Assembly: GCA_947500295.1 (NCBI GenBank)
Contig: CANMRM010000001.1
Location: 1,116,001 to 1,180,000 of the forward strand
DNA length: 64,000 bases
DNA from: an uncultured Kordiimonas sp.
GTDB taxonomy: Bacteria > Pseudomonadota > Alphaproteobacteria > Sphingomonadales > Kordiimonadaceae
Direction of reading: 5' to 3'
Shown here piece after piece: positions 1 through 64,000 of the stretch. Numbering within the stretch: the stretch's first letter is position 1; every line of letters starts with the position of its first letter. Position numbers and translations under genes: made by a program. The notes below the pieces were generated by a model. That model did not search any database and was not told where the DNA came from. It saw only the letters and a list, made by a program, of their open reading frames with translations.

Positions 1-1
1 T

Positions 2-1285
2 GACGGCGTTTGCTGGCGTGGTCAGGCCCAAAAACTGGGCTTCCGTCCCGAAGACGGCCTGGAGGTGGTGTGCAGCGGCAAGCTCACAACCTATGCCGCT
101 CGCTCCAAATATCAGATGGTGGTGGACCATATGGAGCCTGCGGGTGCCGGTGCTTTGATGGCACTTCTGGAGGAAAGGCGCAAAAAGCTCGCTGCAGAGG
201 GCCTCTTCGATACTGACAGAAAAAAGCCGATACCCTATCTACCGGCAATTATCGGAGTAGTAACCTCTCCCACCGGCGCGGTGATACGGGATATTTTGCA
301 TCGGCTAGCTGATCGCTTCCCGCGTCAGGTCATTGTCTGGCCCGTTGTTGTTCAAGGCGAAGGGGCAGCAAGCCAGATAGCGGGTGCAATAAGGGGGTTT
401 GATGCACTTGAAGCAGATGGCTCCATACCGCGTCCCGATGTGCTGATCGTCGCACGAGGTGGCGGATCGATTGAGGACCTCTGGTCTTTTAATGAGGAGG
501 AGGTGGTGCGAGCGGCTGCGGAATGCAGCATTCCACTTATTTCTGCCGTTGGCCATGAAACTGATACGACGCTTATTGATCATGCTGCTGACCTTCGCGC
601 GCCAACCCCGACTGGTGCTGCGGAAATGGCTGTGCCTGTTCGTGAAGAGCTCATGGCTACAGTCAGTGACCTTGGACGCCGTCTTGCCATGCAGCGCATG
701 CAGATTGTGCAGATGCGGGCGGAAAAGCTTCGGGCACTTGAACGGGCGCTGCCCAAACCCACCGACCTTCTGGGCTTGCTGCAGCAAAGGTTTGATGATT
801 TGTGTGACCGGTTGCCAAGAGCCTTGTCGTTTGTTGCGCGCAGCAAGGAAAGTCAGCTGAACAGGATTGCGGGCGCACTGACTGTTAATAGGCTTAGCCA
901 AATGCTGATTTATCAGAAGCGCGAGTGGCAAGCTTTGACAAATCGCCTGCGACCGGCGCTTTCCAGACAAATGGGCACGCGTTCAGATAGCCTGAAAGCA
1001 ACGTCAAGGGTGCTGGACAGCCTGTCTTATGAGCGGGTGCTGGATCGAGGATTTGCTCTTGTTGAGGACCTGAGTGGCAGTCCTGTTTCTCGTGCGTCTT
1101 CTCTCAAGAACGGGGACCAGGTCGCGCTGCGGTTCGCTGACGGTACCAGAAATGCCAATATTGATGATGACCAGGTCGCAAGTCCGGTGAAGAAACCGGC
1201 CAAATCAAAACAAACTGCGCAACCTGCAAAGAAATCGCCGAAAAAGTCAGGCTCCCGACGCACAAACCAGGGGGAACTCTTTTAG
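2..1285 (+). CDS. xseA: Exodeoxyribonuclease VII large subunit, 5'-truncated by window edge
   Basis: Large catalytic subunit of exonuclease VII, which degrades single-stranded DNA in both directions and works with XseB in the cytoplasm. The reading frame is open from base 2, so the true start lies outside the window. The first visible residues (GLEVVCSGKL, then TTYAARSKYQ) are the end of the N-terminal OB-fold, and a GTG at 65 is only internal. The conserved core motifs GVVTSPTGAVIRDI and VARGGGSIEDLWSFN are intact, followed by a long helical region and the usual C-terminal segment around YERVLDRGFALV. The tail is Lys/Pro-rich (KKPAKSKQTAQPAKKSPKKS) and probably disordered. The next gene starts 53 bases downstream. 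Confidence 0.95.
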   Translation, partial: DGVCWRGQAQKLGFRPEDGLEVVCSGKLTTYAARSKYQMVVDHMEPAGAGALMALLEERRKKLAAEGLFDTDRKKPIPYLPAIIGVVTSPTGAVIRDILHRLADRFPRQVIVWPVVVQGEGAASQIAGAIRGFDALEADGSIPRPDVLIVARGGGSIEDLWSFNEEEVVRAAAECSIPLISAVGHETDTTLIDHAADLRAPTPTGAAEMAVPVREELMATVSDLGRRLAMQRMQIVQMRAEKLRALERALPKPTDLLGLLQQRFDDLCDRLPRALSFVARSKESQLNRIAGALTVNRLSQMLIYQKREWQALTNRLRPALSRQMGTRSDSLKATSRVLDSLSYERVLDRGFALVEDLSGSPVSRASSLKNGDQVALRFADGTRNANIDDDQVASPVKKPAKSKQTAQPAKKSPKKSGSRRTNQGELF

Positions 1286-1338
1286 CTAACTCGCGGCAAA
1301 GCCCTTATTTTGCCTTACTTCTAGAGGAGACATTCGGC

Positions 1339-2145
1339 ATGATCCGGATTTTAGCTGTCACCATATTCTTTTGGTCTATTGCGTCGCAGGCCACTGCTGC
1401 ACCCCGCCTTGAAGGACAGGCCGTACAGGGTGGCATGCTGTGGGGTAAGGTTGTGCCGGGCACCGCGATTTCGCTTGATGGACAGCCAGTCGCTGTACAC
1501 CAAAACGGCGTATTTGTTCTCGGTTTTGGCCGGGACGCTGCCAAGTCTTCTACTTTAAGCTATCGCTCACCTGATGGGCAAACCGAGACAGTGTCTCTGG
1601 ATATCCAGCCACGACAATTCAACATTGAGAAGGTCAACGGATTGCCACCAAAAACGGTTACGCCGCCACCGGAGTGGCGGGATCGCCGGAAAGTCGAAAC
1701 AGGTCGTGTCCGCGCCGCGCGCGCCGTCATGATGCCGGAAACACAATGGTTAGGTGGTTTTCTAAAACCAGCAGAAGGCAGATTTTCGGGATTTTACGGT
1801 AGCCAGCGTATACTGAACGGAGAGCCCCGTAGCCCTCATTATGGCCTTGATATTGCTGCCGAGACCGGTACACCCATATTTGCACCCGCAGGCGGCGTTG
1901 TGCGCCTGGCTGCATCTGATTTTCTTCTCGAAGGTGGTATTGTTATCATTGATCATGGCCTGGGTATCACTTCAACGCTTTTTCATATGAATTCGGTGAC
2001 AGTGGACGAAGGTGTCCGTGTGGAAAAAGGAGACCCAATCGGAACGATTGGAGCAACCGGCCGCGCTAATGGTCCGCATGTGGACTGGCGGGTGAACTGG
2101 AAAAATGTGCGGCTTGATCCGCTTTTGTTAATTGAAAAGGAATAG
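1339..2145 (+). CDS. M23 family metallopeptidase, exported
   Basis: Predicted periplasmic zinc endopeptidase of the LytM/M23 type that would cleave peptidoglycan cross-bridges. Residues 1-20 form a signal peptide ending at ATAA. The N-terminal half is a beta-rich region that presents the C-terminal peptidase domain (about 140-265). The first metal motif HYGLDIA (HxxxD) is present. The second motif reads GPHVDWRV, so the usual HxH is HxD. From memory this variant (GPHLDWR) is common in proteobacterial homologues, so the enzyme may still bind zinc, but it is unproven here. An AGAGGAGA ribosome site lies at 1323-1330, about 8 bases before the ATG. The following gene starts 3 bases after the stop, indicating an operon. 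Confidence 0.88.
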   Translation: MIRILAVTIFFWSIASQATAAPRLEGQAVQGGMLWGKVVPGTAISLDGQPVAVHQNGVFVLGFGRDAAKSSTLSYRSPDGQTETVSLDIQPRQFNIEKVNGLPPKTVTPPPEWRDRRKVETGRVRAARAVMMPETQWLGGFLKPAEGRFSGFYGSQRILNGEPRSPHYGLDIAAETGTPIFAPAGGVVRLAASDFLLEGGIVIIDHGLGITSTLFHMNSVTVDEGVRVEKGDPIGTIGATGRANGPHVDWRVNWKNVRLDPLLLIEKE

Positions 2146-2148
2146 GTC

Positions 2149-2835
2149 GTGCGGCCTCTTGCATTGGCGATATTGAGCGTTGTTGTTCCCCTGGCATCTG
2201 TGCCGGCAGCGGCGCAGGACGTTGGTGGATTTTCGATAGACGGCTATATTGGCGGTACTACCGACTACAGAGACCGGGGTGTCTCTTTGTCAGACCGTGA
2301 CCTGGCGCTGACAGGGTCGGTGGGTGCATTCCATGACAATGGTTTTTATTTTGGCATCGATGCCGGCACTGTCGATACCTTCAATGGTGCTGACGGGCGG
2401 CTGGAATTTTTCACCGGTTATTCCCTTGATACCGGGGACTATGTTTACGATTTCTCTTTTGAGTTGGACTCGTTTCACGGCGACAGCAGCCAGTATTATC
2501 CCGAGTTCAAGGCGTCAGTATCCAGGGACTTTGGGCTTGCCTTTACCAGAGCCGGTGTAGCCTATGCGCCCGATGGTCGCTGGCTCAACCCTTCGAGTGA
2601 CAGTGTCTACACATTTGCTGACCTTGAGGTGCCGGTACCTCACATTCCAGCGCTCACCATAATTAGCCATGTGGGCCGGGACTTCCGTGGAGATGCCCAG
2701 AATTTGTGGGACTGGTCGGTTGGTGTATCGGCTTTTGTTGGTAATGCAGAGTTGAGCCTGGTCTACGACGATTCCGATTTTGCCGACAGGATTGGGGCAG
2801 GCCGTGTAATCTTCGGTGCACGGTGGTATTTTTAG
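2149..2835 (+). CDS. TorF family putative porin
   Basis: 228-residue outer-membrane beta-barrel of the TorF/CHP02001 family. It starts with GTG at 2149, three bases after the M23 stop, and has a signal peptide ending near PAAAQ. The mature N-terminus (GGFSIDGYIGGTTDYRDRGVS) contains the family hallmark of a strand followed by DYRxRGVS. The rest alternates aromatic and charged residues as expected for transmembrane strands, and the protein ends in the aromatic WYF, typical of barrels assembled by BAM. The substrate is unknown. The stop codon overlaps the stop of the convergent kinase gene by four bases. Confidence 0.85.
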   Translation: MRPLALAILSVVVPLASVPAAAQDVGGFSIDGYIGGTTDYRDRGVSLSDRDLALTGSVGAFHDNGFYFGIDAGTVDTFNGADGRLEFFTGYSLDTGDYVYDFSFELDSFHGDSSQYYPEFKASVSRDFGLAFTRAGVAYAPDGRWLNPSSDSVYTFADLEVPVPHIPALTIISHVGRDFRGDAQNLWDWSVGVSAFVGNAELSLVYDDSDFADRIGAGRVIFGARWYF

Positions 2836-4988
2836 ACTGCTGCCTTGGGTGTAGCCTGCTCTTCATGAGTGGATGTTTCGCGCTTAACTGGGCCAACCAT
2901 GCGTCTGTTTGCCGGAAAGCACATGTTCACCCTTGTGCCTTCGTTTTTCTCCGACGTAACGGTGAGAGCCCCTCCGTGTAACTCCATCAGGGTATTGGCA
3001 AGAGGTAAGCCAAGACCCGTCCCTTCATGGCTGCGGGTAAGTGTGGTGCCCGCTTGCCCGAACGGCGTAAGGGCAAGTGAAAGCTCATGATCGCTCATGC
3101 CGATGCCGTTGTCTTCCACCGAAATGACCAGACCTCGGCTTCCCGACATGTATGAAGTTATCGATATTCGCCCGCCATCAGCCGTAAATTTGACCGAATT
3201 GCTGAGCAGGTTGAGCAGGATTTGTTTTGTCAGGCGCCTGTCAGCGAGCAGATATCGTGCTTCGGTCGGCACTTCGGTCTCGATCTTGATACCATTTTTC
3301 CGTGCCCGGTTCTGGACCAGCGCGCAGGTGTCGGAGATCAGCAATGCGAGATCAAGGAATTCGTCATTCAATTGCAATTGACCTGATTCCACTTTCGATA
3401 GATCCAGAATGTCATTGATGATATCCAGCAGATGCCTGCCGCTGTGGTTTATGTGATGGGCATAGTCATCATATTGTTTGGCGCCCAGCTCGCCAAAAAT
3501 CTTGTGAGTCATGATTTCGGAAAACCCGAGAATTGCGTTCAGGGGCGTTCGCAGCTCATGGCTCATGTTTGCCAAAAATTCGGACTTGGCTCTGTTGGCT
3601 TGTTCGGCATGGGTGCGAGACTGAACCAAAGCCCTGTTGTGACGGCGTTGCATGAACAGAGCGCCAGCCAGCATGGCAATGAACAATATCGAAAAAATAA
3701 TGATCAGGTTGGCGTTGGTGGAACGCACACTTGCAAGTTCCAGCTCCGCCTTCTGTCGCTCGAGCATCGAGTCGAGGCTGCTGTGGAAATGGTTGATAGA
3801 ATTTGTAAAGTCCTCAAACTGTTGATCCAGCTGCTGTCTGCGCGCTCGGTTCAGCACTTCAAATGCCTGATCAGACTTGCCCTCGGCATGCATGATGTAG
3901 GCTTTGGTCAACTCCGCAATGTCGCTGGGGTTGTCATAAAACTGTGTATTGCGGAAAACTTCCTGAGACCGCTCCAGATAGCGGTTGGCTATTTCAGGTT
4001 CGCCAAGCCGGGCGTAGCTGATAGCTGCGAGGTCCAGCAGATGTGCTTTTGCAATCAAATCTGTAGCAGGGTTGTTGATGGCAGATTCCGCGTGGGCAAT
4101 CGCGGTTTCGAAGTCCTGTTGTTGATACTTGAGCCAGGCCAGACCCTCTTCTGCGAAGTAGGCACCGTCGGCGTTGCCATTTTGCTCTGTGACAGTTTTT
4201 ATTGCCCTGTAGTAACGTTCCGCGAGCTCAAACTGGCGGTTGTCGGTGAGGGCACCTGCCATGTTGTAGAGTATTGACCCGCGGTCAAACGCTATTCCTT
4301 CACGCTCGGATAGGGCAATTGCCTGCTGGTAATAGTCTGTGACATGGTCAACGTCGCTTACGCCTGTGTAAGTGTAACCGAGCGTTAGCAGTGCCAGCAT
4401 ACGCATCCAGTTGCCGCGATGGGTGTCTGGCAGCATCAAAGTACTGGTCGTAAGCCTGGTCAATCCATCCAGATAGTCACCAGCATCCATTTTGACTATG
4501 GATTCTGTCGCATCGATCAGAAACAGCCCGTTTTCGTCTCCGATGGACTCCGCAAAAATGCGCACCCGGTCGATTTTCTCCTGGGCCTCTTCAAGGTCAC
4601 CATTCACTTGATCAATGGTGGCAAAAGCAAGATCGGAGTATATCCTCAGTTCATTATCTGCCGCGTCACTCGCCAGGGTTTGTCCCATGGCACCATAGCG
4701 TGCCAACCTGTCCACATCACCAGAGTCAATCGACAGGTAAATCATTTCCTTGAGAACCTCACACTGCGTTGCCAGTGAGGATGACTGCTCAAACAGGTCT
4801 TCGAGATCATTGATACGGATGTGGCTGTCCAGCGATTTTGCGCTGAGTGTGGTTTCGAGCAGCTGCTCTACCGATGCAATATCAGCTTCTTGAGCTTCCA
4901 GCGGTCCATTGCTGCCAGTTGCAACCGCGATTGCCAGAAAAACGAGTACACATCTGTATGTGAATATATGGAAAAAAACCGGCACCAC
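2832..4988 (-). CDS. Sensor histidine kinase with periplasmic TPR sensor region
   Basis: 718-residue hybrid of a large exported sensor and a kinase core. Residues 12-25 are the hydrophobic export segment. About 35-410 are helical TPR-like repeats predicted to lie in the periplasm. A transmembrane helix spans about 427-446, then comes a short coiled linker. The HisKA domain has phospho-acceptor H477 in ANMSHELRTPLN. The HATPase domain shows the N-box (LLNLLSNSVKFT), G1 (VEDNGIGMS) and G2 (GTGLGLPLA). There is no receiver domain and no response regulator gene next to it, so it is an orphan here. The start is GTG (GTG GTG CCG) with no clear ribosome site. It stands alone, convergent with the porin gene. 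Confidence 0.85.
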   Translation of the reverse strand: MVPVFFHIFTYRCVLVFLAIAVATGSNGPLEAQEADIASVEQLLETTLSAKSLDSHIRINDLEDLFEQSSSLATQCEVLKEMIYLSIDSGDVDRLARYGAMGQTLASDAADNELRIYSDLAFATIDQVNGDLEEAQEKIDRVRIFAESIGDENGLFLIDATESIVKMDAGDYLDGLTRLTTSTLMLPDTHRGNWMRMLALLTLGYTYTGVSDVDHVTDYYQQAIALSEREGIAFDRGSILYNMAGALTDNRQFELAERYYRAIKTVTEQNGNADGAYFAEEGLAWLKYQQQDFETAIAHAESAINNPATDLIAKAHLLDLAAISYARLGEPEIANRYLERSQEVFRNTQFYDNPSDIAELTKAYIMHAEGKSDQAFEVLNRARRQQLDQQFEDFTNSINHFHSSLDSMLERQKAELELASVRSTNANLIIIFSILFIAMLAGALFMQRRHNRALVQSRTHAEQANRAKSEFLANMSHELRTPLNAILGFSEIMTHKIFGELGAKQYDDYAHHINHSGRHLLDIINDILDLSKVESGQLQLNDEFLDLALLISDTCALVQNRARKNGIKIETEVPTEARYLLADRRLTKQILLNLLSNSVKFTADGGRISITSYMSGSRGLVISVEDNGIGMSDHELSLALTPFGQAGTTLTRSHEGTGLGLPLANTLMELHGGALTVTSEKNEGTRVNMCFPANRRMVGPVKRETSTHEEQATPKAAV

Positions 4989-5051
4989 CGCATCACTTAA
5001 ATACCATTGTTCCTGAAAAGAGACTTTAGCGGAAAAATAGCAAAAATTGGG

Positions 5052-5924
5052 TTAACGGCTGGCAGTTTGCTGCCGTTGTCGCCAAGCTTCTAGTGCAGGT
5101 TTAACCCGTGCCATCAAAGCGGGTACAATTGGCTTGGTACCAGCGACAATGTGCTTGTGGAGTGGCTTTTCCCGGTTGAAAACAAGCGCGACTCCATCAC
5201 CGGTTGTCATGGCACCTCCGGCTTCCGACAAAATGAGGTCGGCTGCTGCAACATCCCAGTCGTTTTTGGGCCGCAAGGTTACACAACAGTCGAACTGCGC
5301 ATCTGCAATCTGGCAAATTCTGAGAGCGATGGAGTTAGCCTGTTCAGCTTGCATCGTCTCGGGCCAGGGAACAGGCCAGTATTTATTGGGCCGGAACGCG
5401 GACGGGTCACCCATCATTTTTGCCCGGGCGAGATCACTGCATCCCGACACCGAGATTGGCTGGTTGTTTTTGGTTGCACCTGCGCCAATACGGGCAAAGT
5501 AGAAGGCATCTTTAACAGGAGCATAAAATGCAGCGAGAATTGGTTTCTGGTCTTGCACCAGCGCAACCGATATGCCCCAGTCGTCCCCACCTGCCAGAAA
5601 TGCGCGGGTGCCGTCAATCGGGTCAACAATCCAGAGGCGGCCGCACCGCAGGCGCTCCGGCTGGTCTTCTGTTTCTTCGGACAGCCAGCCATAACCCGTC
5701 CGGTTTTGCAGCAGTGTCGTTCGCAGAAACTCATCCACTGCTATGTCCGCTTCCGAAACCGGATTATCGGGTGATTTTTCCCAAGTATGAATATCGCGCG
5801 TGAAATACGATAGAGCAATCCTGCCAGCCTCGCGCGTGACCTGCTGCACGAGTTTTGTATCATCGTCCCGGCTCCAGGGGCAGGTGTCTTCGTCGAAAAG
5901 GGCGCTGTTATCAGCGTTTGCCAT
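5052..5924 (-). CDS. Inositol monophosphatase family protein, CysQ-like 3'(2'),5'-bisphosphate nucleotidase
   Basis: Mg-dependent phosphatase of the IMPase/FBPase fold. The metal-binding signatures are present in order: WLSEETED, then WIVDPIDGTRAFLAG, then WDVAAADLILSEAGGAM near the C-terminus. The length (290 residues) is normal for the family. The likely role is hydrolysis of 3'-phosphoadenosine 5'-phosphate, the by-product of sulfate activation and sulfotransfer. Histidinol-phosphatase or inositol phosphatase activity cannot be excluded from sequence alone. The gene lies 23 bases downstream of tldE/pmbA on the same strand, so the two are probably co-transcribed. Confidence 0.85.
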   Translation of the reverse strand: MANADNSALFDEDTCPWSRDDDTKLVQQVTREAGRIALSYFTRDIHTWEKSPDNPVSEADIAVDEFLRTTLLQNRTGYGWLSEETEDQPERLRCGRLWIVDPIDGTRAFLAGGDDWGISVALVQDQKPILAAFYAPVKDAFYFARIGAGATKNNQPISVSGCSDLARAKMMGDPSAFRPNKYWPVPWPETMQAEQANSIALRICQIADAQFDCCVTLRPKNDWDVAAADLILSEAGGAMTTGDGVALVFNREKPLHKHIVAGTKPIVPALMARVKPALEAWRQRQQTASR

Positions 5925-5947
5925 CAGTTGGCTCTCGTTTCAGCTCG

Positions 5948-7285
5948 CTATGCACCGGCGATCATCATGCCATCGATCCGGATGGTTGGTGCGTTGGTGC
6001 CATATTTGAATTCCAGATCCGATGCTGGCACAAGGGCCCTGAACATATCCTTAAGATTGCTTGCGATGGTGATTTCGCTGATACTTTCCGCCAGTTCACC
6101 ATTCCTGATTCTGAAGCCTGCTGCACCGCGACTATAGTCACCTGTCACCGCATTGACGCCCATGCCGATTAATTCAGTGACGTAAAAGCCATCCTTGATA
6201 TCGGCCATAAGTTCCGACGGTGTAGCCGCGCCGGCCGCCATATAGAGGTTGCTTGATGAAATGCCGGGTGCTGATGATGTGCCACGCGAAGCGTGTCCTG
6301 TTACATCCATTTCAAGCTGGCGGGCTGTCGCGCTGTTGAGCATCCAGCTCGTCAGGGTGCCTTCTTCAACCAGAGCCGTTTTCCGAACACTCACGCCTTC
6401 ACCGTCAAACAGCTTGGACGACAGGCCCCGTACCCGCAAGGGATCGTCAATAATGCTCACCCCGTCTGCAAAGACCGGTTGGCCTAACTGATCTTTCAAA
6501 AAACTTGTACCGCGTGCAACGCTTGTACCTGAAATCGCGCCGGAAAAATGCCCAAGCAGGCTTTTCGCTTCGCGTGGATCAAAAACAACCGTCATCTGAC
6601 CGCTTTCGATTTTGGACGGGTTCAGGCGCTTCACTGCTTTTTCGCCAGCAATCCGCCCGACCTCGCCGGTGTTCATCAGGTCACTGAAATGACGAGCACT
6701 GGTGAACTCATAGTCGCGTTCCATGCCAGTGCCTTCGCCAGCAACAGCGGAAACGGAGGCCGAAAAGCTGCTACCGCGGTAGTGACCACTGAAACCGTGG
6801 CTGGTAACAAGATTGATGGCCCAGCTTGATGCACTGGCACCTGCGCCGTCCGAGTTGGTGACGCCCTCTACAGACCGTGCCGCATCCTCTGCATCGCGCG
6901 CCATCTCGCGCAGCGTTTCAGCAGACACATCGGTCGGGTCATAAAGGTCCAGCGCCGCAAAGGGCCCCTGGTGCAACTTGTCGGCTGGGGCCAGACCGCA
7001 ATACTCGTCTTCGGGCACCGCTTTGGCCATCGACACTGTTCGGTCGACAAGGCCTTTCAGGCTATCTTTGCGTCGGTCAGAAGTGGAGACCATGGCTTGT
7101 TTTTTGCCAATCAATACCCTGAGGCCGATATCTTCGCCCTCTGAGCCTTCAACGTCTTCCATCTTGCCGTCTCGCCAGCTGATGCCCCGGCTTCTGGCGT
7201 CAACGGCAACGGCGTCCGCTGCATCGGCACCGGCCCGCAGGGCGGACTTTACGAGGTCATCAAGAAGGGAAAGCGTATCGGTCAT
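5948..7285 (-). CDS. pmbA: TldE/PmbA family metalloprotease subunit
   Basis: TldE/PmbA, the partner of TldD in a cytosolic heterodimeric protease that matures ribosomally made peptides and degrades unfolded peptides. The N-terminal region around SALRAGADAADAVAVDARSR and the C-terminal stretch GMGVNAVTGDYSRGAAGFRI, followed by ISEITIASNLKDMF, are typical of the family. The ORF opens nine codons further upstream (7312), but the ATG at 7285 (MTDTLSLLDD) has an AGGCGA ribosome site and matches the usual family start. TldE normally lacks the HExxxH metal site that TldD carries, and none is seen here. tldD is not in the window. Confidence 0.92.
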   Translation of the reverse strand: MTDTLSLLDDLVKSALRAGADAADAVAVDARSRGISWRDGKMEDVEGSEGEDIGLRVLIGKKQAMVSTSDRRKDSLKGLVDRTVSMAKAVPEDEYCGLAPADKLHQGPFAALDLYDPTDVSAETLREMARDAEDAARSVEGVTNSDGAGASASSWAINLVTSHGFSGHYRGSSFSASVSAVAGEGTGMERDYEFTSARHFSDLMNTGEVGRIAGEKAVKRLNPSKIESGQMTVVFDPREAKSLLGHFSGAISGTSVARGTSFLKDQLGQPVFADGVSIIDDPLRVRGLSSKLFDGEGVSVRKTALVEEGTLTSWMLNSATARQLEMDVTGHASRGTSSAPGISSSNLYMAAGAATPSELMADIKDGFYVTELIGMGVNAVTGDYSRGAAGFRIRNGELAESISEITIASNLKDMFRALVPASDLEFKYGTNAPTIRIDGMMIAGA

Positions 7286-7405
7286 ATCGGGTTCGCCTGA
7301 AACATGGAACAAGTGCGCGCCACTTAGACACAGAAGGCGCGACTGATCAATGCCGGATAACCAACAACCAGAGGATTGTTGGAATTTGCGCCGGCATGCT
7401 GTTGG

Positions 7406-7431
7406 TCGGGAGACGGTAGCCTCCCGACCGC
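7406..7431. repeat. Perfect 9-bp stem-loop downstream of the Met-rich barrel gene
   Basis: GGTCGGGAG at 7406-7414 pairs perfectly with CTCCCGACC at 7423-7431, with an 8-base loop. It lies ten bases beyond the stop of the minus-strand barrel gene at 7441 and about 120 bases upstream of pmbA. On the minus strand no T-run follows, so it is not a textbook intrinsic terminator. It could stabilise the mRNA 3' end or act with a termination factor. Confidence 0.55.
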
Positions 7432-7440
7432 TCGAACTGA

Positions 7441-8511
7441 TTAGAAGGCCAGTTGCCAGCCAACCGTCAATGTATAGTCGGTCTCCATCTGAGGGCCATT
7501 CAGGTCCTGTACGACGGGCACGCCAAACTCAACACCAAGACGATGGCCTTTTAGCGTACCACCTGTCACAAGGAAGTTGGCACCAAAAAGGGCGTCCAGT
7601 CGTTCCCCGCCGTGGAAGTCTGTTTGAGCCGTTTGAACGGGCGCAACAATTTGCGGGTCCCGGCCGCTAATGGTGCTTTGCGTACTACCTTTTATCCGCG
7701 CTGAAATGGAAAAGGCATCGGAAAAACCATATGCCAGCCAGCTTGTGGCTTCCCACTTGTCACCCAGGCTGTAATTCGCGTCATTGTCACCCAGGCGGAT
7801 AAGCGCGCTCGCCTGTGCACCCCAGTTCCAGCTGCCTTCATGGCCAACGTATGTGATGCCTGGCGCCAGGTCCCAGGTGCCCGAACCCAGCTGCATGGGG
7901 TAGGGCAGGCGCACGGTGGGGGTTGCGCCCATCGGCGTCAGGGTTTGGTCCCGCTCGGAAATGGACCCAGTCGGGATCGAAACGCCCGCGTTCAGGTGAA
8001 CCTTGTGGGTTGTATTATCAAAAAGCCGTACGAGGGCAGCGACTTTTGTGTCGCCAAAATCCGAGGTGCGTGTCGTAAATTCGCCCAGGCGTGTTGTGCC
8101 CGTGCCACCCTGGAAGGTGATGTGGTCCATTTCCCGTTCGCCGTACATTGTCATGACCATGAGGGTCACGTCATCGCTGGGGGCGTACATGGCCCCGAGC
8201 ATATACATATCCATCGTCATGGTGGTTGGTACGACCCGCAGCGTGGATGGCTGCATGGGTTGCCCGAAAAACTGGTTCGGTACCGTTGTCACAATGTCTT
8301 CGGGTGAAACCGAGTTGGTGCCAATGCGGTTGCCACCCATGTCCATACGCATGTATCGCGCGGAGAGCATAAACTCGCCTTTTTTGTGAAGGTGATCGCC
8401 CATCACGCCGATCGGGGCATGGTCATAGGCGCGTGGTTCGGTGTGCATGTCGTGTGCGGACACGGGCAGTGCGCAAGCGAGCGTGACCGCCACAAGTGAA
8501 ATAGGTTTCAT
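7441..8511 (-). CDS. Met/His-rich outer-membrane beta-barrel protein, transporter family
   Basis: 356 residues with a signal peptide ending at PVSAHD. The mature N-terminus is rich in His and Met (HDMHTEP, APIGVMGDHLHKKGEFM), and a second Met cluster lies at TMTMDMYMLGAMY, then LMVMTMYGEREMDH. The remainder alternates as amphipathic strands and ends WQLAF, a C-terminal aromatic typical of BAM substrates. The family resembles the MetA-pathway/transporter barrels often found near copper-handling genes. The next gene upstream is a DUF2946 protein, which supports a metal link. The substrate is not known. Metal binding by the Met/His clusters is inference. Confidence 0.75.
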   Translation of the reverse strand: MKPISLVAVTLACALPVSAHDMHTEPRAYDHAPIGVMGDHLHKKGEFMLSARYMRMDMGGNRIGTNSVSPEDIVTTVPNQFFGQPMQPSTLRVVPTTMTMDMYMLGAMYAPSDDVTLMVMTMYGEREMDHITFQGGTGTTRLGEFTTRTSDFGDTKVAALVRLFDNTTHKVHLNAGVSIPTGSISERDQTLTPMGATPTVRLPYPMQLGSGTWDLAPGITYVGHEGSWNWGAQASALIRLGDNDANYSLGDKWEATSWLAYGFSDAFSISARIKGSTQSTISGRDPQIVAPVQTAQTDFHGGERLDALFGANFLVTGGTLKGHRLGVEFGVPVVQDLNGPQMETDYTLTVGWQLAF

Positions 8512-8520
8512 CTGGATAAT

Positions 8521-8567
8521 CCTGTCTGAATATAAAGCTGGTTTATGAAAAGCCAGGCTCAGACAGG
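8521..8567. repeat. Inverted repeat between barrel and DUF2946 genes
   Basis: CCTGTCTGA at 8521-8529 is the reverse complement of TCAGACAGG at 8559-8567. Inner segments (AGCTGG and CCAGGCT) can extend the pairing imperfectly. The right arm overlaps the last codons of the DUF2946 gene and the left arm sits just before the barrel gene on the minus strand. A partial attenuator between two co-transcribed genes is possible but there is no clear T-run. Confidence 0.45.
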
Positions 8568-8924
8568 CGGTGCCCTTGCAGCGCGGCGTTCGATCAGGGA
8601 CTTGAACAGGTCTGTTTCAAGCGCCGAGTAAAAGGCGTGTCCAAGTATAATCACTGCTGGTGCCTGCATTCCACCAACACTTGCGGGCGCGTCAAGCGCC
8701 GCGTAGGGGCAACGGGACTCGGGCATCTGATCCATGGTATTGTCGTCATGATCAAATTCGACAAGACGCCAGGGCAGGTCACCTGCCGATGAGCAGATGG
8801 TCACGAGGTCGCCGCCCATCAGGTACGAACGCACGTCCAGCATCATACCGACAGGCACAAAAGCCCGCGCCGAAAAGGCGGTCAGCAGCAATACCATCAG
8901 TATGGATTTGGACACTCGGGTCAT
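8559..8924 (-). CDS. DUF2946 family small protein
   Basis: 121-residue protein whose N-terminus is a hydrophobic signal or anchor (MVLLLTAFSARAFVPVGMML). The arrangement ARAFVPVGM near the N-terminus and RCPYAALDAPAS in the middle fits the DUF2946 family, short proteins of unknown function frequently beside copper uptake or efflux genes. The frame is open to an ATG at 8960, which would add 12 residues. The ATG at 8924 places the hydrophobic segment at the N-terminus and was preferred. Neither start has a strong ribosome site. It lies just upstream of the Met-rich barrel and is likely co-expressed with it. Confidence 0.65.
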   Translation of the reverse strand: MTRVSKSILMVLLLTAFSARAFVPVGMMLDVRSYLMGGDLVTICSSAGDLPWRLVEFDHDDNTMDQMPESRCPYAALDAPASVGGMQAPAVIILGHAFYSALETDLFKSLIERRAARAPPV

Positions 8925-9070
8925 CAATGAATCAATACACACAAAAATCGGCGCACCCATGCTGGCAACGCCGGGATTTTTGTCTAATTCACTTTCCTTT
9001 TGACACCAACAGAATTAAGCGGGCGCTGACACTTGGTCGCACCCGCTTTGTTCTGCACAGAATACCGGTT

Positions 9071-10099
9071 CTAGTTTGTTTCGCCCGCGAGCTCCCGCCG
9101 CCAGGCCTCAAACGCTGTTTCATAGTAGCGCGGGTTGAAAAGCTGCCATGTGCCAAGTGAGGCGGGCACGCTAAAGTCTGCTGCACCTTCAGCCGGCGTT
9201 TTTCCGGCCTCATAGGAGGCGCGTGCCTTTTCTTCCACAAGGTCAAGCAGGGAAGCATAGTTGCGAAGATTGCCAGCCCGTTCGATGGCGCCGTGGCCGG
9301 TTACGATCACATTGTCGGGGTTCTCAAGGAGCAGCGCGACAGACCGTGACAGGTGGCTCGGGATTGCATCGACATAATTGTGAAACAGGCCCGCCCAAAC
9401 GAGGTCTCCGGCGAACACAACGGGGGCATCATCCACATGCACCGCAACATCTGACGGCGTGTGGCCTTTCAGGGGCTGCAGGCGGATGGTCCGGCCACCA
9501 AGATCCATGCTGGTGATAACATCCTCGTTTGTGATGAGGCGCGTCGGCAGCACGGGCCGGATCGCGGGTTGGGCAAAGCTGCTGCCTTCGGGTGTTTGTC
9601 GCGCGCCTGCGTAGCGGTCAAAAACAAGCTGGTTGGTTGTGGTTGTGGCAATAATCTCGGGCCCGGAGGCACCCTGCTGGTACCCGGCCAGTCCGCCGGT
9701 GTGATCTGCATGAAAATGCGTGACGATAACGTCCGTAACAGCTCTACCTGTGAGCTTGAGCGCCTGGTCCGCGAGCCATGCTGCACCTTCGGGCCGAAAG
9801 GACCCATCGATAGCCACGACTTTCTCCTCGCCAGCGATAATGCCGCCATTGCAGAGCGTTGCGATTGCTGCCGGGTTAAAGCTGCCGTCCGGATTGAGCG
9901 GCGTTGAAACCACACCCCAGATGCCAGGGCCCAGTTCTTCAAGTCTGGCAAAAGGTTGCTCGTCCACCACCTTGCCAAACACCGGAAAGCTGCGGGCGGC
10001 AGCGCCTTTTGATAGTCCCAAAAGCCCGGCGGCGGCACCTGTTGCTGCAAGCCCAGCGATCATGCCGCGCCGTGAAAACCCTCTGCTTTGATTGCCCAT
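9071..10099 (-). CDS. Tat-exported metallo-beta-lactamase fold hydrolase
   Basis: MBL-fold hydrolase carrying the HxHxDH zinc motif (THFHADHTGG; H128, H130, D132, H133) and a later GHG segment (VTGHGAIERAG). The N-terminus has a twin-arginine signal, SRRGMIAGLAATGAAAG, so the protein should be folded in the cytoplasm and exported by Tat. The start at 10099 is set by GAGGGGCGG just upstream; the open frame to 10129 is not needed. The subclass is unclear. It may be a beta-lactamase-like or quinoprotein-relay-type hydrolase, and the substrate is unknown. A second MBL enzyme lies immediately upstream at 10211-11029. Confidence 0.85.
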   Translation of the reverse strand: MGNQSRGFSRRGMIAGLAATGAAAGLLGLSKGAAARSFPVFGKVVDEQPFARLEELGPGIWGVVSTPLNPDGSFNPAAIATLCNGGIIAGEEKVVAIDGSFRPEGAAWLADQALKLTGRAVTDVIVTHFHADHTGGLAGYQQGASGPEIIATTTTNQLVFDRYAGARQTPEGSSFAQPAIRPVLPTRLITNEDVITSMDLGGRTIRLQPLKGHTPSDVAVHVDDAPVVFAGDLVWAGLFHNYVDAIPSHLSRSVALLLENPDNVIVTGHGAIERAGNLRNYASLLDLVEEKARASYEAGKTPAEGAADFSVPASLGTWQLFNPRYYETAFEAWRRELAGETN

Positions 10100-10210
10100 A
10101 TACCGCCCCTCATTAGCTTGTCGTGTCACATTACGAAATGCGTGACTGTCGTTCGCGCCAAATCATGATCAGAATAAGCAAAAAAGCAATTCGCAAAGGC
10201 GTGAACGACT

Positions 10211-11029
10211 TTAGTCCAGATAATTCGGGAACCGGGGCATGGCCTCGAAATGGTCTTTGTCATGTTCGATGACGATGCGCGCACTATGGTCAGCGGCAAG
10301 TTTTTCAAACAGCTGCATCGACTGGATGGTTTGTTCCACGTCCGAATTGAATGTAGGGATGGCACCCGTGTTGCGGCCTTCCTCGAAGATGTGCAAGTCA
10401 CCTGAAAACAGAAGGGAGCCAGCGTTTTCGAGTGTCAGCAGGAGAACCGAATGCCCAGGCGTATGGCCGGGGGTGCTGTGGATGACGGCACTGCCGTCGC
10501 CGAACACGTCATAAGTTTTGTCAAACAGATTGGTTTTGGCATCCTGCAGCGCAGAATATCCCGGCTGAGCTTGTTGCATTACGTCCGAAAACATGAAGTC
10601 GCGCTCGGCCCGGTTGGCGATCCATGTGGAGGCACCAAAAAGATTGGCGTTGCCGGAATGGTCGGGATGCCAATGCGAAAGTGCCAGAAACTCCACATCT
10701 GCAAGGCCCAGCCCAAGGTCAGCAAGCTGGCTCTCCAATGTGCGGTCCATGGTGGCGTGAAAGGTTGTTCCCTGTCCCTCCGGCTTCGATGCCAGCGCGT
10801 CATCGTAGCCGGTATCCCAAATCAGGTCCCCTTTTGGGTGGCGGATCAGATAGCAGGGCACCTTAAGAGTGATGCTTTGTCCAGCGAAACGTCCTTCCCG
10901 GTCAAAACTTGCCATGTCGGACACGTCAATGGTGCCGCAATCGAGCGTGTAAAGCCTGATTTCTGACGCTGTGGCTGAAGACGCCAGCAAGGTCAACAGG
11001 CCGCTAATTACTGCGAAGTTAAGTTTCAT
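10211..11029 (-). CDS. N-acyl-homoserine-lactonase-like MBL fold hydrolase, exported
   Basis: 272 residues with a signal peptide ending at SSATA. The zinc motif is SHWHPDHSGN (H119, H121, D123, H124), followed by TPGHTPGHS, FSGDLHIF and IVIEHDKDHF, the order seen in AHL lactonases (AiiA/AttM-like). It would open the lactone ring of acyl-homoserine lactones or a related ester, but in the periplasm rather than the cytoplasm. Its ATG overlaps the stop of the upstream TIR-TPR gene by four bases (ATGA), which implies translational coupling. No quorum-sensing synthase or LuxR gene is visible nearby, so quorum quenching is only a family-based guess. Confidence 0.8.
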   Translation of the reverse strand: MKLNFAVISGLLTLLASSATASEIRLYTLDCGTIDVSDMASFDREGRFAGQSITLKVPCYLIRHPKGDLIWDTGYDDALASKPEGQGTTFHATMDRTLESQLADLGLGLADVEFLALSHWHPDHSGNANLFGASTWIANRAERDFMFSDVMQQAQPGYSALQDAKTNLFDKTYDVFGDGSAVIHSTPGHTPGHSVLLLTLENAGSLLFSGDLHIFEEGRNTGAIPTFNSDVEQTIQSMQLFEKLAADHSARIVIEHDKDHFEAMPRFPNYLD

Positions 11030-13194
11030 CGGGCCGGTGGCTCCTCAGTGTTTCGGTTAATGTTCCATAGTTGCAGATAGGTTGCGTGCGAGAACCCTGC
11101 AGCATCCAGTTCTGTCAAAGTGCGTTCGGCCTGTTCTTTTCGGCCCAGAAGGCCCAAGGCCGCTGATTGATATGCTTGTGCTTCAAGCCATGGAGAAGGG
11201 CGCGCATCCACGATATTAATAACGGCTTGCGCGTGCTGTCGTGTCAGGCTTGCATTTTCCTGCTGCATTGCCACCAGCGCGGCAAGAAGATAGGTGCGCG
11301 CGGCAACTTCCATCGCGCCATCGGTGCGAATGAAACTGCTTTCTTCAGCGTCGAGCGCATCGATCAGGGTTGTCAATTCTACCTTTGCAGCTGATACCTC
11401 AGAAATGCGCAGCAAGTGCTCAGCTTGGAGCATCCTGGCCCGATAGTGCGTCAGTCGGTAGTGGGGGCGGTCGCCGTCGCGGGCGGCGAGTTGTCCGGAC
11501 AAAGTTTGAGCGGTTTTCAGTTGCTGTTCGAGGTCTTCGCACGATCCTGTCAGCAGGCAATAGTCCGCAAACTGGTTTTGAGCTTCAACCAGACCAGAAA
11601 ACCAAAGCACGCTGGAGGTATTGCGTTCTGTTAACATTCGAAAGACTGAAACCTGTTCCTTAGTCAGGTTGAGTGCGGCTTTAGAGTTCCCGGCGTCTAG
11701 CAAGGTTTGCGCATATTTGAGCTCAGCAACACTTTTGCGGCGTATGATGTTGAGGTCATTGGGGTCTTCATTGAGTAAATCAGCGAGCAAGTCGATGCGG
11801 TTTTTATAGTATGACCCTGCCTGGCTGGTTTGACCCATGCGCCGATACAGATCGCCCAAATAAAGATAAACAGACGCCAGAGTTATCTTTTGCGGTTTAT
11901 TCGAACCTATCCAAGGGTTGAGGCCGTGATTGAATTCGTCAATCACTTGCAGCCGGTTCTGCAAAGAATTTTGCAAAAGTTCTTCGGCTTCAACCAACTG
12001 GTCCTGAGGGCCAGCCAAGAGTACACCAAGCATGGCCTGTGAGTCCGAAATGATTGATCGCCACCCGTGTACTATATAGGCAGGGTCGACAATCAGCGAG
12101 ACGTCCGTTTCTGCATGTTCTGCTATGGCCAGGCGCCTTCGGAATGACCTTTCCGCTTCATCATATTGGCCTGTACGTTGTTTCAGGTAGCCGTAGAAAA
12201 ACTCAGCATTTTGCTCTCTAAATCGGGCTGCGGGTTGATTGGGATGGTCAGCTGAGAACCTAATACCAAAATTTCTCATCTGTTCGAAGAGTTCAGCGGC
12301 TTCCGCATTTCTACCCTGGCGCTCAAGATTTTGGCCGAGGCGCAGCCCTCCAGCGGACCAGTTGCTCAAAAACCGCACGTCGGCGTTTTTCAGGTCAAGC
12401 TTACCATAGTATTCGAAAACTGCTTCAACCAGCGCTTCCTGGGCAGTCGTGTTGCCGTCTGAGTCCAAAGCCTCGAAAACCACTTCGTGGAGATAAGCGA
12501 GCAAATCGGCCGAATCTTCGGTTCGTTTTTCGGCGAGGCGCTGCGCTTCGGTTGTTCTTAGCAGTAACGTCGAGACAACAACGAGGACCAAAAAAGCGCC
12601 TGCAAGGGCACCCATGAACTTCCTTTTTTGAAGTTGCATTTCCCGGCGCACAAGAACGTTGAGTTCGACGCCCAGAATGCCGGCCACAAGTTTTGAGACT
12701 GCAGCCGATTTGCCATCACTGCCGGGCCTGATGTCTGCAGCCAGACCTTCCGGTGAATATCCTTCCGGCACTCCCTCCGGCGAAATGTGCTTTTGCAGCA
12801 CATCAGAAAAGCACTCCTGAGCGGGGTCTTCAGCAAATGGAGTACCGTCTGCGATCAGGCACAGGATATTGCGGTTTCCATTAAGGCGCTTGAATTCCTG
12901 AATCTCCCGATTTACGAGTTTGGACTGGGCTGATGCTGGTGTGCAAATGACGATCATGAATTCCGAATCCCTTACGGCATCCAGAATCGCGTCTGTCATG
13001 TGCGTGGTGGCTGCGAGATCATCCCGATCTCTAAAAATCGGGAACAGTCTCGCCGGTACCGTACCATTTTTGGTTTTGGTGCCGACCAGACGTTTAGGAA
13101 TTCGATATGACTCGAGCTTCTTGTGCAGCCATTTGGATGTCTTGGCATCCGCGTGACTATAGCTGACAAAAGCCTTGTACTTGTGCTGACTCAT
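11026..13194 (-). CDS. TIR domain - transmembrane - TPR protein
   Basis: 722 residues. Residues 5-125 form a TIR domain (YKAFVSYSHAD at the start, FPIFRDRDDL in the BB-loop region, MIVICTPASAQSKLVNREIQ). E97 in VNREIQ sits where the catalytic glutamate of TIR NADases is found, so NAD hydrolysis is possible. A single transmembrane helix lies at about 192-214. The remaining 500 residues are TPR-like helical repeats on the far side. The ORF extends to 13308, but the ATG at 13194 has GGGATCGGG upstream and begins the TIR domain. The gene is coupled to the AHL-lactonase-like gene by a 4-base overlap. Function is unknown; signalling or defence are both conceivable. Confidence 0.8.
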   Translation of the reverse strand: MSQHKYKAFVSYSHADAKTSKWLHKKLESYRIPKRLVGTKTKNGTVPARLFPIFRDRDDLAATTHMTDAILDAVRDSEFMIVICTPASAQSKLVNREIQEFKRLNGNRNILCLIADGTPFAEDPAQECFSDVLQKHISPEGVPEGYSPEGLAADIRPGSDGKSAAVSKLVAGILGVELNVLVRREMQLQKRKFMGALAGAFLVLVVVSTLLLRTTEAQRLAEKRTEDSADLLAYLHEVVFEALDSDGNTTAQEALVEAVFEYYGKLDLKNADVRFLSNWSAGGLRLGQNLERQGRNAEAAELFEQMRNFGIRFSADHPNQPAARFREQNAEFFYGYLKQRTGQYDEAERSFRRRLAIAEHAETDVSLIVDPAYIVHGWRSIISDSQAMLGVLLAGPQDQLVEAEELLQNSLQNRLQVIDEFNHGLNPWIGSNKPQKITLASVYLYLGDLYRRMGQTSQAGSYYKNRIDLLADLLNEDPNDLNIIRRKSVAELKYAQTLLDAGNSKAALNLTKEQVSVFRMLTERNTSSVLWFSGLVEAQNQFADYCLLTGSCEDLEQQLKTAQTLSGQLAARDGDRPHYRLTHYRARMLQAEHLLRISEVSAAKVELTTLIDALDAEESSFIRTDGAMEVAARTYLLAALVAMQQENASLTRQHAQAVINIVDARPSPWLEAQAYQSAALGLLGRKEQAERTLTELDAAGFSHATYLQLWNINRNTEEPPAR

Positions 13195-13264
13195 AACCCG
13201 ATCCCAAACATGCAACGTGTCAAGGTTGCCGACCGCATGATATGGCGTCAATGGATTCCGGCAG

Positions 13265-14773
13265 CTATTTCCAGATTTTTGGGTAGTCTCCATTGATGCC
13301 AAGCGCATCCCATATGGTATCCACCTTGTCGATCACCGCATCGTCCATACGGATTTGCTCACCCCATTCGCGGTGGGTTTCGTTCCCGACTTTATTTGTG
13401 GCGTCAAGTCCCAGTTTGCCGCCAAGGCCGCTTTCGGGGCTTGCAAAATCCAGATAATCGATTGGCGTGTTTTCCACCGTTACGATGTCACGAACCGGGT
13501 CCATGCGGGTAGAGATCGCCCACATCACATCTTTCCAGTCACGGCAGTTGATGTCGTCATCCACCACAATCACGAATTTTGTATAAACGAATTGCCGCAA
13601 ATAGGACCAGACGCCAGTCATGATGCGTTTTGCGTGACCTGCATAGGCTTTTTTGATGCTGACAACGGCGATGCGGTAGCTACAGCCTTCTGGCGGTAGC
13701 CAGAAATCCACGACCTCAGGAAACTGTTGCTGAAGAAGCGGTATGAATACCTCATTCAGGGCCTCGCCCAAGACACTGGGCTCGTCAGGTGGCCTTCCAG
13801 TGTAGGTGGACAGATAAATCGGGTCCTTGCGCATGGTGATGGCAGTGACATTGAAGACAGGGAACTGCTCGACGGAATTATAGTAGCCCGTGTGGTCGCC
13901 GTAGGGGCCTTCATCTCCATATTCGTCGAGGCTTACATAGCCTTCAATTACCATTTCCGCAGTTGCCGGTACCTGTAATGGCACTGTTTTGCAGTCGACA
14001 AGCGGGACTTTTTTACCGCGCAGCAGCCCGGCGAACTGATACTCTGAAAGCGTGTCAGGCACGGGTGTAACGGCTGCAAGTATGGTTCCCGGATCCGCCC
14101 CAATAACAGCCGCGGCCGGAACGGGTTCCTTCTTCTCGTCTTTCCATCGCTGGTATTGCTGAGCGCCGCCACGGTGCTTCAGCCAGCGCATCAGCGTTTT
14201 GTTTTTCCCTAGCCGTTGCATGCGGTAGATGCCGAGGTTGTAGTTGTCTTCAGCTTTGTCGCTGGGGCCTTTGGTGACAATCAAGGGCCAGGTAATCAGA
14301 GGTGCTGGCTCGCCGGGCCAGCATGTCTGGATAGGCAGCCTGAAGAGATCGATATCATCACCAGTGAGCACAACATCCTGTACCGGACCCGAGCGAACCT
14401 TCTTCGGGCGCATTGACATCACCTGTTTGGCAAGCGGCAGCAGCTCAATGGCGTCCTTGACACCGCGAGGTGGTTCAGGCTGGCGCAGGAACGCGAGCGT
14501 TTCTCCGACTTCGCGCAACTGGTCCGGCGTTCTGTCCATGCCCCATGCCACGCGTTCGACGGTGCCAAAAAGATTGACGAGGACCGGCATGTCGGATTTT
14601 TCACCACGTTCATTCAAGACGTTTTCAAACAGGATAGCAGGTCCACCCTGCGCAAGAACGCGTGTCTGGATTTCTGTCATTTCGAGCTCGGTCGAGACCG
14701 GTTCCTTGACCCGTACAAGCCGACCTTCGGTTTCGAGCCGCTCGAGAAATTCTCTTAGGGAATCATATGCCAT
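13265..14773 (-). CDS. ubiD: UbiD family decarboxylase
   Basis: Prenylated-FMN-dependent (de)carboxylase related to 3-octaprenyl-4-hydroxybenzoate decarboxylase of ubiquinone synthesis. The N-terminus [19 protein letters not shown], the central [16 protein letters not shown] and the C-terminal [16 protein letters not shown] are characteristic. The length of 502 residues is standard. ATG at 14773 fits the family start; the frame extends 12 codons further. The prenyl-FMN partner UbiX is not in the window. The TIR gene starts 70 bases downstream and may be read through from the same promoter. The most likely role is step two of ubiquinone ring modification, acting on the membrane-bound polyprenyl hydroxybenzoate. 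Confidence 0.93.
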
Positions 14774-14830
14774 ATGCCGGGTTATAGGGCAGGGTGGCAT
14801 TGAGGCCAAGCCTGATTATGTCGCAGGTTA

Positions 14831-15403
14831 TTATCTGTCGCAAAGGGCTGCGTGGGGTATCACGCTGACCGCTGACACTTGCCACTCCGAAGATGTGAAG
14901 GCGAAACCTGCTGGTGGTGACAGCAATCGATCGATGTTATCGCACGCAAATTCAACGCCCTGTGCAACCAACAGTTTGTTGAGAAGCAGGGCCGTCAACT
15001 GACTGATACGTGGCCGTATCTCTGCTACAAGGTCCAATTCAGGGACAGTGTTGGGATTTGAAGAGCCAGCGGCCCATTCCTCGATCAGGCGCGCCTGGAT
15101 CATTTTTGCAGCTTGCATCTGTGCCTGAACCACCTGTTCGGCATATGCCTGCCTGACGCCCAGAGCTGCTGCACTTTCAACGGTGCGTTCCAAAATCTGC
15201 GCTTCGCGCCCCGGGTCTTCGACGGGCAGATTGTTTTCCCATTTGTAGCGAGCCACCGCAGGCATCAGGTCAAGGCGATCATGCAAAACTGTTTTGAGGT
15301 CCGAAATTAAAGTGTCCGTGGGTTGTGCTAAAGCAGTAACTGGGGCCCATACCAAAAGAAAAAGCACCGGAAACACATGTCGGCTGGCAAGGCTGTATTT
15401 CAT
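14831..15403 (-). CDS. Exported chorismate mutase, AroQ gamma type
   Basis: Converts chorismate to prephenate outside the cytoplasm. Residues 1-26 form a signal peptide ending ALAQ. The all-helical mutase core follows, with the active-site pattern R43 (DRLDLMPAVARYKW, K54), then DPGREAQIL (R66), and QAAKMIQARL. A pair of cysteines in the C-terminal part (near VEFACDN and the final ALCDR) could form a disulfide, as in secreted AroQ proteins. Start at ATG 15403 (MKYSLASRHV) chosen because it begins the signal peptide. The physiological purpose of periplasmic chorismate mutases is unsettled; no prephenate or arogenate dehydratase is adjacent. Confidence 0.85.
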   Translation of the reverse strand: MKYSLASRHVFPVLFLLVWAPVTALAQPTDTLISDLKTVLHDRLDLMPAVARYKWENNLPVEDPGREAQILERTVESAAALGVRQAYAEQVVQAQMQAAKMIQARLIEEWAAGSSNPNTVPELDLVAEIRPRISQLTALLLNKLLVAQGVEFACDNIDRLLSPPAGFAFTSSEWQVSAVSVIPHAALCDR

Positions 15404-15509
15404 AAGGGGTCCGTTTCCATCTTGATGCTTCACTAATGACAAAAATGAAAATACTGTTGAAAATCAAACAGAGTTGCCCATCATGGCCTTAGAGGGGCGG
15501 TAACACAAT

Positions 15510-16079
15510 ATGACAGATACAGAACCACAGATGAAGGGGACGCCCATCACGCGTGGAGGCGGTCACCTGATCCGGGTTGGCTGGCGTGCGGTTGGATATA
15601 GCGTCGACGATGCAACAGAGAGCAGCTATCGATTATACAGTATATTGCTGTTTGCGCTGGCCGTCGCGGTGGGTATTGCCGTGGTGTATGCTGTCGAATT
15701 TGTTTTTTTTACATACGGGGTGCCGCTTGCTTCAAAAGTCACCCCGATTTTTCGGAATTATCCGGAAGCGTTTCGCCTGCTGATTTGCCTGAGCACCCTT
15801 GGTTGTGGTGGCCTTGTTTTCTGGCACCTGCGGGCAAAAATGGGTGAAAGTCTGGTCAAGGGCGCAACCAAGCTGCATGATGGATTTAGCCTTCTGGAAC
15901 AACGTCGTCGTGCCTCTTTGAAGCGCAAACGAGAGAGAATTCCGCTTATCACAGGCATCCTGCTCGTGGTTTTTGTGCCGATTGATATGAGCAGCAGTTT
16001 GCAGGTTTTCTTGATTTTGATTCCGCTTTATCTGCTCGTCGAAGGGATTGTATTCCAGGTCTGGTTGCCAAAAAGCTGA
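15510..16079 (+). CDS. Uncharacterised four-helix membrane protein
   Basis: 189 residues not recognised as a known family. A cytoplasmic N-terminal segment of about 45 residues precedes a first hydrophobic helix (LFALAVAVGIAVVYAVEFVF), a second helix around LLICLSTLGCGGLVFWHL, a basic loop (EQRRRASLKRKRER) that should face the cytoplasm, and two closely spaced C-terminal helices (ITGILLVVFVPI and VFLILIPLYLLVEGIVF). The gene is transcribed away from the chorismate mutase gene, convergent with the VOC gene 8 bases downstream. No function is assigned. Confidence 0.65.
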   Translation: MTDTEPQMKGTPITRGGGHLIRVGWRAVGYSVDDATESSYRLYSILLFALAVAVGIAVVYAVEFVFFTYGVPLASKVTPIFRNYPEAFRLLICLSTLGCGGLVFWHLRAKMGESLVKGATKLHDGFSLLEQRRRASLKRKRERIPLITGILLVVFVPIDMSSSLQVFLILIPLYLLVEGIVFQVWLPKS

Positions 16080-16087
16080 ACCCGACG

Positions 16088-16510
16088 TCATTTAGCGAAC
16101 AATTGGCCAGGGTCTTTAAAGGCTTTGAATTCCAGCGCATTGCCCGCTGGGTCCAAAAGGAACATGGTGGCCTGCTCGCCGACTTCACCCTCAAATCTGA
16201 TTTTCGGCTTGAGGACAAACTGTATGCCGTGTGCCATCAGTTTGCCTGCCAGAACGTGCCAGTCTTCCCATTCAAGCACGCACCCGAAGTGAAAGCTGGG
16301 AACAGCATCACCGTCTACAGCGTTCAGGTCCGGTTGCCCCACCGGGGTGCCGAGGTGCACGACAAACTGATGTCCAAAGAAGTTGAAATCGACCCAGGTT
16401 TCTGACGATCGTCCTTCCGGGCATTCCATGATCCCGCCGTAGAACGCGCGTGCCGCCTCAAGGTCGTCCACAGGGACAGCTAGATGAAAGGGCGGCAAGG
16501 CGCGGTCCAT
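16088..16510 (-). CDS. VOC (glyoxalase/dioxygenase) superfamily protein
   Basis: 140-residue single-domain vicinal-oxygen-chelate protein. The N-terminal [20 protein letters not shown] provides the first metal-ligand histidine and the usual helix, and the C-terminal [15 protein letters not shown] contains the conserved D-P-x-G-N with the terminal glutamate ligand. The two beta-alpha-beta-beta-beta modules span the whole protein. The specific substrate cannot be told from sequence; bleomycin-resistance-like, extradiol dioxygenase and glyoxalase-like members share this size. It lies 10 bases downstream of the M20 amidohydrolase gene and probably shares its transcript. Confidence 0.82.
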
Positions 16511-16520
16511 GTCAGATCTC

Positions 16521-17852
16521 CTAGTCTGCTGGCATCAGCTCCAGAACGGCGAGCGTCATGGCGCGAACGCCGGATTTGATTGAGCTTTCAGGTTCAATCT
16601 TGAAGAAGGGCGAATGGTGTCCTGCCACACGAGGCCCCCCATTGTCCTGGGCATCAAGGTCGGCTTGCGGCGTGCCGCCAATTGCAAAGTAAAATCCGGG
16701 TATGGGAGGCTCAACATTGGTAAAATACGGAAAATCCTCCGCTCCCATGCCACGCTGTATAGCAGGGGCTGTGCCCTCTGGTCCAAAGGCGCCTTCGAAC
16801 ACCGGCCCCAAGCGGGCGGCAAGAGCTTCGTCATTGAAAGTGGTTGGGGTTGATTCAATCGAAAGGTCGACCTTCGGCAGTCGGTCTTCAGGTAGCCCGG
16901 CAACCCGGCCCATGTTTTCTGCAATGCGCTTGATACCCTGCAAAAGTTTTTCCCGCACGGCCTCGTCATTTGACCGCACAGTCAGCTGGAGGTCGGCGTG
17001 ATCCGAGATGATATTGTGTTTGCGGCCCGCATGGAAAGAGCCAACTGTCACCACGCCGGCTTCAAGCGGCGAAATTTCGCGGGAGACCAGTGTTTGCAAA
17101 GCCAGCACTATCTGGGACGCCAGTACAACCGGGTCGTTTCCAAGGTGTGGTGATGCGCCGTGTGTGCCGGTGCCGTATACCCGGATGTCTACGCTGTCTG
17201 AGCTTGAGTAAGTCAGGCCGGATCCATAAATCACCTGACCGGCAGGCTCGCCAGCCGCTACGTGCAGCGCCAGTGCATAGTCGGGGCGCCCAAAGCGCTC
17301 GTACAAATTGTCTTCTACCATCGCTTTGGCGCCGCCAATGCGTTCCTCTGCGGGTTGGCCGACGAGCATCAACGTGCCGCTCCACTGGTCGCGCATGGCA
17401 ACCAGCCTGCGTGCGGTTCCCACCAAAGAAGTCATGTGCATGTCGTGGCCGCAGGCATGCATGACAGGCATTTCAACGCCGTTGATATTAACCTGCCGGG
17501 CGGTTGAGGAGTAGGGCAGCCCTGTGTCTTCCTCAACCGGTAATCCATCCATGTCCGCACGCACCAGAACCTGTGGGCCGTCGCCATTTTCCATCATTGC
17601 CACGATGCCTGTTCCACCCACACCCGTGGTTACGGTAAAGCCAAGCTGTTCCAGCTCGCTGGCCAGTCGTTTTGCGGTTTCTGTTTCCACAAACGACAAT
17701 TCCGGGTTTTGGTGAAAATGGGTAAAAAGCGGTCCCAGGTACCCATAGTCCGCATTAATGGCTTCCGTCAGGTCGTCTGCTGAAGCGCTGAAGGTTAGTG
17801 TGGCAGCAAGCGTGCCGGCGAACAGTGTCCGCCTGAAAGTTGAAAATGACAT
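16521..17852 (-). CDS. Exported M20 family amidohydrolase
   Basis: 443-residue metallo-amidohydrolase of the M20D branch (hippurate hydrolase, IAA-amino-acid hydrolase, aminoacylase type). A signal peptide ([16 protein letters not shown]) opens the protein. Metal ligands appear in [11 protein letters not shown] and [11 protein letters not shown], and the C-terminal [10 protein letters not shown] and AGHHSPFF complete the di-metal site. A dimerisation or lid domain lies between. It hydrolyses N-acyl or N-aryl amide bonds of amino acids in the periplasm; the acyl group is unknown. It lies between the VOC gene and the haloalkane dehalogenase gene, all on the minus strand, suggesting a small catabolic operon. 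Confidence 0.88.
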
Positions 17853-17879
17853 GGTCCCTCCCCGGTGTCCGTGATGTCG

Positions 17880-18779
17880 TTAGTCAATATCCCCAAAATG
17901 CCTCAAGGCGGCAACAGCTATCTCGTCGCCCCACTCTTGCACAAAATGCCCGCCATCTTCAATTTCAAGTGGCTCGGGGCACCCTTTTATAAGTCCTTTC
18001 AACATATGCATCGCCGGTGGGCCCAGAACCGGGTCCTGCATACCGATTGCCATGAAGCTCTCGCCCTGCCATTCGTTTGACCAGAAAGCAGCTGCGCGTT
18101 TGGAGGTTTCGATGCCTTCCATGCCGGGGTCTGTCATTACAAGTGCGGGGAAGCGGCGGGCGCCGGCTTTGTAGGTGTCGTCTGGGAAAGGAGCGTCATA
18201 GGCGGCAATTTCTTTTTCAGACAAATGTGGTGTGCCGCGAGCGATGATTTTGCCGATAGGCAGGTTGGGCGTGTTGGCTACATAGTCTCGCCAGGCATGA
18301 AAGCCCTTGCTGGCGCCCATGCCGGTGGCGATTGCCGTATTCATGACAATCAAACGCTTGAACCGGTGCGCCATGTCCATGGGCAGGGTCAGGCCCAACA
18401 GTCCGCCCCAGTCTTGGCAGACAAGGGTAATGTTGTGCAGGTCAAGTCTCTCAATGAAGCGCAAAAGGGCATTGCGATGGAAATGGAAGGTGTAGTCGTT
18501 GTCCTTCAAGGGCTTGTCGGAACGGCCAAATCCGATCAGGTCTGGCGCAATAACCCGGGCGCCCGATGCAACAAAGTGAGGGATCATCCGGCGATACAGG
18601 TAAGACCAGCTCGGCTCCCCGTGAAGACACAGGAACACCCGGTCCGCGTCCGCGGGGCCTTCATCCACGTAGGCGATCCGGATTCCATCGTAGCCGTCCA
18701 GTCCTTCAACATAGTGCGGTGCATAGGGCCAGTCGGGCAGATTTTCAAACCGTTCATCGGGTGTGCGGACCATTTCCAT
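17880..18779 (-). CDS. Haloalkane dehalogenase, HLD-I (DhlA-like) subfamily
   Basis: 299-residue alpha/beta hydrolase that replaces halogen by hydroxyl through an alkyl-enzyme intermediate. All five HLD-I catalytic residues are identifiable: nucleophile D123 and halide-binding W124 in CQDWGG, second halide-binding W163 in GFHAW, acid D249 in IGMQDPVLG, and base H278 in GGHFVQE. The oxyanion region HGEPSWSYLYRRMIP and cap segment EIAAYDAPFPDDTYKAGARRFP also match DhlA/DmbB from memory. The ATG at 18779 has GGGAGG eight bases upstream; the frame runs on to 18851 without a better start. It heads the M20-VOC gene run. The natural substrate is unknown. Confidence 0.87.
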   Translation of the reverse strand: MEMVRTPDERFENLPDWPYAPHYVEGLDGYDGIRIAYVDEGPADADRVFLCLHGEPSWSYLYRRMIPHFVASGARVIAPDLIGFGRSDKPLKDNDYTFHFHRNALLRFIERLDLHNITLVCQDWGGLLGLTLPMDMAHRFKRLIVMNTAIATGMGASKGFHAWRDYVANTPNLPIGKIIARGTPHLSEKEIAAYDAPFPDDTYKAGARRFPALVMTDPGMEGIETSKRAAAFWSNEWQGESFMAIGMQDPVLGPPAMHMLKGLIKGCPEPLEIEDGGHFVQEWGDEIAVAALRHFGDID

Positions 18780-18916
18780 CTCTGTATCCTCCCAAGGGTG
18801 CGTTGATAACTCTGTTGAGCGTGAAATAGGCTGCGGCACCAGGCAAACCACTTTTTTTTGATCGGAAGGGAAAAGCGGCGTTGACTCAGCTGGGGGGCTT
18901 CGCTATTCACGGCGGC

Positions 18917-19006
18917 GGAGACGTGGCTGAGTGGTCGAAAGCGCTCCCCTGCTAAGGGAGTATACTGGCAACGGTATCGAGGGTTCGAATCCCTTCGTCT
19001 CCGCCA
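18917..19006 (+). tRNA. tRNA-Ser (anticodon GCT)
   Basis: 90-base class II tRNA. The acceptor GGAGACG (18917-18923) pairs with CGTCTCC (18996-19002), followed by discriminator G and an encoded CCA. The D-arm GCTGAGTGGTCGAAAGC, the anticodon stem CTCCC/GGGAG with loop CTGCTAA (anticodon GCT), a long variable arm, and the T-arm GAGGGTTCGAATCCCTT are all present. It reads AGC and AGT serine codons. It marks the border between the core-like region and the polysaccharide island, a frequent integration target. Confidence 0.97.
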
Positions 19007-19012
19007 CTTATC

Positions 19013-19045
19013 TTTAGAGAGAGTTTTTCTCTAAATAGCCTTTTT
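19013..19045 (+). terminator. Intrinsic terminator of tRNA-Ser
   Basis: TTTAGAGA (19013-19020) pairs perfectly with TCTCTAAA (19028-19035) around a 7-base loop, and a T5 run follows at 19041-19045. It lies 7 bases after the tRNA 3' end on the same strand. Confidence 0.75.
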
Positions 19046-19322
19046 AAAACTATCTATTTATTTCAATTGATTAAGCCTAGCTGAAAGCGATTCCGATAGT
19101 GTCAAATTAGCTTTCTAACTCTATCTCTTTGCCTTTCGATAAGCAGTTTTCTCTGTCGTATCAATTGTCCTTAATTCCTAATGTTTTAAGGGTCAGGTCT
19201 ACATCGCATTTCTGGCGAAGTCGGTAGCTGTTTCAATGTCCAGATACATGTTTTAGGTCTAGTGTAGGCAAGTTTCATTAGTTTGCACGAGCTCAATATC
19301 TATTATGGCGTTTTAAGAGCGT
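19046..19322. other. AT-rich non-coding stretch after tRNA-Ser
   Basis: No convincing gene, RNA or repeat is seen. Base composition is clearly more AT-rich than the flanking core region, and it leads directly into decayed polysaccharide and IS sequences. It may be remnant material from an integration at the tRNA. Confidence 0.5.
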
Positions 19323-19837
19323 TTATTCGCGGTGATCAACGAGCAGCACAAGAATGTCTGCGCTTTCCACAGCATCCAATAAACTGGTGAGCCGTATGTC
19401 TGAGTCCTTCACCGTGTCCGGCAAAGAGCTGATGTTTGGCTCAACCGCAACAACCTTGCATTCCAGCTCTGTTGCCAGTGTTCGCGTAGTATCAAGCGCA
19501 GGTCATCAATATCCGCTTTAAATGCAAGATCCAGACATGAAACAGCGGGGTTCTTAAAGCATTCTACTGCACGTTTTACTTTATCGACAACAAAGGCCGG
19601 TTTGCTGTCGTTCACGTCCGGTGCTGTATGGATAAGCTGACTGGTTTCAGCCGCAGCATCAACGATAAACTGCGGATCAACTGCAATACAGTACCCACCA
19701 ACACCCGGCCCTGGCTGCAGGATGTTGACGCGTGAGTGCTTGTTAGCGAGCTTTATAAGTTCCCAGACATCAATATTAAGATCATCTGATATGAGCAATA
19801 GCTCATTGGCAAAGGCAATATTGACGTATGCCTTGCG
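19323..19837 (-). pseudogene. Remnant of UDP-ManNAc dehydrogenase (WecC-like), C-terminal half, frameshifted
   Basis: Translation from about 19830 downward gives VNIAFANELLLISDDL, then ILQPGPGVGGYCIAVDPQF and DLAFKADIDDLR, matching the middle and C-terminal domains of nucleotide-sugar dehydrogenases of the WecC type. The catalytic cysteine is retained in GGYCIAVDP. After DDLR the frame is lost. Similarity resumes in another frame as TLATELECKVVAVEPNI, then LLDAVESADILVLLVDHRE, with a stop at 19323. The N-terminal NAD-binding domain is absent; at its place the sequence runs into an IS66 remnant on the opposite strand. The gene is dead. Confidence 0.85.
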
Positions 19838-20029
19838 AACAACGCGGCCAAACGCGCCTTGCATGGCGTGGCCTTGGGCCGAAAATCATGGCTCTTTGCA
19901 GGCTTCGAACGCGGTGTTGAGCGTGCCGCCGTTATGTATGCCCTCATCGTCCCCGCCAAAATGAACGATATCGACCCGCAGTCGTGTCCCGCCGAAGTTC
20001 TCGCCCGGCTACCCGACCTGCCCGTCTAG
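19838..20029 (+). pseudogene. Remnant of IS66 family transposase (TnpC C-terminus)
   Basis: Plus-strand translation reads NNAAKRALHGVALGRKSW, then FAGFERGVERAAVMYALI and NDIDPQSCPAEVLARLPDLPV with a TAG at 20027-20029. This is the conserved C-terminal end of the IS66 transposase TnpC. The rest of the element, including TnpA, TnpB and recognisable terminal inverted repeats, is missing. It abuts the truncated wecC remnant, so an IS66 insertion or IS-mediated deletion probably removed the N-terminal half of that gene. Confidence 0.85.
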
Positions 20030-20451
20030 CAGTTGCGAGAACAATTCTCTGAAACTGGAATACACCGGAAACAAACGTCAAGGCTGCGTAGCTGCGGTCC
20101 AAGCCGAGTGCTTACTGTCAAGGCTTAGCAGCTTGTAATCAGCGACCAAATGGACGCACTTGATTAGAAAATCGTATGGACCAGAAGCTAGGCGTCTGTG
20201 CAGGCTAAACTCTCCAAAGATGCCCGAGCCCCGGGGCAGACCAGAGCCGTCCGTAGGCTAAGGGTTCCGGGGCGCTACGGGCATCTGCATAGGCCATAGA
20301 AGCAGTCTGGAAATTCACGCTATACTAATCCGCTTATGTATCAATGAAAGTGCCGTTGTCCCGATGTAAGCTGCATCGGCGAATCCTGAGATCAAGCTGA
20401 AGGGCGTTGTCCTGACTAGGGAGACGCCGCGAAGGGCGACACTTTGGCCAA
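20030..20451. other. Non-coding stretch with an imperfect inverted repeat
   Basis: No gene is supported in these 420 bases. The only structure seen is an imperfect inverted repeat from 20219 to 20285: GATGCCCGAGCCCCGG on the left against CCGGGGCGCTACGGGCATC on the right, separated by about 30 bases. It lies downstream of the IS66 remnant and downstream of the minus-strand glycosyltransferase operon, so it could be an mRNA 3' structure or a degraded IS end. Confidence 0.5.
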
Positions 20452-21570
20452 TCACAGTCGCATTTCCTTCAAGATTGCAGAATTGACTTTGTAAACGTCA
20501 TATTTGCCAAGCGCGATCTCTCGTGATCGTTGCCCCATTTTCTCGATCAGGGATGGATCTTTGATAAATCGCTGCATTGCGTGGGCCAGAGTATCGCTGT
20601 CGCCCACCGGAACCAGAAAACCATTGTCCCCGTCAGTGACCGTTTCGCGACACCCAGGTGCGTCTGTCGTGAGAACTGGTCGCCCCATGGCCATCGCTTC
20701 AAGGACTGTCCTCGGCGTTCCTTCCCGATATGAAGGTAGCACATATACCGAACAATTCCGAATTGCATCGCGAACGTCCCGAAGATGCCCAAGGTGATTG
20801 ATAGTACCTTCCTCGATCCAGGTCTTTAGCTCGTTTGCCGAGATTGCCGACGGCCCATCGTCCAACCAGCCCGCCAGGTCGAACTTGGCTGACGGGCATT
20901 CGCGCCGAACCGCGCGCGCTGCCTTGACGTATTCGTAAACGCCTTTTTCTTTCAAGAACCGGGCAATCATCAGAAACCGCGGCTCCAGAACAGGCGGGGC
21001 CAAAGCGAATGCGTCGGTATCTACACCGGAACCGTTGATCAGACGTGCCTTACCTTTTGCAAGGAGTCTCCGATTCTCGAAGATTTCACGGTCGTCGGGG
21101 TTCTGGAAAAACACGATCTGGTTTCCTGAAAATGCAACGCGCAACAAAACCGATGCGATCACAGAAATGACTTTCTGGCGCCAGGTGCTGCCAGAAAACG
21201 CAAACCCGAGACCAGTAACCATAGAGTAGATAGACTTTACACCTGCCAATCGGGCGGCGATAGACCCGTAAATCATCGGTTTGATAGTGTAGCCGAGCAC
21301 GACATCCGGCTGTCTAGATTTGAAAACGCGATAGAGTTTCCAAAATGTGCCCAGATCATTGACTACGTTCATGCCGGTGCGCTGAAGGTTATAGGAAAGA
21401 GGTTCCGCACCCATGCGCCGTAGTGCCAAGCCGGTTTCGAGGTCGATTTCAGGTGCCATGGCAATGACTTTCATGCCTTTCGACACGAGGGACTCAATAA
21501 GCTTACCCCGAAAGTTGATCAAGGATGGCGCAAAGCTACCTATGATGACGACCGAGCAATTCTCATCCAT
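20452..21570 (-). CDS. Glycosyltransferase family 4
   Basis: 372-residue GT-B fold transferase. The N-terminal acceptor domain begins VVIIGSFAPSLINFRGKL. The C-terminal donor domain contains VYVLPSYREGTPRTVLEAM and GRPVLTTDAPGCRETV, including the E-x7-E type motif of GT4 retaining enzymes. It adds one sugar to the lipid-linked repeat unit on the cytoplasmic face of the inner membrane. The ATG at 21570 overlaps the end of asnB (ATGGATGA); a TTG at 21579 is an alternative. It is the last gene of the minus-strand polysaccharide operon. The sugar donor is unknown. Confidence 0.85.
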   Translation of the reverse strand: MDENCSVVIIGSFAPSLINFRGKLIESLVSKGMKVIAMAPEIDLETGLALRRMGAEPLSYNLQRTGMNVVNDLGTFWKLYRVFKSRQPDVVLGYTIKPMIYGSIAARLAGVKSIYSMVTGLGFAFSGSTWRQKVISVIASVLLRVAFSGNQIVFFQNPDDREIFENRRLLAKGKARLINGSGVDTDAFALAPPVLEPRFLMIARFLKEKGVYEYVKAARAVRRECPSAKFDLAGWLDDGPSAISANELKTWIEEGTINHLGHLRDVRDAIRNCSVYVLPSYREGTPRTVLEAMAMGRPVLTTDAPGCRETVTDGDNGFLVPVGDSDTLAHAMQRFIKDPSLIEKMGQRSREIALGKYDVYKVNSAILKEMRL

Positions 21571-23503
21571 TGTTTTCAAGCCATGCTTGGAACGTCAGGA
21601 CATTCCACAATTGATGTTGCCAGTTGCGTTTTCCGGAAAGGTGCTCCGACCATTTCTCGCGCACGAGATCGGAATTGAAAAATCCTGCGTCGTCCAGCTT
21701 CTTTTTGTCCAGGAGTGCGTGTGCCCAATCTCGTAACTCCTTTCGTAACCAGCTATCGATCGGAACGCCGAAGCCCATCTTCGGGCGTTGGATCATCTCG
21801 GCGGGTATATGTTTTTCAAGCAACATTCGCAGCGGCCACTTGCTCTCGCCGTTGCGAATTTTCAATTCCATGGGTAATGTCCAGGCAAATTCCACCACCC
21901 GGTGATCAAGGAACGGTACACGCGTCTCTAAGCTGACTCCCATTGCTGCTCGGTCGACCTTCACTAAGATGTCGTCAGGTAGATATGAGATCATGTCGAG
22001 ATACTGCATCTGCGCAACGAAACTCGGCAGATCCGCGTAACCTGCGCGATCGGTCAAAGCGGTCTGGGGTTCGTTGGCGTTGGACACTACCAGATCGGGT
22101 CTATCCCAAAGCGTAACGAGATTGCGGTACATTTCTTCGGGACTGTCAACGGCCAAGACTCCGGCCAATTTGTGCATCTTGTCGCCTGTCCGCTCACGAA
22201 CCTGAGGAACAAACCGTCCGAACCGACGCCCCGCTTGGTCCCATCGGGCCGTGGGAATTGAGACAATGCCCCGCGCGACCAAGGATCGGAGAGAAACTGG
22301 CACATGGGCGAGTTTTTTCCACAGTTTCTGGGCTATTAAATATCGGTTGTATCCAGCGAAGACTTCGTCGCCGCCGTCACCGGATAATGCCACCGTGACA
22401 TGCTCACGCGTCATTTGAGATACGAGAAAGGTAGGGATCTGGGACGAATCGGCAAATGGTTCGGAATATAGGCTTGCAAGTTTGGGAATGACGTTGATCG
22501 CGTCGGTCGGGGTTACGTAGAGCTCGGTATGTTCCGTACCGATTTTTCTGGCGATTTCCTTTGCATGGTGCGCTTCGTTATATGCCTCCTCATGAAAGCC
22601 GATCGAGAAACTCTTGACTCGTTGGTCGCTAACGGATTGCATGATAGCGACGACAAGCGAGGAATCGATGCCGCCGGAAAGAAACGCCCCCACCGGAACA
22701 TCCGAGATCATCATATCCTGAATGGTCTTCTGCAACAGGCTTTCCAAAGCATCGACGCATTCCACGGGGCCGCCGATGAACGGCGTAGTGTTGCCGCTCT
22801 CAGCGACCTCCCTAACAGACCAGAAGGGTTTCGGCTGCGGTAACGTACCTGGACTCTGGTCGGCAGCCAGGACAAGCAGGGTTCCTGGCAGCAGTTTGTA
22901 GATGCCCTCGTAGATCGAGTGCGGTGCGGGGACATAACTGTGCCGCATGAACAGGGCCAAGGCTCCACGATTGATTTCGGCGGACCAATCCGGATGCTGT
23001 GCTAGCGCTGAGAGCTCGGAGCCAAAAAGAAAGGTCTCCCCCTGCCACCCGAAATAAAGCGGCTTCTCGCCCATCCGATCACGCGCTAGGGTGAGTGTCC
23101 GTGTCGCCTTGTCCCAAAGGGCGATGGCGAACATTCCAACAGACTTTTTTAGGGCGATTTCGATACCCCATTCTTCAATCGCAGAGAGAAGAATTTCAGT
23201 GTCTGAGTGCCCCCGGAAATTATTCCCGAGCTCGGCAAGTTCCTTTTTGAGCGAAAGGAAATTGTAGACCTCTCCATTGAATGCGACGGTGAACCGCCCG
23301 GACGCAGAGAGCATCGGTTGATGCCCTTCAGGCGAAAGGTCTTGGATCGCCAGGCGGCGGTGTCCAAAAACGACCTCCCGGGTTTCGTTTACCCAGACCC
23401 CGCTATCATCTGGGCCACGATGCGCCAGAGGCGTGATCATCGCCGAGCACAGTTCCGCGGAAGCATTGCGCCGTCCGTTCAAATATCCCGCAAGACCGCA
23501 CAT
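21563..23503 (-). CDS. asnB: Glutamine-hydrolysing asparagine synthase family protein
   Basis: 646 residues with a class II glutamine amidotransferase domain starting at the catalytic Cys2 (MCGLAGYLNG), the RLAIQDLSPEGHQPM and NGEVYNF segments, and a synthetase domain with the pyrophosphate loop LSGGIDSSLVVAI. In polysaccharide clusters such proteins often amidate a uronic acid on a sugar nucleotide or glycan (for example WbpS in Pseudomonas O-antigen clusters) rather than make asparagine. The intact uronic-acid-forming dehydrogenase TviB in the same island supports that role here. It overlaps the glycosyltransferase genes on both sides (25 bases upstream, 8 bases downstream), indicating tight coupling. 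Confidence 0.9.
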   Translation of the reverse strand: MCGLAGYLNGRRNASAELCSAMITPLAHRGPDDSGVWVNETREVVFGHRRLAIQDLSPEGHQPMLSASGRFTVAFNGEVYNFLSLKKELAELGNNFRGHSDTEILLSAIEEWGIEIALKKSVGMFAIALWDKATRTLTLARDRMGEKPLYFGWQGETFLFGSELSALAQHPDWSAEINRGALALFMRHSYVPAPHSIYEGIYKLLPGTLLVLAADQSPGTLPQPKPFWSVREVAESGNTTPFIGGPVECVDALESLLQKTIQDMMISDVPVGAFLSGGIDSSLVVAIMQSVSDQRVKSFSIGFHEEAYNEAHHAKEIARKIGTEHTELYVTPTDAINVIPKLASLYSEPFADSSQIPTFLVSQMTREHVTVALSGDGGDEVFAGYNRYLIAQKLWKKLAHVPVSLRSLVARGIVSIPTARWDQAGRRFGRFVPQVRERTGDKMHKLAGVLAVDSPEEMYRNLVTLWDRPDLVVSNANEPQTALTDRAGYADLPSFVAQMQYLDMISYLPDDILVKVDRAAMGVSLETRVPFLDHRVVEFAWTLPMELKIRNGESKWPLRMLLEKHIPAEMIQRPKMGFGVPIDSWLRKELRDWAHALLDKKKLDDAGFFNSDLVREKWSEHLSGKRNWQHQLWNVLTFQAWLENNG

Positions 23504-24642
23504 TTTCGATAAACCTCTTCATACATTTCTTCGTATTGCTTCGCGATTGTGTCAACCGCAAACTGGGATTGGATCCGGAGCCGCGCCCTTTTACCATAGG
23601 ACATCAGCTGAGCACTCGGGAGACGGCGCATCTCCAAGATGGCCTGCCCTAGAGCCTCGGAGTCGTTGGAGGGGACGACGCGCCCGTAGTCCCCTAGAAC
23701 ATACGCTGCATCACCTACATCTGTGACCACACATGGAACGGATGTGGCCATTGCTTCTCCAACGACATTTGGGAACCCCTCGCTATTGGATGAGAGTACC
23801 GCAAGATCAAAAGTCGCATTCAGTCGAGGGGTGTCGTTGCGCTCGCCAAGCATATGGACGAAGCCACGCAAACCGAGTTCGTCGATTAACCCAGTCAACT
23901 GGCCGTTTTTCGCATCGACGCCCTTGCCGGCCATCACGAATCGGACGTTAGTGGTCGCTGCAAGAACATGAGCCGCCGCGCGAAGGAAATTTCCATGATC
24001 TTTCATTGGATCGAAGCGTCCGATCATGCCCACCACGAACACGTCACCGCCAATCCCAAACTCCTCGCGGATTTCAGACCTGGATCGCGCATTAGGTTGG
24101 AACACCATCGTGTCGAACCCATTTGGGATCGTTATAGAGCGGTCCATTTTATATCCCAACGCCTGATGCTGCGCGCGGCTGACTTTAGAATTGTAGACGA
24201 TCCGGGAAGGCATAAATGACGTCGCCGCACCCAAGCGGATAATCTGGGCGGTCATCGGCCGTTCGAGGCTCAGGTCGTAAACGGACTGGCGCACATTCCA
24301 GATGACCGGTACCTTGCCAGGGGCCCAGATCTTCGCCGTAAGCGCGGCTATGTTGCCGTGATACATCCACCCCTGCAAAATCTCCGGGCGTTCGCGACGC
24401 ACGATCCTCCTAAATTTCATCATTGCGGATAAGGACGGTAGGGACCGCTTCATATCGAGAGAATGGACCGGAATTCCTTCAGCCTCAATACTATCGCGAA
24501 TAGGACCACCTGCCATTAGAGATACCACCACCGGCTCAAATCGCTCCCGATCCATCGCGACCAAGAGACGATTCAGCGCCGACTCTGCGCCGCCGATGCC
24601 AAGCCCGGTGATTAAATGCAAGATCTTCACTGCGCGGCGCAT
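23479..24642 (-). CDS. Glycosyltransferase family 4
   Basis: 387-residue GT-B transferase with N-terminal KILHLITGLGIGGAESALN, the glycine-rich acceptor-domain signature of GT4 enzymes. The donor domain carries VGMIGRFDPMKDHGNFL and the conserved LSSNSEGFPNVVGEAMA with the two glutamates of the E-x7-E motif. It is cytoplasmic or membrane-associated and extends the lipid-linked oligosaccharide. It overlaps the asnB start by 25 bases and the polymerase stop by 16 bases, so it sits in a continuous operon. Donor and linkage are not predictable. Confidence 0.87.
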   Translation of the reverse strand: MRRAVKILHLITGLGIGGAESALNRLLVAMDRERFEPVVVSLMAGGPIRDSIEAEGIPVHSLDMKRSLPSLSAMMKFRRIVRRERPEILQGWMYHGNIAALTAKIWAPGKVPVIWNVRQSVYDLSLERPMTAQIIRLGAATSFMPSRIVYNSKVSRAQHQALGYKMDRSITIPNGFDTMVFQPNARSRSEIREEFGIGGDVFVVGMIGRFDPMKDHGNFLRAAAHVLAATTNVRFVMAGKGVDAKNGQLTGLIDELGLRGFVHMLGERNDTPRLNATFDLAVLSSNSEGFPNVVGEAMATSVPCVVTDVGDAAYVLGDYGRVVPSNDSEALGQAILEMRRLPSAQLMSYGKRARLRIQSQFAVDTIAKQYEEMYEEVYRKCAVLRDI

Positions 24643-25850
24643 TCACGTTGGTTTGAACGGGCGGTTTGATAGAAATATAGCAAAAGCAACAGAGGGGTTG
24701 CGTGCGAATCAAGAAAACCGGTCTCCTTGAACGTCAAAGCCATGGACATCCCCGACACCAACGCTACAGGTTTCCAATCAAACTGCCGCGTCCGATATAT
24801 CAGAACGACGTAAAAAAGATACAATACGACAGTGACGAACAACCCATTTGCGTTAATCGAATTGATGACGCCTAAATCCGAGTCCGTTTCGCCAACAAGG
24901 TCTATAAAACCCATATGGCCTGCTAGGCTGTTTCCGAAAAGTAAAACATACCATTTGTCGGAGAAATAGAGATGCCGCTCGTATAATGCATACCAGTATG
25001 ATGTTAGAGAGATTTCGCTGGGATCGTTCTGATTAAAAAATCTGGTGAAATGGTGCAAATTCGCTGCAATTTGTCCTTCCATTGTATCCCCGGTCAAGCT
25101 AACCGTTTGTAACCAGATGGTGCTCGACGCAATCGAGATCGCTACGAAAATCGCAAAAGCCATGGATCTCATGGGTTTTTCCAAGAAAAATAGAAAAAAG
25201 ACCAGCGACATTCCGACCAAAAATATGAACCTTCCAAGAAACGCGAACGATCCGAGAATAACGATGGCATATATCATCCGTTCGACGTTGTGCCATCTCG
25301 AGCGGGTAAGCGTGAACCAGAAACCCAAAACGTGGACAATTGCTGTCGCGTTAAAGCCCAGTGTCAGGCCCGGTGACCGGCTCCATTCGGGGCCCCTTGG
25401 CGTATAACCTGTGAAGTCGTAGATTGCTTCGCGAAACGGTGGAAAGAGGATCGCCAAGATTACTATCAACGAGTGAATAACGACCACTTGTGTAAACGTC
25501 CTAGTGAAATTTTCATAGGACAACTTCGTTCTCAAGATGGTCCACGCGCCATACAGAAATAGCACCATTAGCATAGCTCGCAGGAATTTGACGAAAAAGA
25601 AAATTTCCTGAACGCCCCATATGGCCGAAATGATCCCTGAATAGATCGTCAGCCCGCCGAACAACGTCAAAATCTGCAAAACGTCTCGCGGTAGATAGTG
25701 GTTCCCGGAATACAAAGAAACGACAAACAGCAAAAAAGAAACAATAAGCGGCACATCTAACCACCCTTGGAGTTTTGTCCCAAAAATTAGCATGAAGACA
25801 ATGCCGCTCACCCAGAATTGAAAGAAAGGATTCTTTAGCGTTCTCATCAT
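24627..25850 (-). CDS. Wzy-like O-antigen/EPS polymerase
   Basis: 407-residue integral membrane protein with about ten to eleven hydrophobic segments and a longer periplasmic loop in the second half (around VSLTGDTMEGQIAANLHHFT, then RFFNQNDPSEISL). This layout, with little sequence signature, is typical of Wzy polymerases, which join repeat units at the periplasmic face. Its position in an operon with a Wzx flippase and several glycosyltransferases supports the call. ATG at 25850 (MMRTLKNPFF) is preferred over the upstream 25871. An O-antigen ligase role cannot be excluded. Confidence 0.7.
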   Translation of the reverse strand: MMRTLKNPFFQFWVSGIVFMLIFGTKLQGWLDVPLIVSFLLFVVSLYSGNHYLPRDVLQILTLFGGLTIYSGIISAIWGVQEIFFFVKFLRAMLMVLFLYGAWTILRTKLSYENFTRTFTQVVVIHSLIVILAILFPPFREAIYDFTGYTPRGPEWSRSPGLTLGFNATAIVHVLGFWFTLTRSRWHNVERMIYAIVILGSFAFLGRFIFLVGMSLVFFLFFLEKPMRSMAFAIFVAISIASSTIWLQTVSLTGDTMEGQIAANLHHFTRFFNQNDPSEISLTSYWYALYERHLYFSDKWYVLLFGNSLAGHMGFIDLVGETDSDLGVINSINANGLFVTVVLYLFYVVLIYRTRQFDWKPVALVSGMSMALTFKETGFLDSHATPLLLLLYFYQTARSNQRECAAQ

Positions 25851-26007
25851 TTTACTTTCACCATGACACATCTATTCAGAAGTAGGATGTGCTGTCGACG
25901 CTGAAAATGGTCTTATTGCCCACGCATGGGATCGTCGGGCGACACCCAATCACGCCTCGCGGCATCGATTGTTTTTGGAGATCTTCGACTGCCATCGACA
26001 GCGAATG

Positions 26008-26934
26008 CTAAGGCCGCATTAACTTGCGACGTGACCACCGACTTCTCAGAGCCAAGAACACGCGACCGGGCGACCGAACCCCCGTTTTTAATAGTGCCCT
26101 GACGCCGGCAAAAATATACCCGTTGCGGATAAGTGAGATGCCGCGCGGCCAATCCACCAAGTTCCAGCGACCGATCCGCGTAGATTCGCGATATTGGGGG
26201 TGCACTCTGTCAATGTGGTCAAACATCGACGCGACATCGTCTAGACATGTATCGGCCTTATTGGTGATGTTTTCGGAATGCCGGCGGTAGCGCCCATGCA
26301 CACCGTCTACGAAACCGAATTTTCCCCCGCCTATTAGGCATTCGATCCAAAAAAGATGATCGGATACATACCTCATCTGCGAATTGAAACCGCCAATTGG
26401 AAAGGAACTTCGTCGCGCCATAATCGCCAGCGCACCATATGGGCAGCCATTTTCGATCAACCATGTCGGGCCTACTCCGCTTGGGTGAGTAATCCCGAAC
26501 AGGTGTGGAGCACGCTCCCCGCCGTTATAGAAGACTTCCAATTCATGTCCGCACAATACCCGCTGCGGGTCTTGTTCGAGCCACTCCACCTGGGCCTGGA
26601 CTTTTTGCGGCAGCAGAACGTCATCCCCCCCCATGAAGACGAGATAAGCACCACTACTGGCCTCAAGTGCCCGATTGCAATTGCCGGTGATGCCGAGATT
26701 CGGTCCTCCGACAAGTGCGACCAAGTGATCGGGAGCGCTGGCGGCTACCTCGTTGATTACCCCGACTGAACCATCCTCAGACCCGTCATCTGCTACAACT
26801 ACCTCGATGTTCGGATAGGTCTGCGCTAGTGCAGAATCTATCGCTTCGCGGATGAATTCCTCCTGATTGTACGCAATAATGCAGATAGAAACGCGGGGTA
26901 GAGCCTTGAATGACGATCCGGTCTCTTGTTTCAT
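26008..26934 (-). CDS. Glycosyltransferase family 2
   Basis: 308-residue inverting GT-A transferase. The N-terminal strand SICIIAYNQEEFIREAIDSA, the nucleotide-binding VVVADDGSEDGS and the metal-binding MGGDDVLLP (DxD type) are all visible. The protein ends in a basic tail (SRWSRRKLMRP), possibly for membrane contact. It acts in the cytoplasm on the lipid-linked repeat unit. It starts 3 bases after the end of the sulfotransferase gene. Between its stop and the polymerase start lie about 150 bases without a gene. Confidence 0.87.
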   Translation of the reverse strand: MKQETGSSFKALPRVSICIIAYNQEEFIREAIDSALAQTYPNIEVVVADDGSEDGSVGVINEVAASAPDHLVALVGGPNLGITGNCNRALEASSGAYLVFMGGDDVLLPQKVQAQVEWLEQDPQRVLCGHELEVFYNGGERAPHLFGITHPSGVGPTWLIENGCPYGALAIMARRSSFPIGGFNSQMRYVSDHLFWIECLIGGGKFGFVDGVHGRYRRHSENITNKADTCLDDVASMFDHIDRVHPQYRESTRIGRWNLVDWPRGISLIRNGYIFAGVRALLKTGVRSPGRVFLALRSRWSRRKLMRP

Positions 26935-26937
26935 TTT

Positions 26938-27825
26938 TTATCTCCAGCCCGAGATGTTAAAACCAAAGCTGCTCTTCAAGATCTGATTATCAGCCGCATA
27001 ATAGTCCGCAAGCCGAGTCGCAAGCTCTTCGCTTATGGGCGGATATCGGAATTCTCTTTGCGACAAGGAAGCCGCCAGATTGACCACATTTTGTCTAAAG
27101 GAAACCGGAAAAATTCGTTTCAGCGCCGATTTTAGGAAAGAATCACCGGCAAAAAATCTTTGAAGCATTGGCAATCGGGAAACCGTTGCGGGATTGCTGT
27201 GGATATTATTCAAAGAAATCTCCGGAATGTTGAGGAACTTCCAAACATCATTCATCACGTACTCCTTGCAGGATATGAGGTCTTCAAACCGGAGAAGCAG
27301 TACATTTTTCCGCCCGAACTCAGACACAAACCGATCAATATGTACCCAATACCGGCCAGTCAGAACGTAGTGTTTTGGAAAACGACCCGTGTCGGCGACG
27401 CTTTCGGGCTTTTCCGCATTGAATAGATCTTTGTCGGGGTTACCGCTTTCCAGCCCAAGCCGATAGCCATGCCAATAATGGGAATACGCCCGATCCACAG
27501 GGTCGCGAAGTGAGATAATAATTTTCACATCGGAACCGCACATTTGCCTTATCCGGGTAGCCATCTTTGGGAAAACCATTGTTGGCGTGGCATCGCCGAA
27601 ATAGCGTGCGGTTTCAGCCCCTTCAAAAGGGAAGTTCATCAGATAGCGCGTCCAGTGTTCCCCAATTGCATTTCCTGCCAGGTCGAAGAAAGCGTCTTTG
27701 TCGAAAAAGGCGGGTTCCTTTTTCTCTGTCATGAAAATTTGCGGGTGGGACGCCAAGTGATCATACAGGGTGGTGGTCCCGCATTTCGGAGCTCCTGCAA
27801 TAAAGAGGTTTGGTGTATCTGTCAT
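26938..27825 (-). CDS. Sulfotransferase domain protein
   Basis: 295-residue cytosolic sulfotransferase that would move sulfate from PAPS to a hydroxyl. The 5'-phosphosulfate-binding loop is at residues 11-20 (GAPKCGTTTL) and the 3'-phosphate-binding strand and helix is IIISLRDPVDRAYSHYWHG. Its location between the flippase and a glycosyltransferase suggests it sulfates a sugar of the repeat unit. It would produce PAP, the substrate of the CysQ-like phosphatase at 5052-5924. It is separated by about 110 bases from the flippase gene. Confidence 0.87.
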   Translation of the reverse strand: MTDTPNLFIAGAPKCGTTTLYDHLASHPQIFMTEKKEPAFFDKDAFFDLAGNAIGEHWTRYLMNFPFEGAETARYFGDATPTMVFPKMATRIRQMCGSDVKIIISLRDPVDRAYSHYWHGYRLGLESGNPDKDLFNAEKPESVADTGRFPKHYVLTGRYWVHIDRFVSEFGRKNVLLLRFEDLISCKEYVMNDVWKFLNIPEISLNNIHSNPATVSRLPMLQRFFAGDSFLKSALKRIFPVSFRQNVVNLAASLSQREFRYPPISEELATRLADYYAADNQILKSSFGFNISGWR

Positions 27826-27936
27826 GAATGTTGCTCTTCAACGAAATGCCATGGCGAAAAAACTATGGTCTTCAAGTGGTGGACACTTCGCCCCGTTTTT
27901 TCCACAAACAATTTCGACTGGCCCCTGTGTTGCGGG

Positions 27937-29202
27937 TCAGCCAAGGCGGTTCAAAAACCGTTGCGAGAAAAGGAACGAAAGCATGTTCCAAAAAAGCATT
28001 GTCAGCGAAACCGCGATGGCAGCACCCTCAATTCCGTACGCGGGGATTAATAGGAACAACAAAACCAGGCACAGAAGTATTGCCGAAGCAAGAATCGCGG
28101 CAAAAACCAGCTCGTGACCACTCATCAGCAAAAAATTTCCAACGGACCCAAATAGTGCATTCAAAAACATACCGACGGCCAAAATTCGAAGCACATTCGT
28201 GGCCCCAATAAACTCGGGCCCCAAAATTGCCAGGGCAACACCAGGAAAGTATAAAAGCGTGAGAAATATCGGGGTGGCTAAGCCACCTGCCATCAACCTG
28301 GAGAGCCTCAACAGTCTTTCAATCTCGCGACGATCCAGCTCAGAATAAGCCGCCGCGAGTTGCGGCGCAATCACAAGGTTAACTACCTGTAGTATGACCA
28401 GGACCAAGAAGCCGAAACTATAGGCAGCGGCGTATTGACCTACTTCAGCGGCGGGCACTTTGGTTCCAAGGACCATGACATCAACCTTGTTGAGCACGAT
28501 TCCAAGAATCGCCACAAGTAGATAACCTTTAGTGAGATGGAAAACGTCGATCACCGAAACCCCCGATGAGTTCAGAGAGTCATAGTTACGTCTTTCGGCA
28601 AGTGACTTCCAAGCCCAGAAAAGAGAAATAACAAAAGCGAGGGAAATGCCAAACCCATATCCGAAAAGCACCTCGGAAGTGGATACATCTTCTTTCAGAA
28701 AAACCATGGCAAATATGAGGACCAGTACCACTGTGGGCCGAATAGCCTGTGAGGCTAAAGTCGATGAGACTACGCACCCCATAGCTCGAAGCATTGCCTC
28801 GTTCAGCATCGTCAGTGCAACTATCGGACTTGCGACCAGCACAAACGCTGCAATCACGCCAAACTGGCCGCGTACTATGAGTACAGCCGATGCAATAATT
28901 GCGCAAATTGTTGCCGAAACTGCAATCAGTAAAACGGCGCTGAGAAAAAACTGTGTGATCTCTGGCCATTCCCGACTCTTAGATGCCAACGTTCTGGGCG
29001 TTACCCACTTGATCGCCAATTGCTCTGTCCCGAAATTGATAAAGATTGCGGCAACAGCAAGGATTGAAGTAGCAATGGAAAAAATACCGTACCCATCCGC
29101 ACCCAATACGCGGGCGGTATACAAGTTGAGCATAAATCCAATGCCCATTCCGACTGTACGGATCGCCAGAGTGGGACCAACCTTTGTTCCTATTGTCGCC
29201 AA
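27937..29202 (-). CDS. Oligosaccharide flippase, Wzx/MATE-like
   Basis: About 421 residues with 12 or more hydrophobic helices and the N-terminal signature TVGMGIGFMLNLYTARVLGADGYGIFS typical of polysaccharide-exporting MOP flippases. It flips the undecaprenyl-linked repeat unit across the inner membrane for Wzy. The longest frame starts with TTG at 29244 inside the upstream aminotransferase gene. A TTG at 29202 (LATIGTKVGP) with GAGAGG ten bases upstream follows that stop by 13 bases and is preferred, though both are non-ATG starts. Confidence 0.85.
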   Translation of the reverse strand: MATIGTKVGPTLAIRTVGMGIGFMLNLYTARVLGADGYGIFSIATSILAVAAIFINFGTEQLAIKWVTPRTLASKSREWPEITQFFLSAVLLIAVSATICAIIASAVLIVRGQFGVIAAFVLVASPIVALTMLNEAMLRAMGCVVSSTLASQAIRPTVVLVLIFAMVFLKEDVSTSEVLFGYGFGISLAFVISLFWAWKSLAERRNYDSLNSSGVSVIDVFHLTKGYLLVAILGIVLNKVDVMVLGTKVPAAEVGQYAAAYSFGFLVLVILQVVNLVIAPQLAAAYSELDRREIERLLRLSRLMAGGLATPIFLTLLYFPGVALAILGPEFIGATNVLRILAVGMFLNALFGSVGNFLLMSGHELVFAAILASAILLCLVLLFLLIPAYGIEGAAIAVSLTMLFWNMLSFLFSQRFLNRLG

Positions 29203-29215
29203 ATCGTGCGTCCTC

Positions 29216-30316
29216 TCAGCAACGGTATGCGAGCACGGAGTCAATCACCTTCTGGAGGTCGTCGTTGGTCATGAATGGGTCTATCGGCAAACTCAAAATG
29301 GTGTCCGTCAGCTTTTCAACTGGCGATAGAATGTCCGCATCGTGAATTCGACTAGCATATGCCTCCGACAAGTGCGGTGGGACTGGATAGTGAATAAGCG
29401 TGTTAATGTTATTGGCTTCTAGATGGGCTTTTAGTCCGTCGCGCGCGCGATGCTGAACGACGAAAAGATGCCAGACTGGCTCGGCCCAGTTGCAAACGAT
29501 TGGCAGTTTTAGGTCATCTACTTCGGAGAGGGCTTGCAAATACTCAGCGGCCAATGCCCTACGAACCGCATTTAATTCGTCCAGATGTTTCAATTTCACG
29601 CGCAGAAAAGCAGCTTGCAGTGAATCTAGTCTAGAATTCAGTCCGACAAAGTCGTGGTGATATCTCACATGTGATCCATAGTTTCGTAACGCACGAATAT
29701 GCTCAGCCAATGCACCATCGTTGGTTACAATGGCACCACCATCACCAAATGCGCCAAGATTCTTGCCGGGGTAGAAACTAAAACCAGCAGCATGCCCGAT
29801 CGTGCCGGACCTTCTACCCTTGTACAATGCACCATGAGCTTGTGCCGCGTCTTCAATCACTTTCAAACCATGTTTTCGTGCGATGGACATGATGGGATCC
29901 ATGTTGGCCGGATGACCGTACAAGTGAACAGCAATGATGGCACGCGTTCTTTCAGTGATCGCAGTTTCAATTCTATCAGGGTCTATATTGAACCGGTCCG
30001 CTTCCGGTAAAACAGGAACTGGCTTGGCTCCTGACAAAGTGACTGCAAGCCATGTCGCTATGAATGTGTGCGCCGGTACAATTACCTCGTCGCCGTCCCC
30101 GATATCAAGGGCCCGCAGAATAAGGTGCAGTGCATCCAGTCCGTTCCCAACACCTACGCAATGTTTCGCGGAACAATATTGGGCAAACTCCTGTTCAAAC
30201 GCGTTGACCTCGGCCCCCATAACGTACCAGCCAGATTCCATCACCCTTTGATAGGCAGCGTCGAATTCGGCCTTCTGAGATCGGTAAGTTTTTCCTATAT
30301 CTAGGAATTTCACCAT
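29216..30316 (-). CDS. fdtB: DegT/DnrJ/EryC1 aminotransferase, FdtB-like
   Basis: 366-residue PLP-dependent sugar aminotransferase. The cofactor lysine is K185 in [14 protein letters not shown], and D156 in [11 protein letters not shown] binds the pyridine nitrogen. With the FdtA oxoisomerase immediately upstream (overlap 7 bases) it is best read as FdtB, which converts dTDP-3-keto-6-deoxygalactose to dTDP-3-amino-3,6-dideoxygalactose (Fuc3N). QdtB, giving the gluco isomer, is the alternative. The precursor requires RmlA and RmlB, which survive here only as fragments (31856-32110), so those activities must come from elsewhere in the genome. Confidence 0.82.
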
Positions 30317-30732
30317 TGGTCTTTCTCACTCTCAACCGCTTTCCGAAACTTGGCATAGTTTCGAAAATAGTCTTTCTCATCATAAAAATCGGAAGCCAAC
30401 ACCATGCACACCGCTCCTTCAGAAAAATCCGTAATGTCACGCCAAATCATCGGCGGTAAATATAGGCCGACATTCGGTGCGCACAAATGTTCGACACGCT
30501 GATCACGCGCATCATCCAGGTGAACTGTAAAACTGCCGTTGATTGCTATCAGGATTTGCCTCAGGGCTGCGTGACCATGTGCGCCACGATTAGCCCAGCC
30601 CGGCACATCATATATGTAATATACACGACGGATTTCAAATGGAATATGTCGCCCGCTTTCAATGAAGGTCAGATTGCCTCGTTGATCTTCTATCTTGGGA
30701 AATTCCACTAGCTCGCATTGCTGAACTGACAT
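30310..30732 (-). CDS. fdtA: dTDP-4-oxo-6-deoxyglucose 3,4-oxoisomerase, FdtA/QdtA family
   Basis: 140-residue cupin of the WxcM/FdtA family. The beta-barrel runs from [17 protein letters not shown] through [11 protein letters not shown], and [19 protein letters not shown] carries the active-site histidines. [17 protein letters not shown] completes the fold. It moves the keto group from C4 to C3 of dTDP-6-deoxyhexulose. Its ATG overlaps the stop of the GNAT gene (TAATG), and it overlaps fdtB by 7 bases, so the three form one translationally coupled unit. Whether the product is galacto (FdtA) or gluco (QdtA) cannot be settled here. Confidence 0.86.
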
Positions 30733-31712
30733 TAGTTCTTCCTCAAATCCCAGCTGAAAAAGTTATGTACAACGCTACCGGCGCCAAAGCTTCTTTTGTA
30801 TCGATATAGAGTATCATTCAGAACCTGTCCTCCATGAGTGTTGCTGATTCCGAAATCGAAATAGCGAAATCCACGTTCTGCATAGTAGGAAATCGCACTT
30901 CCAAGCAAAAAATCGAGAGCTCCATCGGCATGCGCGCTCCTCCGAGAAGCAATGTATTGGGAATGAGCAACTAATTTCTTGTGATTGAACATCAAAACTC
31001 CAGCAACAAGCTCTTGATCTTTTCTCGCGGAGAAAAGTTGAATATTTCGCGGAAACTTTTGACAAAGCTCCCTTAATTCTGAAAAAGAATGCACTGGTGC
31101 TGTATTGTGTTCATGTCTCAAGTTTTCTTGCAACACCACAAAAAAATTTTCCAGGTCACCATGGCCTTCGTGGATCTCGATGCCGCGATTTTGCCCTTTT
31201 CGAATCTCATATTTCCGTCCTTTCGTCAGCTTCCCGCGGTTGGATAGGTCAATTGTAGAACTTAGGTCGCATCGGTATAGAGACGCCCCGAGACGAAAAA
31301 ACGCGTAACTGTCATCTTGGTATGGGGCATTGCAGAACACATGTGGAACCTGTTTGATCTGGAACAGCTCGATTCCCTGCTCGGAATAAAGGCCCTTTAG
31401 CAACTCAAATGTATCAATTACTGCCTGCCCTCTCAATGTTCCATCGACGACCAAGCCCCCATAGGTGATCCCCGGATGGCTGATGATCGTTTTCTCTGAA
31501 CTTGGGTCCAGTGCGGCGGGAAATAGCGCAATCAGTTTTCCATTACGTGAGATCATCATGGATTGATCTTTGAACTTGTGTCTGTGATACGATAAAAATT
31601 GCCGCGTGTGTAGAAAAGTCCCGTTAATGGATCTAGTTTCTACAAAGTGATCCCATTCGTCGAAGCGGGCCGGGCCATACGGCATGATTTCCATTTTGGT
31701 GGCACTATTCAC
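30732..31712 (-). CDS. FemAB/GNAT-type acyltransferase of the Fuc3N module
   Basis: 326-residue protein with a duplicated GNAT-like fold as in FemAB-type transferases. The basic stretch KLTKGRKYEIRKGQNRGIEI joins the halves, and the C-terminal part (GALDFLLGSAISYYAERGFRYFDFGISN) resembles the acyl-CoA-binding half. The gene precedes fdtA with a one-base stop/start overlap. The usual FdtC acetyltransferase is a left-handed beta-helix protein and is absent; this protein may supply the N-acyl group on Fuc3N instead, which is inference. A GTG start at 31712 was used; ATG 31694 is possible. Confidence 0.7.
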   Translation of the reverse strand: MNSATKMEIMPYGPARFDEWDHFVETRSINGTFLHTRQFLSYHRHKFKDQSMMISRNGKLIALFPAALDPSSEKTIISHPGITYGGLVVDGTLRGQAVIDTFELLKGLYSEQGIELFQIKQVPHVFCNAPYQDDSYAFFRLGASLYRCDLSSTIDLSNRGKLTKGRKYEIRKGQNRGIEIHEGHGDLENFFVVLQENLRHEHNTAPVHSFSELRELCQKFPRNIQLFSARKDQELVAGVLMFNHKKLVAHSQYIASRRSAHADGALDFLLGSAISYYAERGFRYFDFGISNTHGGQVLNDTLYRYKRSFGAGSVVHNFFSWDLRKN

Positions 31713-31855
31713 GATGATTGCAGTCTCTTCCTTGATCCAGTGACATGTAGGTGAGCAGATGCGAGTGTTTCTTGTTCGAGCAGAGCGAATGGCAAATCCC
31801 AGAATTTTTCGGAAAATTAAGGGCTAAATTCCTATCGGACATGTCCATGCAGTCT

Positions 31856-31990
31856 TTAACGGCGCTCGTATGTAGCGACGTAGTGTGCGGTGTAGAGCAG
31901 ACTGTCATCAGTGTCGTATCCTACCATGCGTATCCGCGTCCCATGGTTTCTACGGTCAACTGGCCATGCAGAAGATACACCTCGTTGATA
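31856..31990 (-). pseudogene. Remnant of rmlA (glucose-1-phosphate thymidylyltransferase), C-terminal piece
   Basis: In two frames the minus strand reads INEVYLLHGQLTVETMGRGYAW and then DDSLLYTAHYVATYERR. This matches the C-terminal region of RmlA, whose usual form is roughly YLxxGDLxVxxMGRGxAWLDTGT followed by DSLL...IERRQ. A frameshift falls at the W-L-D-T-G position. Weak similarity may continue to about 31800. The piece follows directly on the N-terminal piece of rmlB, so a deletion has fused two genes of the dTDP-sugar pathway. Confidence 0.75.
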
Positions 31991-32110
31991 CTCGAAATTT
32001 CCCGCACAGGTTAGCTTATACAGATTGAAGATTGGTTCTTGCGAAGCCTCAAGCCAATCCAGAACGAAATTCGTCCCGATGAATCCGGTGCCGCCGTTGA
32101 CGATTATCAT
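31991..32110 (-). pseudogene. Remnant of rmlB (dTDP-glucose 4,6-dehydratase), N-terminal 40 codons
   Basis: Begins MIIVNGGTGFIGTNFVLDWL and continues to NLYKLTCAGNFE, which is the Rossmann nucleotide-binding start of RmlB (normal form: [21 protein letters not shown]). The sequence then switches to the RmlA remnant. The catalytic domain is gone. The ATG overlaps the stop of the wbpP remnant upstream, so the gene was once part of the same operon. Confidence 0.85.
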
Positions 32111-32111
32111 C

Positions 32112-33130
32112 TCATTTCTCGTGGTTGTTTACGTACCAGACGATTGTGGTCTGCAGTCCATCGGTGACGCTGTAGTTGGGATGGTAGCTAAGCAATCAGG
32201 AGGATTTCGAGATGTCCGCCAACTATGTTTCACATCCCCGGCGCGGTAGTCTCGATGGGTTGGCTCGGTTTCGGCGGCAACACCATGCGCGATTAGGTTA
32301 TCTCGCAGCAAGGCGAAGAGTTCGTTCAACGTTGTCTGCTCCCCAACTGCCATATTGTAGACTTAGTCGCGTGCCTCTGGCCCGGCGGTCGCTGCCAGGA
32401 GATTGGCCTGAACAGCGTTGTCAATAAAGGTGAAATTGCGGCTGGTGTAGCCAACAGCATTTATGAGCACCATCTCCCCATTCAGGAACGAGGATATCGA
32501 GGTGGGAATCACGGCAGCATATGAGCCGTTCGAGTTGTGCCTCTTTCCAAAGACATTGAAGTAGCGCAGGCTTATAGTATGAAAACCGTACGTACGGGCA
32601 AACACCTCCGCGTAGAGTTCATTCACGTGTTTTGTCACCGCATGCGGGCTAAGTGGTTTACCTATGATTTCTTCGGTCTTGGGCAGGCCCAGATGGTCGC
32701 CATAGGTGCTGCCGGCGCACGTAAAGCTCTCTACTTTGGCGTCGCGAGAGGCGACAAGTATGTTCATGAAGCCACCAATATTGACATGATCGGTGGAAAT
32801 CGGGTCATCCAGACTACGCTTTACGCTGCCCAACGCTACCTGATGCAAGACATGGTCCACACCCGCGCAGGCCTGTGCGCAATCTCCAGTGTTGTGGATG
32901 TCGCCACGAATGAAAGTGAACCTCTCCCATTGCGGCGGCGTTACCTGTGTGGCGACTTCGTCCAAGTTGTGCTGAAATCCGGTAGAAAAATTGTCGAGCC
33001 CTACCACATGTTGATCGAGCATGAGCAAGGCTTCTAGAAAATTGCTGCCTATGAATCCGGCGACAACTGTCACGAGCCAAATTTTCGGACTCGCGGCTAA
33101 GGCGTCTCTGACGTGTTCGATCCGTCGCAT
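32112..33130 (-). pseudogene. Decayed UDP-GlcNAc/GlcNAcA 4-epimerase (WbpP/TviC)
   Basis: From ATG 33130 ([12 protein letters not shown]) the product follows WbpP/TviC over most of its length: [54 protein letters not shown], then [20 protein letters not shown]. Damage is visible at several points. The first glycine of the TGxxGFIG motif is valine, the SSSTYGD segment is shortened, the catalytic Tyr of YxxxK is His ([11 protein letters not shown]), and a TAA at 32363-32365 interrupts the frame. Beyond it the same frame continues as VYNMAVGEQTTLNELFALL, then a second frameshift precedes the end at 32112. It should not be functional. The frame upstream of 33130 overlaps tviB and is not used. Confidence 0.88.
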
Positions 33131-33140
33131 GTATTTCACC

Positions 33141-34418
33141 TTATAGCCGCAGGTCGGCGGCACCGATCGCAAGGATGCCTTTCACGTCAAAGATTACTGC
33201 CCTAGGTATTCCAAACTTCTTGATACCAGAATGCCCCAGTTCGATGAACTGCCTGTGCCCTACCGCCACAACGATTGCGGAGTAACGAGACGGCTCAGGT
33301 GTCGTTGGCAAGCAGACGACGCCCAACTCTTTTTCTACTTCCTCGCGATCGACCCATGGGTCATAGATATCCACATCCACGTTGTATTCTTGCAGGTTCT
33401 TCGCAATGTCTATGACCTTGGTATTTCTGACATCCGGACAATTCTCTTTGAAGGTAAGACCGAGAATCAGGACCTTGCTGCCGATCACGGGGAGGCCTTT
33501 CCGGAGCATTGTCTTGACGGTCTGATCGGCAACGTGCGCCGCCATGCTGTCGTTGATCCGGCGACCCGCCAGAATGACCTCGGGATGGTAACCGAGCTGT
33601 TCGGCTTTGTGGGTCAAGTAGTAAGGGTCTACACCGATACAGTGTCCACCAACGAGTCCAGGGCGGAACGGGAGGAAATTCCATTTTGTTTCCGCAGCCT
33701 CCAGAACTTCCAGAGTGTCAATCCCAAGGCGTTGGAAGATCAGCGACAGCTCATTCATTAGCGCGATGTTCAGGTCGCGTTGCGTATTCTCAATCACTTT
33801 GGCCGCTTCAGCAACTTTGATGCTTCTTGTCAAATGCGTTCCCGCGGCGATAATCTGTGAATACATGTCATTGATCGCCATGGCGACCGACGGCGTGGAG
33901 CCGCTTGTTACCTTCTTGATGGTTGGAAGCCGATGCTCCTTGTCACCAGGATTGATGCGTTCTGGACTATATCCGCAGAAAAAGTCTGCGTTGAATTTCA
34001 GTCCGCTCGTTTTTTCCAATACGGGGACACAATACTCTTCGGTCGCTCCTGGGAATACCGTAGACTCGTAGATGACCACATCCCCGGCCTTAAGGGCCTT
34101 GCCGACAGTCTCGCTGGCCTGCAGAAGTGGGCCCATATCCGGACGATTGAAGTGGTCGATCGGGGTCGGAATAGTCAGGATGAAAACTTGGCAATCTTTG
34201 AGGTCCTCTGGGTCGCAGCTATAGTCCAGGTAACAGGCTTCTTGGAGTTCATCGAAGCTGCATTCAAGGGTGCGGTCCTCTCCCTCCCTCAACTCATCGA
34301 CCCGTCGGACATCGATATCGAAACCCAACACTGGTCGGATTTTGCCGAACTCCGCCGCGAGGGGAAGGCCTACATATCCGAGGCCGATAACGGCGATTTT
34401 TTTCCCATCAAAATTCAT
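33141..34418 (-). CDS. tviB: UDP-N-acetylglucosamine C-6 dehydrogenase, TviB/WbpO type
   Basis: 425-residue NAD-dependent dehydrogenase oxidising C6 of UDP-GlcNAc or UDP-GalNAc to the uronic acid. The N-terminal Rossmann motif is [14 protein letters not shown], the central region has [13 protein letters not shown] and [14 protein letters not shown], and the catalytic cysteine is C260 in [15 protein letters not shown]. The C-terminal UDP-binding domain begins [15 protein letters not shown]. Nothing appears broken, in contrast to the epimerase next to it. An AGGAAC ribosome site precedes the ATG. The product could feed the AsnB-like amidotransferase for an amidated uronic acid. Confidence 0.93.
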
Positions 34419-34430
34419 AGTTCGTAGTTC

Positions 34431-34775
34431 CTAGGTGATTGTTGTCCTAGCCAGCCACAAAAATCCGAAGTGGATTTTCTGGGCTGTAGTGGACACCTGC
34501 TTGCGCGGCGATGTGGACAATGTCGTCAAGCTATAATTCGTCGGCAAGCTTATCGAATTTGGTATGATCTTCGAGGCCTTCGAGCATTCCCTCGGTTGCA
34601 AAAAAAACCGGGATTCTGCAGCAGCATCGCGTTGCGTCGCTGCATTAAAGTGAGTCATAGAGTCCGTCGTCCTGTCACAGCTATACACCCGGAATCCTTC
34701 GGCCAGAAGGAGCTGAGCCAGATGAAACCTGACGAAATCGGCGGTGCCGGTTATAAGTACTTTGCGTTGTGTCAC
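34431..34775 (-). pseudogene. Remnant of UDP-glucuronate 4-epimerase, N-terminal third
   Basis: Starts MTQRKVLITGTADFVRFHLAQ, where the family has TGAAGFIGFHLA, so the nucleotide-binding glycines are lost. Similarity jumps between frames: NAMLLQNPG in one, ATEGMLEGLEDHTKFDKLADEL then a stop then LDDIVHIAAQAGVHYSPENPLR in another. These match the start of UDP-glucuronate epimerases (MLLxNPxF, EGMLED, VIVHLAAQAGVRYSLENP). The remaining two thirds are missing; tviB follows directly. Confidence 0.85.
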
Positions 34776-34793
34776 TTTGGACTCAATCGTCGT

Positions 34794-35147
34794 TCAAGAC
34801 TGTGCAGAACCGGCTTCCAATTCCGAGCTCAACGCCTCTATTTCTTCCTTCAGTGCATCGTACTCTTCCATCTTGCGCACCAAAAACGCACGCGTCAGTG
34901 CTGACTTCTGAGCGATGCCTTTCGGCGTCAAAAGGTAGGCATACCTGCGCTTATCTTCTGCGGCAGTGAAATTGCCCAACTTCACTAGTCCCTTGTCGAT
35001 CAGCGCGTTCAACGCGTAGTGCATCCCGCCGACACTGACTCCGACGGCTTCTGCCAGCTCTCGCTGAGACATCTCGGGATTCTCTTGCAGGAGGCAGAGC
35101 ACGCGAAAATGGGTGTCCTTCTGCAGCTCGGTGCGCTTGCTGGTCAT
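34794..35147 (-). CDS. MarR family EPS-associated transcriptional regulator
   Basis: 117-residue winged-helix protein. Residues 10-70 form the DNA-binding domain (FRVLCLLQENPEMSQRELAEAVGVS, VGGMHYALNALIDKGLVKLGNF), the wing reads EDKRRYAYLLTPKG, and the C-terminus is a helical dimerisation segment (MEEYDALKEEIEALSSELE). It belongs to a family found at the head of exopolysaccharide clusters. It is the first gene of the minus-strand operon and probably regulates it. Its target site is unknown but should lie in the 35.15-35.8 kb intergenic region. Confidence 0.88.
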   Translation of the reverse strand: MTSKRTELQKDTHFRVLCLLQENPEMSQRELAEAVGVSVGGMHYALNALIDKGLVKLGNFTAAEDKRRYAYLLTPKGIAQKSALTRAFLVRKMEEYDALKEEIEALSSELEAGSAQS

Positions 35148-35815
35148 TTCTAGGAGTATCTCAGGCTACCGCACAAGGACTGCCCATGGGACACCTTGTT
35201 ATATGCAAGCGTGATTTCAAGAATGTAATAGGCATCGTTCAGTTTTGAGCAATAGCAAATGCTGCGCGCGCTAACAAGTGGGGAATTTGAAACTATCGAG
35301 AAATTTTCGTCGCTACTAGCGCAGAAGCAGTCGCCGAACTGCGCAGCGAGGGGTCCGACCTCCGTGGGGCCACACACCTGCGGCAGGTCGCGATTGGCGT
35401 TCATTCGCCAATAAGACGTAGCCTGGATATGTGACAGGCTCATAACTGAACTACCTCGTCAGCACAAGGCCAACCCACGACGACATCTGGGTGTTATTCC
35501 CTAGCTAAGTGTGCCGATGGACAACCTTTTCTCAGAAGTTCAGAGGACATGTATAAATTTGCATCATTCACTTTTGAACGATATTCTTACTCTATGTTTG
35601 CAACAAGGCCCTATTGTTAAGAAAAGATTACAAGCAAATGGACATTAATGACAGCTGACAATATTAGATATAGGCAGTTTCGAATGTACCTACAGAGTGA
35701 CTTGTGAACTCTATTTGGAAGCTAGCCCATCTGCTATCGGTCTGATTACTCAACAATAATTGTTTGGGCTGTTATGTTTATTAGCTTAAATCATCACTGC
35801 GGAAAGAGATGCTTG
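35148..35815. promoter_or_regulatory. Divergent intergenic region between MarR regulator and NusG-like gene
   Basis: About 670 bases with no supported gene. The right two thirds are AT-rich and lie upstream of the plus-strand polysaccharide operon, so it should hold both divergent promoters and the MarR operator. No -35/-10 pair or clear palindrome can be defended by eye. A 97-codon minus-strand frame at 35150-35443 has no recognisable composition and was not accepted. Confidence 0.5.
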
Positions 35816-36328
35816 ATGAGAATCCCAAAAAGCAGCCTAAACTGGTTTTTTGTCCAGTTAAAGCCCAACAGATATATTATAGCACAAAAAAACCTTGAGC
35901 GGCAGGGGTTTGAAACTTTCTTGCCACTTGAAGAGCGAGTGTTATTGCATGCAGGCAAATATGTAAAGTTACGAAAGCCTTTGTTCCCTGGATACATGTT
36001 TGTAGCATTTGATATCACTCAAGGCGTATGGAGAGCGGTGAATTCTACTTACGGTGTTACGCGACTGGTAAGCTTTGGAACAGAACCGGCGGAAATACCA
36101 TTTGAACTTGTGTCGTTGTTAAAGCAGCGCTGTGATATTCGCGGTGTATTGCTACCTTCAAAGAGCTTCCGACCCGGCGATAAAGTAACCATAACTAAAG
36201 GGCCTTTCACGAGCTTTGTGGCGGAGGTAGAGAAAGTTGATCCTGAACGACGTGTTTGGGTGTTGATGGATCTAATGGGGGGTAAGGCTAGGGTCGAAAT
36301 GAGCCCAGATCAGCTTTGGGTAAATTGA
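35816..36328 (+). CDS. NusG/RfaH-like transcription antiterminator
   Basis: 170-residue NusG paralogue. The NGN domain spans WFFVQLKPNRYIIAQKNLER through RKPLFPGYMFVAFD and TYGVTRLVSFG. The C-terminal KOW segment is FRPGDKVTITKGPF with its following strands (AEVEKVDPERRVWVLMDLMG). Such proteins bind elongating polymerase and suppress termination in long polysaccharide operons. The ATG at 35816 has GGAAAGAG upstream and is preferred to ATG 35774, which has no ribosome site. It precedes the bacillosamine-type genes on the same strand with 278 non-coding, AT-rich bases between. No ops-like element was recognised. Confidence 0.87.
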   Translation: MRIPKSSLNWFFVQLKPNRYIIAQKNLERQGFETFLPLEERVLLHAGKYVKLRKPLFPGYMFVAFDITQGVWRAVNSTYGVTRLVSFGTEPAEIPFELVSLLKQRCDIRGVLLPSKSFRPGDKVTITKGPFTSFVAEVEKVDPERRVWVLMDLMGGKARVEMSPDQLWVN

Positions 36329-36606
36329 CCTCATAATAATTTGATGCCTGATACTGATGCTGTTTGGATATTTGGTACATCCAGGCAGGACAAAACTCCC
36401 CGAAGTTTCTGCGAAACCTCTTTCCACCACCTTGCTCAAAATGGCCAAAAATTGAGGCGCCTTATTTTTATCAATTTTAACTTAATCGATTTCTCAAGAT
36501 GATTGTACCCATTCCTAAGAGCAAAAGAAAACAATCTTAATGCTGTGGAACTCAAAAGAAGGTAGATTATAAATCCCTGACGAATTGCATTTGAGGAGTA
36601 CTTCGA

Positions 36607-37203
36607 TTGGCCAAACGTACAGTAGATTTATTCGGCGCAGGTATTAGTTTGCTTGTACTATCTCCAATTATGCTTGTCATTTGCATTTGTATTATTTGCA
36701 AAATGGGTTTTCCAATTTTCTTTCTTCAGACCCGGCCCGGACGTGGTGGAGTGCCTTTTCAAATGATCAAATTCCGAACTATGCGTGAAGCCATTGATAC
36801 CGTAGGATTGCCACTCCCAGACTCTCAGCGTCTTACTTCTTTGGGACAGCTTATGAGGTCAACCTCTTTAGATGAGCTACCCGAATTATGGAACGTATTA
36901 AAAGGAGAAATGAGCTTAGTTGGACCACGTCCTCTACTAATGGAATATTTACCTCTCTACTCCCATGAGCAAGCTCGGCGTCATGATGTCCGACCTGGTA
37001 TAACCGGTTGGGCACAGATCAATGGTCGCAACGCAATTTCATGGGAAGAAAAGTTTCAACTTGATGTATGGTATGTTGATAATCGAAACTCATGGCTAGA
37101 TTTGAAGATTATCTTTTTAACAATATGGAGAGTTGTTTCTAGAGAAGGAATTTCCGCCGCAGGGGAAGCCACAATGCCAAAATTTGAAGGGCCTGAGTCT
37201 TGA
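36607..37203 (+). CDS. Sugar transferase initiating lipid-linked glycan, PglC-like
   Basis: 198-residue monotopic phosphoglycosyl transferase. One hydrophobic re-entrant segment (LFGAGISLLVLSPIMLVI) precedes the catalytic part with PIFFLQTRPGRGG, KFRTMRE, and the Asp-Glu pair D89-E90 in TSLDELPELWNVLKGEMSLVGPRP; RPGITGWAQINGRNAISWEEK follows. It attaches a sugar-1-phosphate to undecaprenyl phosphate. With PglD/E/F homologues downstream the sugar is likely diNAc-bacillosamine. The start is TTG at 36607 with GAGGAG nine bases upstream. Its stop overlaps the following gene by three bases. Confidence 0.9.
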   Translation: MAKRTVDLFGAGISLLVLSPIMLVICICIICKMGFPIFFLQTRPGRGGVPFQMIKFRTMREAIDTVGLPLPDSQRLTSLGQLMRSTSLDELPELWNVLKGEMSLVGPRPLLMEYLPLYSHEQARRHDVRPGITGWAQINGRNAISWEEKFQLDVWYVDNRNSWLDLKIIFLTIWRVVSREGISAAGEATMPKFEGPES

Positions 37204-37840
37204 CTAGATTAATTGGGGTTTACGGTGCTTCTGGTTGCGGTCGCGGAATTCTCCCTTTGCTCCGTGAGCAGTACCCTTCGGGAGAGCTAGTTTTTATCGA
37301 TGATGGACAAGTACCCCCGAATTGAATAAACATTCCACATTCGACTCGGAGGGTTTCCTGAAACATCCTGCTCCTCAAAAAAATGTGTCTGTAGCAATAG
37401 CCAACTCGAAGATTCGTCAGGCCATTGCTCAAAGATGCACCTCTGAGTCTATCCCTTTAGTGGAGGCGCGAGCGTCATCTGTCGTGCAAATGGATGATGT
37501 GTTGATAGGCGAAGGGGCATGTCTTTCTCGGTTCGTAACATTAACTTCAAATATCAAGATTGGTGCCTGTTTTCACGCAAACCTTTACTCATATGTTGAG
37601 CACGATTGCTTCATTGGTGACTATGTAACTTTTGCTCCGCGTGTAATGTGTAATGATAATGTCCATATCGAAGATCATGCTTATATCGGCGCTGGCGCTG
37701 TCATTCGACAAGGTGACCCAGATAACCCTCTAGTTATCGGCAAGGGTGCTGTGGTTGGAATGGGTGCTGTTGTCACGCGCGATGTCCCTTCAGGAATTAC
37801 CGTTGTTGGGAATCCAGCAAAATCTATAAACGCAGGCTAA
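37200..37840 (+). pseudogene. PglD/NeuD-like sugar O/N-acyltransferase, split by one-base frameshift
   Basis: From TTG 37200 the frame gives TRLIGVYGASGCGRGILPLL and VFIDDGQVPPN, the N-terminal nucleotide-binding part of PglD/NeuD, then stops at 37323. A second frame opens immediately (TTG at 37322) and runs to 37840 with the left-handed beta-helix acetyltransferase repeats (IGEGACLSRFVTLTSNIKIG, YVEHDCFIGDYVTFAPRV, IGAGAVIRQGD, VVGMGAVVTRDVPSG, VGNPAK). One extra base in the C5 run at 37314-37318 would join them into about 214 residues, the normal family length. Either a real frameshift or a sequencing error explains it. The second frame alone (172 codons) might still be translated. The expected role is acetylation of UDP-4-amino-4,6-dideoxy-GlcNAc. 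Confidence 0.82.
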
Positions 37841-37842
37841 TA

Positions 37843-39009
37843 ATGCGCATCTATCTCTCCCGGCCACATATGTCTGGCAATGAAATAACCCATGTTGAAG
37901 AAGCCTTTGTCTCCAATTTTGTAGCGCCGCTCGGACCTCAATTGGATGCATTTGAAGCTGTTGTTCGGGATTACTTACGTGCTGACGTTCATTGTGTTGG
38001 CTTATCATCCGGTTCTGCGGCACTTCACCTTGCGCTGAGGCTCGCAGGCGTAAGCCAAGGAGACGAGGTCTGGATTTCTTCAATGACTTTCGCTGGTGGT
38101 ATCTTTCCGGTAAACTACCTTGAGGCTATACCTCGTTTCTTTGATTTGGATCCGAATAGCTGGACTGTATCAACAGAGTTTTTAGCTGAACAATTGGCAA
38201 GAGCATCGAAGAAAAACCGTCTTCCTAAAGCCATTGTGCCAACTGATTTATACGGCCAATCGGTTGCAATTGACGATTTAGAGTCTCTGGCTTCCCACTA
38301 CGGTGTTTCTCTTGTCGTCGACTCTGCGGAGAGTTTAGGAGCAAAGTGTCAAGGTAACCGCATGGCTGGTTCAGGGGGTGATGCAGCAATCCTGTCATTC
38401 AATGGCAATAAGATTATAACCACATCTGGCGGAGGCATGTTGGTGACGCGCCATAAAGATTGGGCCGATAAAGCACGTTTTCTTGCTACTCAGGCGCGCG
38501 ATCCTGCACCTCATTATGAGCATTCGACTTTTGGTTATAATTACAGGTTATCAAATATATGTGCAGCTATTGGTTTGGGGCAGATGCAGGTGCTAGAAGC
38601 TCGAGTTGAGCGCCGCAGAGCTATTTTTGACAGATACAAGTCTGCATTATCTAGACCTGGTGTAGTCTTTATGCCCGAGCCAGCGGGACAATATTCTAGT
38701 CATTGGCTCACTGCGTTAACAATCGACCCTAAATTGACAGGCACGTCTAGAGAAGAAGTTCGCCTAATGCTTCTAGAGAACCAAATAGAAGCAAGACCGT
38801 TATGGAAGCCTATGCACCTACAGCCTCTGTATCGGGGAGCTCCTTACCATGGTAACGGAGTTGACGAAGCGTTGTTTGAAAATGGTCTATGTTTGCCGTC
38901 AGGTAGTGATATGAACGACGATCAGCAGGCTGAGGTAATCGAGCGAATTTTGGATCTCTTAGATTCTAGTAGTCAAGGCAAGGCCTTGGATCCTAATTCG
39001 TTAGTGTAA
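37843..39009 (+). CDS. DegT/DnrJ family aminotransferase, PglE-like
   Basis: 388-residue PLP-dependent aminotransferase that would form UDP-4-amino-4,6-dideoxy-GlcNAc. The start is MRIYLSRPHMSGNEITHVEEAF, the SSGSAALHLAL loop binds the cofactor phosphate, D160 in LVVDSAESLGAK contacts the ring nitrogen, and the Schiff-base lysine is K190 in LSFNGNKIITTSGGGM. It starts two bases after the acetyltransferase stop, so the pglC-D-E genes are tightly packed. It is distinct from the FdtB-like enzyme at 29216-30316, which belongs to the GC-richer left part of the island. Confidence 0.88.
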   Translation: MRIYLSRPHMSGNEITHVEEAFVSNFVAPLGPQLDAFEAVVRDYLRADVHCVGLSSGSAALHLALRLAGVSQGDEVWISSMTFAGGIFPVNYLEAIPRFFDLDPNSWTVSTEFLAEQLARASKKNRLPKAIVPTDLYGQSVAIDDLESLASHYGVSLVVDSAESLGAKCQGNRMAGSGGDAAILSFNGNKIITTSGGGMLVTRHKDWADKARFLATQARDPAPHYEHSTFGYNYRLSNICAAIGLGQMQVLEARVERRRAIFDRYKSALSRPGVVFMPEPAGQYSSHWLTALTIDPKLTGTSREEVRLMLLENQIEARPLWKPMHLQPLYRGAPYHGNGVDEALFENGLCLPSGSDMNDDQQAEVIERILDLLDSSSQGKALDPNSLV

Positions 39010-39176
39010 CTAGTTTATAGCTAGCGTCGATATGGGTAAAATTGTATGTAACCGCATATTCGGCTCAGTCAGAAATTTTTAGCGTGACACTTGGTATTCA
39101 CTGCGACGCGCGGGAGTTGTCTGGACCAAATTAACGGGCTTGGTCGGGCGTCAAATAGATATTTTAAGGGAGCAGG

Positions 39177-41093
39177 ATGATCCAGTTTGTGGGTAAGTCA
39201 TATGTTGTGTTGAAAAACATACCTCGCGTTTACAAGAGTCTTTTCTTGTTTGTTTTTGACACATCACAGGTGCCTATCTGCCTTTATTTGGCATTTGCCC
39301 TTAGGCTTGATACATTAACACCTTATGTTGGAAGCAATGGTTTCTGGCAATTAATTTTGCTGCAAACGATTGCTGGAATCGCGGCCTTGTTAATCGTCCG
39401 GCAACATAGAGTTAAGCTGCATAATTTTGAGATCAATTCTATATTTCAAATAGCGCTAACCACTGCGGCCCTATTCCTATGCCTAATTATATTGTTGTAC
39501 TTGTTTCGATTCTGGGCGCCTCGCTCAGTACCAATAATATTTTCTGTACTCTTTTTTGTAACTTCTGCTGGTTTCCGAGTAGTGGTTTCCACTGTATTAA
39601 ATTATGCAGAACGTCGAGTTAACAACGCTATCCCGGTTGCAATATACGGGACCAACAATACTGCAATACAAGTTCTGTCTGCTTTGAAAAGCTCCCGCTC
39701 CCATGACCCGGTATGCTTCTTCGATGACAATCCAGCTCTTCACGGCGCTAAAATTGCTAATATTAAGGTAGAAAATACTGCCAACGTCTTGGATACCTTG
39801 AAAAAGAAAGGCATCCAGGAGGTATACATTGCTCTTCCAGAAGCTTCAGAGGAAGACCTCAGGCCTATTGCAGGTCGAATTGCCGAGCTAGGTGTAAAGT
39901 GTCATGTCACGCCTACGGTTACCCAGCTCCTTCTTAACCATAGCAGAAATTTATTGCGGGACGGCATTTCCGCGGACGATCTGCTAGGTAGAGAAAAGCT
40001 TGATATTTTGTCCGCGGAATTAAAATCGGCTTTTCAAGGCAAGGCTATCGTTGTAACCGGTGCAGGGGGGTCTATCGGTTCGGAGCTGTCCAGGCAAATT
40101 TTACGCTTCAAGCCTAGAAAACTTGTTCTCTTTGAAAACAGTGAATTTGCGCTTTATACGATCACTTCCGAACTTACGTCACAGGCGAGTAGACTGGAAA
40201 CCGAAATTGTGCCGCAGCTTGGTTCTACTCTAGATGCACATTGTCTCGAAGCAGTATTAAAAAAAGAAAATGCTCAAATGTTGTTTCACGCAGCGGCATA
40301 CAAACATGTACCCCTCGTGGAACAAAATATTCTGGAAGCAGCTAAGAATAACATTCTAGGTACTTACAATGCGGCATTGGCTGCTGGAAAACTATCTTTG
40401 GAAAAGTTTGTACTGATTTCCACAGATAAAGCCGTCCGACCAACAAATATCATGGGGGCAACAAAAAGACTGGCAGAATTGGTGGCAACCAGTTGTCAGG
40501 CGAAATACTCTGCAACCACATACTCTGTTGTCCGGTTTGGCAACGTTCTAAGTTCTTCCGGGTCTGTAATTCCGCTTTTCCAGAAACAAATTACTCAAGG
40601 CGGACCAGTCACGGTTACCCACCCTGAAATCACGCGGTATTTTATGACTATTCCGGAAGCCTCAAGATTGGTGTTGATTGCAGGTTTCTTTTCTGATGGA
40701 GGTGATACCTTTGTCCTAGACATGGGAGAGCCAGTAAAGATAGTAGATTTGGCAAAGAGAATTATCGAACTTTCCGGTTTCACGGTCAAAGACGACCGCA
40801 ATCCTGATGGTGACATCGCTATTGATTTTGTTGGCCTACGGCCCGGCGAAAAGATGTTTGAAGAACTTATTTTCCGGGAGAGCGAATTGGTCACTACCCC
40901 ACACAAAAAGATTTTCAGATTAAAAGAAGAAATTATTACAGAAATCGACCGGCAGAGGATCATAGAATGTATCTCGTCAAGTGCTATAAAACGAGATGAA
41001 GATGCAATTGTTCGGTTGCTTAGGGAAAAGGTAGAAGGTTTCCGCTGGAAAGGAACGAAAGCGCCGCTATTTTTTCAGGAAACTAGCTCTTGA
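39177..41093 (+). CDS. Membrane UDP-GlcNAc 4,6-dehydratase, PglF/CapD/WbpM family
   Basis: 638 residues. Four N-terminal transmembrane helices lie within about 20-140. A first Rossmann domain follows (VAIYGTNNTAIQVL, 154-167), then the catalytic SDR domain with the cofactor loop TGAGGSIGSELSRQI (294-308). The active site carries the STDKAVRPTNIMGATK motif (415-430), where Met replaces the usual Tyr of YxxxK, normal for this family. It forms UDP-4-keto-6-deoxy-GlcNAc, the first step towards diNAc-bacillosamine or related sugars. GGGAGCAGG precedes the ATG. It lies 167 bases after pglE in the same direction. Confidence 0.92.
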   Translation: MIQFVGKSYVVLKNIPRVYKSLFLFVFDTSQVPICLYLAFALRLDTLTPYVGSNGFWQLILLQTIAGIAALLIVRQHRVKLHNFEINSIFQIALTTAALFLCLIILLYLFRFWAPRSVPIIFSVLFFVTSAGFRVVVSTVLNYAERRVNNAIPVAIYGTNNTAIQVLSALKSSRSHDPVCFFDDNPALHGAKIANIKVENTANVLDTLKKKGIQEVYIALPEASEEDLRPIAGRIAELGVKCHVTPTVTQLLLNHSRNLLRDGISADDLLGREKLDILSAELKSAFQGKAIVVTGAGGSIGSELSRQILRFKPRKLVLFENSEFALYTITSELTSQASRLETEIVPQLGSTLDAHCLEAVLKKENAQMLFHAAAYKHVPLVEQNILEAAKNNILGTYNAALAAGKLSLEKFVLISTDKAVRPTNIMGATKRLAELVATSCQAKYSATTYSVVRFGNVLSSSGSVIPLFQKQITQGGPVTVTHPEITRYFMTIPEASRLVLIAGFFSDGGDTFVLDMGEPVKIVDLAKRIIELSGFTVKDDRNPDGDIAIDFVGLRPGEKMFEELIFRESELVTTPHKKIFRLKEEIITEIDRQRIIECISSSAIKRDEDAIVRLLREKVEGFRWKGTKAPLFFQETSS

Positions 41094-41333
41094 AAGCAGG
41101 GTTATTTAAATCCATGGCTATTGCAAACATGAAGCAACCGCCTTGGTGAATTCGAATTACCGTAATTTTTCCTTTCTCACCGCCAACTGTATAGCCATTT
41201 AACTTCGCATTAAGTACACATGTCATGCAATTTGGAAGGAATGCTACACTTAACAAAAATGTCCGTCATCAGAACATTTAAGACATATTGTCTCCATTGA
41301 TGAGGAGGATTGGTCTCAGGTTTGAGTTGCAGT

Positions 41334-41640
41334 TTATGCAGCTTGCATCTGGTGAAGCAAGCGACTTTGTCTGATGGTGTCTTCCTTGATCTTTCTCCTT
41401 TTCTCCAGAAAGGCCTGCCCTCTGCCGAAGTAGACATCGGTAGGCGTGAGGTTGTTTAGGCTTTCGTGGTAGCGCCGGTGGTTATAGTGCTCGATGAAGC
41501 TAGTAATCTGCCGCTTGGGGTCACCTGAAGATAATAGTTCTCCAGCAGAAGTCGGTTCTTGAGGGTCTGGTGCCAACTTTCAATCTTGCCCTGCGTCTGT
41601 GGATGATGTCCTCGACCGCCTTTTCTGCGCTGCTTTTTGA
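41334..41640 (-). pseudogene. IS3-type transposase remnant, C-terminal end, frameshifted
   Basis: The minus strand reads HHPQTQGKIESWHQTLKN and RLLLENYYL, and then in another frame GDPKRQITSFIEHYNHRR, YHESLNNLTPTDVYFGRG and QAFLEKRRKIKEDTI. This is the end of the integrase domain of an IS3-group OrfB, including the glutamate-containing KIE and the HYNHRRYHESL motif. A frameshift falls at YYL/PGD and the N-terminal part is absent. No matching terminal inverted repeats or OrfA were recognised. Confidence 0.85.
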
Positions 41641-42291
41641 ACTCGTTGATTGTGCTCCCATCTTCATTCCTTACATCATTAAGGTGAGACCAAAATCCTC
41701 CTTTAACAATATCTCAAATCTGCCTCATAGGTGTTGAAATGTTACAGTGGAAGTGTTGAAGACAACGCAAGCCTACTGTGACGCTGAGAATGATGGAGGA
41801 GTCGATCATCGACCGGTTGTGTTCACAATCGACCTGAACTAATTAGAGGAATGGGGCCGGTATTGCCCAGAAAACAAAACCATGGAGCATCATAAAGTAG
41901 GATCGTTCAGTAACAGCGAAGGACGAATCACATCGCCCAAAACAACCCCACAGTTTTTGATAGCGTGTGAATTCTTTTATACAGTCCATTAATTATGGGC
42001 GGTTAAAATGCCTCACTTGCGTTCAAGGGATACACCGTAGCATAACACCCAGTACTCTGGAGCAAGGAATATGAGGAGAACATGAACGGCGACCGTACAC
42101 AAATAATGGGCACAAACTGCATGGCGTTCTAACCCTTTAACGAGTAAAAATGGTGAGAGAACCAGTTGTCAAAAAATGTAGCAAATAGTGAAACACGAAC
42201 TGAATGAAAGCCGCCACTCCGTAATACTAAACCATCTTGCTGTTTTATGTGACGGTGAAAAGCAGTTTGACAGTATCTGACAGGATGACCC
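41641..42291. other. Gene-free, probably decayed sequence
   Basis: About 650 bases with no supported coding region between the transposase remnant and the ligase gene. Frames are short and interrupted and no tRNA, hairpin or repeat stands out. It may be older mobile-element debris. The promoter for the ligase gene must lie at its right end. Confidence 0.5.
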
Positions 42292-43659
42292 ATGCGGACT
42301 ATGATCTATGGATTATTGGCTCTTGCACCACTTCCTTTTGCGAGCGCACGACCATCGTGGCAATGGCTATGGGTTGCGGTGGTGGGTGCATTGGTATTTT
42401 TGTATGTTATTAAAAACTGGCACCACAGGGGCCGCAAAGTTCCTAGAAGCCTATCGCTGGCGTTCTGGTTGGGTGGTTTGTTTGTTGCTTGGGGGTTTGC
42501 TCAGATTTCATCGCTGTTTGATGGAAGCCTCGGCGTTTCGATCAAAGCTGTTGATCAACTAATTGCGGACCTTGGGTCGATTTCCGTCGCTCCTCACAAA
42601 ACCATATCCAATGCCACGTTCTTTCTATCGCACGGTGCGTTCTTTTGGCTTGTTTTTGCTTACTGTGACCGTCGCATAAGGTCTGTACAGTTGTTACGTT
42701 TTTGTGGGATTGTTGTCGCGTTGTATGCTGTTTATGGCTTTATTATTTTTGTCTCCGGCAATGAATCAGTCTTGTGGTACAAAAAATGGGCTAGCTTTGG
42801 TTCCCTAACTAGTACTTTTGTCAACCGAAATAGTTTTGCCGCCTTCGCTGGGCTTGGTCTGCAGTGCCTGATCGCCTATGCTTATTATTGGCTACAAGAC
42901 GAGTTGATGGAAGGTCGTACCGGCCGAGAGCTATACCGCCATGTTATCGAAACCGTGATTGCGAGGGCTTGGTGGTTGCCGTTGGGGATTGTGCTTACGG
43001 CAATCGCAATACTACTAACCAATTCGCGTGGTGGGTTTGGCTCGGTTGCGATTGCAGTGTTCCTTTTGATTCTTCTGAGCTCCAGCAGCTATCAAAGGGT
43101 GCGCAGTGTTTTCCGGCGTTTTTTCGGCTCTGTAACGGTTCTGGCAATGGTTGTGGGGCTGTTTGCGCTAAGCGGTGAAATGCTTGAATCACGTTTGCAG
43201 ATGGATACCACTTTTGACCAAAGATTTATAGTTTACCCGCTAGTTGTGGAAGCGATTATGGACCGCCCGCTGACCGGCTTTGGATTGGGAACATTTGATG
43301 ATGTATTTCGAATATACAGGGACCAAAATGTAACAATTTATTTCGACCGTGCACATAATGACTATCTGGAGCTTGCTGTAACGGCGGGCATTCCGGCTGC
43401 AGCAATGCTGGTTTTGGCATTTGTTAATTTTGTGGCTTTTTTAATTGGTCGACTGAAGTTTGGTGCGCAACATCGAGCTTTTATAGCTCTTGGTATCACG
43501 TCCAGTATTCAGTTGGGTTTGCACTCGCTTGTAGATTTTCCGCTTCAAATTCCAGCGATTTCCTACATGTGGTGTGCGATATTGGCAGCTAGCGTTGCTT
43601 TGGCTCATCGATGTGAAAAAGCATCGGGTATTCCATCAGAGATCCATCGTAGAGACTGA
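42292..43659 (+). CDS. O-antigen ligase/polymerase family membrane protein
   Basis: 455 residues with about eleven hydrophobic helices. The Wzy_C-type core lies in the second half: LGIVLTAIAILLTNSRGGFG, then a periplasmic loop with RFIVYPLVVEAIMDRPLTG, FGLGTFDDVF and FDRAHNDYLELAVTAGIPAA. The HNDYLE motif and NSRGG are typical of O-antigen ligases (WaaL) and related oligosaccharyltransferases. As a Wzy-like polymerase exists at 24627-25850, this could be the ligase or the polymerase for the bacillosamine-type glycan. The start is ATG 42292 without a strong ribosome site. It is the last gene of the island. Confidence 0.85.
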   Translation: MRTMIYGLLALAPLPFASARPSWQWLWVAVVGALVFLYVIKNWHHRGRKVPRSLSLAFWLGGLFVAWGFAQISSLFDGSLGVSIKAVDQLIADLGSISVAPHKTISNATFFLSHGAFFWLVFAYCDRRIRSVQLLRFCGIVVALYAVYGFIIFVSGNESVLWYKKWASFGSLTSTFVNRNSFAAFAGLGLQCLIAYAYYWLQDELMEGRTGRELYRHVIETVIARAWWLPLGIVLTAIAILLTNSRGGFGSVAIAVFLLILLSSSSYQRVRSVFRRFFGSVTVLAMVVGLFALSGEMLESRLQMDTTFDQRFIVYPLVVEAIMDRPLTGFGLGTFDDVFRIYRDQNVTIYFDRAHNDYLELAVTAGIPAAAMLVLAFVNFVAFLIGRLKFGAQHRAFIALGITSSIQLGLHSLVDFPLQIPAISYMWCAILAASVALAHRCEKASGIPSEIHRRD

Positions 43660-43711
43660 GCAACGCTTTTGCTGATACCGTCCGGATGTGGAATTGCAGC
43701 ACGGTCGCCTC

Positions 43712-46189
43712 CTATGACACCAGCAGGTCCCGCAAGGAGACTTTAAGGCTCTCGCGGCAGGCCACGTAGCCAACAAAACATACGACTATGACCATAATTG
43801 TTGTAGCGCCGGCCACCCACAAAATGTCCGGTTTGTAGGAAAGCCCGAATTGCGTTTCATAAATCATCAGCCCGGCCGCCCAGGTGCCGGCTACAGCCCC
43901 CGCTGCGGCAATCAATGCGGTTACGCCCCAATCATAGAAATTAAGCTGCAGGCAGTCTTTCCTGCGCAGCCCCATGCTCATCAGCAAACCATTTTTTTGC
44001 TGGTCATCCGCACGAAAGCCACTGACGGAGGCAGCCAGCACAAAAAGCGCCAGCAATAGGACCATGCCCGCGTAGCCGCTTGTCACTTTGGTCACAATTC
44101 CCAGCGTGGCGTCAAACCGTTCGGTAAGCTCTTTGAAAGGCGACAATGTCAGTGTCGGATATCGTTGCCAGAGTGAGGCCAGCGTGTCCCAAGCGTGTTC
44201 CGGCAACTCCATGCTACCCATATAACGGACAGGTGCTTCAATGTGGGTCCGTGCTGAAAGCGGAACCTGGAACCAGAACGTGATGGAGCCGCCACCCGGC
44301 CTGAAGCCGTGGCTGGCCACAAGCGTGAACTCATAGCTGTTGCCGCCAATCTGGTAGGTGAGGATGTCGCCGTAATCGAGTGCCATGTCTGTCATAACCT
44401 CGGGTTCTGTAGAGATCTGTTGCCAGTTCTCAGTCGCCTTGCTCCACCAGCTACCCCCCATCAGGCGATTGTTTCGGGGCACCTCATCGGTCCAGCTCAG
44501 TCTGATCGGGTTTTTCAAAACCGCGAGCGTATCGCTCGGTTTTTGCATAAAATCAGCAAGGCTTTCACCGTTGACTGCCACCAGCTGGGCGGACACAAAA
44601 GGGCGCAAGCTGCGGACGCTGCTGCCGGTTTCCTCGGCCCACTCATGGATCGCGTTTACCTGATCAGCCTGCGCTTCCGAAATCAGAAGGTTGCCGTCAT
44701 GGGTACGGTTGTAGCTTTCCATCATAGACCCAAGGTCGCGCATCAGCATCAGCGTGAACAAAAGCAACAAGCCACACAGGCCCAGCCCCATCACCTGCGC
44801 TGATTTAGCGAACAAGCGCTGACGCATGATGAAGAAAGCAAAAGGCAGGAGGCCTGACCGGCGGCGTCCCCACATGTCACCCAGCCTGATTACACCCCAG
44901 GTCAGTATCATCATCAGCACAAGGGCACCGGTGATGGCAGTCAGGGTCATACCTGTCAGCAACCAATTATCGGAATAGGCCGCTGCAAGTACGGTGACGG
45001 AAGCCAATCCCCAAAACAGTCGCTGCCAGACATACCGCCCCTCTGCGCTGCTTCGGATCAGAGAAAGCAGTGAAGAATGGCTAAGCTGAATGAAGCTGGG
45101 CACTTTCAGTACCAGCAACAGAGCACACACAAGACCAATGGTCTTTGCCGCTGCGTTGCCATGCCAGGCCATTGCAAGCCCTGGAAAATAGGATTGCAGC
45201 TCGCTGATGATTAGGCTGTATGCGATGGCGGCTAGAATTCCGGCAAAAAACACGGATGCCGCAAAACCGAGTATCCAGGAGCCAAGCGTCGTTAACATAC
45301 CGGTGCGGATGCTGGTGCCAAAGCTTGCATAAATTGCAAGGCGGTTTCGCATTTTTGAGAGCCAGCGACGATTGGTCATGTCCAGAGCCACCGCTCCCAT
45401 GAAAAACAGGATAACGGAGGCGAGACCCAGGAAATTCTCTGTGCGTCGCCAAAAACCAGCCAACGGGTGCTGTCCGCCGTACTTTTTGACGACGCTGGCG
45501 CCCGGCAGGTTTTCCGTTACCCAGGTCTCGACTTTGGCAAGAGCATCGGCGTCTGCCATTATCAGATAACGGGTCCGCCTGCGGCTGCTTTCAAAGCTGA
45601 GACCTTCAAGGCTGTCGGAATGTACCATCGCACGCAAGGCCACGCTGTGTCCTTCCATGATACGGTCAGGCTCATGAAACAAGATGGCGCCAACACGAAA
45701 AGCCTTGCCGCCTAGCTCCAAGCTGTCCCCGACGGACGCCGACAGCTTGACTGCGAGACGTGAGCCGAGCCAGATATCTCCCTTCGCAGGTCCTTGCGCG
45801 GCCGGTTGCTGGATTGCAACAGGTGCTTCGCCGACCTGCAGCATACCCTGCAATGGATAGGCGTCATCAACCTGCTTCAATTGCACACGGGCCCAGTTGT
45901 TGGCGTGGGTCAACGTGATATTTGTAAGCGTGGTTTTAGCAACACCTGATACCATGGATTTGATGCGGGTTTCATTCTGTTTGGACAGGTCTGCATGACT
46001 TTCAATCACCATGTCCGAGCCGAGCATCTGATCAAGGTTAGTGGCCAGATAGCGTTGGATCGATGCACTGGTGAGTGTGAGTGTCATCAGGAAGGCGAGA
46101 AGCGTGGTTTGGGTCGCCAAACTGATGCGGCCATCGCTCGATTTCAAGTCTTGCAAGGCGTTTTCAAATGTTAGCTTAAGCATGCTCAT
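43712..46189 (-). CDS. FtsX-like ABC transporter permease
   Basis: 825-residue permease of the FtsX/MacB/YbbP superfamily. One transmembrane helix near the N-terminus (QTTLLAFLMTLTLTSASIQ) is followed by a periplasmic domain, a cluster of helices in the middle (VILFFMGAVALDMTN and LGLCGLLLLFTLMLMRDLG), a second periplasmic domain and three C-terminal helices around MVLLLALFVLAASVSGF. It pairs with the ATPase upstream and probably extracts or exports a lipid, lipoprotein or peptide. The ATG at 46189 overlaps the ATPase stop by four bases (ATGA). The long frame reaching 46318 lies inside the ATPase gene and is not used. Confidence 0.85.
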   Translation of the reverse strand: MSMLKLTFENALQDLKSSDGRISLATQTTLLAFLMTLTLTSASIQRYLATNLDQMLGSDMVIESHADLSKQNETRIKSMVSGVAKTTLTNITLTHANNWARVQLKQVDDAYPLQGMLQVGEAPVAIQQPAAQGPAKGDIWLGSRLAVKLSASVGDSLELGGKAFRVGAILFHEPDRIMEGHSVALRAMVHSDSLEGLSFESSRRRTRYLIMADADALAKVETWVTENLPGASVVKKYGGQHPLAGFWRRTENFLGLASVILFFMGAVALDMTNRRWLSKMRNRLAIYASFGTSIRTGMLTTLGSWILGFAASVFFAGILAAIAYSLIISELQSYFPGLAMAWHGNAAAKTIGLVCALLLVLKVPSFIQLSHSSLLSLIRSSAEGRYVWQRLFWGLASVTVLAAAYSDNWLLTGMTLTAITGALVLMMILTWGVIRLGDMWGRRRSGLLPFAFFIMRQRLFAKSAQVMGLGLCGLLLLFTLMLMRDLGSMMESYNRTHDGNLLISEAQADQVNAIHEWAEETGSSVRSLRPFVSAQLVAVNGESLADFMQKPSDTLAVLKNPIRLSWTDEVPRNNRLMGGSWWSKATENWQQISTEPEVMTDMALDYGDILTYQIGGNSYEFTLVASHGFRPGGGSITFWFQVPLSARTHIEAPVRYMGSMELPEHAWDTLASLWQRYPTLTLSPFKELTERFDATLGIVTKVTSGYAGMVLLLALFVLAASVSGFRADDQQKNGLLMSMGLRRKDCLQLNFYDWGVTALIAAAGAVAGTWAAGLMIYETQFGLSYKPDILWVAGATTIMVIVVCFVGYVACRESLKVSLRDLLVS

Positions 46190-46845
46190 GCCGCTTGCTC
46201 CAGCCGACCGGCCTCGAGGTGCAGGCTGTTGTTTGCGCGAAGGGCCAACCGGTTGCTGTGTGTTACAACGACGAGCCCGGCGCCGGATTCTGCGGCACAA
46301 TCGAACATCAGTGAGCACACACCGTCTGATGTGCGCGCATCCAGATTGCCGGTGGGTTCATCCGCGAAGATAAATTTGGGCGCGGAGACAAAAGCCCTTG
46401 CTACAGCAATTCGTTGTTGCTCGCCGCCGCTCAGCTGGTGCGGCTTGTGCCGAGCCCGATCCTTCAATCCCACCTTGTCCAGCCATTCAGCGGCAACGTC
46501 GAACGCGTCACGGTTGCCCTTCAAGCGCAGTGGCAGAGCGAGGTTGCCGATAGCATCCAGTTCCGGCATCAGGTGAAACTGCTGAAAGATGAAACCTGAG
46601 TTGGACCGCATTTCAAGGGCGTCAACCACTGCACCATCAATGGTGAAAATCACCTTGCCTTTTGCGGCTGTCTCAAGCCCGGCGGCTATGGATAACAGGC
46701 TGGACTTCCCGGCGCCTGAAGGGCCAACAATCGCGAGTGTCTCGCCCGCCTGAATGGTTAGCTCCAGGTCACGAAACAATTCGATGCGCTCATGGGCCGT
46801 ATCAAAATGGTGGCTGATTTTGTTCAGCTCGATTGTGTTTTGCAT
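46186..46845 (-). CDS. ABC transporter ATP-binding protein, LolD/YbbA type
   Basis: 219-residue ATPase. Walker A is GPSGAGKSS (41-49), the Q-loop follows in GFIFQQFHLMPELDA, the signature is LSGGEQQRIAVARA, Walker B is FIFADEPTGNLD, and the H-loop is VVTHSNR. This set is typical of MacB/LolD-class ATPases that work with FtsX-like permeases. It is coupled to the permease gene by a 4-base overlap and is divergent from an OmpR-type regulator, a layout common for sensed peptide or envelope-stress exporters. Confidence 0.92.
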   Translation of the reverse strand: MQNTIELNKISHHFDTAHERIELFRDLELTIQAGETLAIVGPSGAGKSSLLSIAAGLETAAKGKVIFTIDGAVVDALEMRSNSGFIFQQFHLMPELDAIGNLALPLRLKGNRDAFDVAAEWLDKVGLKDRARHKPHQLSGGEQQRIAVARAFVSAPKFIFADEPTGNLDARTSDGVCSLMFDCAAESGAGLVVVTHSNRLALRANNSLHLEAGRLEQAA

Positions 46846-46880
46846 GGTCTGCTCCTGTCGATGAAGCGAAACCTATCGGG

Positions 46881-46959
46881 GTCAATGTCAAATGAAGGTG
46901 AAATGGACTCGCACGAAATTTGACGCCCGTTTGACATTGGTGGAGCTATGTTTTCTGAT
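46881..46959. promoter_or_regulatory. Divergent promoter/operator region of the ABC exporter and two-component system
   Basis: Two TTTGAC half-sites lie head-to-tail at 46919-46924 and 46930-46935, spaced exactly 11 bases start-to-start, as in OmpR-family operators. A similar sequence in the opposite direction (GTCAATGTCAAA, 46881-46892) faces the ABC genes. The second plus-strand half-site overlaps a -35-like TTGACA (46931-46936), with TCTGAT 17 bases further (46954-46959) as a possible -10 before the regulator ATG at 46982. Autoregulation is inferred from this layout. Confidence 0.55.
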
Positions 46960-46981
46960 CGCGAAAGAAAGAGGACTGCGC

Positions 46982-47656
46982 ATGCGCATACTGATCGTGG
47001 AAGACAATCTAGATATCCAGGCCAACATCGCCGACTATCTGGAAAACGAGCGCTATACGCTTGATTTTGCCTACAATGGCGATCAGGGGCTCGAACTTGC
47101 TTTGGCGAATACCTATGATGTGATTGTGCTTGACCTGATGCTTCCGGGTCGTGACGGCCTAGATGTTTGCGCAGCCTATAGGCGTGCTGCGGGTTTGCAG
47201 GCCCCCATCATCATGCTGACTGCCCGTGATACGATAGATGACAAAGAAGCAGGCTTCTCCGCAGGTGCCGATGACTATCTGGTAAAGCCTTTTTCGCTTC
47301 GGGAGTTAAAGGTGCGCATCGAAGCGCTGGCGCGCCGACCCAAAGCGCGCGTGCGTCAGGCTCTTTCTTTTGCAGGCCTTACCCTTGACCCATCGTCTTT
47401 CAAGGTGACGCTGAACGGACAAGAGGCGGTTCTCCTGGAAAAAGAGGCCAAAATCCTGGCGCTTCTTCTGGAATCTGCACCGGAAATTGTAACTGGAGCC
47501 AACATCAGTTACGCCCTGTGGGCCGATGAGCCACCCGATTCAGGTGCGTTGCGAACACATATCTACAATCTAAGAAAGGCGCTGGGGGCTCTTGGCGCAC
47601 CAAAGCTGCTCCGAACCGTGCGCGGTCAGGGCTATGCGCTCGGAGAAGGAGCATGA
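46982..47656 (+). CDS. OmpR/PhoB family response regulator
   Basis: 224 residues. The receiver domain shows acidic residues E7-D8, phospho-acceptor D51 in VIVLDLMLPGRDG, the switch threonine in MLTARD and lysine in YLVKPF. The winged-helix output domain occupies about 130-224 (NGQEAVLLEKEAKILALLLE, ALRTHIYNLRKALGA, VRGQGYALG). The ATG at 46982 begins the receiver (MRILIVEDN) and has AAGAGG upstream; the frame extends 30 codons further without purpose. The stop overlaps the kinase start by four bases. It probably controls the divergent ABC exporter through the repeats at 46881-46959. Confidence 0.93.
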   Translation: MRILIVEDNLDIQANIADYLENERYTLDFAYNGDQGLELALANTYDVIVLDLMLPGRDGLDVCAAYRRAAGLQAPIIMLTARDTIDDKEAGFSAGADDYLVKPFSLRELKVRIEALARRPKARVRQALSFAGLTLDPSSFKVTLNGQEAVLLEKEAKILALLLESAPEIVTGANISYALWADEPPDSGALRTHIYNLRKALGALGAPKLLRTVRGQGYALGEGA

Positions 47657-48876
47657 CCAAACAATCGCGCCGTGTAAGAAACATGCTAATGCGCACTTTC
47701 CTGAGTGCGATGATCACCAGCTTTTCCATATTCGTCCTGATTGTTGTGGTTTTCGCCTTCTCGCTGGAAGACGAGATTTTCGAGTTGCAGGTGCGCGATG
47801 CAGTCGAGAGATTCGTCGCCGAAAACCCGGCCCCTCAAGAAAGTCAGGGCACGCTGACAAGCCTCGATATGGATTATTATGTCGACACTGACACCATGCC
47901 GCTCTGGTTACAGGCGGAGATTGACCCCAGTTTCAGGGACCGGCCGTTTGAGGTTTTTGGCGAGGAAAATGGGCATTTTCACGCTTATGTGCATACGCTT
48001 GAAGACGGACGGAGCCTTTATATTCTGTTCAATGCACGACGCTTTATCCGCTCCACTCCGCAGATCAAGGGCTTTTTGCTGGTCATTAGCTCCCTGGCGG
48101 GGCTGATGCTTCTGGCGTCGTTTTTCTTTCTTGCACGGATGAGCCGCAGGGTATCAGGGCCGCTTGAGCATATGGTGGGCGTTCTGGCAGATGGTGAAAG
48201 CGTAAAAGGCCGCCTTGATGTGCCGGCCAAGGCACCGAAGGAACTGCATGCGCTGGCCCATGCGATTGAGGAGCGGGACGCGCGCATCCAATTGCTGATC
48301 GAACGGGAACGACAGTTCAACAGAGATGCGAGCCATGAGCTGCGGACGCCTTTGGCGGTCGCTTTCGGTGCTGCCGAAGTGCTGAATGAAAAGGAAGGTG
48401 GCAGCCGCGCTTTGACACGGCTGATGTCCGCGATCAAGGACATGCAGCAGCTGACCGAGGGAATCCTGTGGTTGGGACGTGAGCCCGGCAAGATGCAGCA
48501 ATGCGACATTAGCGCCGTCTGCACCGAGAGTGTCCGCGCCTATCGTCACCTTGTGGGCGACAGGGAACTAACGGTTCACGTGGATGGTTTGTCTGGCACG
48601 CAGATGCCTGTTCCTGAGCCGGTCGCGCACGTGATGATTGGCAATATCTTGAGGAACGCAATTGCCTACACGGAACGCGGTGACGTTACAGTAATTGTGG
48701 GTGAACATAATGTCAGCATCCGTGATACGGGCGCTGGTTTTGGCGAGGTCGACATCTCGCGCGAAGGGTTCGGTGTGGGCCTGACGCTGGTCAAGCGCCT
48801 GTGCGACCATTTTGCCGTGCATTTTGACCTGGCTGCACGACCTGAAGGCGGCAGCATCGCTACTTTATCCTGGTGA
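47653..48876 (+). CDS. Sensor histidine kinase of the adjacent two-component system
   Basis: 407 residues with transmembrane helices at about 18-37 and 140-162 enclosing a small periplasmic sensor of about 100 residues. A HAMP segment follows (RMSRRVSGPLEHMVGVLADG), then HisKA with H228 in NRDASHELRTPLAV. The HATPase domain has the N-box IGNILRNAIAYT and G1/G2 motifs IRDTGAGFG and GFGVGLTLVKRL. It is coupled to the response regulator by an ATGA overlap. The signal is unknown; an exported peptide or envelope stress would fit the neighbouring FtsX/LolD-type transporter. Confidence 0.92.
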   Translation: MTKQSRRVRNMLMRTFLSAMITSFSIFVLIVVVFAFSLEDEIFELQVRDAVERFVAENPAPQESQGTLTSLDMDYYVDTDTMPLWLQAEIDPSFRDRPFEVFGEENGHFHAYVHTLEDGRSLYILFNARRFIRSTPQIKGFLLVISSLAGLMLLASFFFLARMSRRVSGPLEHMVGVLADGESVKGRLDVPAKAPKELHALAHAIEERDARIQLLIERERQFNRDASHELRTPLAVAFGAAEVLNEKEGGSRALTRLMSAIKDMQQLTEGILWLGREPGKMQQCDISAVCTESVRAYRHLVGDRELTVHVDGLSGTQMPVPEPVAHVMIGNILRNAIAYTERGDVTVIVGEHNVSIRDTGAGFGEVDISREGFGVGLTLVKRLCDHFAVHFDLAARPEGGSIATLSW

Positions 48877-48920
48877 CGGTGCGTTTGGCGGTGTTAAATT
48901 TTCACTTCCAGCTGGCATGG

Positions 48921-49418
48921 TTACCGCTCCGAAAGACTAACCTCGCCTGTTGTTCGGATGCATTGTTGATATTCCGTTCGTTTGCCAATGACGGGGTAGG
49001 CGTCATAATCTAGATAGACGCCGTTCCCGCTCATGCTCTGGTATTTGCCGGTTCCGGAAACAACCTGCCAAATCAGTGTTGGGCCCCTGCGGCTTTGGTC
49101 AACGATGTATTTGTCCCCTTCAGGGTCGGTATATTGGCAGGCGCCTTTGCCCAGCTCGATTTCCCCGGACTTGATAACGATAAACCCCATGCATTCGCCG
49201 GACATGCGCTGCATGCTTTTCGGACCTCTTTCAAGCTGCCGGGTGCCCCGCATATGATAGGTTGCAGTTGCATACGCCCTGCTGTGATCCATGATCTCCA
49301 GCGTGCCGGCAAAACAGTCATTTGCGTCTATCTCAGTCTCAAGGGCCATTGCTTGCAAGGACCCACATGCCGCCAGCAGACCTGCGCAGGTATGTATCAG
49401 AGTTTTCGCAGCTTGCAT
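48921..49418 (-). CDS. Exported protein of unknown function
   Basis: 165 residues, not recognised. A signal peptide (LIHTCAGLLAACGSLQAMA) is followed by a small beta-rich domain. It includes the Gly/Ser-patterned segment VSGTGKYQSMSGNGVYLDYD, which recalls small beta-barrel or lipocalin-like folds, and three Cys residues in the mature part. The ATG at 49418 has GGGAGAGCGAG just upstream; the frame runs to 49496. It is convergent with the kinase gene and has its own transcription start. No function is assigned. Confidence 0.6.
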   Translation of the reverse strand: MQAAKTLIHTCAGLLAACGSLQAMALETEIDANDCFAGTLEIMDHSRAYATATYHMRGTRQLERGPKSMQRMSGECMGFIVIKSGEIELGKGACQYTDPEGDKYIVDQSRRGPTLIWQVVSGTGKYQSMSGNGVYLDYDAYPVIGKRTEYQQCIRTTGEVSLSER

Positions 49419-49598
49419 CTCGCTCTCCCGGCCACTCCAGAGGTAAATTGGACGTCCATACTGTGATTGGGAGTGAAGTGAAACAATTACTCTCAAGGTA
49501 ATTAAACCTATGTACTATAGAATGCGCGCATGGCCGGGGGCATTGTGGGACCGCGTTGACGGCCAATGTGTTGACAGTGCGGCAAGTGGGAGAGGGAC

Positions 49599-50423
49599 AT
49601 GGCTATAACAACACTGCACAATAACGCTGAGACATCTGCTGGCGGTATTCTGAGATCTTGGCGGCAGGCACGGCGCCTCAGCCAAATGAGTCTTGCAGGC
49701 ATGGCAAACATTTCCACCAGGCATCTCAGTTTTGTGGAAACCGGTCGCTCCAATGCCAGTGCCCAAACGCTGATAGCGCTTGCGCAGTCGCTCAGTATGC
49801 CGCTCGAAGACTGCAACAAACTGCTTCTGGCGGGCGGATACGCACCCAAGTTTAACGAAGCAGGTATTCAGGATGCCGACATGGCGCACGTTCGTCACCT
49901 GATAGAGCTCATTTTGGCAAGTCATGAGCCATTTCCTGCCTTTGTTGTGGATAAAAACTGGAAAATCCTTTTTTCAAATCGCAGTCATGACGTTCTGTTT
50001 GAAAAGCTCCTGAGCAAAGACTCGCTTGAAGCCATCAACAGCTCGAATCTCATGCGCATTTTTTTCCACCCCAAAGGTTTTCGGACCCACATCGCCAATT
50101 GGCCAGATGTTTCCAGATACTTTACGGAGGCGCTTAGGTATGAAGCGGCAATTGCCCCGCCCGGTTCTGACGCCGTCGAACTTCTGGGCGATGTAGAGCG
50201 ATGGAACCGCGAAGGGCCACAGAAGAGACGGCAAACGCCAATATCTGTTCAAAACATAGCGTTGCCCATTAAGTTCAAATTTGGAAACAGTGTTATTGGT
50301 CTTATTCCCACTGCCCTGAGTTTCACGTCACCCATGGCAGTTGCGCTTCAAAACTTGAGGCTTGAAACCTTTTATCCGGCTGATGCAGCGTCGGAAAAAG
50401 AGCTCCGGTTGCTTTTGGCGTAA
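49599..50423 (+). CDS. XRE family helix-turn-helix regulator with MmyB-like ligand domain
   Basis: 274 residues. The HTH domain (about 15-75) reads ILRSWRQARRLSQMSLAGMANISTRHLSFVETGRSNAS, with the recognition helix around TRHLSFVE. The C-terminal domain of about 170 residues starts FPAFVVDKNWKILFSN and resembles the MmyB-like PAS-type ligand domain that in related regulators binds fatty acyl compounds. The gene stands upstream of a cupin gene transcribed in the opposite direction. Its target is unknown. The ATG has GAGAGGGAC upstream. Confidence 0.85.
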   Translation: MAITTLHNNAETSAGGILRSWRQARRLSQMSLAGMANISTRHLSFVETGRSNASAQTLIALAQSLSMPLEDCNKLLLAGGYAPKFNEAGIQDADMAHVRHLIELILASHEPFPAFVVDKNWKILFSNRSHDVLFEKLLSKDSLEAINSSNLMRIFFHPKGFRTHIANWPDVSRYFTEALRYEAAIAPPGSDAVELLGDVERWNREGPQKRRQTPISVQNIALPIKFKFGNSVIGLIPTALSFTSPMAVALQNLRLETFYPADAASEKELRLLLA

Positions 50424-50438
50424 ATCAACCAAACCATG

Positions 50439-50846
50439 CTAGGGGACGGGTTGCGGTCCCAGCAAGGCTGTTAATCCTTCTTCGCTGCCGTAACAGGTGA
50501 ATGTTTTTCTGGCCGTTGAGTTTGTCCTCCATAGCCCGCAAAAACCCATTGGGATGACAAACGAGTCACCTGCGGTAAAGGACTGTTCGCTGCCGTCAGA
50601 GGCGATGAGTGTGACAGACCCGGAGTGAAGGTGGCAAAATTCGTGAACCGGATAGTCGTTGATGGGTAGGTCACCCCTCTCACCCTGCCAGACACCAACT
50701 GCAAACAGGCCCGTGCTTTCACGATAGAGCACTTGACCCGCTTCGCGTGGGACGACGACGTCATGGTCGGGATTTGTGCGGACTATAACCTGTAATTCGG
50801 TGCTGGCAGGGATAGCGGCGACCGAGTGGCGGCTACGTATTTCCAT
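50439..50846 (-). CDS. Cupin domain protein
   Basis: 135-residue single-domain cupin. The first conserved motif is in WQGERGDLPINDYPVHEFCHLHSGSVTLI and the second in FTAGDSFVIPMGFCGLWRT. The typical two-histidine metal set is only partly visible (the motif retains H in HEFCHLHSG). The domain resembles the EutQ/ureidoglycine-cupin (DUF861) group. A catalytic or regulatory role cannot be decided. It is convergent with the XRE gene, with only 15 bases between their stops. Confidence 0.75.
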   Translation of the reverse strand: MEIRSRHSVAAIPASTELQVIVRTNPDHDVVVPREAGQVLYRESTGLFAVGVWQGERGDLPINDYPVHEFCHLHSGSVTLIASDGSEQSFTAGDSFVIPMGFCGLWRTNSTARKTFTCYGSEEGLTALLGPQPVP

Positions 50847-50977
50847 TTTCCATTTCCCATGATTGCTATGCTCGGAAAACAGTCTGCATTTTGATGGTCA
50901 TACGTCGATTACCAGCGACGTAATTGTTCTGCGATCGATTGTTTCTAGAATCCGTGAGGATACACGGAGTGACTGGA

Positions 50978-51586
50978 ATGAATTATCGTGTTTTGCCGCA
51001 GGGAGTATTGAGACCTGCCGGTTTGAAGAACCTCACAACGGCATCTTTGGTCCTGGGCGCGATTTCTTTCGCGTCTACGGCCAGTGAGGCTGATCCTGTT
51101 ACCTGCGCTTTGCAGTCAAAATTTGATCAAAAAGAGGTAGGCGAGGCGACAGGCAATATCGAAAAAATGCGCGCTTTATTTGCCGCCATCAACGAAAACC
51201 GCTTGGCGGAGATTATTCCTTGCGTTGCTGCACCCAATTTTGAACGGCATGACCTAACGGGAGCGATACCCGGGGTGAAGGGACAACAGGGTGCCCTAAA
51301 CTTCATTGGCGATCTCAAATCCGCATTTCCGGATTTGCGCCTGGAAATTGCAGATATTTTTTCCGCGGATGAAAAAGTCGTCGTCAGGTTTGCTGCCAGC
51401 GGCACCCATTTGGGCACCTACCTGGGGCATGAGCCGACAGGCAAACGGATAAAGGTGCACAATATCAATATCTACCGGTTTGACGGTGGTCGGGTTGTTG
51501 AAACCTGGCAGCTGACCGATGGTGTCGGCTTGCTTCGTCAGCTTGGCATTATGGAGCGCTCACTTCTTGACAACAGAGTGCGCTGA
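50978..51586 (+). CDS. Exported SnoaL-like polyketide cyclase/ester cyclase family protein
   Basis: 202 residues, with an N-terminal export segment (LTTASLVLGAISFASTASEA). The SnoaL-like fold follows from about 55: MRALFAAINENRLAEIIPCV, VKGQQGALNFIGDLKSAFPDLRL, FAASGTHLGTYLGHEPTGKR and YRFDGGRVVETWQLTDGVG, which is the standard pattern of ester cyclases. Many members have unknown substrates. The ATG at 50978 has GGAG nine bases upstream; the ATG at 50924 lacks one. It is followed at about 115 bases by a peptidase-like hydrolase on the same strand. Confidence 0.8.
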   Translation: MNYRVLPQGVLRPAGLKNLTTASLVLGAISFASTASEADPVTCALQSKFDQKEVGEATGNIEKMRALFAAINENRLAEIIPCVAAPNFERHDLTGAIPGVKGQQGALNFIGDLKSAFPDLRLEIADIFSADEKVVVRFAASGTHLGTYLGHEPTGKRIKVHNINIYRFDGGRVVETWQLTDGVGLLRQLGIMERSLLDNRVR

Positions 51587-51700
51587 AATCTGGTTGATTA
51601 CCAACAAGGTAATTTCCGGACCGATTTGCGTGACTTAGGCTCGACGTAGCCTTCCTGACCCACTGGTTAGAAAGGGCCGCACTTGGGAAAGTCTGGAAAC

Positions 51701-53158
51701 ATGAAAATCTCTGCTTCGGCATTCAAGATATTCTTTGCAATCATGACGTGGGGCAGCACCGTCAACGCTCAGGAGATTGCGACAAAAACGACACCTGGTG
51801 GCAGTGCTCTGTCTCCTATCGATTGCCGGTCTGACATTGCTGAAATCGGTGCATCCTGTCTTTTGTTATTGGTGCCTGAGAATTATGAGGCGCCTGACAG
51901 AAGACACATTGAAATTTCACTTGCAGTTTTGAAGTCCAAATCGACAGCTTCTCCTGTTTCCGGTAATGCAGTTTTTTTCTCAACAGGCGGCCCAGGGCTT
52001 AGCGCCATCGAAGCGCTGCCTGGTATCTCGGCACGCCTTGCCAACATTCGAGATAGTTATGATCTGGTTTTTATTGATCAGCGGGGTGCCGGGGGCTCCA
52101 ACCCGTTGCCGTGCCCTGTTGTTGAACCGGGCCATGAAACGCAGGCGATTGGATCGTCGGCCCTGGAGACAAGCGACTATGCTGCCTGCTTTGCCAAGTT
52201 GTCGGAGCGTGCTGACCTGTCACAATATACCACCAGCGCTGCAGCGAAAGACATGGAGCAGGTTCGTCGTGCACTGGGGTATGAGCAGATTGATCTATTG
52301 GCGACGTCTTATGGCACGGCTTTGTCACTAGAGTATATTCGACAGTATGAACCATCCGTTCGGTCCGCCTTTTTGTTTAGTGCGACGGGTCCCGGTGCAG
52401 ATTTGACTTCCAGTTTTGCTATAGACGCGCAGGCGGCGCTTGAAAGCTTGTTTGCTGATTGCAAAGTCGATCAAAAATGTAATACGGCCTATCCGCAGCT
52501 GAGGAAAAAATTCAATATTTTTGTACAGCGACTCAAGTCAATAGGCGGCGAAAACAACGATGCTTACTCACACATGGTGAGGCAGGTATCCCAGGCTCTT
52601 TATGACACCCGGTTGGCCGCCTATCTGCCTTTCGTTATTTCGGAGGGAGCCAGCGGCAGCAACAATCCATTTGCATCAATAGGGGCAGGACTGTCAGTGG
52701 GTGCAACAAATGGTTACTGGGAAGGGCTTCGCGTAACCGCCATGTGCGCGGAGGAGTTTCCTTTCACTGAAGCAATGAGCAACCGTGCGACACGCAGCCA
52801 TTCTTTTTTAGGTGATGCCAATCTGAAGTCAGGACAGAGGATCTGTTCAGTCTGGCCGGTAGACAAAGTTTCTGACGACTTTATTGCACCCGTCTCTGCT
52901 GATACGCCGGTTTTGATGGTCAATGGCGACCTTGACCCGGTGACTTCACCCCTTCGAGCCTATGAAGCCGCCGTTTCCCTCACTAACGCCAAGGTGGTTG
53001 TCGCCCGAAATATGGCCCATTTTACCGGTCCTGCCGGCGCGTGCATCATTGCCATGTTCGAGGAGTTTTTGACCAAGGCAGACCCTCATGACGTGGATTT
53101 CTCCTGTACCCGAACCATCCGGAGACCTGACTTTTATGTCGCTCCGGGGGCCGGATAA
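51701..53158 (+). CDS. Exported alpha/beta hydrolase, tripeptidyl aminopeptidase/S33-like
   Basis: 485 residues with a signal peptide ending VNAQ. The nucleophile is S203 in LLATSYGTAL, the oxyanion region is FFSTGGPGLSAIE, and DLVFIDQRGAGGSNPLPCP follows. The C-terminal TAP-like domain contains TPVLMVNGDLDPVTSP (catalytic Asp) and NMAHFTGP (catalytic His). Five or more cysteines in the mature part suggest disulfides. It is expected to release residues or dipeptides from peptide N-termini in the periplasm, or act as an esterase. The ATG at 51701 was chosen; a TTG at 51683 is an alternative. It shows the same serine-hydrolase theme as the next genes. Confidence 0.82.
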   Translation: MKISASAFKIFFAIMTWGSTVNAQEIATKTTPGGSALSPIDCRSDIAEIGASCLLLLVPENYEAPDRRHIEISLAVLKSKSTASPVSGNAVFFSTGGPGLSAIEALPGISARLANIRDSYDLVFIDQRGAGGSNPLPCPVVEPGHETQAIGSSALETSDYAACFAKLSERADLSQYTTSAAAKDMEQVRRALGYEQIDLLATSYGTALSLEYIRQYEPSVRSAFLFSATGPGADLTSSFAIDAQAALESLFADCKVDQKCNTAYPQLRKKFNIFVQRLKSIGGENNDAYSHMVRQVSQALYDTRLAAYLPFVISEGASGSNNPFASIGAGLSVGATNGYWEGLRVTAMCAEEFPFTEAMSNRATRSHSFLGDANLKSGQRICSVWPVDKVSDDFIAPVSADTPVLMVNGDLDPVTSPLRAYEAAVSLTNAKVVVARNMAHFTGPAGACIIAMFEEFLTKADPHDVDFSCTRTIRRPDFYVAPGAG

Positions 53159-53327
53159 AAGGACATTTCCTGTTCCTGTTACGTGTCAGGTAATCGACAC
53201 CTGTATGCGCACTTGAGAACATTCAGAAAAACCAACATGGACAGAGGATTGCAGATTGTTTCGTGGTCTTGTTTGGGGCCGGTCACACGTCTGCGATCGC
53301 GGTAATGGGTATGGATTGGACAGAGCG

Positions 53328-54356
53328 ATGAATAAAAAGACACACCGCCGAAACTGGGTCAAAATTGGCCTTCTATCGCTACTTGGCCTGGTTGTGGGCC
53401 TGCCTTTGCTGGGCGTGGTTTTTCAAAATGTTGCCACAGTGCTGGACCGGTCAGCCTATCCCATGCCGGGCAGGCGCGTCGATTTGGGTGATGTGACACT
53501 GCATATAAATTGCTCCGGACCCGAGGAAAGCGAAAATACAATTGTAATTGATGTGGGTGCCGGGAATTGGTCGTTGCACTGGGCCGATTTGCAGGATGAT
53601 CTCGCAAAACAAACCCGGGTGTGCAGTTACGACAGGGTAGGGTGGGGCTGGAGCGATGGCGCGCCGCTTGAGCCTCGAGTGGGAGCAAAACATGTTCGGC
53701 AGCTGCATGACTTGCTCACGCAATCGGGAGAGGCGCCGCCCTATGTGATGATCGGTCATTCCTATGGTGGATATCTCAACCGGCTGTACCGTAGTGAGTT
53801 TCCCGATGACGTGAGTGCCATTGTACTGGTTGAGGCCGCACATGAGGATCAATGGTCCAGAATTCCGGCGCTTACGGCCCTTATTATGGAAGAGGGCGTC
53901 GCCAACATGAGAACAGCCGAAACTATCTCGAGATTTGGCTTGTTGCGCTTTTTTGACCTACCCAGCCAAGGTATTTCAAAACACCCGTATCGAACCAAAG
54001 CCATTGATGACGCTGCAAAAACAGCAAAATACTATCTTGCTTTCCAGTCTGAAATGCTTGGCGCTCAAGGGATCGCGAGAGAGGTGAAGGAAACCGGATC
54101 GATTGGGGATACACCATTACTGGTGATCAGTGGTGGCAGAAGTGCCTACGCGTATTGCGACGATGAACTGGGGCTGCCATGTGAAGCAACGCAGGTTGCA
54201 TGGCATGCCATGCAAGAAGAGCTGGCGGCTCTGTCCACTAACTCAACTCACCTTGTTTTGCCGGAGGCAACGCATGCCATCCAACTTGAAGAACCAGATA
54301 GGATTGTCAGGGCAATACTGGATTTTGAAAAACGCCATGCACGCCAGGTTGAATAA
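53328..54356 (+). CDS. Membrane-anchored alpha/beta hydrolase
   Basis: 342 residues. A transmembrane anchor (IGLLSLLGLVVGLPLLGVVF, about 13-32) is followed by a hydrolase domain with IVIDVGAGNWSLHW, CSYDRVGWGWSDG and nucleophile S145 in IGHSYGGYLNRLY. The C-terminal histidine is likely in LPEATHAIQLEEPDR. Its overall plan (anchor, HINC, VGAG, YDRxG, GHS) is shared with the minus-strand hydrolase at 55342-56382, so the two look like paralogues. The ATG at 53328 fits the anchor; the frame upstream to 53256 does not. Substrate unknown. Confidence 0.82.
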   Translation: MNKKTHRRNWVKIGLLSLLGLVVGLPLLGVVFQNVATVLDRSAYPMPGRRVDLGDVTLHINCSGPEESENTIVIDVGAGNWSLHWADLQDDLAKQTRVCSYDRVGWGWSDGAPLEPRVGAKHVRQLHDLLTQSGEAPPYVMIGHSYGGYLNRLYRSEFPDDVSAIVLVEAAHEDQWSRIPALTALIMEEGVANMRTAETISRFGLLRFFDLPSQGISKHPYRTKAIDDAAKTAKYYLAFQSEMLGAQGIAREVKETGSIGDTPLLVISGGRSAYAYCDDELGLPCEATQVAWHAMQEELAALSTNSTHLVLPEATHAIQLEEPDRIVRAILDFEKRHARQVE

Positions 54357-55305
54357 GCTTTTCACTGAAAAAAAAGATTGCCACGCTCGGTCTGCATTCC
54401 ATTTTGTCGCCCTGGGTTTTCTGCTGGCCGGTGGGTTTTGTGCCACAGCAGCAGACACGGACCCGGCTTGCCGCAATCTGACACACCCGGCCGTTTCACC
54501 GCGCGGAGATCAACTTCTCTATGTTTCCGATGAAGCTGGAAACCTCGACATATTTGTCGCTGATTTCGCGACCGGGCAGCGGGAACGACTGACGATGTCA
54601 CCTGCCAATGAAACACGGCCCTCTTGGTCAAAGGATGCCACTCAGGTTCTTTTCGATTCAGACGCGACGGGCAATCGAGATGTCTTTGTCATGAAAGCGG
54701 ATGGTTCAGGGGTCAGACAACTGACCAGCAACATGGCTGAAGACACTTTTGCAAGGTTCTCGCCTGATGGGGCACATGTGGTTTTTCACTCTGATCGCGG
54801 CGAAAGCAGAGACGTGTTCCTCATCGACATGGGGTCGGATGGTGGGTTGGGCGATGCAAGGAGCCTGATTTCCAGCGCTGGCCGGGACGGCGTGCCGAGC
54901 TGGTCACCGGATGGGACAACGGTTCTGTTTCACTCAACACGAACCGGCAAGCTTCATTTTCAGCTATTTACTCTGGATTTTTCAAAGCGCGCTATCAAAC
55001 GATTGTCATTTACAAAGGAACCAGAAGAGCATGCTGCATTTTCTCCAGACGGTAGACATGTCGCCTTCTACAGGGAGCATCCGCAAAGACGCCGGAATGC
55101 AGAGCTGATGGTTTTGGACCTTGCAGCTGGGGAGCGGCAAATTCTCGTGCAACACGACAGGTTTGCCGCTGTGGGAGAGTATGCTCAACCGTCGTGGTTT
55201 CCAGACGGGCACTCGATCGCTTTCTGGGCCACAGAGGCAGGCGAGACTTGCTCCTCGATCTATTTCGTTAATTTGCAAAGCAGGCAATTGCATATGTTTC
55301 GCTAA
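54337..55305 (+). CDS. Exported TolB-like beta-propeller protein
   Basis: About 322 residues. An export segment (FHFVALGFLLAGGFCATAA) precedes repeated WD40-like/PD40 blades with SPRGDQLLYVSDEAGNLDIFV, RPSWSKDATQVLFDSDATGN, FARFSPDGAHVVFHSDRGESRD, PSWSPDGTTVLFHSTRTG and AAFSPDGRHVAFYREHP. About six blades are visible. TolB-like domains bind peptides or act as lids. No enzyme domain is attached. The ATG at 54337 overlaps the hydrolase stop by 20 bases, so coupling is likely. The long frame upstream of it lies in the hydrolase gene. Confidence 0.8.
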   Translation: MHARLNKLFTEKKDCHARSAFHFVALGFLLAGGFCATAADTDPACRNLTHPAVSPRGDQLLYVSDEAGNLDIFVADFATGQRERLTMSPANETRPSWSKDATQVLFDSDATGNRDVFVMKADGSGVRQLTSNMAEDTFARFSPDGAHVVFHSDRGESRDVFLIDMGSDGGLGDARSLISSAGRDGVPSWSPDGTTVLFHSTRTGKLHFQLFTLDFSKRAIKRLSFTKEPEEHAAFSPDGRHVAFYREHPQRRRNAELMVLDLAAGERQILVQHDRFAAVGEYAQPSWFPDGHSIAFWATEAGETCSSIYFVNLQSRQLHMFR

Positions 55306-55341
55306 TGGTGACTTTCTGGGCAGCGGCGTGCCGTTAAGAAC

Positions 55342-56382
55342 CTATGACGGCGCGTCCTGACTGCCCCGGTTGGCAGCTTCCACGATCACGTCATGGATAT
55401 GGGGTAGTATTTTCGCCACCTGATCCTTGTTTGCGACGAGACTCATATGGTTGGCGGTGCCAATTTCAACATGTTGGCCGTTGCTGGACAGGGCGGCGAT
55501 CTCTTTGTGCAGGTTGGCAAAAATTTGGACCAAATTGTCCGGGAAGCCATCCGGTTTTTGCTCATCCGGAATAGGTTGCGTTGCTGAAATGGCGACAACT
55601 GGCCGGTTCCCCAAACTTGTGTTTCTGGCGGCTTGTTGGGCGGCAATGTCAAAACTTCCGCCTTCGAGAGGGGCGGCTTCAAAATATCGTATCAGGGTGC
55701 TGACGTAATCTGCTTGTTCCTGAATGTTTTCCGGCAATCCAGCAAAGTCAGGCGCTGATGCCGTCATGGGATTGTAGATCTCTGTAATGCCGAGGTTGAT
55801 CATTAATTTGACCGTAGCAAGCTGGGCCTCAAGTGTGTCCGCCTGTTCCGCCATGGCGTCCTCATCCAGACCGAAAGCGGCTACCTGACCTGGATGGCTT
55901 GCATCCAGAAATACCAGTCCAGCAACATCGTCAGGGTACTGTTCCACATATTGACGTGTGTAAAGGCCGGCGATGGAGTGGCCGGCGAAAACGAACGGCC
56001 GCTTGATTCCAGCTTCATCCAGCAACGTGTGTAATGCCGTCGCAATCGTCTGGCTATCGCGCGGTAATCCGCTCTCCTCACTCCAGGCGAGGCCCGCCCG
56101 ATCGTAAACACATACTTTTGTCGTTTCAGCTATCCCCTGCTGCAGCCAGTGATAGGTTGGCGAAGGAGTGCCGGCACCGGCTTCTATGATGACAGTTGGA
56201 AGGTTGCCGCTCCCACTTTTGGGCTCAACACAATTGATATGCAGCCTGTATCCGCCAACGTCATAAAGCTCTCCGGGCGGCGGTACATCCGTCGCGATCA
56301 GTTTCAGGAACTGACCTAAAATCAAAGGGGTACCGATCAGCACCAGTAATCCTATTCCGATAACTTTCAGAATCTTCTTCAA
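55342..56382 (-). CDS. Membrane-anchored alpha/beta hydrolase
   Basis: 346 residues. The N-terminal anchor is VIGIGLLVLIGTPLILGQFL. The hydrolase domain contains VIIEAGAGTPSPTYHWLQ, VCVYDRAGLAWSEE and nucleophile S136 in FAGHSIAGLYTRQY, with VVAISATQPIPDEQ and TANHMSL near the C-terminus for the acid and base positions. It resembles the plus-strand hydrolase at 53328-54356. It starts 10 bases after the DUF1611 gene and closes the minus-strand D-amino-acid run, so it may cleave an ester or amide linked to that pathway. The substrate is unknown. Confidence 0.82.
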   Translation of the reverse strand: MKKILKVIGIGLLVLIGTPLILGQFLKLIATDVPPPGELYDVGGYRLHINCVEPKSGSGNLPTVIIEAGAGTPSPTYHWLQQGIAETTKVCVYDRAGLAWSEESGLPRDSQTIATALHTLLDEAGIKRPFVFAGHSIAGLYTRQYVEQYPDDVAGLVFLDASHPGQVAAFGLDEDAMAEQADTLEAQLATVKLMINLGITEIYNPMTASAPDFAGLPENIQEQADYVSTLIRYFEAAPLEGGSFDIAAQQAARNTSLGNRPVVAISATQPIPDEQKPDGFPDNLVQIFANLHKEIAALSSNGQHVEIGTANHMSLVANKDQVAKILPHIHDVIVEAANRGSQDAPS

Positions 56383-56392
56383 TTTGTATCTC

Positions 56393-57427
56393 CTAAGCGA
56401 CCGCTTCCAGCCCGAAACTGGAAATCATCTCCTCAACAATGGGCGCTGATCCATACCGGATAGGATCTACACAGGGCAGCCCCAGGCCTTGAGACAGGTC
56501 TGACAAATACCTGCCGCTTTGTTCCTCGTTCATCCCAGAGCTGTTTACACTGACCCCGACACACCGGATGTCCGGATTGGTTAGACGCCCAATCGCGATT
56601 GTTCGGTCGATAACCTCTGAAATTGAAGGCAGCTCGAAATCTGGCCAGCCAGAAATATGGGTACGTCCTGCTTCATGACAGACGACAAAAGCATCCGGCT
56701 GAGAACCAACAAGCAAGCCGTAACTGACGGCCCCATAACCCGGATGGAAAATCCCGCCCTGGCCTTCGATTACATCCCAGTGATGGGCGTTATTGTGGGG
56801 TGACAAAAGCTCAGCTGCACCAGATACAAAATCAGAAATCACCGCATCAATCGGAATGCCCTTGCCGGCAATCATGATGCCTGTCTGTCCACTGGCTCTG
56901 AATTCAGCGTTGAGGCCAGCGGCCTTCATATCGCGCTCAAGCGCCAATGCTGTGTATTTTTTGCCAACAGCACAATCCGTTCCAACCATAAGCACTCGTT
57001 TACCGGTGCGCTTGATGCCCGTTGCCACAGGCAGGTTCTCGGGTGCAACACGAACATCGACCAGGTTGGCGCCGGACTGTTTTGCCGCTTGTTTCAGCCG
57101 CTCAATGTCGTTCAGGCGTGTGTGAACGCCACCAACAATGTCCAGACCCTGCTGCACCGCTGCTTCAAGGACATCAAGCCATGTGTCAGGAATGGCTCCT
57201 CCGACAGATGCCGTTCCGATAATCAGGGATTTGATACCGCTCTGTGCCGCCTCCTCGACGGTCAAAAAGGGCAGCCCAAGGTCAATGGTTCCCTCTGGTA
57301 ACCTGATTTGGCCCTGACAGAGTTCCTTGCGCCATTCCAACAAGCCAAGGCCAGTTTTCGCGTAGGTACTGTCCGTCGCTTCACCTGTAAAAATCAGGTA
57401 GGGGCTTTGTATCTCTATTGTTCTCAT
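56393..57427 (-). CDS. DUF1611/DgcN family P-loop protein
   Basis: 344 residues. The N-terminal domain (IFTGEATDSTYAKTGLGLLEWR) and a P-loop GTDCAVGKKYTA (G149-K156) are followed by GQTGIMIAGKGIPIDAVISDF, VIEGQGGIFHPGYGAVS and CHEAGRTHISGWPDF. This is the DUF1611 family; a member called DgcN has been reported to act on D-glutamate by N-acetylation in marine bacteria. The neighbours here (D-aminoacylase-like enzyme, transporter, DadA and RidA) fit a D-amino-acid role, but its partner gene dgcA is not in the window. Exact chemistry is not proven. Confidence 0.85.
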   Translation of the reverse strand: MRTIEIQSPYLIFTGEATDSTYAKTGLGLLEWRKELCQGQIRLPEGTIDLGLPFLTVEEAAQSGIKSLIIGTASVGGAIPDTWLDVLEAAVQQGLDIVGGVHTRLNDIERLKQAAKQSGANLVDVRVAPENLPVATGIKRTGKRVLMVGTDCAVGKKYTALALERDMKAAGLNAEFRASGQTGIMIAGKGIPIDAVISDFVSGAAELLSPHNNAHHWDVIEGQGGIFHPGYGAVSYGLLVGSQPDAFVVCHEAGRTHISGWPDFELPSISEVIDRTIAIGRLTNPDIRCVGVSVNSSGMNEEQSGRYLSDLSQGLGLPCVDPIRYGSAPIVEEMISSFGLEAVA

Positions 57428-57465
57428 TACCAGTCCTAGTGTTTAAAGCGTTGTTGGTTTTTGGT

Positions 57466-58629
57466 CTACATAATTGGCCCTTGTGAGCTTGCGTCCTGGG
57501 TGCGGCTTTTCAGTATTTTCCAGACACCTATGGTTAGCAGCGGCACAATAAAGACGGCGATAAAAGCGAGCGTCAACGCTCCATACCCACTTGCGATCAG
57601 GCCGACTATGCCAAATTTCTGTCCAGCAAAAATTGCGGTAGAAAGCAGGGTCACTGCGACAATGGGGCGTGCCGCCCTTGGCAGAATCTGCCCCCGTTCA
57701 TTAAATGATATTTCCAGGCGTTGGTTCACCGCATGCAAGAGGGCTGCGCCAGTCTCGACGAAGGTGCCGAAAACGACGACCTGAAAAACAAGGTTGAGCC
57801 AGCCCCCGTCAAGAGATGCCATCAGAAAACTGGCAGGCACGGGCTGGTCGCCAATTTCGGGGTACTTCCCCATCATCGCAACAAAGAACAGGGCCGCGGG
57901 GATGATGGCAATGGCACCGCCCATCAAACCTGCACCAATGGTCTCCCGTCTTCGCCGGTGTTCGGATACGACAAATAAAACCGCGGGCACGACGGCAACA
58001 TTGTAACCGGAATAGAGTATGCCACTCTTCAGCCAGTCTTCTCCCAGAGGGGAGTGCCGGTAGGTGTCGACGATATCAGACCCGAATACCTGGAAGGCAA
58101 GCACAAACAGCAACAGATACACGGCATACAGAAGGATTGACCAGCCCGCCAAAACCCGCTTGATCAGCTGGGAACCGTTAAAGGTCAGAACGCCAACCAA
58201 AGCCATCATCGCCAGTGTGCCCACCAGAGGCGGCAACCCGAACGTTGCGGCTGTCAGTTCGCCAGCAGCCGCGCCGATAACTGCCAGAATCAGGAGCAGG
58301 AGGATGAGGTAGCATATTTCAAACAGAAACCAGCCGCGACCCAGCAGGGCTCCGCAGAACCGGCGATAGTCATAAAGCTTTGTTACTCTGGCCAGCTCGA
58401 AACTCAAGGCCAGTACCAGACCAAAAACCAAACCGGACGTAACCAAACCCAGAATGCCCCCGATTGGACCAGAGCTGAAAAAGAACTCTATCAGTTCGCG
58501 CCCTGTGGCGTATCCGCCACCAATGACGACGGATTGAAAAATAAATCCAGGTAGGATGTATGTGCGGAAGAACTGAATTGGATGTTTCCTGACTTCTTGT
58601 TTTGGTTCCGGTTGGCTACTGTACGTTAT
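57466..58629 (-). CDS. YkvI-type membrane transporter with non-canonical start
   Basis: About 387 residues if read from an ATA at 58629. The frame is open without stops from there, and codes for the conserved N-terminus FFRTYILPGFIFQSVVIGGG and YATGRELIEFFFSSGPIGGI, the usual first helix of COG3949 (YkvI) proteins. The first ATG/GTG/TTG is a TTG at 58446, which would delete it. About ten hydrophobic helices follow. The start codon is therefore unusual (ATA, ATT or ATC) or the sequence has an error. The gene overlaps the amidohydrolase stop by 14 bases, so it may be reached by coupled translation. The likely role is uptake of a D-amino acid or amine. Confidence 0.7.
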   Translation of the reverse strand: MTYSSQPEPKQEVRKHPIQFFRTYILPGFIFQSVVIGGGYATGRELIEFFFSSGPIGGILGLVTSGLVFGLVLALSFELARVTKLYDYRRFCGALLGRGWFLFEICYLILLLLILAVIGAAAGELTAATFGLPPLVGTLAMMALVGVLTFNGSQLIKRVLAGWSILLYAVYLLLFVLAFQVFGSDIVDTYRHSPLGEDWLKSGILYSGYNVAVVPAVLFVVSEHRRRRETIGAGLMGGAIAIIPAALFFVAMMGKYPEIGDQPVPASFLMASLDGGWLNLVFQVVVFGTFVETGAALLHAVNQRLEISFNERGQILPRAARPIVAVTLLSTAIFAGQKFGIVGLIASGYGALTLAFIAVFIVPLLTIGVWKILKSRTQDASSQGPIM

Positions 58630-60163
58630 TTCTTATGGGCTTGCCCGGCATGACGTCTGTGCGCAATTTTCCGTCTGCAACCAGAATTGTGCCATTCACA
58701 ATGACGTGGCGAATGCCATCTGACGTTTGGGCCGGCCTGGCAAAAGTCGCGCGATCCGTCAAAGTGTTCAGGTCAAAAACAACGATGTCTGCGTCTGTTC
58801 CTGGCTGGAGGCGTCCTTTGTAGCGCATTTGCGGAACTGCTGATTGAAGTATTTGGGCAGGCCCAAAACTGACGCGCTCGATGGCATCAAGCAGCGACAG
58901 GCTTTCAGATTCCCTGACATACAGGCGAAGAAAACGCGCGAATGTGCCGGCGGCCCGTGGGTGTGACCATGCATTCTCGGGAATTGGCCATACGGAGGCA
59001 TCAAGCGGAGCACCGTCAACCATCCAGGCCTCGCCGTCCGAGGCAACAACGCCGCCCGGCATCAAGATGGAAGCTCCAAGTTTTTGTCTGTGATCCGGAT
59101 TTGCTTCGTCCAGAAAATGGACGATTGTCAATGTTTCGGGTTTTTCCGCCTGCAAGTATTTGAATTCCTCTTCGGACAGGCGCTTGCCGCCAACGTCAAA
59201 ATTATGCGCTGCCATTCCGCCAGTGCGCTCCCGCCAGTTGGAGCCACGAAACATGGCTGCTCCAATACCCGTTGCGCCTGCGCCGTACGGATAGGCTTCG
59301 GTGGTTATTCTGACGCCTCGTTGTTGCGCTCCTGAAATCATTGGCCGAATGATATCAATGTCTGTGATGCTGATGGAATTGAGATGCACGATATGAGCCT
59401 GGACATTTGTACTTGCTGCAACCGAAATGATTTCAGCAATACCTTCAAACGAGCTTTCGGGTTCCAGCACCGAAAGGAACCGGGCGTGCGTGAAAGTAGG
59501 CATGTTGAGGTCTGCCGCGAGTTTTGATAGCCGGTAATACTCCTTGCGCCCTGTTCCCGGCGCGTAGCCCAGCAGAAAGCCGACGCCAAGCCCTCCCTGC
59601 TGCAGACCGTCTTCAACGCGCCGAGTGATACCGGCAAGCTGTTGGGCTGTAGAAATTTCATTTTGCCACCGCGGTTCGTTGAACTTGTCCAGAAACCAGG
59701 TGAGTTCATGGTCAGGCTCTATGCCCAGGTGCTCGGAAATTCTGGCCGCTGCCCAGTTCACAGACGCGCCGTAATTTATGGGCCTGCCTTCATGGGCCAG
59801 GTCGTCATAGTATTTGTCTATGGGCAGCGCGCCTGCTTCGAGGTCCAGGGCGGTAGTCACACCGTCCATCGCCTGCATACGCGCTGCGGGTATGGTTTGC
59901 CCGTGAGCATGCATGTCTATAAACCCGGGGCTTACGACAAGCCCAGTTGCATCAATGACATGCGCCGCCTCAATCGCGTTGGTTGTCACAATGAGGATTT
60001 TGCCATCCCTGATGCCAACGTTACGGTGACTGTCCAGGCCGGTTTCGGGGTCGATTACCCTGCCGCCAAGTATCGCAATGTCATATTCGTCTGCAGCCAA
60101 TTGGCTGGTCGACGCAACTGTCAGCAGAATAGCAGCGCCAATAATCTGTCTGAATTGTTTCAT
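58616..60163 (-). CDS. N-acyl-D-amino-acid deacylase-like amidohydrolase, exported
   Basis: 515 residues with a signal peptide (AAILLTVASTSQLAADE). It has the metal-dependent amidohydrolase core of D-aminoacylases: IDMHAHGQT (H85, H87), LDLEAGALP, FTHARFLSV, AHIVHLNS and VASDGEAW. The C-terminal small beta-domain ends LQPGTDADIVVFDLNTL. It would remove the acyl group from N-acyl-D-amino acids in the periplasm, releasing them for the transporter encoded next, with which it overlaps. Dihydroorotase-like alternatives are less likely because of the family spacing. Confidence 0.87.
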   Translation of the reverse strand: MKQFRQIIGAAILLTVASTSQLAADEYDIAILGGRVIDPETGLDSHRNVGIRDGKILIVTTNAIEAAHVIDATGLVVSPGFIDMHAHGQTIPAARMQAMDGVTTALDLEAGALPIDKYYDDLAHEGRPINYGASVNWAAARISEHLGIEPDHELTWFLDKFNEPRWQNEISTAQQLAGITRRVEDGLQQGGLGVGFLLGYAPGTGRKEYYRLSKLAADLNMPTFTHARFLSVLEPESSFEGIAEIISVAASTNVQAHIVHLNSISITDIDIIRPMISGAQQRGVRITTEAYPYGAGATGIGAAMFRGSNWRERTGGMAAHNFDVGGKRLSEEEFKYLQAEKPETLTIVHFLDEANPDHRQKLGASILMPGGVVASDGEAWMVDGAPLDASVWPIPENAWSHPRAAGTFARFLRLYVRESESLSLLDAIERVSFGPAQILQSAVPQMRYKGRLQPGTDADIVVFDLNTLTDRATFARPAQTSDGIRHVIVNGTILVADGKLRTDVMPGKPIRNNVQ

Positions 60164-60192
60164 TGTATCTTCTCAATTCCTTTGATCTGCAT

Positions 60193-62157
60193 CTACCAGT
60201 AATCGAAGCCGATCAAATTCCAGTTGTTGAACTGCAGCATCAAATTTATGAACGCGAGTGTGAGCAAAACATAATGCGTTTTACGCCATGCATTCAGGTC
60301 GCTTTTGGTGAATGCCGGCACTAAGCCAGCCGTCAGCGCCACCGTGATCAGCAACTGAATAACTATCAGCACCAATAGCAGGCTGAGGCTGCTCATTGGC
60401 CAGGCGAAAATTACGTTTCTGCCCAGCGAACTCATTTCCACGATCACAAAAAACAGGGCCAGAAAAACAGCTGTCATGCTTGCTGCGGACACTAACGTCA
60501 GTCTGGAAAGCCGGAGGGTCCACACATTGCTTGGTCTTTGCTCGGATCGCTGGCGCCAGGATGATGCAAATTGCAGAACAGTCAGCAGCATGACCAGGGT
60601 CAGGGCTGAGTACAAAGCCTGAGGATTGGTGTCAGATGGAGTGCGGTGCATCGTCGTATGACCATAGCCGACCGTATATTGGGTTGCCTGTCCATCTTCA
60701 CCCAGTGTGAAGGAAACTACCTCGCCGGACCTGCGCGACCGAAACGCATTGTTGCCGATGGGGAAGTATTCATCTGGCGTGCCTGCGTTGATAATAAGGC
60801 CGTTGTTGGGTGACAGGGAAACCGTCCCCGCGCCAGCAAAAGCGCTGAGTATCTTGATCAGCCCGCTATAGCCGCGCCGTGTTGTCATGTATGAGCCAAG
60901 GAATGGTTCGGCGTCTGCTGGCGAAAATGCTATAAATTCAGGGCTACCTTTGCTTTTGCCACCAATGATCTTCGTCACCATTTGACGCGCCATAATCTGC
61001 GGCGCGGTGGCGAGGTCGGCGCCGTTCGTCGTGATAAAAACACCGATGCCAAGTTCCGGAACCATGATCATAGATGAGAAGGACGTGCCGGTTGCACCGC
61101 CATGCTCGAAGGTGTCATATCCGAGAAGGTTTTCTGTTCGGAATCCATGCGCATAGTCCGCTGACGGACGCCCCGGGTAGGGTCTTTCCTGCATCTTTCG
61201 GGCTGTTTCAGCCTGCAGAATCTGTACGTCACCAACCGTTCCGTACCCCAAATGAGCGCTCATGTAGCGCGCCATGTCAGCAGCAGTTGATGAAATAGAC
61301 CCGGCTGGTGCGCCAACAATCAATTCAAATTCGGCAGGGTCAAGATACCCGGCTTCAGACGCGTATACGCTAGCGACATTGTCTCTTTGCATTTCCGGCA
61401 TTGCTTGAGGGCCACCTGATGGCAGTATTTGCTTTGCCGTCGTTAAAGACATACCTAGCGGGCCGAGAATTCTCTCTTCGAGCCGATCTTCATAGAGTGT
61501 GCCGGAGACTTCCTGAACAATGTAACCTGCCAACGCCGCACCGTAGTTGGAGTAGCTGGTGGTTCCACCCGGAGGGAAAACACGTGCCGGAATGTTGTCC
61601 GCCAGCCAGTCTTCAAGCGCATGGAATTTCTCAGGTTTATCGACAAACAGGTTCCTGTAGGCTTCTTCGAAACCGGGGCGATGAGTTAGCAAATCACGCA
61701 CAAGCACAGGTTTGCCGAATGCAGGTGGAATCTTGAATGCGCTCAGATAGTCGTTCACGTCGGCATCAAGGGATATACGGCCTTCTTCGACAAGCTGCAT
61801 CAGCAACGTGAAAGTGAAGGTTTTGGTGATAGAGCCAATGCGAAACATGTGACGCGATGGATTCACGGGCTGTTGTTGCGCGATATCGGCGTAGCCATAG
61901 CCTTTCAGGACGGTTAGTGCATCGCCTTGAACGACGGATATGGCAGCTCCTGCCATATTATGTTGCTCAAAATTGGCGGCCACAAGGCCGTCAATGAAGA
62001 ACAAAAGTTCCCTGTCAGCCCCTGCTGCAGTTGCCGGATCATTCAATGCATCGCCGACAGGCTGGCTCTGGCTATTCAGTGCACTTACAGCGAGAGGACA
62101 CAAGATAAACGCAATCAAAAAAGCGATTGCTTTTGGTATGATGAATTTTGAAACCAT
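60193..62157 (-). CDS. Serine hydrolase (class C beta-lactamase family) with C-terminal membrane helices
   Basis: 654 residues. A signal peptide precedes a penicillin-binding/beta-lactamase-type domain: nucleophile S109 in GSITKTF (SxxK), YSN motif in TTSYSNYGAAL and the third motif as FEHGGATGTSF (HGG in place of KTG). A beta-rich C-terminal domain follows, and then four hydrophobic helices (for example AWPMSSLSLLLVLIVIQLL) anchor it. The HGG and YSN motifs are typical of D-aminopeptidase, esterase or DD-peptidase branches. In this locus, release of D-amino acids from peptides is plausible. The ATG at 62157 has AGGGGGAA upstream; ATG 62202 is not needed. Confidence 0.85.
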   Translation of the reverse strand: MVSKFIIPKAIAFLIAFILCPLAVSALNSQSQPVGDALNDPATAAGADRELLFFIDGLVAANFEQHNMAGAAISVVQGDALTVLKGYGYADIAQQQPVNPSRHMFRIGSITKTFTFTLLMQLVEEGRISLDADVNDYLSAFKIPPAFGKPVLVRDLLTHRPGFEEAYRNLFVDKPEKFHALEDWLADNIPARVFPPGGTTSYSNYGAALAGYIVQEVSGTLYEDRLEERILGPLGMSLTTAKQILPSGGPQAMPEMQRDNVASVYASEAGYLDPAEFELIVGAPAGSISSTAADMARYMSAHLGYGTVGDVQILQAETARKMQERPYPGRPSADYAHGFRTENLLGYDTFEHGGATGTSFSSMIMVPELGIGVFITTNGADLATAPQIMARQMVTKIIGGKSKGSPEFIAFSPADAEPFLGSYMTTRRGYSGLIKILSAFAGAGTVSLSPNNGLIINAGTPDEYFPIGNNAFRSRRSGEVVSFTLGEDGQATQYTVGYGHTTMHRTPSDTNPQALYSALTLVMLLTVLQFASSWRQRSEQRPSNVWTLRLSRLTLVSAASMTAVFLALFFVIVEMSSLGRNVIFAWPMSSLSLLLVLIVIQLLITVALTAGLVPAFTKSDLNAWRKTHYVLLTLAFINLMLQFNNWNLIGFDYW

Positions 62158-62402
62158 CCGTATTCCCCCTTCACTGACCTCCATTCCTTTAAGGGAGGTC
62201 ACTACAGTCCGTATCAGCTCTAAAATCTCTTATGTGCTGGATAAGCTATTTGATAGGGAAAAAAACAACAATAAACAAGCCTTGATTACAAATAATTAAG
62301 TGTTAATGATTGAATAAATCGTAATAAACAAGAATTATGTCGAGAGTCTGGTGTTCATACCAGATGCCTCTGGCATCACCCCATTTGTTGAAGGCCCCTG
62401 TA

Positions 62403-63674
62403 ATGGTTGATTGCAAAAGCAGTGTTATTGTCATTGGCGGCGGGGTGGTCGGTGTGTCGACCTTTTATCAATTGTCTCGGTTAGGCTTGTCCCCAGTTCT
62501 CCTCGACGCGTCTCACGATTTGGCGGCAGGAACCAGTTTTGCAAACGGGGGTTTGTTGACGCCGTCCATGCCAGAGCCCTGGAACGGGCCCGGCGTTGGC
62601 GGGCATTTGTTTTCATCCCTCTTTGACGCCAAATCACCAATGAAGGTGCGTCTTTGGTCATTGCCGTCGATGGTTCCTTGGGGCCTTAGGTTCTTGAAAC
62701 ACTCGTCGAGAAGAAGGCACCAGTATGCAGTGGTCGCCAACTTCAAGCTCGCACATAGATCAGCGTGCATCACTCATGACGTGGTGCGGGAGCATGGCAT
62801 GGGGTGCGATATGCGCGCTTCTGGCACCATCAAGACTTTCTCGTCAACGAACGCAATGCACGCAGCGCTGCAAAATGCAGAAGCTTTGAACAAGCTCGGA
62901 CTGGAGTATGAGCCGCTCTCAGCGCAAGGGGCCATTGGTCTGGAACCAGAGCTTGCCGCGATACAGGGCAGGGTATCAGGTGCGATATACTATAAGGAAG
63001 ACAGCGTGGGTGACGCCCGAAAATTTACGCATGCGCTTTCCGACATTGCCGTCAGGTTTGGCGGTACCATTCAGAAAGCAACAAGAGTTAACAATATTGA
63101 GGTTAGGCAGGGAGCGGTTGTTGGCGTTGCGACAGCTGAGGGTTTTTTGGAAGCAACGGATGTAATCGTTGCAGCTGGCAACGCGTCGCCTTCTCTCGTT
63201 CGCCCTCATGGTGTTCGCATACATATGAAACCGGCGAAAGGATACTCAATCACGCTGAGTATGAAGAATTGGACGTCGAGGCCCAAGATTCCCGTGATTG
63301 ACGACGAAATGCATGCGGCAGTGACGCCTATTGGTGACAGACTGAGAATTGCCGGCACGGCTGAGTTTGTGGGCAACAATTTGAAACTGGATACTCGACG
63401 GGTGGAAAACCTGCACGGCGTTTTTGCAAACGTTTATCCCAGATTGGCTTCGCAATCAGATCGCGCCGACAGCTTGGCATGGACGGGGCTTCGCCCCATG
63501 AGCGCGGATGGCCTGCCGTATGTTGGGCCGGCAGGCCCTCGGGGGCTATGGGTCAACACCGGCCATGGACATCTTGGCTGGACCATGGCCATGGGATCCG
63601 CAGAAATGATGGCAAGTATGTTGATGGGGGAGACCCCTGAAGTTAATCCCGCCCCATATAGAGTTGCCCGCTAA
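62403..63674 (+). CDS. D-amino-acid dehydrogenase, DadA-like
   Basis: 423-residue FAD-dependent oxidoreductase with the N-terminal dinucleotide fold VIVIGGGVVGVSTFYQL and a central substrate domain. The C-terminal segment with WTGLRPMSADGLPYVGP and VNTGHGHLGWTMAMGSAEM is shared by DadA enzymes. It oxidises D-amino acids to 2-iminoacids and passes electrons to the membrane chain. The ATG at 62403 has GAAGG nine bases upstream; ATG 62337 lacks one. The gene is divergent from the serine hydrolase; the AT-rich 245 bases between should carry both promoters. No motif could be fixed there. Confidence 0.9.
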   Translation: MVDCKSSVIVIGGGVVGVSTFYQLSRLGLSPVLLDASHDLAAGTSFANGGLLTPSMPEPWNGPGVGGHLFSSLFDAKSPMKVRLWSLPSMVPWGLRFLKHSSRRRHQYAVVANFKLAHRSACITHDVVREHGMGCDMRASGTIKTFSSTNAMHAALQNAEALNKLGLEYEPLSAQGAIGLEPELAAIQGRVSGAIYYKEDSVGDARKFTHALSDIAVRFGGTIQKATRVNNIEVRQGAVVGVATAEGFLEATDVIVAAGNASPSLVRPHGVRIHMKPAKGYSITLSMKNWTSRPKIPVIDDEMHAAVTPIGDRLRIAGTAEFVGNNLKLDTRRVENLHGVFANVYPRLASQSDRADSLAWTGLRPMSADGLPYVGPAGPRGLWVNTGHGHLGWTMAMGSAEMMASMLMGETPEVNPAPYRVAR

Positions 63675-63807
63675 AAACAATTGACTGGCTAACGGTTTGC
63701 TGGGCGACCGGGTACTTGTTTCGGGGCTTGCCATCTCAGGACAGGCCAAAAAAGCCGGGCGACGAACGCCGTAGCAATAAAGAAATCAAACGGAAAGGGA
63801 GGTTGAA

Positions 63808-64000
63808 ATGACGATTGAGCGAATGCACCCAAATGGTATGTTTTCAAAGATCGTGATTCATAGCGGGATCGTCTATTCCGCAGGTATCGTTTCAGAACAA
63901 TGGAGCGGTGACATTCGTTTCCAGACTTTGTCTATTTTTGACCAGATAGACAGCCTGTTGGCAGATGCGGGAACCAACAAAGCACGGCTCCTTTCAACCA
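63808..64000 (+). CDS. RidA/YjgF family protein, 3'-truncated by window edge
   Basis: N-terminal 64 residues of a RidA-family imine deaminase (IERMHPNGMFSKIVIHSGIV, AGIVSEQWSGDIRFQT, DSLLADAGTNKARLL), with the usual first strand and helix. The strong ribosome site AAAGGGAGG lies just upstream of the ATG. RidA hydrolyses reactive enamine or imine products to keto acids. Its place 133 bases after the D-amino-acid dehydrogenase gene fits clearance of the iminoacid that enzyme makes. The catalytic arginine lies outside the window. Confidence 0.88.
   Translation, partial: MTIERMHPNGMFSKIVIHSGIVYSAGIVSEQWSGDIRFQTLSIFDQIDSLLADAGTNKARLLST

Follow-up and report, generated by a model that had tools for sequence, protein, structure and literature searches.

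A probable D-glutamate scavenging locus in Kordiimonas and the putative non-canonical start codon of its transporter gene

Do the genes at one end of a 64,000-nucleotide stretch of DNA from an uncultured marine Kordiimonas sp. (the window) form a single system for using D-amino acids, and how might such a system control import? An earlier note on this DNA named seven genes here, and open reading frame positions, together with Pfam and NCBIfam families, place all seven where the note had them and in the same orientation. Five are on the minus strand: a membrane-anchored alpha/beta hydrolase (55342..56382; PF00561 above the cut-off), a DgcN-like DUF1611 protein (56393..57427), a transporter (57466..58578), an exported D-aminoacylase-like amidohydrolase, DAA1 (58616..60163; NF006560, 671 bits; nearest solved structure 3gip), and an exported S12 serine hydrolase, S12a (60193..62202; PF00144, 200.5 bits), whose C-terminal membrane helices, like the signal peptides of the locus's exported proteins, were read by eye from the translation. 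On the plus strand are genes for a DadA-like FAD amino-acid dehydrogenase (62337..63674) and a RidA family protein (63808..64000; PF01042, 68.4 bits), the latter gene ending 155 bases beyond the window. Of 14 close family loci, 3 have the alpha/beta hydrolase; because few relatives have it beside DgcN, we take it to be accessory. While the genes were placed correctly, the system does not end with the window, whose edge splits it in two. The remaining half lies in the next 11 kb of the same contig, which encode an FCD regulator, a TonB receptor, a second exported amidohydrolase (DAA2), a DgcA-like protein, two further exported S12 hydrolases (S12b and S12c) and an M19 dipeptidase.

The reading that we favour, and consider reasonably probable, is that these genes form a D-glutamate (D-amino-acid) scavenging locus of ~20 kb. 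The TonB receptor would bring N-acyl-D-amino acids or peptides that contain D-amino acids through the outer membrane. The exported S12 hydrolases, the M19 dipeptidase and the two altered D-aminoacylase-like amidohydrolases would trim these substrates. The transporter would import the released D-Glu, DgcN would acetylate it, and DgcA would invert N-acetyl-D-Glu to N-acetyl-L-Glu. The last step, to L-Glu, would fall to a deacylase encoded elsewhere in the genome. No N-acetyl-L-Glu deacylase was found in the cluster, which counts against the scheme. Among the matches of S12b are alkaline D-peptidase and D-amino acid amidase, which favour the scheme, as well as beta-lactamases and carboxypeptidases, which weigh against it.

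The conversion steps in this scheme resemble the DgcN-DgcA pathway that Yu et al. reportedly described in ISME J in 2023, in which D-Glu is converted to N-acetyl-D-Glu and then to N-acetyl-L-Glu. As in that pathway, DgcN-like and DgcA-like genes are linked in one locus, and the same chemistry is expected. The DgcN-like protein is probably a D-Glu N-acetyltransferase: its residues 6-334 align nearly end to end with residues 2-330 of PDB 7xrj (341 bits), and its best NCBIfam match is NF041892, although its score of 459.9 bits falls under the equivalog cut-off of 480 and it is therefore not filed as a member. The DgcA-like protein is predicted to be an N-acetyl-D-Glu racemase. NF042940 is its best NCBIfam model (372.9 bits, under the equivalog cut-off of 400), and an alignment with 4gfi, read by eye, indicates that it keeps KxK, D-E-D and K, the catalytic motif of the enolase superfamily. 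Besides scoring below both cut-offs, the locus departs from the DgcN-DgcA pathway in that dgcN sits in one arm and dgcA in another in the window's genome, and in joining them to exported hydrolases, a TonB receptor, an M19 dipeptidase, a LeuT-fold transporter and an FCD regulator. The earlier note, which missed the DgcA-like gene because it is located beyond the window, treated N-acetylation as an alternative end point. Since the racemase belongs to the family's DgcN loci (21 of 21 loci of at least 17 kb), acetylation would instead be the first half of a racemisation.

D-Glu is a component of peptidoglycan, and for this reason the proposed scavenging overlaps with a second reading, salvage of peptidoglycan stem peptides. 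Here, the S12 proteins would be DD-peptidases, the M19 enzyme would split L,D-dipeptides, and the DgcA-like protein would be an L-Ala-D/L-Glu epimerase. S12a, with its SxxK, YSN and HGG motifs (read by eye from the translation), has AmpH as its best NCBIfam match, which is consistent with such a role. The DgcA-like protein does match the L-Ala-D/L-Glu epimerase model (233 bits) and the structure 1jpd, but its score to the DgcA model is far higher. Moreover, reading and three Pfam scans found no muramidase, AmpG or LD-carboxypeptidase look-alike among the recurrent unlabelled families listed. We consider stem-peptide salvage unlikely, while giving it some weight.

The earlier note made DadA and RidA a core branch, a view in which a single system has two intracellular routes of equal standing, DgcN and DadA/RidA. 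In support of this idea, the DgcN operon and the DadA/RidA genes are divergent neighbours in both the window and its sister species, and the K. marina locus also has a DadA-RidA pair. At the level of open reading frames, however, the pair is limited to two lineages, one being the window with its sister and the other K. marina; at a threshold of at least 80 bits, DadA is found in 2 of 14 close family loci and RidA in 1. The slot is also exchangeable: three sister loci have no gene mapped there, and another has an ornithine-cyclodeaminase-like gene. The two-lineage occurrence and the exchangeable slot led us to reject the pair as a core second branch, and we regard two equal branches as improbable. 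In the favoured scavenging scheme, these lineage-specific genes would be an add-on for other D-amino acids. The DadA-like protein scores 341.8 bits against NF001933, under the cut-off of 383, and its nearest solved structure, weakly matched, is the glycine oxidase 7cyx.

The association of exported hydrolases and transporter with DgcN, in contrast, was borne out, and it fits release outside the cell, import and conversion. The outcome that the earlier note named as refuting, partners that are not conserved in other genomes, did not occur for the hydrolases and the transporter. In 14 long Kordiimonadaceae loci (DgcN at ≥60%), DgcA and FCD are present in all 14; the S12 hydrolase, the amidohydrolase and the transporter are each found in 12, the TonB receptor in 9 and the M19 dipeptidase in 7. 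Twenty control regions, picked by hand at round coordinates rather than drawn at random, contained FCD, TonB and S12 once each and none of the other families counted. The main tally omits loci shorter than 17 kb (8 of 29 family loci and 25 of 80 named loci), and family stretches run from ~15 kb upstream of DgcN to ~3.5 kb on its downstream side, such that genes further out are missed. The named comparison set, which consists of the best 80 of 528 relatives, overlaps the family set (L064 and L036, for example, are one contig). When the open reading frames of the loci were clustered without labels, the cluster's own families ranked first. Relatives of the cluster occur in rearranged gene order across families and phyla, including in distant bacteria. 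Among the carriers is a cultured one, Kordiimonas gwangyangensis DSM 19435. A DgcN tree of 85 distinct rows, from which near-identical sequences and loci lacking a DgcN reading frame of >300 residues had been dropped, includes 35 rows in which both the transporter and the hydrolases are absent from the stretch examined, a count that weighs against the favoured reading although short contigs explain some of these rows.

Additional evidence comes from the FCD regulator, which may act at a conserved site next to its own gene. This 13-base site is common to several families and lies within upstream regions that have otherwise diverged; its core was derived from the same sequences in which it is counted, and the shuffles preserve dinucleotide blocks only approximately. 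A count of 7-mers upstream of the FCD gene found shared sequence, whereas no palindrome in the same regions is widely shared. No copy of the site was found ahead of the minus-strand operon, which weighs against the scheme, and the rest of the genome has five 13-mers with one mismatch to it, a number comparable to the four given by the reversed-pattern control. A 15-base form was found in a single one of 385 class genomes, that of the window; as the sample included no further family member, this count reflects rarity and not spread. A rival view, that generic catabolic genes are neighbours here by chance, could draw on S12, TonB receptor and FCD being large families, each also present once in the controls, and on the variable gene order, but it is very improbable given that the genes recur, rearranged, across families and phyla, that the controls are nearly empty and that otherwise diverged upstream regions have the site in common.

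The earlier note was right about the gene and family of the exported D-aminoacylase-like amidohydrolase, but the role of an ordinary D-aminoacylase is weakened because the zinc Cys is missing in both DAA1 and DAA2. This residue, part of the Cys/His/His site of D-aminoacylase subtype V, is absent from 14 of 14 DAA1 rows and 12 of 13 DAA2 rows, and a Glu sits one residue before the missing position. HxH is present in all 14 DAA1 rows and lost in 12 of the 13 DAA2 rows (the latter counted from printed alignment rows), while the catalytic Asp and the Tyr and Arg anchors are kept in 27/27 rows of the two groups. These proteins share a sequence family, catalytic Asp, His ligands, and Tyr and Arg anchors with AfDam and BbDam, as characterised in the available part of PMC12017989, but differ from them in lacking the zinc Cys, in DAA2 lacking HxH and in DAA1 lacking the Lys. 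The same part of that source reports that HxH loss abolished activity in PpOngB. A relationship to the ong cluster for oxidised chitin, where a D-aminoacylase-like deacetylase, RidA and a deaminating enzyme would act on an amino sugar acid, is scarcely credible and was ruled out: both clusters have a D-aminoacylase-like protein and RidA together with transport genes (going by the available part of PMC9537276), but no PLP deaminase, sugar kinase (KDG kinase), hexosaminidase or SSS transporter is among the 15 proteins scanned here, RidA is not conserved, and the nearest solved relatives of DAA1 and DAA2 are proteins other than PpOngB.

The question of control turns on the transporter. The mechanically listed reading frame, starting with TTG at 58446, is too short; the conserved coding sequence extends to an ATT at 58576..58578 on the minus strand, which follows an AGGA 8 bases before it and is the probable start codon. 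A start at ATG, GTG or TTG is absent in six of six species of the transporter clade (this one and five relatives), which instead have AUU, AUC or AUA, and the conserved AUH codon sits behind a Shine-Dalgarno sequence in all six; the start-codon motif filter omits some orthologues, which were read separately. Taken in full from the ATT, the protein has a predicted LeuT/APC fold over nearly the whole chain (AlphaFold pLDDT 90.7; VIA Z from 24.2 to 28.5 across the 50 listed rows). The earlier note's YkvI-type label was not confirmed, as no Pfam or NCBIfam family matched the protein in searches that included no YkvI model, and its structural relatives in the fold comparison give no substrate name. 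Separately, infC in the window's genome likewise seems to have an AUA start.

These features lead us to propose, tentatively, that the transporter is throttled by a weak start of the infC type that has been selected. AUG or GUG would have been lost once and AUU, AUC or AUA kept; retention of an AUH codon one base from AUG would hold translation low and make it answer to initiation factor 3 (IF3). The codon may thus act as a conserved valve that limits import at the level of translation; the scavenging locus that it serves would have a variant DgcN-DgcA pathway at its core, accompanied by exported D-aminoacylase relatives of a Glu type. Known AUH-start genes in the available parts of PMC13009471 and PMC13068326 are infC, pcnB, ccpN, cvfC1 and rnhC. 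The transporter is like them in having an AUU, AUA or AUC start with a Shine-Dalgarno sequence conserved within a group, and unlike them in being a membrane transporter encoded within a catabolic operon, in varying between AUU, AUC and AUA within one clade, and in that initiation at this codon is putative.

D-amino acids make up an important share of the slowly degraded organic matter of the ocean, according to the available parts of PMC12363236 and PMC10845958. If our reading holds, the conserved locus, which combines outer-membrane uptake, exported hydrolases, an unnamed transporter family and DgcN-DgcA, would connect extracellular release with the cytoplasmic DgcN-DgcA pathway already known. 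It also suggests substrates that can be tested for several groups of uncharacterised proteins. Because the known non-canonical starts named in the available parts of PMC13009471 and PMC13068326 are few, the AUH codon kept in the transporter of six species offers a natural experiment on whether selection favours weak starts as a means of metabolic dosage control.

All seven genes that the earlier note had assembled into a chain of acylase, transporter and DgcN, with a DadA/RidA oxidation branch, proved to be open frames, with family-model support for all but the transporter. On the minus strand the order is S12 hydrolase, amidohydrolase DAA1, transporter, DgcN-like and alpha/beta hydrolase, with the DadA-like and RidA genes divergent from these; gene spacing suggests that the minus-strand and divergent genes form operons. 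The genome is 4.27 Mb and the window spans bases 1116001-1180000 of its contig C1. Reading this contig further downstream showed that the locus runs on beyond the window edge. In coordinates continuing the window scale, an FCD-family regulator (64215-64895, minus strand) and a conserved 13-base site (65027-65039) are followed on the plus strand by a TonB receptor (65096-67375), a second amidohydrolase, DAA2 (67513-69150), a DgcA-like gene (69159-70166), the serine hydrolases S12b (70157-72118) and S12c (72165-74099), an M19 dipeptidase (74185-75351) and then a LysR gene, each gene matching a family model. Beyond the LysR gene, functions judged by eye are gluconate transport and GMC oxidoreductase. 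Two more alpha/beta hydrolases are found next to the locus (window 51683-54356, plus strand).

Conservation of the locus was assessed by tblastn of 15 cluster proteins against 109 DgcN loci, comprising 29 from 20 other Kordiimonadaceae genomes (28 others searched) and 80 named loci (the best 80 of 528 relatives), counting places of at least 80 bits in loci of at least 17 kb. Among these best 80, the nearest named relatives of the window's DgcN belong to uncultured Kordiimonas genomes (92% and 76% identity), which makes a Kordiimonas (Alphaproteobacteria) the most likely source. In the 21 of 29 family loci that were long enough, DgcA was found in 21, S12, FCD and amidohydrolase in 14 each, transporter in 13 and TonB in 11; M19 (7), alpha/beta hydrolase (3), DadA (2) and RidA (1) were rarer. 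The 14 long family loci with DgcN identity of at least 60% all carried DgcA and FCD, 12 each carried S12, amidohydrolase and transporter, and 9 carried TonB, with M19 in 7, alpha/beta hydrolase in 3, DadA in 2 and RidA in 1. Twenty 20-kb control regions, of which fourteen family genomes supplied 19 and the window's own genome one, yielded FCD, TonB and S12 once each in the tblastn tally, and none of the remaining cluster families. The 55 of 80 named loci that were long enough gave DgcA 42, transporter 26, S12 25, TonB 25, amidohydrolase 22, FCD 19, M19 8, alpha/beta hydrolase 5, DadA 3 and RidA 1. Label-free clustering of all locus ORFs returned DgcN, DgcA, transporter, S12, amidohydrolase, TonB receptor and FCD as the top seven families of the named loci. 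DgcN, the transporter and at least one of amidohydrolase and S12 are found together in lineages that include Parahaliea, Alteromonas, Thalassotalea, Neptunicella, Idiomarina, Microbulbifer, Parvularculaceae and Neomarinimicrobiota. Of 85 rows in the DgcN tree, 34 have transporter and hydrolase, 35 neither, 11 hydrolase only and 5 transporter only; since this label must have changed 8 or more times along the tree, the association has been repeatedly gained or lost. Five Bacteroidota DgcN genes (L069, L072, L074, L077 and L079; 63-67% identity) nest among alphaproteobacterial ones, beside an Emcibacter row, a placement that points to gene transfer between phyla. Five loci (L135, at 11991-13142, L082, L092, L109 and L122) share a DUF819 membrane protein, which may be an alternative transporter there. 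No description of this gene set was found in the literature searched, which took in few subscription journals.

The oxidation branch did not hold up as a core step: few lineages carry DadA and RidA together, and their slot is elsewhere empty of mapped genes or otherwise filled. Besides the window, its 92% sister carries the pair (68% and 78% identity), as does K. marina at greater distance (39% and 32%). A DadA-like match (26%) adjoins DgcN in a Sphingopyxis locus, and RidA-like genes occur in two more loci (L045 and L116). In the sister loci L037-L039, the tblastn maps of cluster proteins place no gene between FCD and DAA1, and in a further sister locus, L036, an ornithine cyclodeaminase/mu-crystallin gene (8951-10048) fills the slot. 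By this comparison, the position appears to be a slot with exchangeable contents.

DgcN and DgcA are partners in the published D-Glu pathway (PMC10845958). The DgcN-like and DgcA-like proteins score 459.9 and 372.9 bits, below cut-offs of 480 and 400 respectively, and were therefore not filed as family members; they may work like the published enzymes. The nearest solved protein is N-acyl-D-glutamate deacylase (3gip) for DAA1 and D-aminoacylase (1rjp/1m7j) for DAA2. The D-aminoacylase group is described as having a Cys/His/His zinc site with an HxH close by, a catalytic Asp and Lys/Tyr/Arg anchors, and mutation of either HxH His in PpOngB is reported to abolish activity (PMC12017989). In DAA1, the zinc Cys is present in none of 14 rows; a Glu one residue upstream of its place, the HxH, and Asn in the Lys column are found in all 14. 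Of the 13 DAA2 rows, 12 lack both Cys and HxH, 12 have the Glu and all 13 have Lys; the exception, the DAA2 of locus L060, retains Cys and HxH as in an ordinary D-aminoacylase. Across all 27 rows, the Asp, Tyr and Arg are conserved. This residue pattern marks both proteins as D-aminoacylase relatives with an altered metal centre. Their reactions are putative, and DAA2 may have another function or none.

The transporter, which matched no family model, was modelled from a 33-sequence alignment (pLDDT 90.7). Foldseek matches of the model included AdiC, BasC, LAT1, AgcS and Nramp, and VIA Z among the 50 rows listed was 24.2-28.5 over nearly the whole chain. The predicted structure is a LeuT/APC fold.

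Of 26 distinct regions upstream of FCD genes, not including that of the window, 8 have the 13-base word exactly, 4 with one mismatch, 4 with two and 10 with more, a fit flattered by deriving the core from the same sequences; among 1040 shuffles, none matched at 13 bases, 4 at 12 and 7 at 11. Pairwise identity of the 12 best regions is just 57-83%. The exact word occurs once in the window's genome, between FCD and the TonB receptor, a position suggesting that FCD may bind it. No site with up to two mismatches precedes the minus-strand genes, so FCD control of that arm is hypothetical.

In the window and the sister loci L035-L039, the transporter frame has no ATG, GTG or TTG from the stop upstream to its conserved first helix. 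The other orthologues displayed, a motif-filtered set that omits some, have a canonical start in 29 of 29, and 16 of these place ATG (15) or GTG (1) exactly at the codon that is noncanonical in the six: ATT in the window and its sister L035, ATA in L036 (with ATC just before) and ATC in L037-L039. Just four other codons separate the stop from the ATC in L037. A Shine-Dalgarno-like stretch lies 5-7 bases upstream in all six (-4.3 to -5.8 kcal/mol). DAA1 ends 37-53 bases before the codon and hence does not overlap the transporter gene. The first 47 transporter codons differ from the sister's by 20 synonymous and 2 replacement codons, with 20 of 23 changed bases at third positions (p 1.6e-7 versus one third), and from the other four by 23-27 synonymous and 8-9 replacement codons; by this pattern, they evolve as protein-coding sequence. 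Just upstream of the transporter (window 58579-58635 region), 58 of 60 mostly noncoding bases are unchanged relative to L035, next to the 47 codons with their 20 synonymous differences. In the DgcN tree the six species group together as a single clade (support 100/99), so one origin of the putative noncanonical start suffices.

For the other cluster genes in the five sister loci, a canonical in-frame start lies close to the matched N-terminus, or upstream of it, in 44 of 45 gene-locus pairs. The exception, the alpha/beta hydrolase after DgcN in L037, has ATA versus ATG/GTG/TTG in relatives and is a possible second AUH (AUU, AUC or AUA) start in the clade. No AUH-start transporter of this kind was found in the literature searched, again with few subscription journals. 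In Staphylococcus aureus, the three AUH starts tested reportedly reached ~10% of the output from AUG when the medium was poor; in rich medium, one reached up to 30% (PMC13009471). The window's own genome has no ATG, GTG or TTG in the open frame before the internal ATG of infC (L172; C1:374731-374985, minus strand); an ATA stands behind AGGAGA, and AUA is the probable start of this infC, as for infC in other genomes. We infer that the weak transporter start may have been selected to limit import, answering to initiation factor 3 (IF3).
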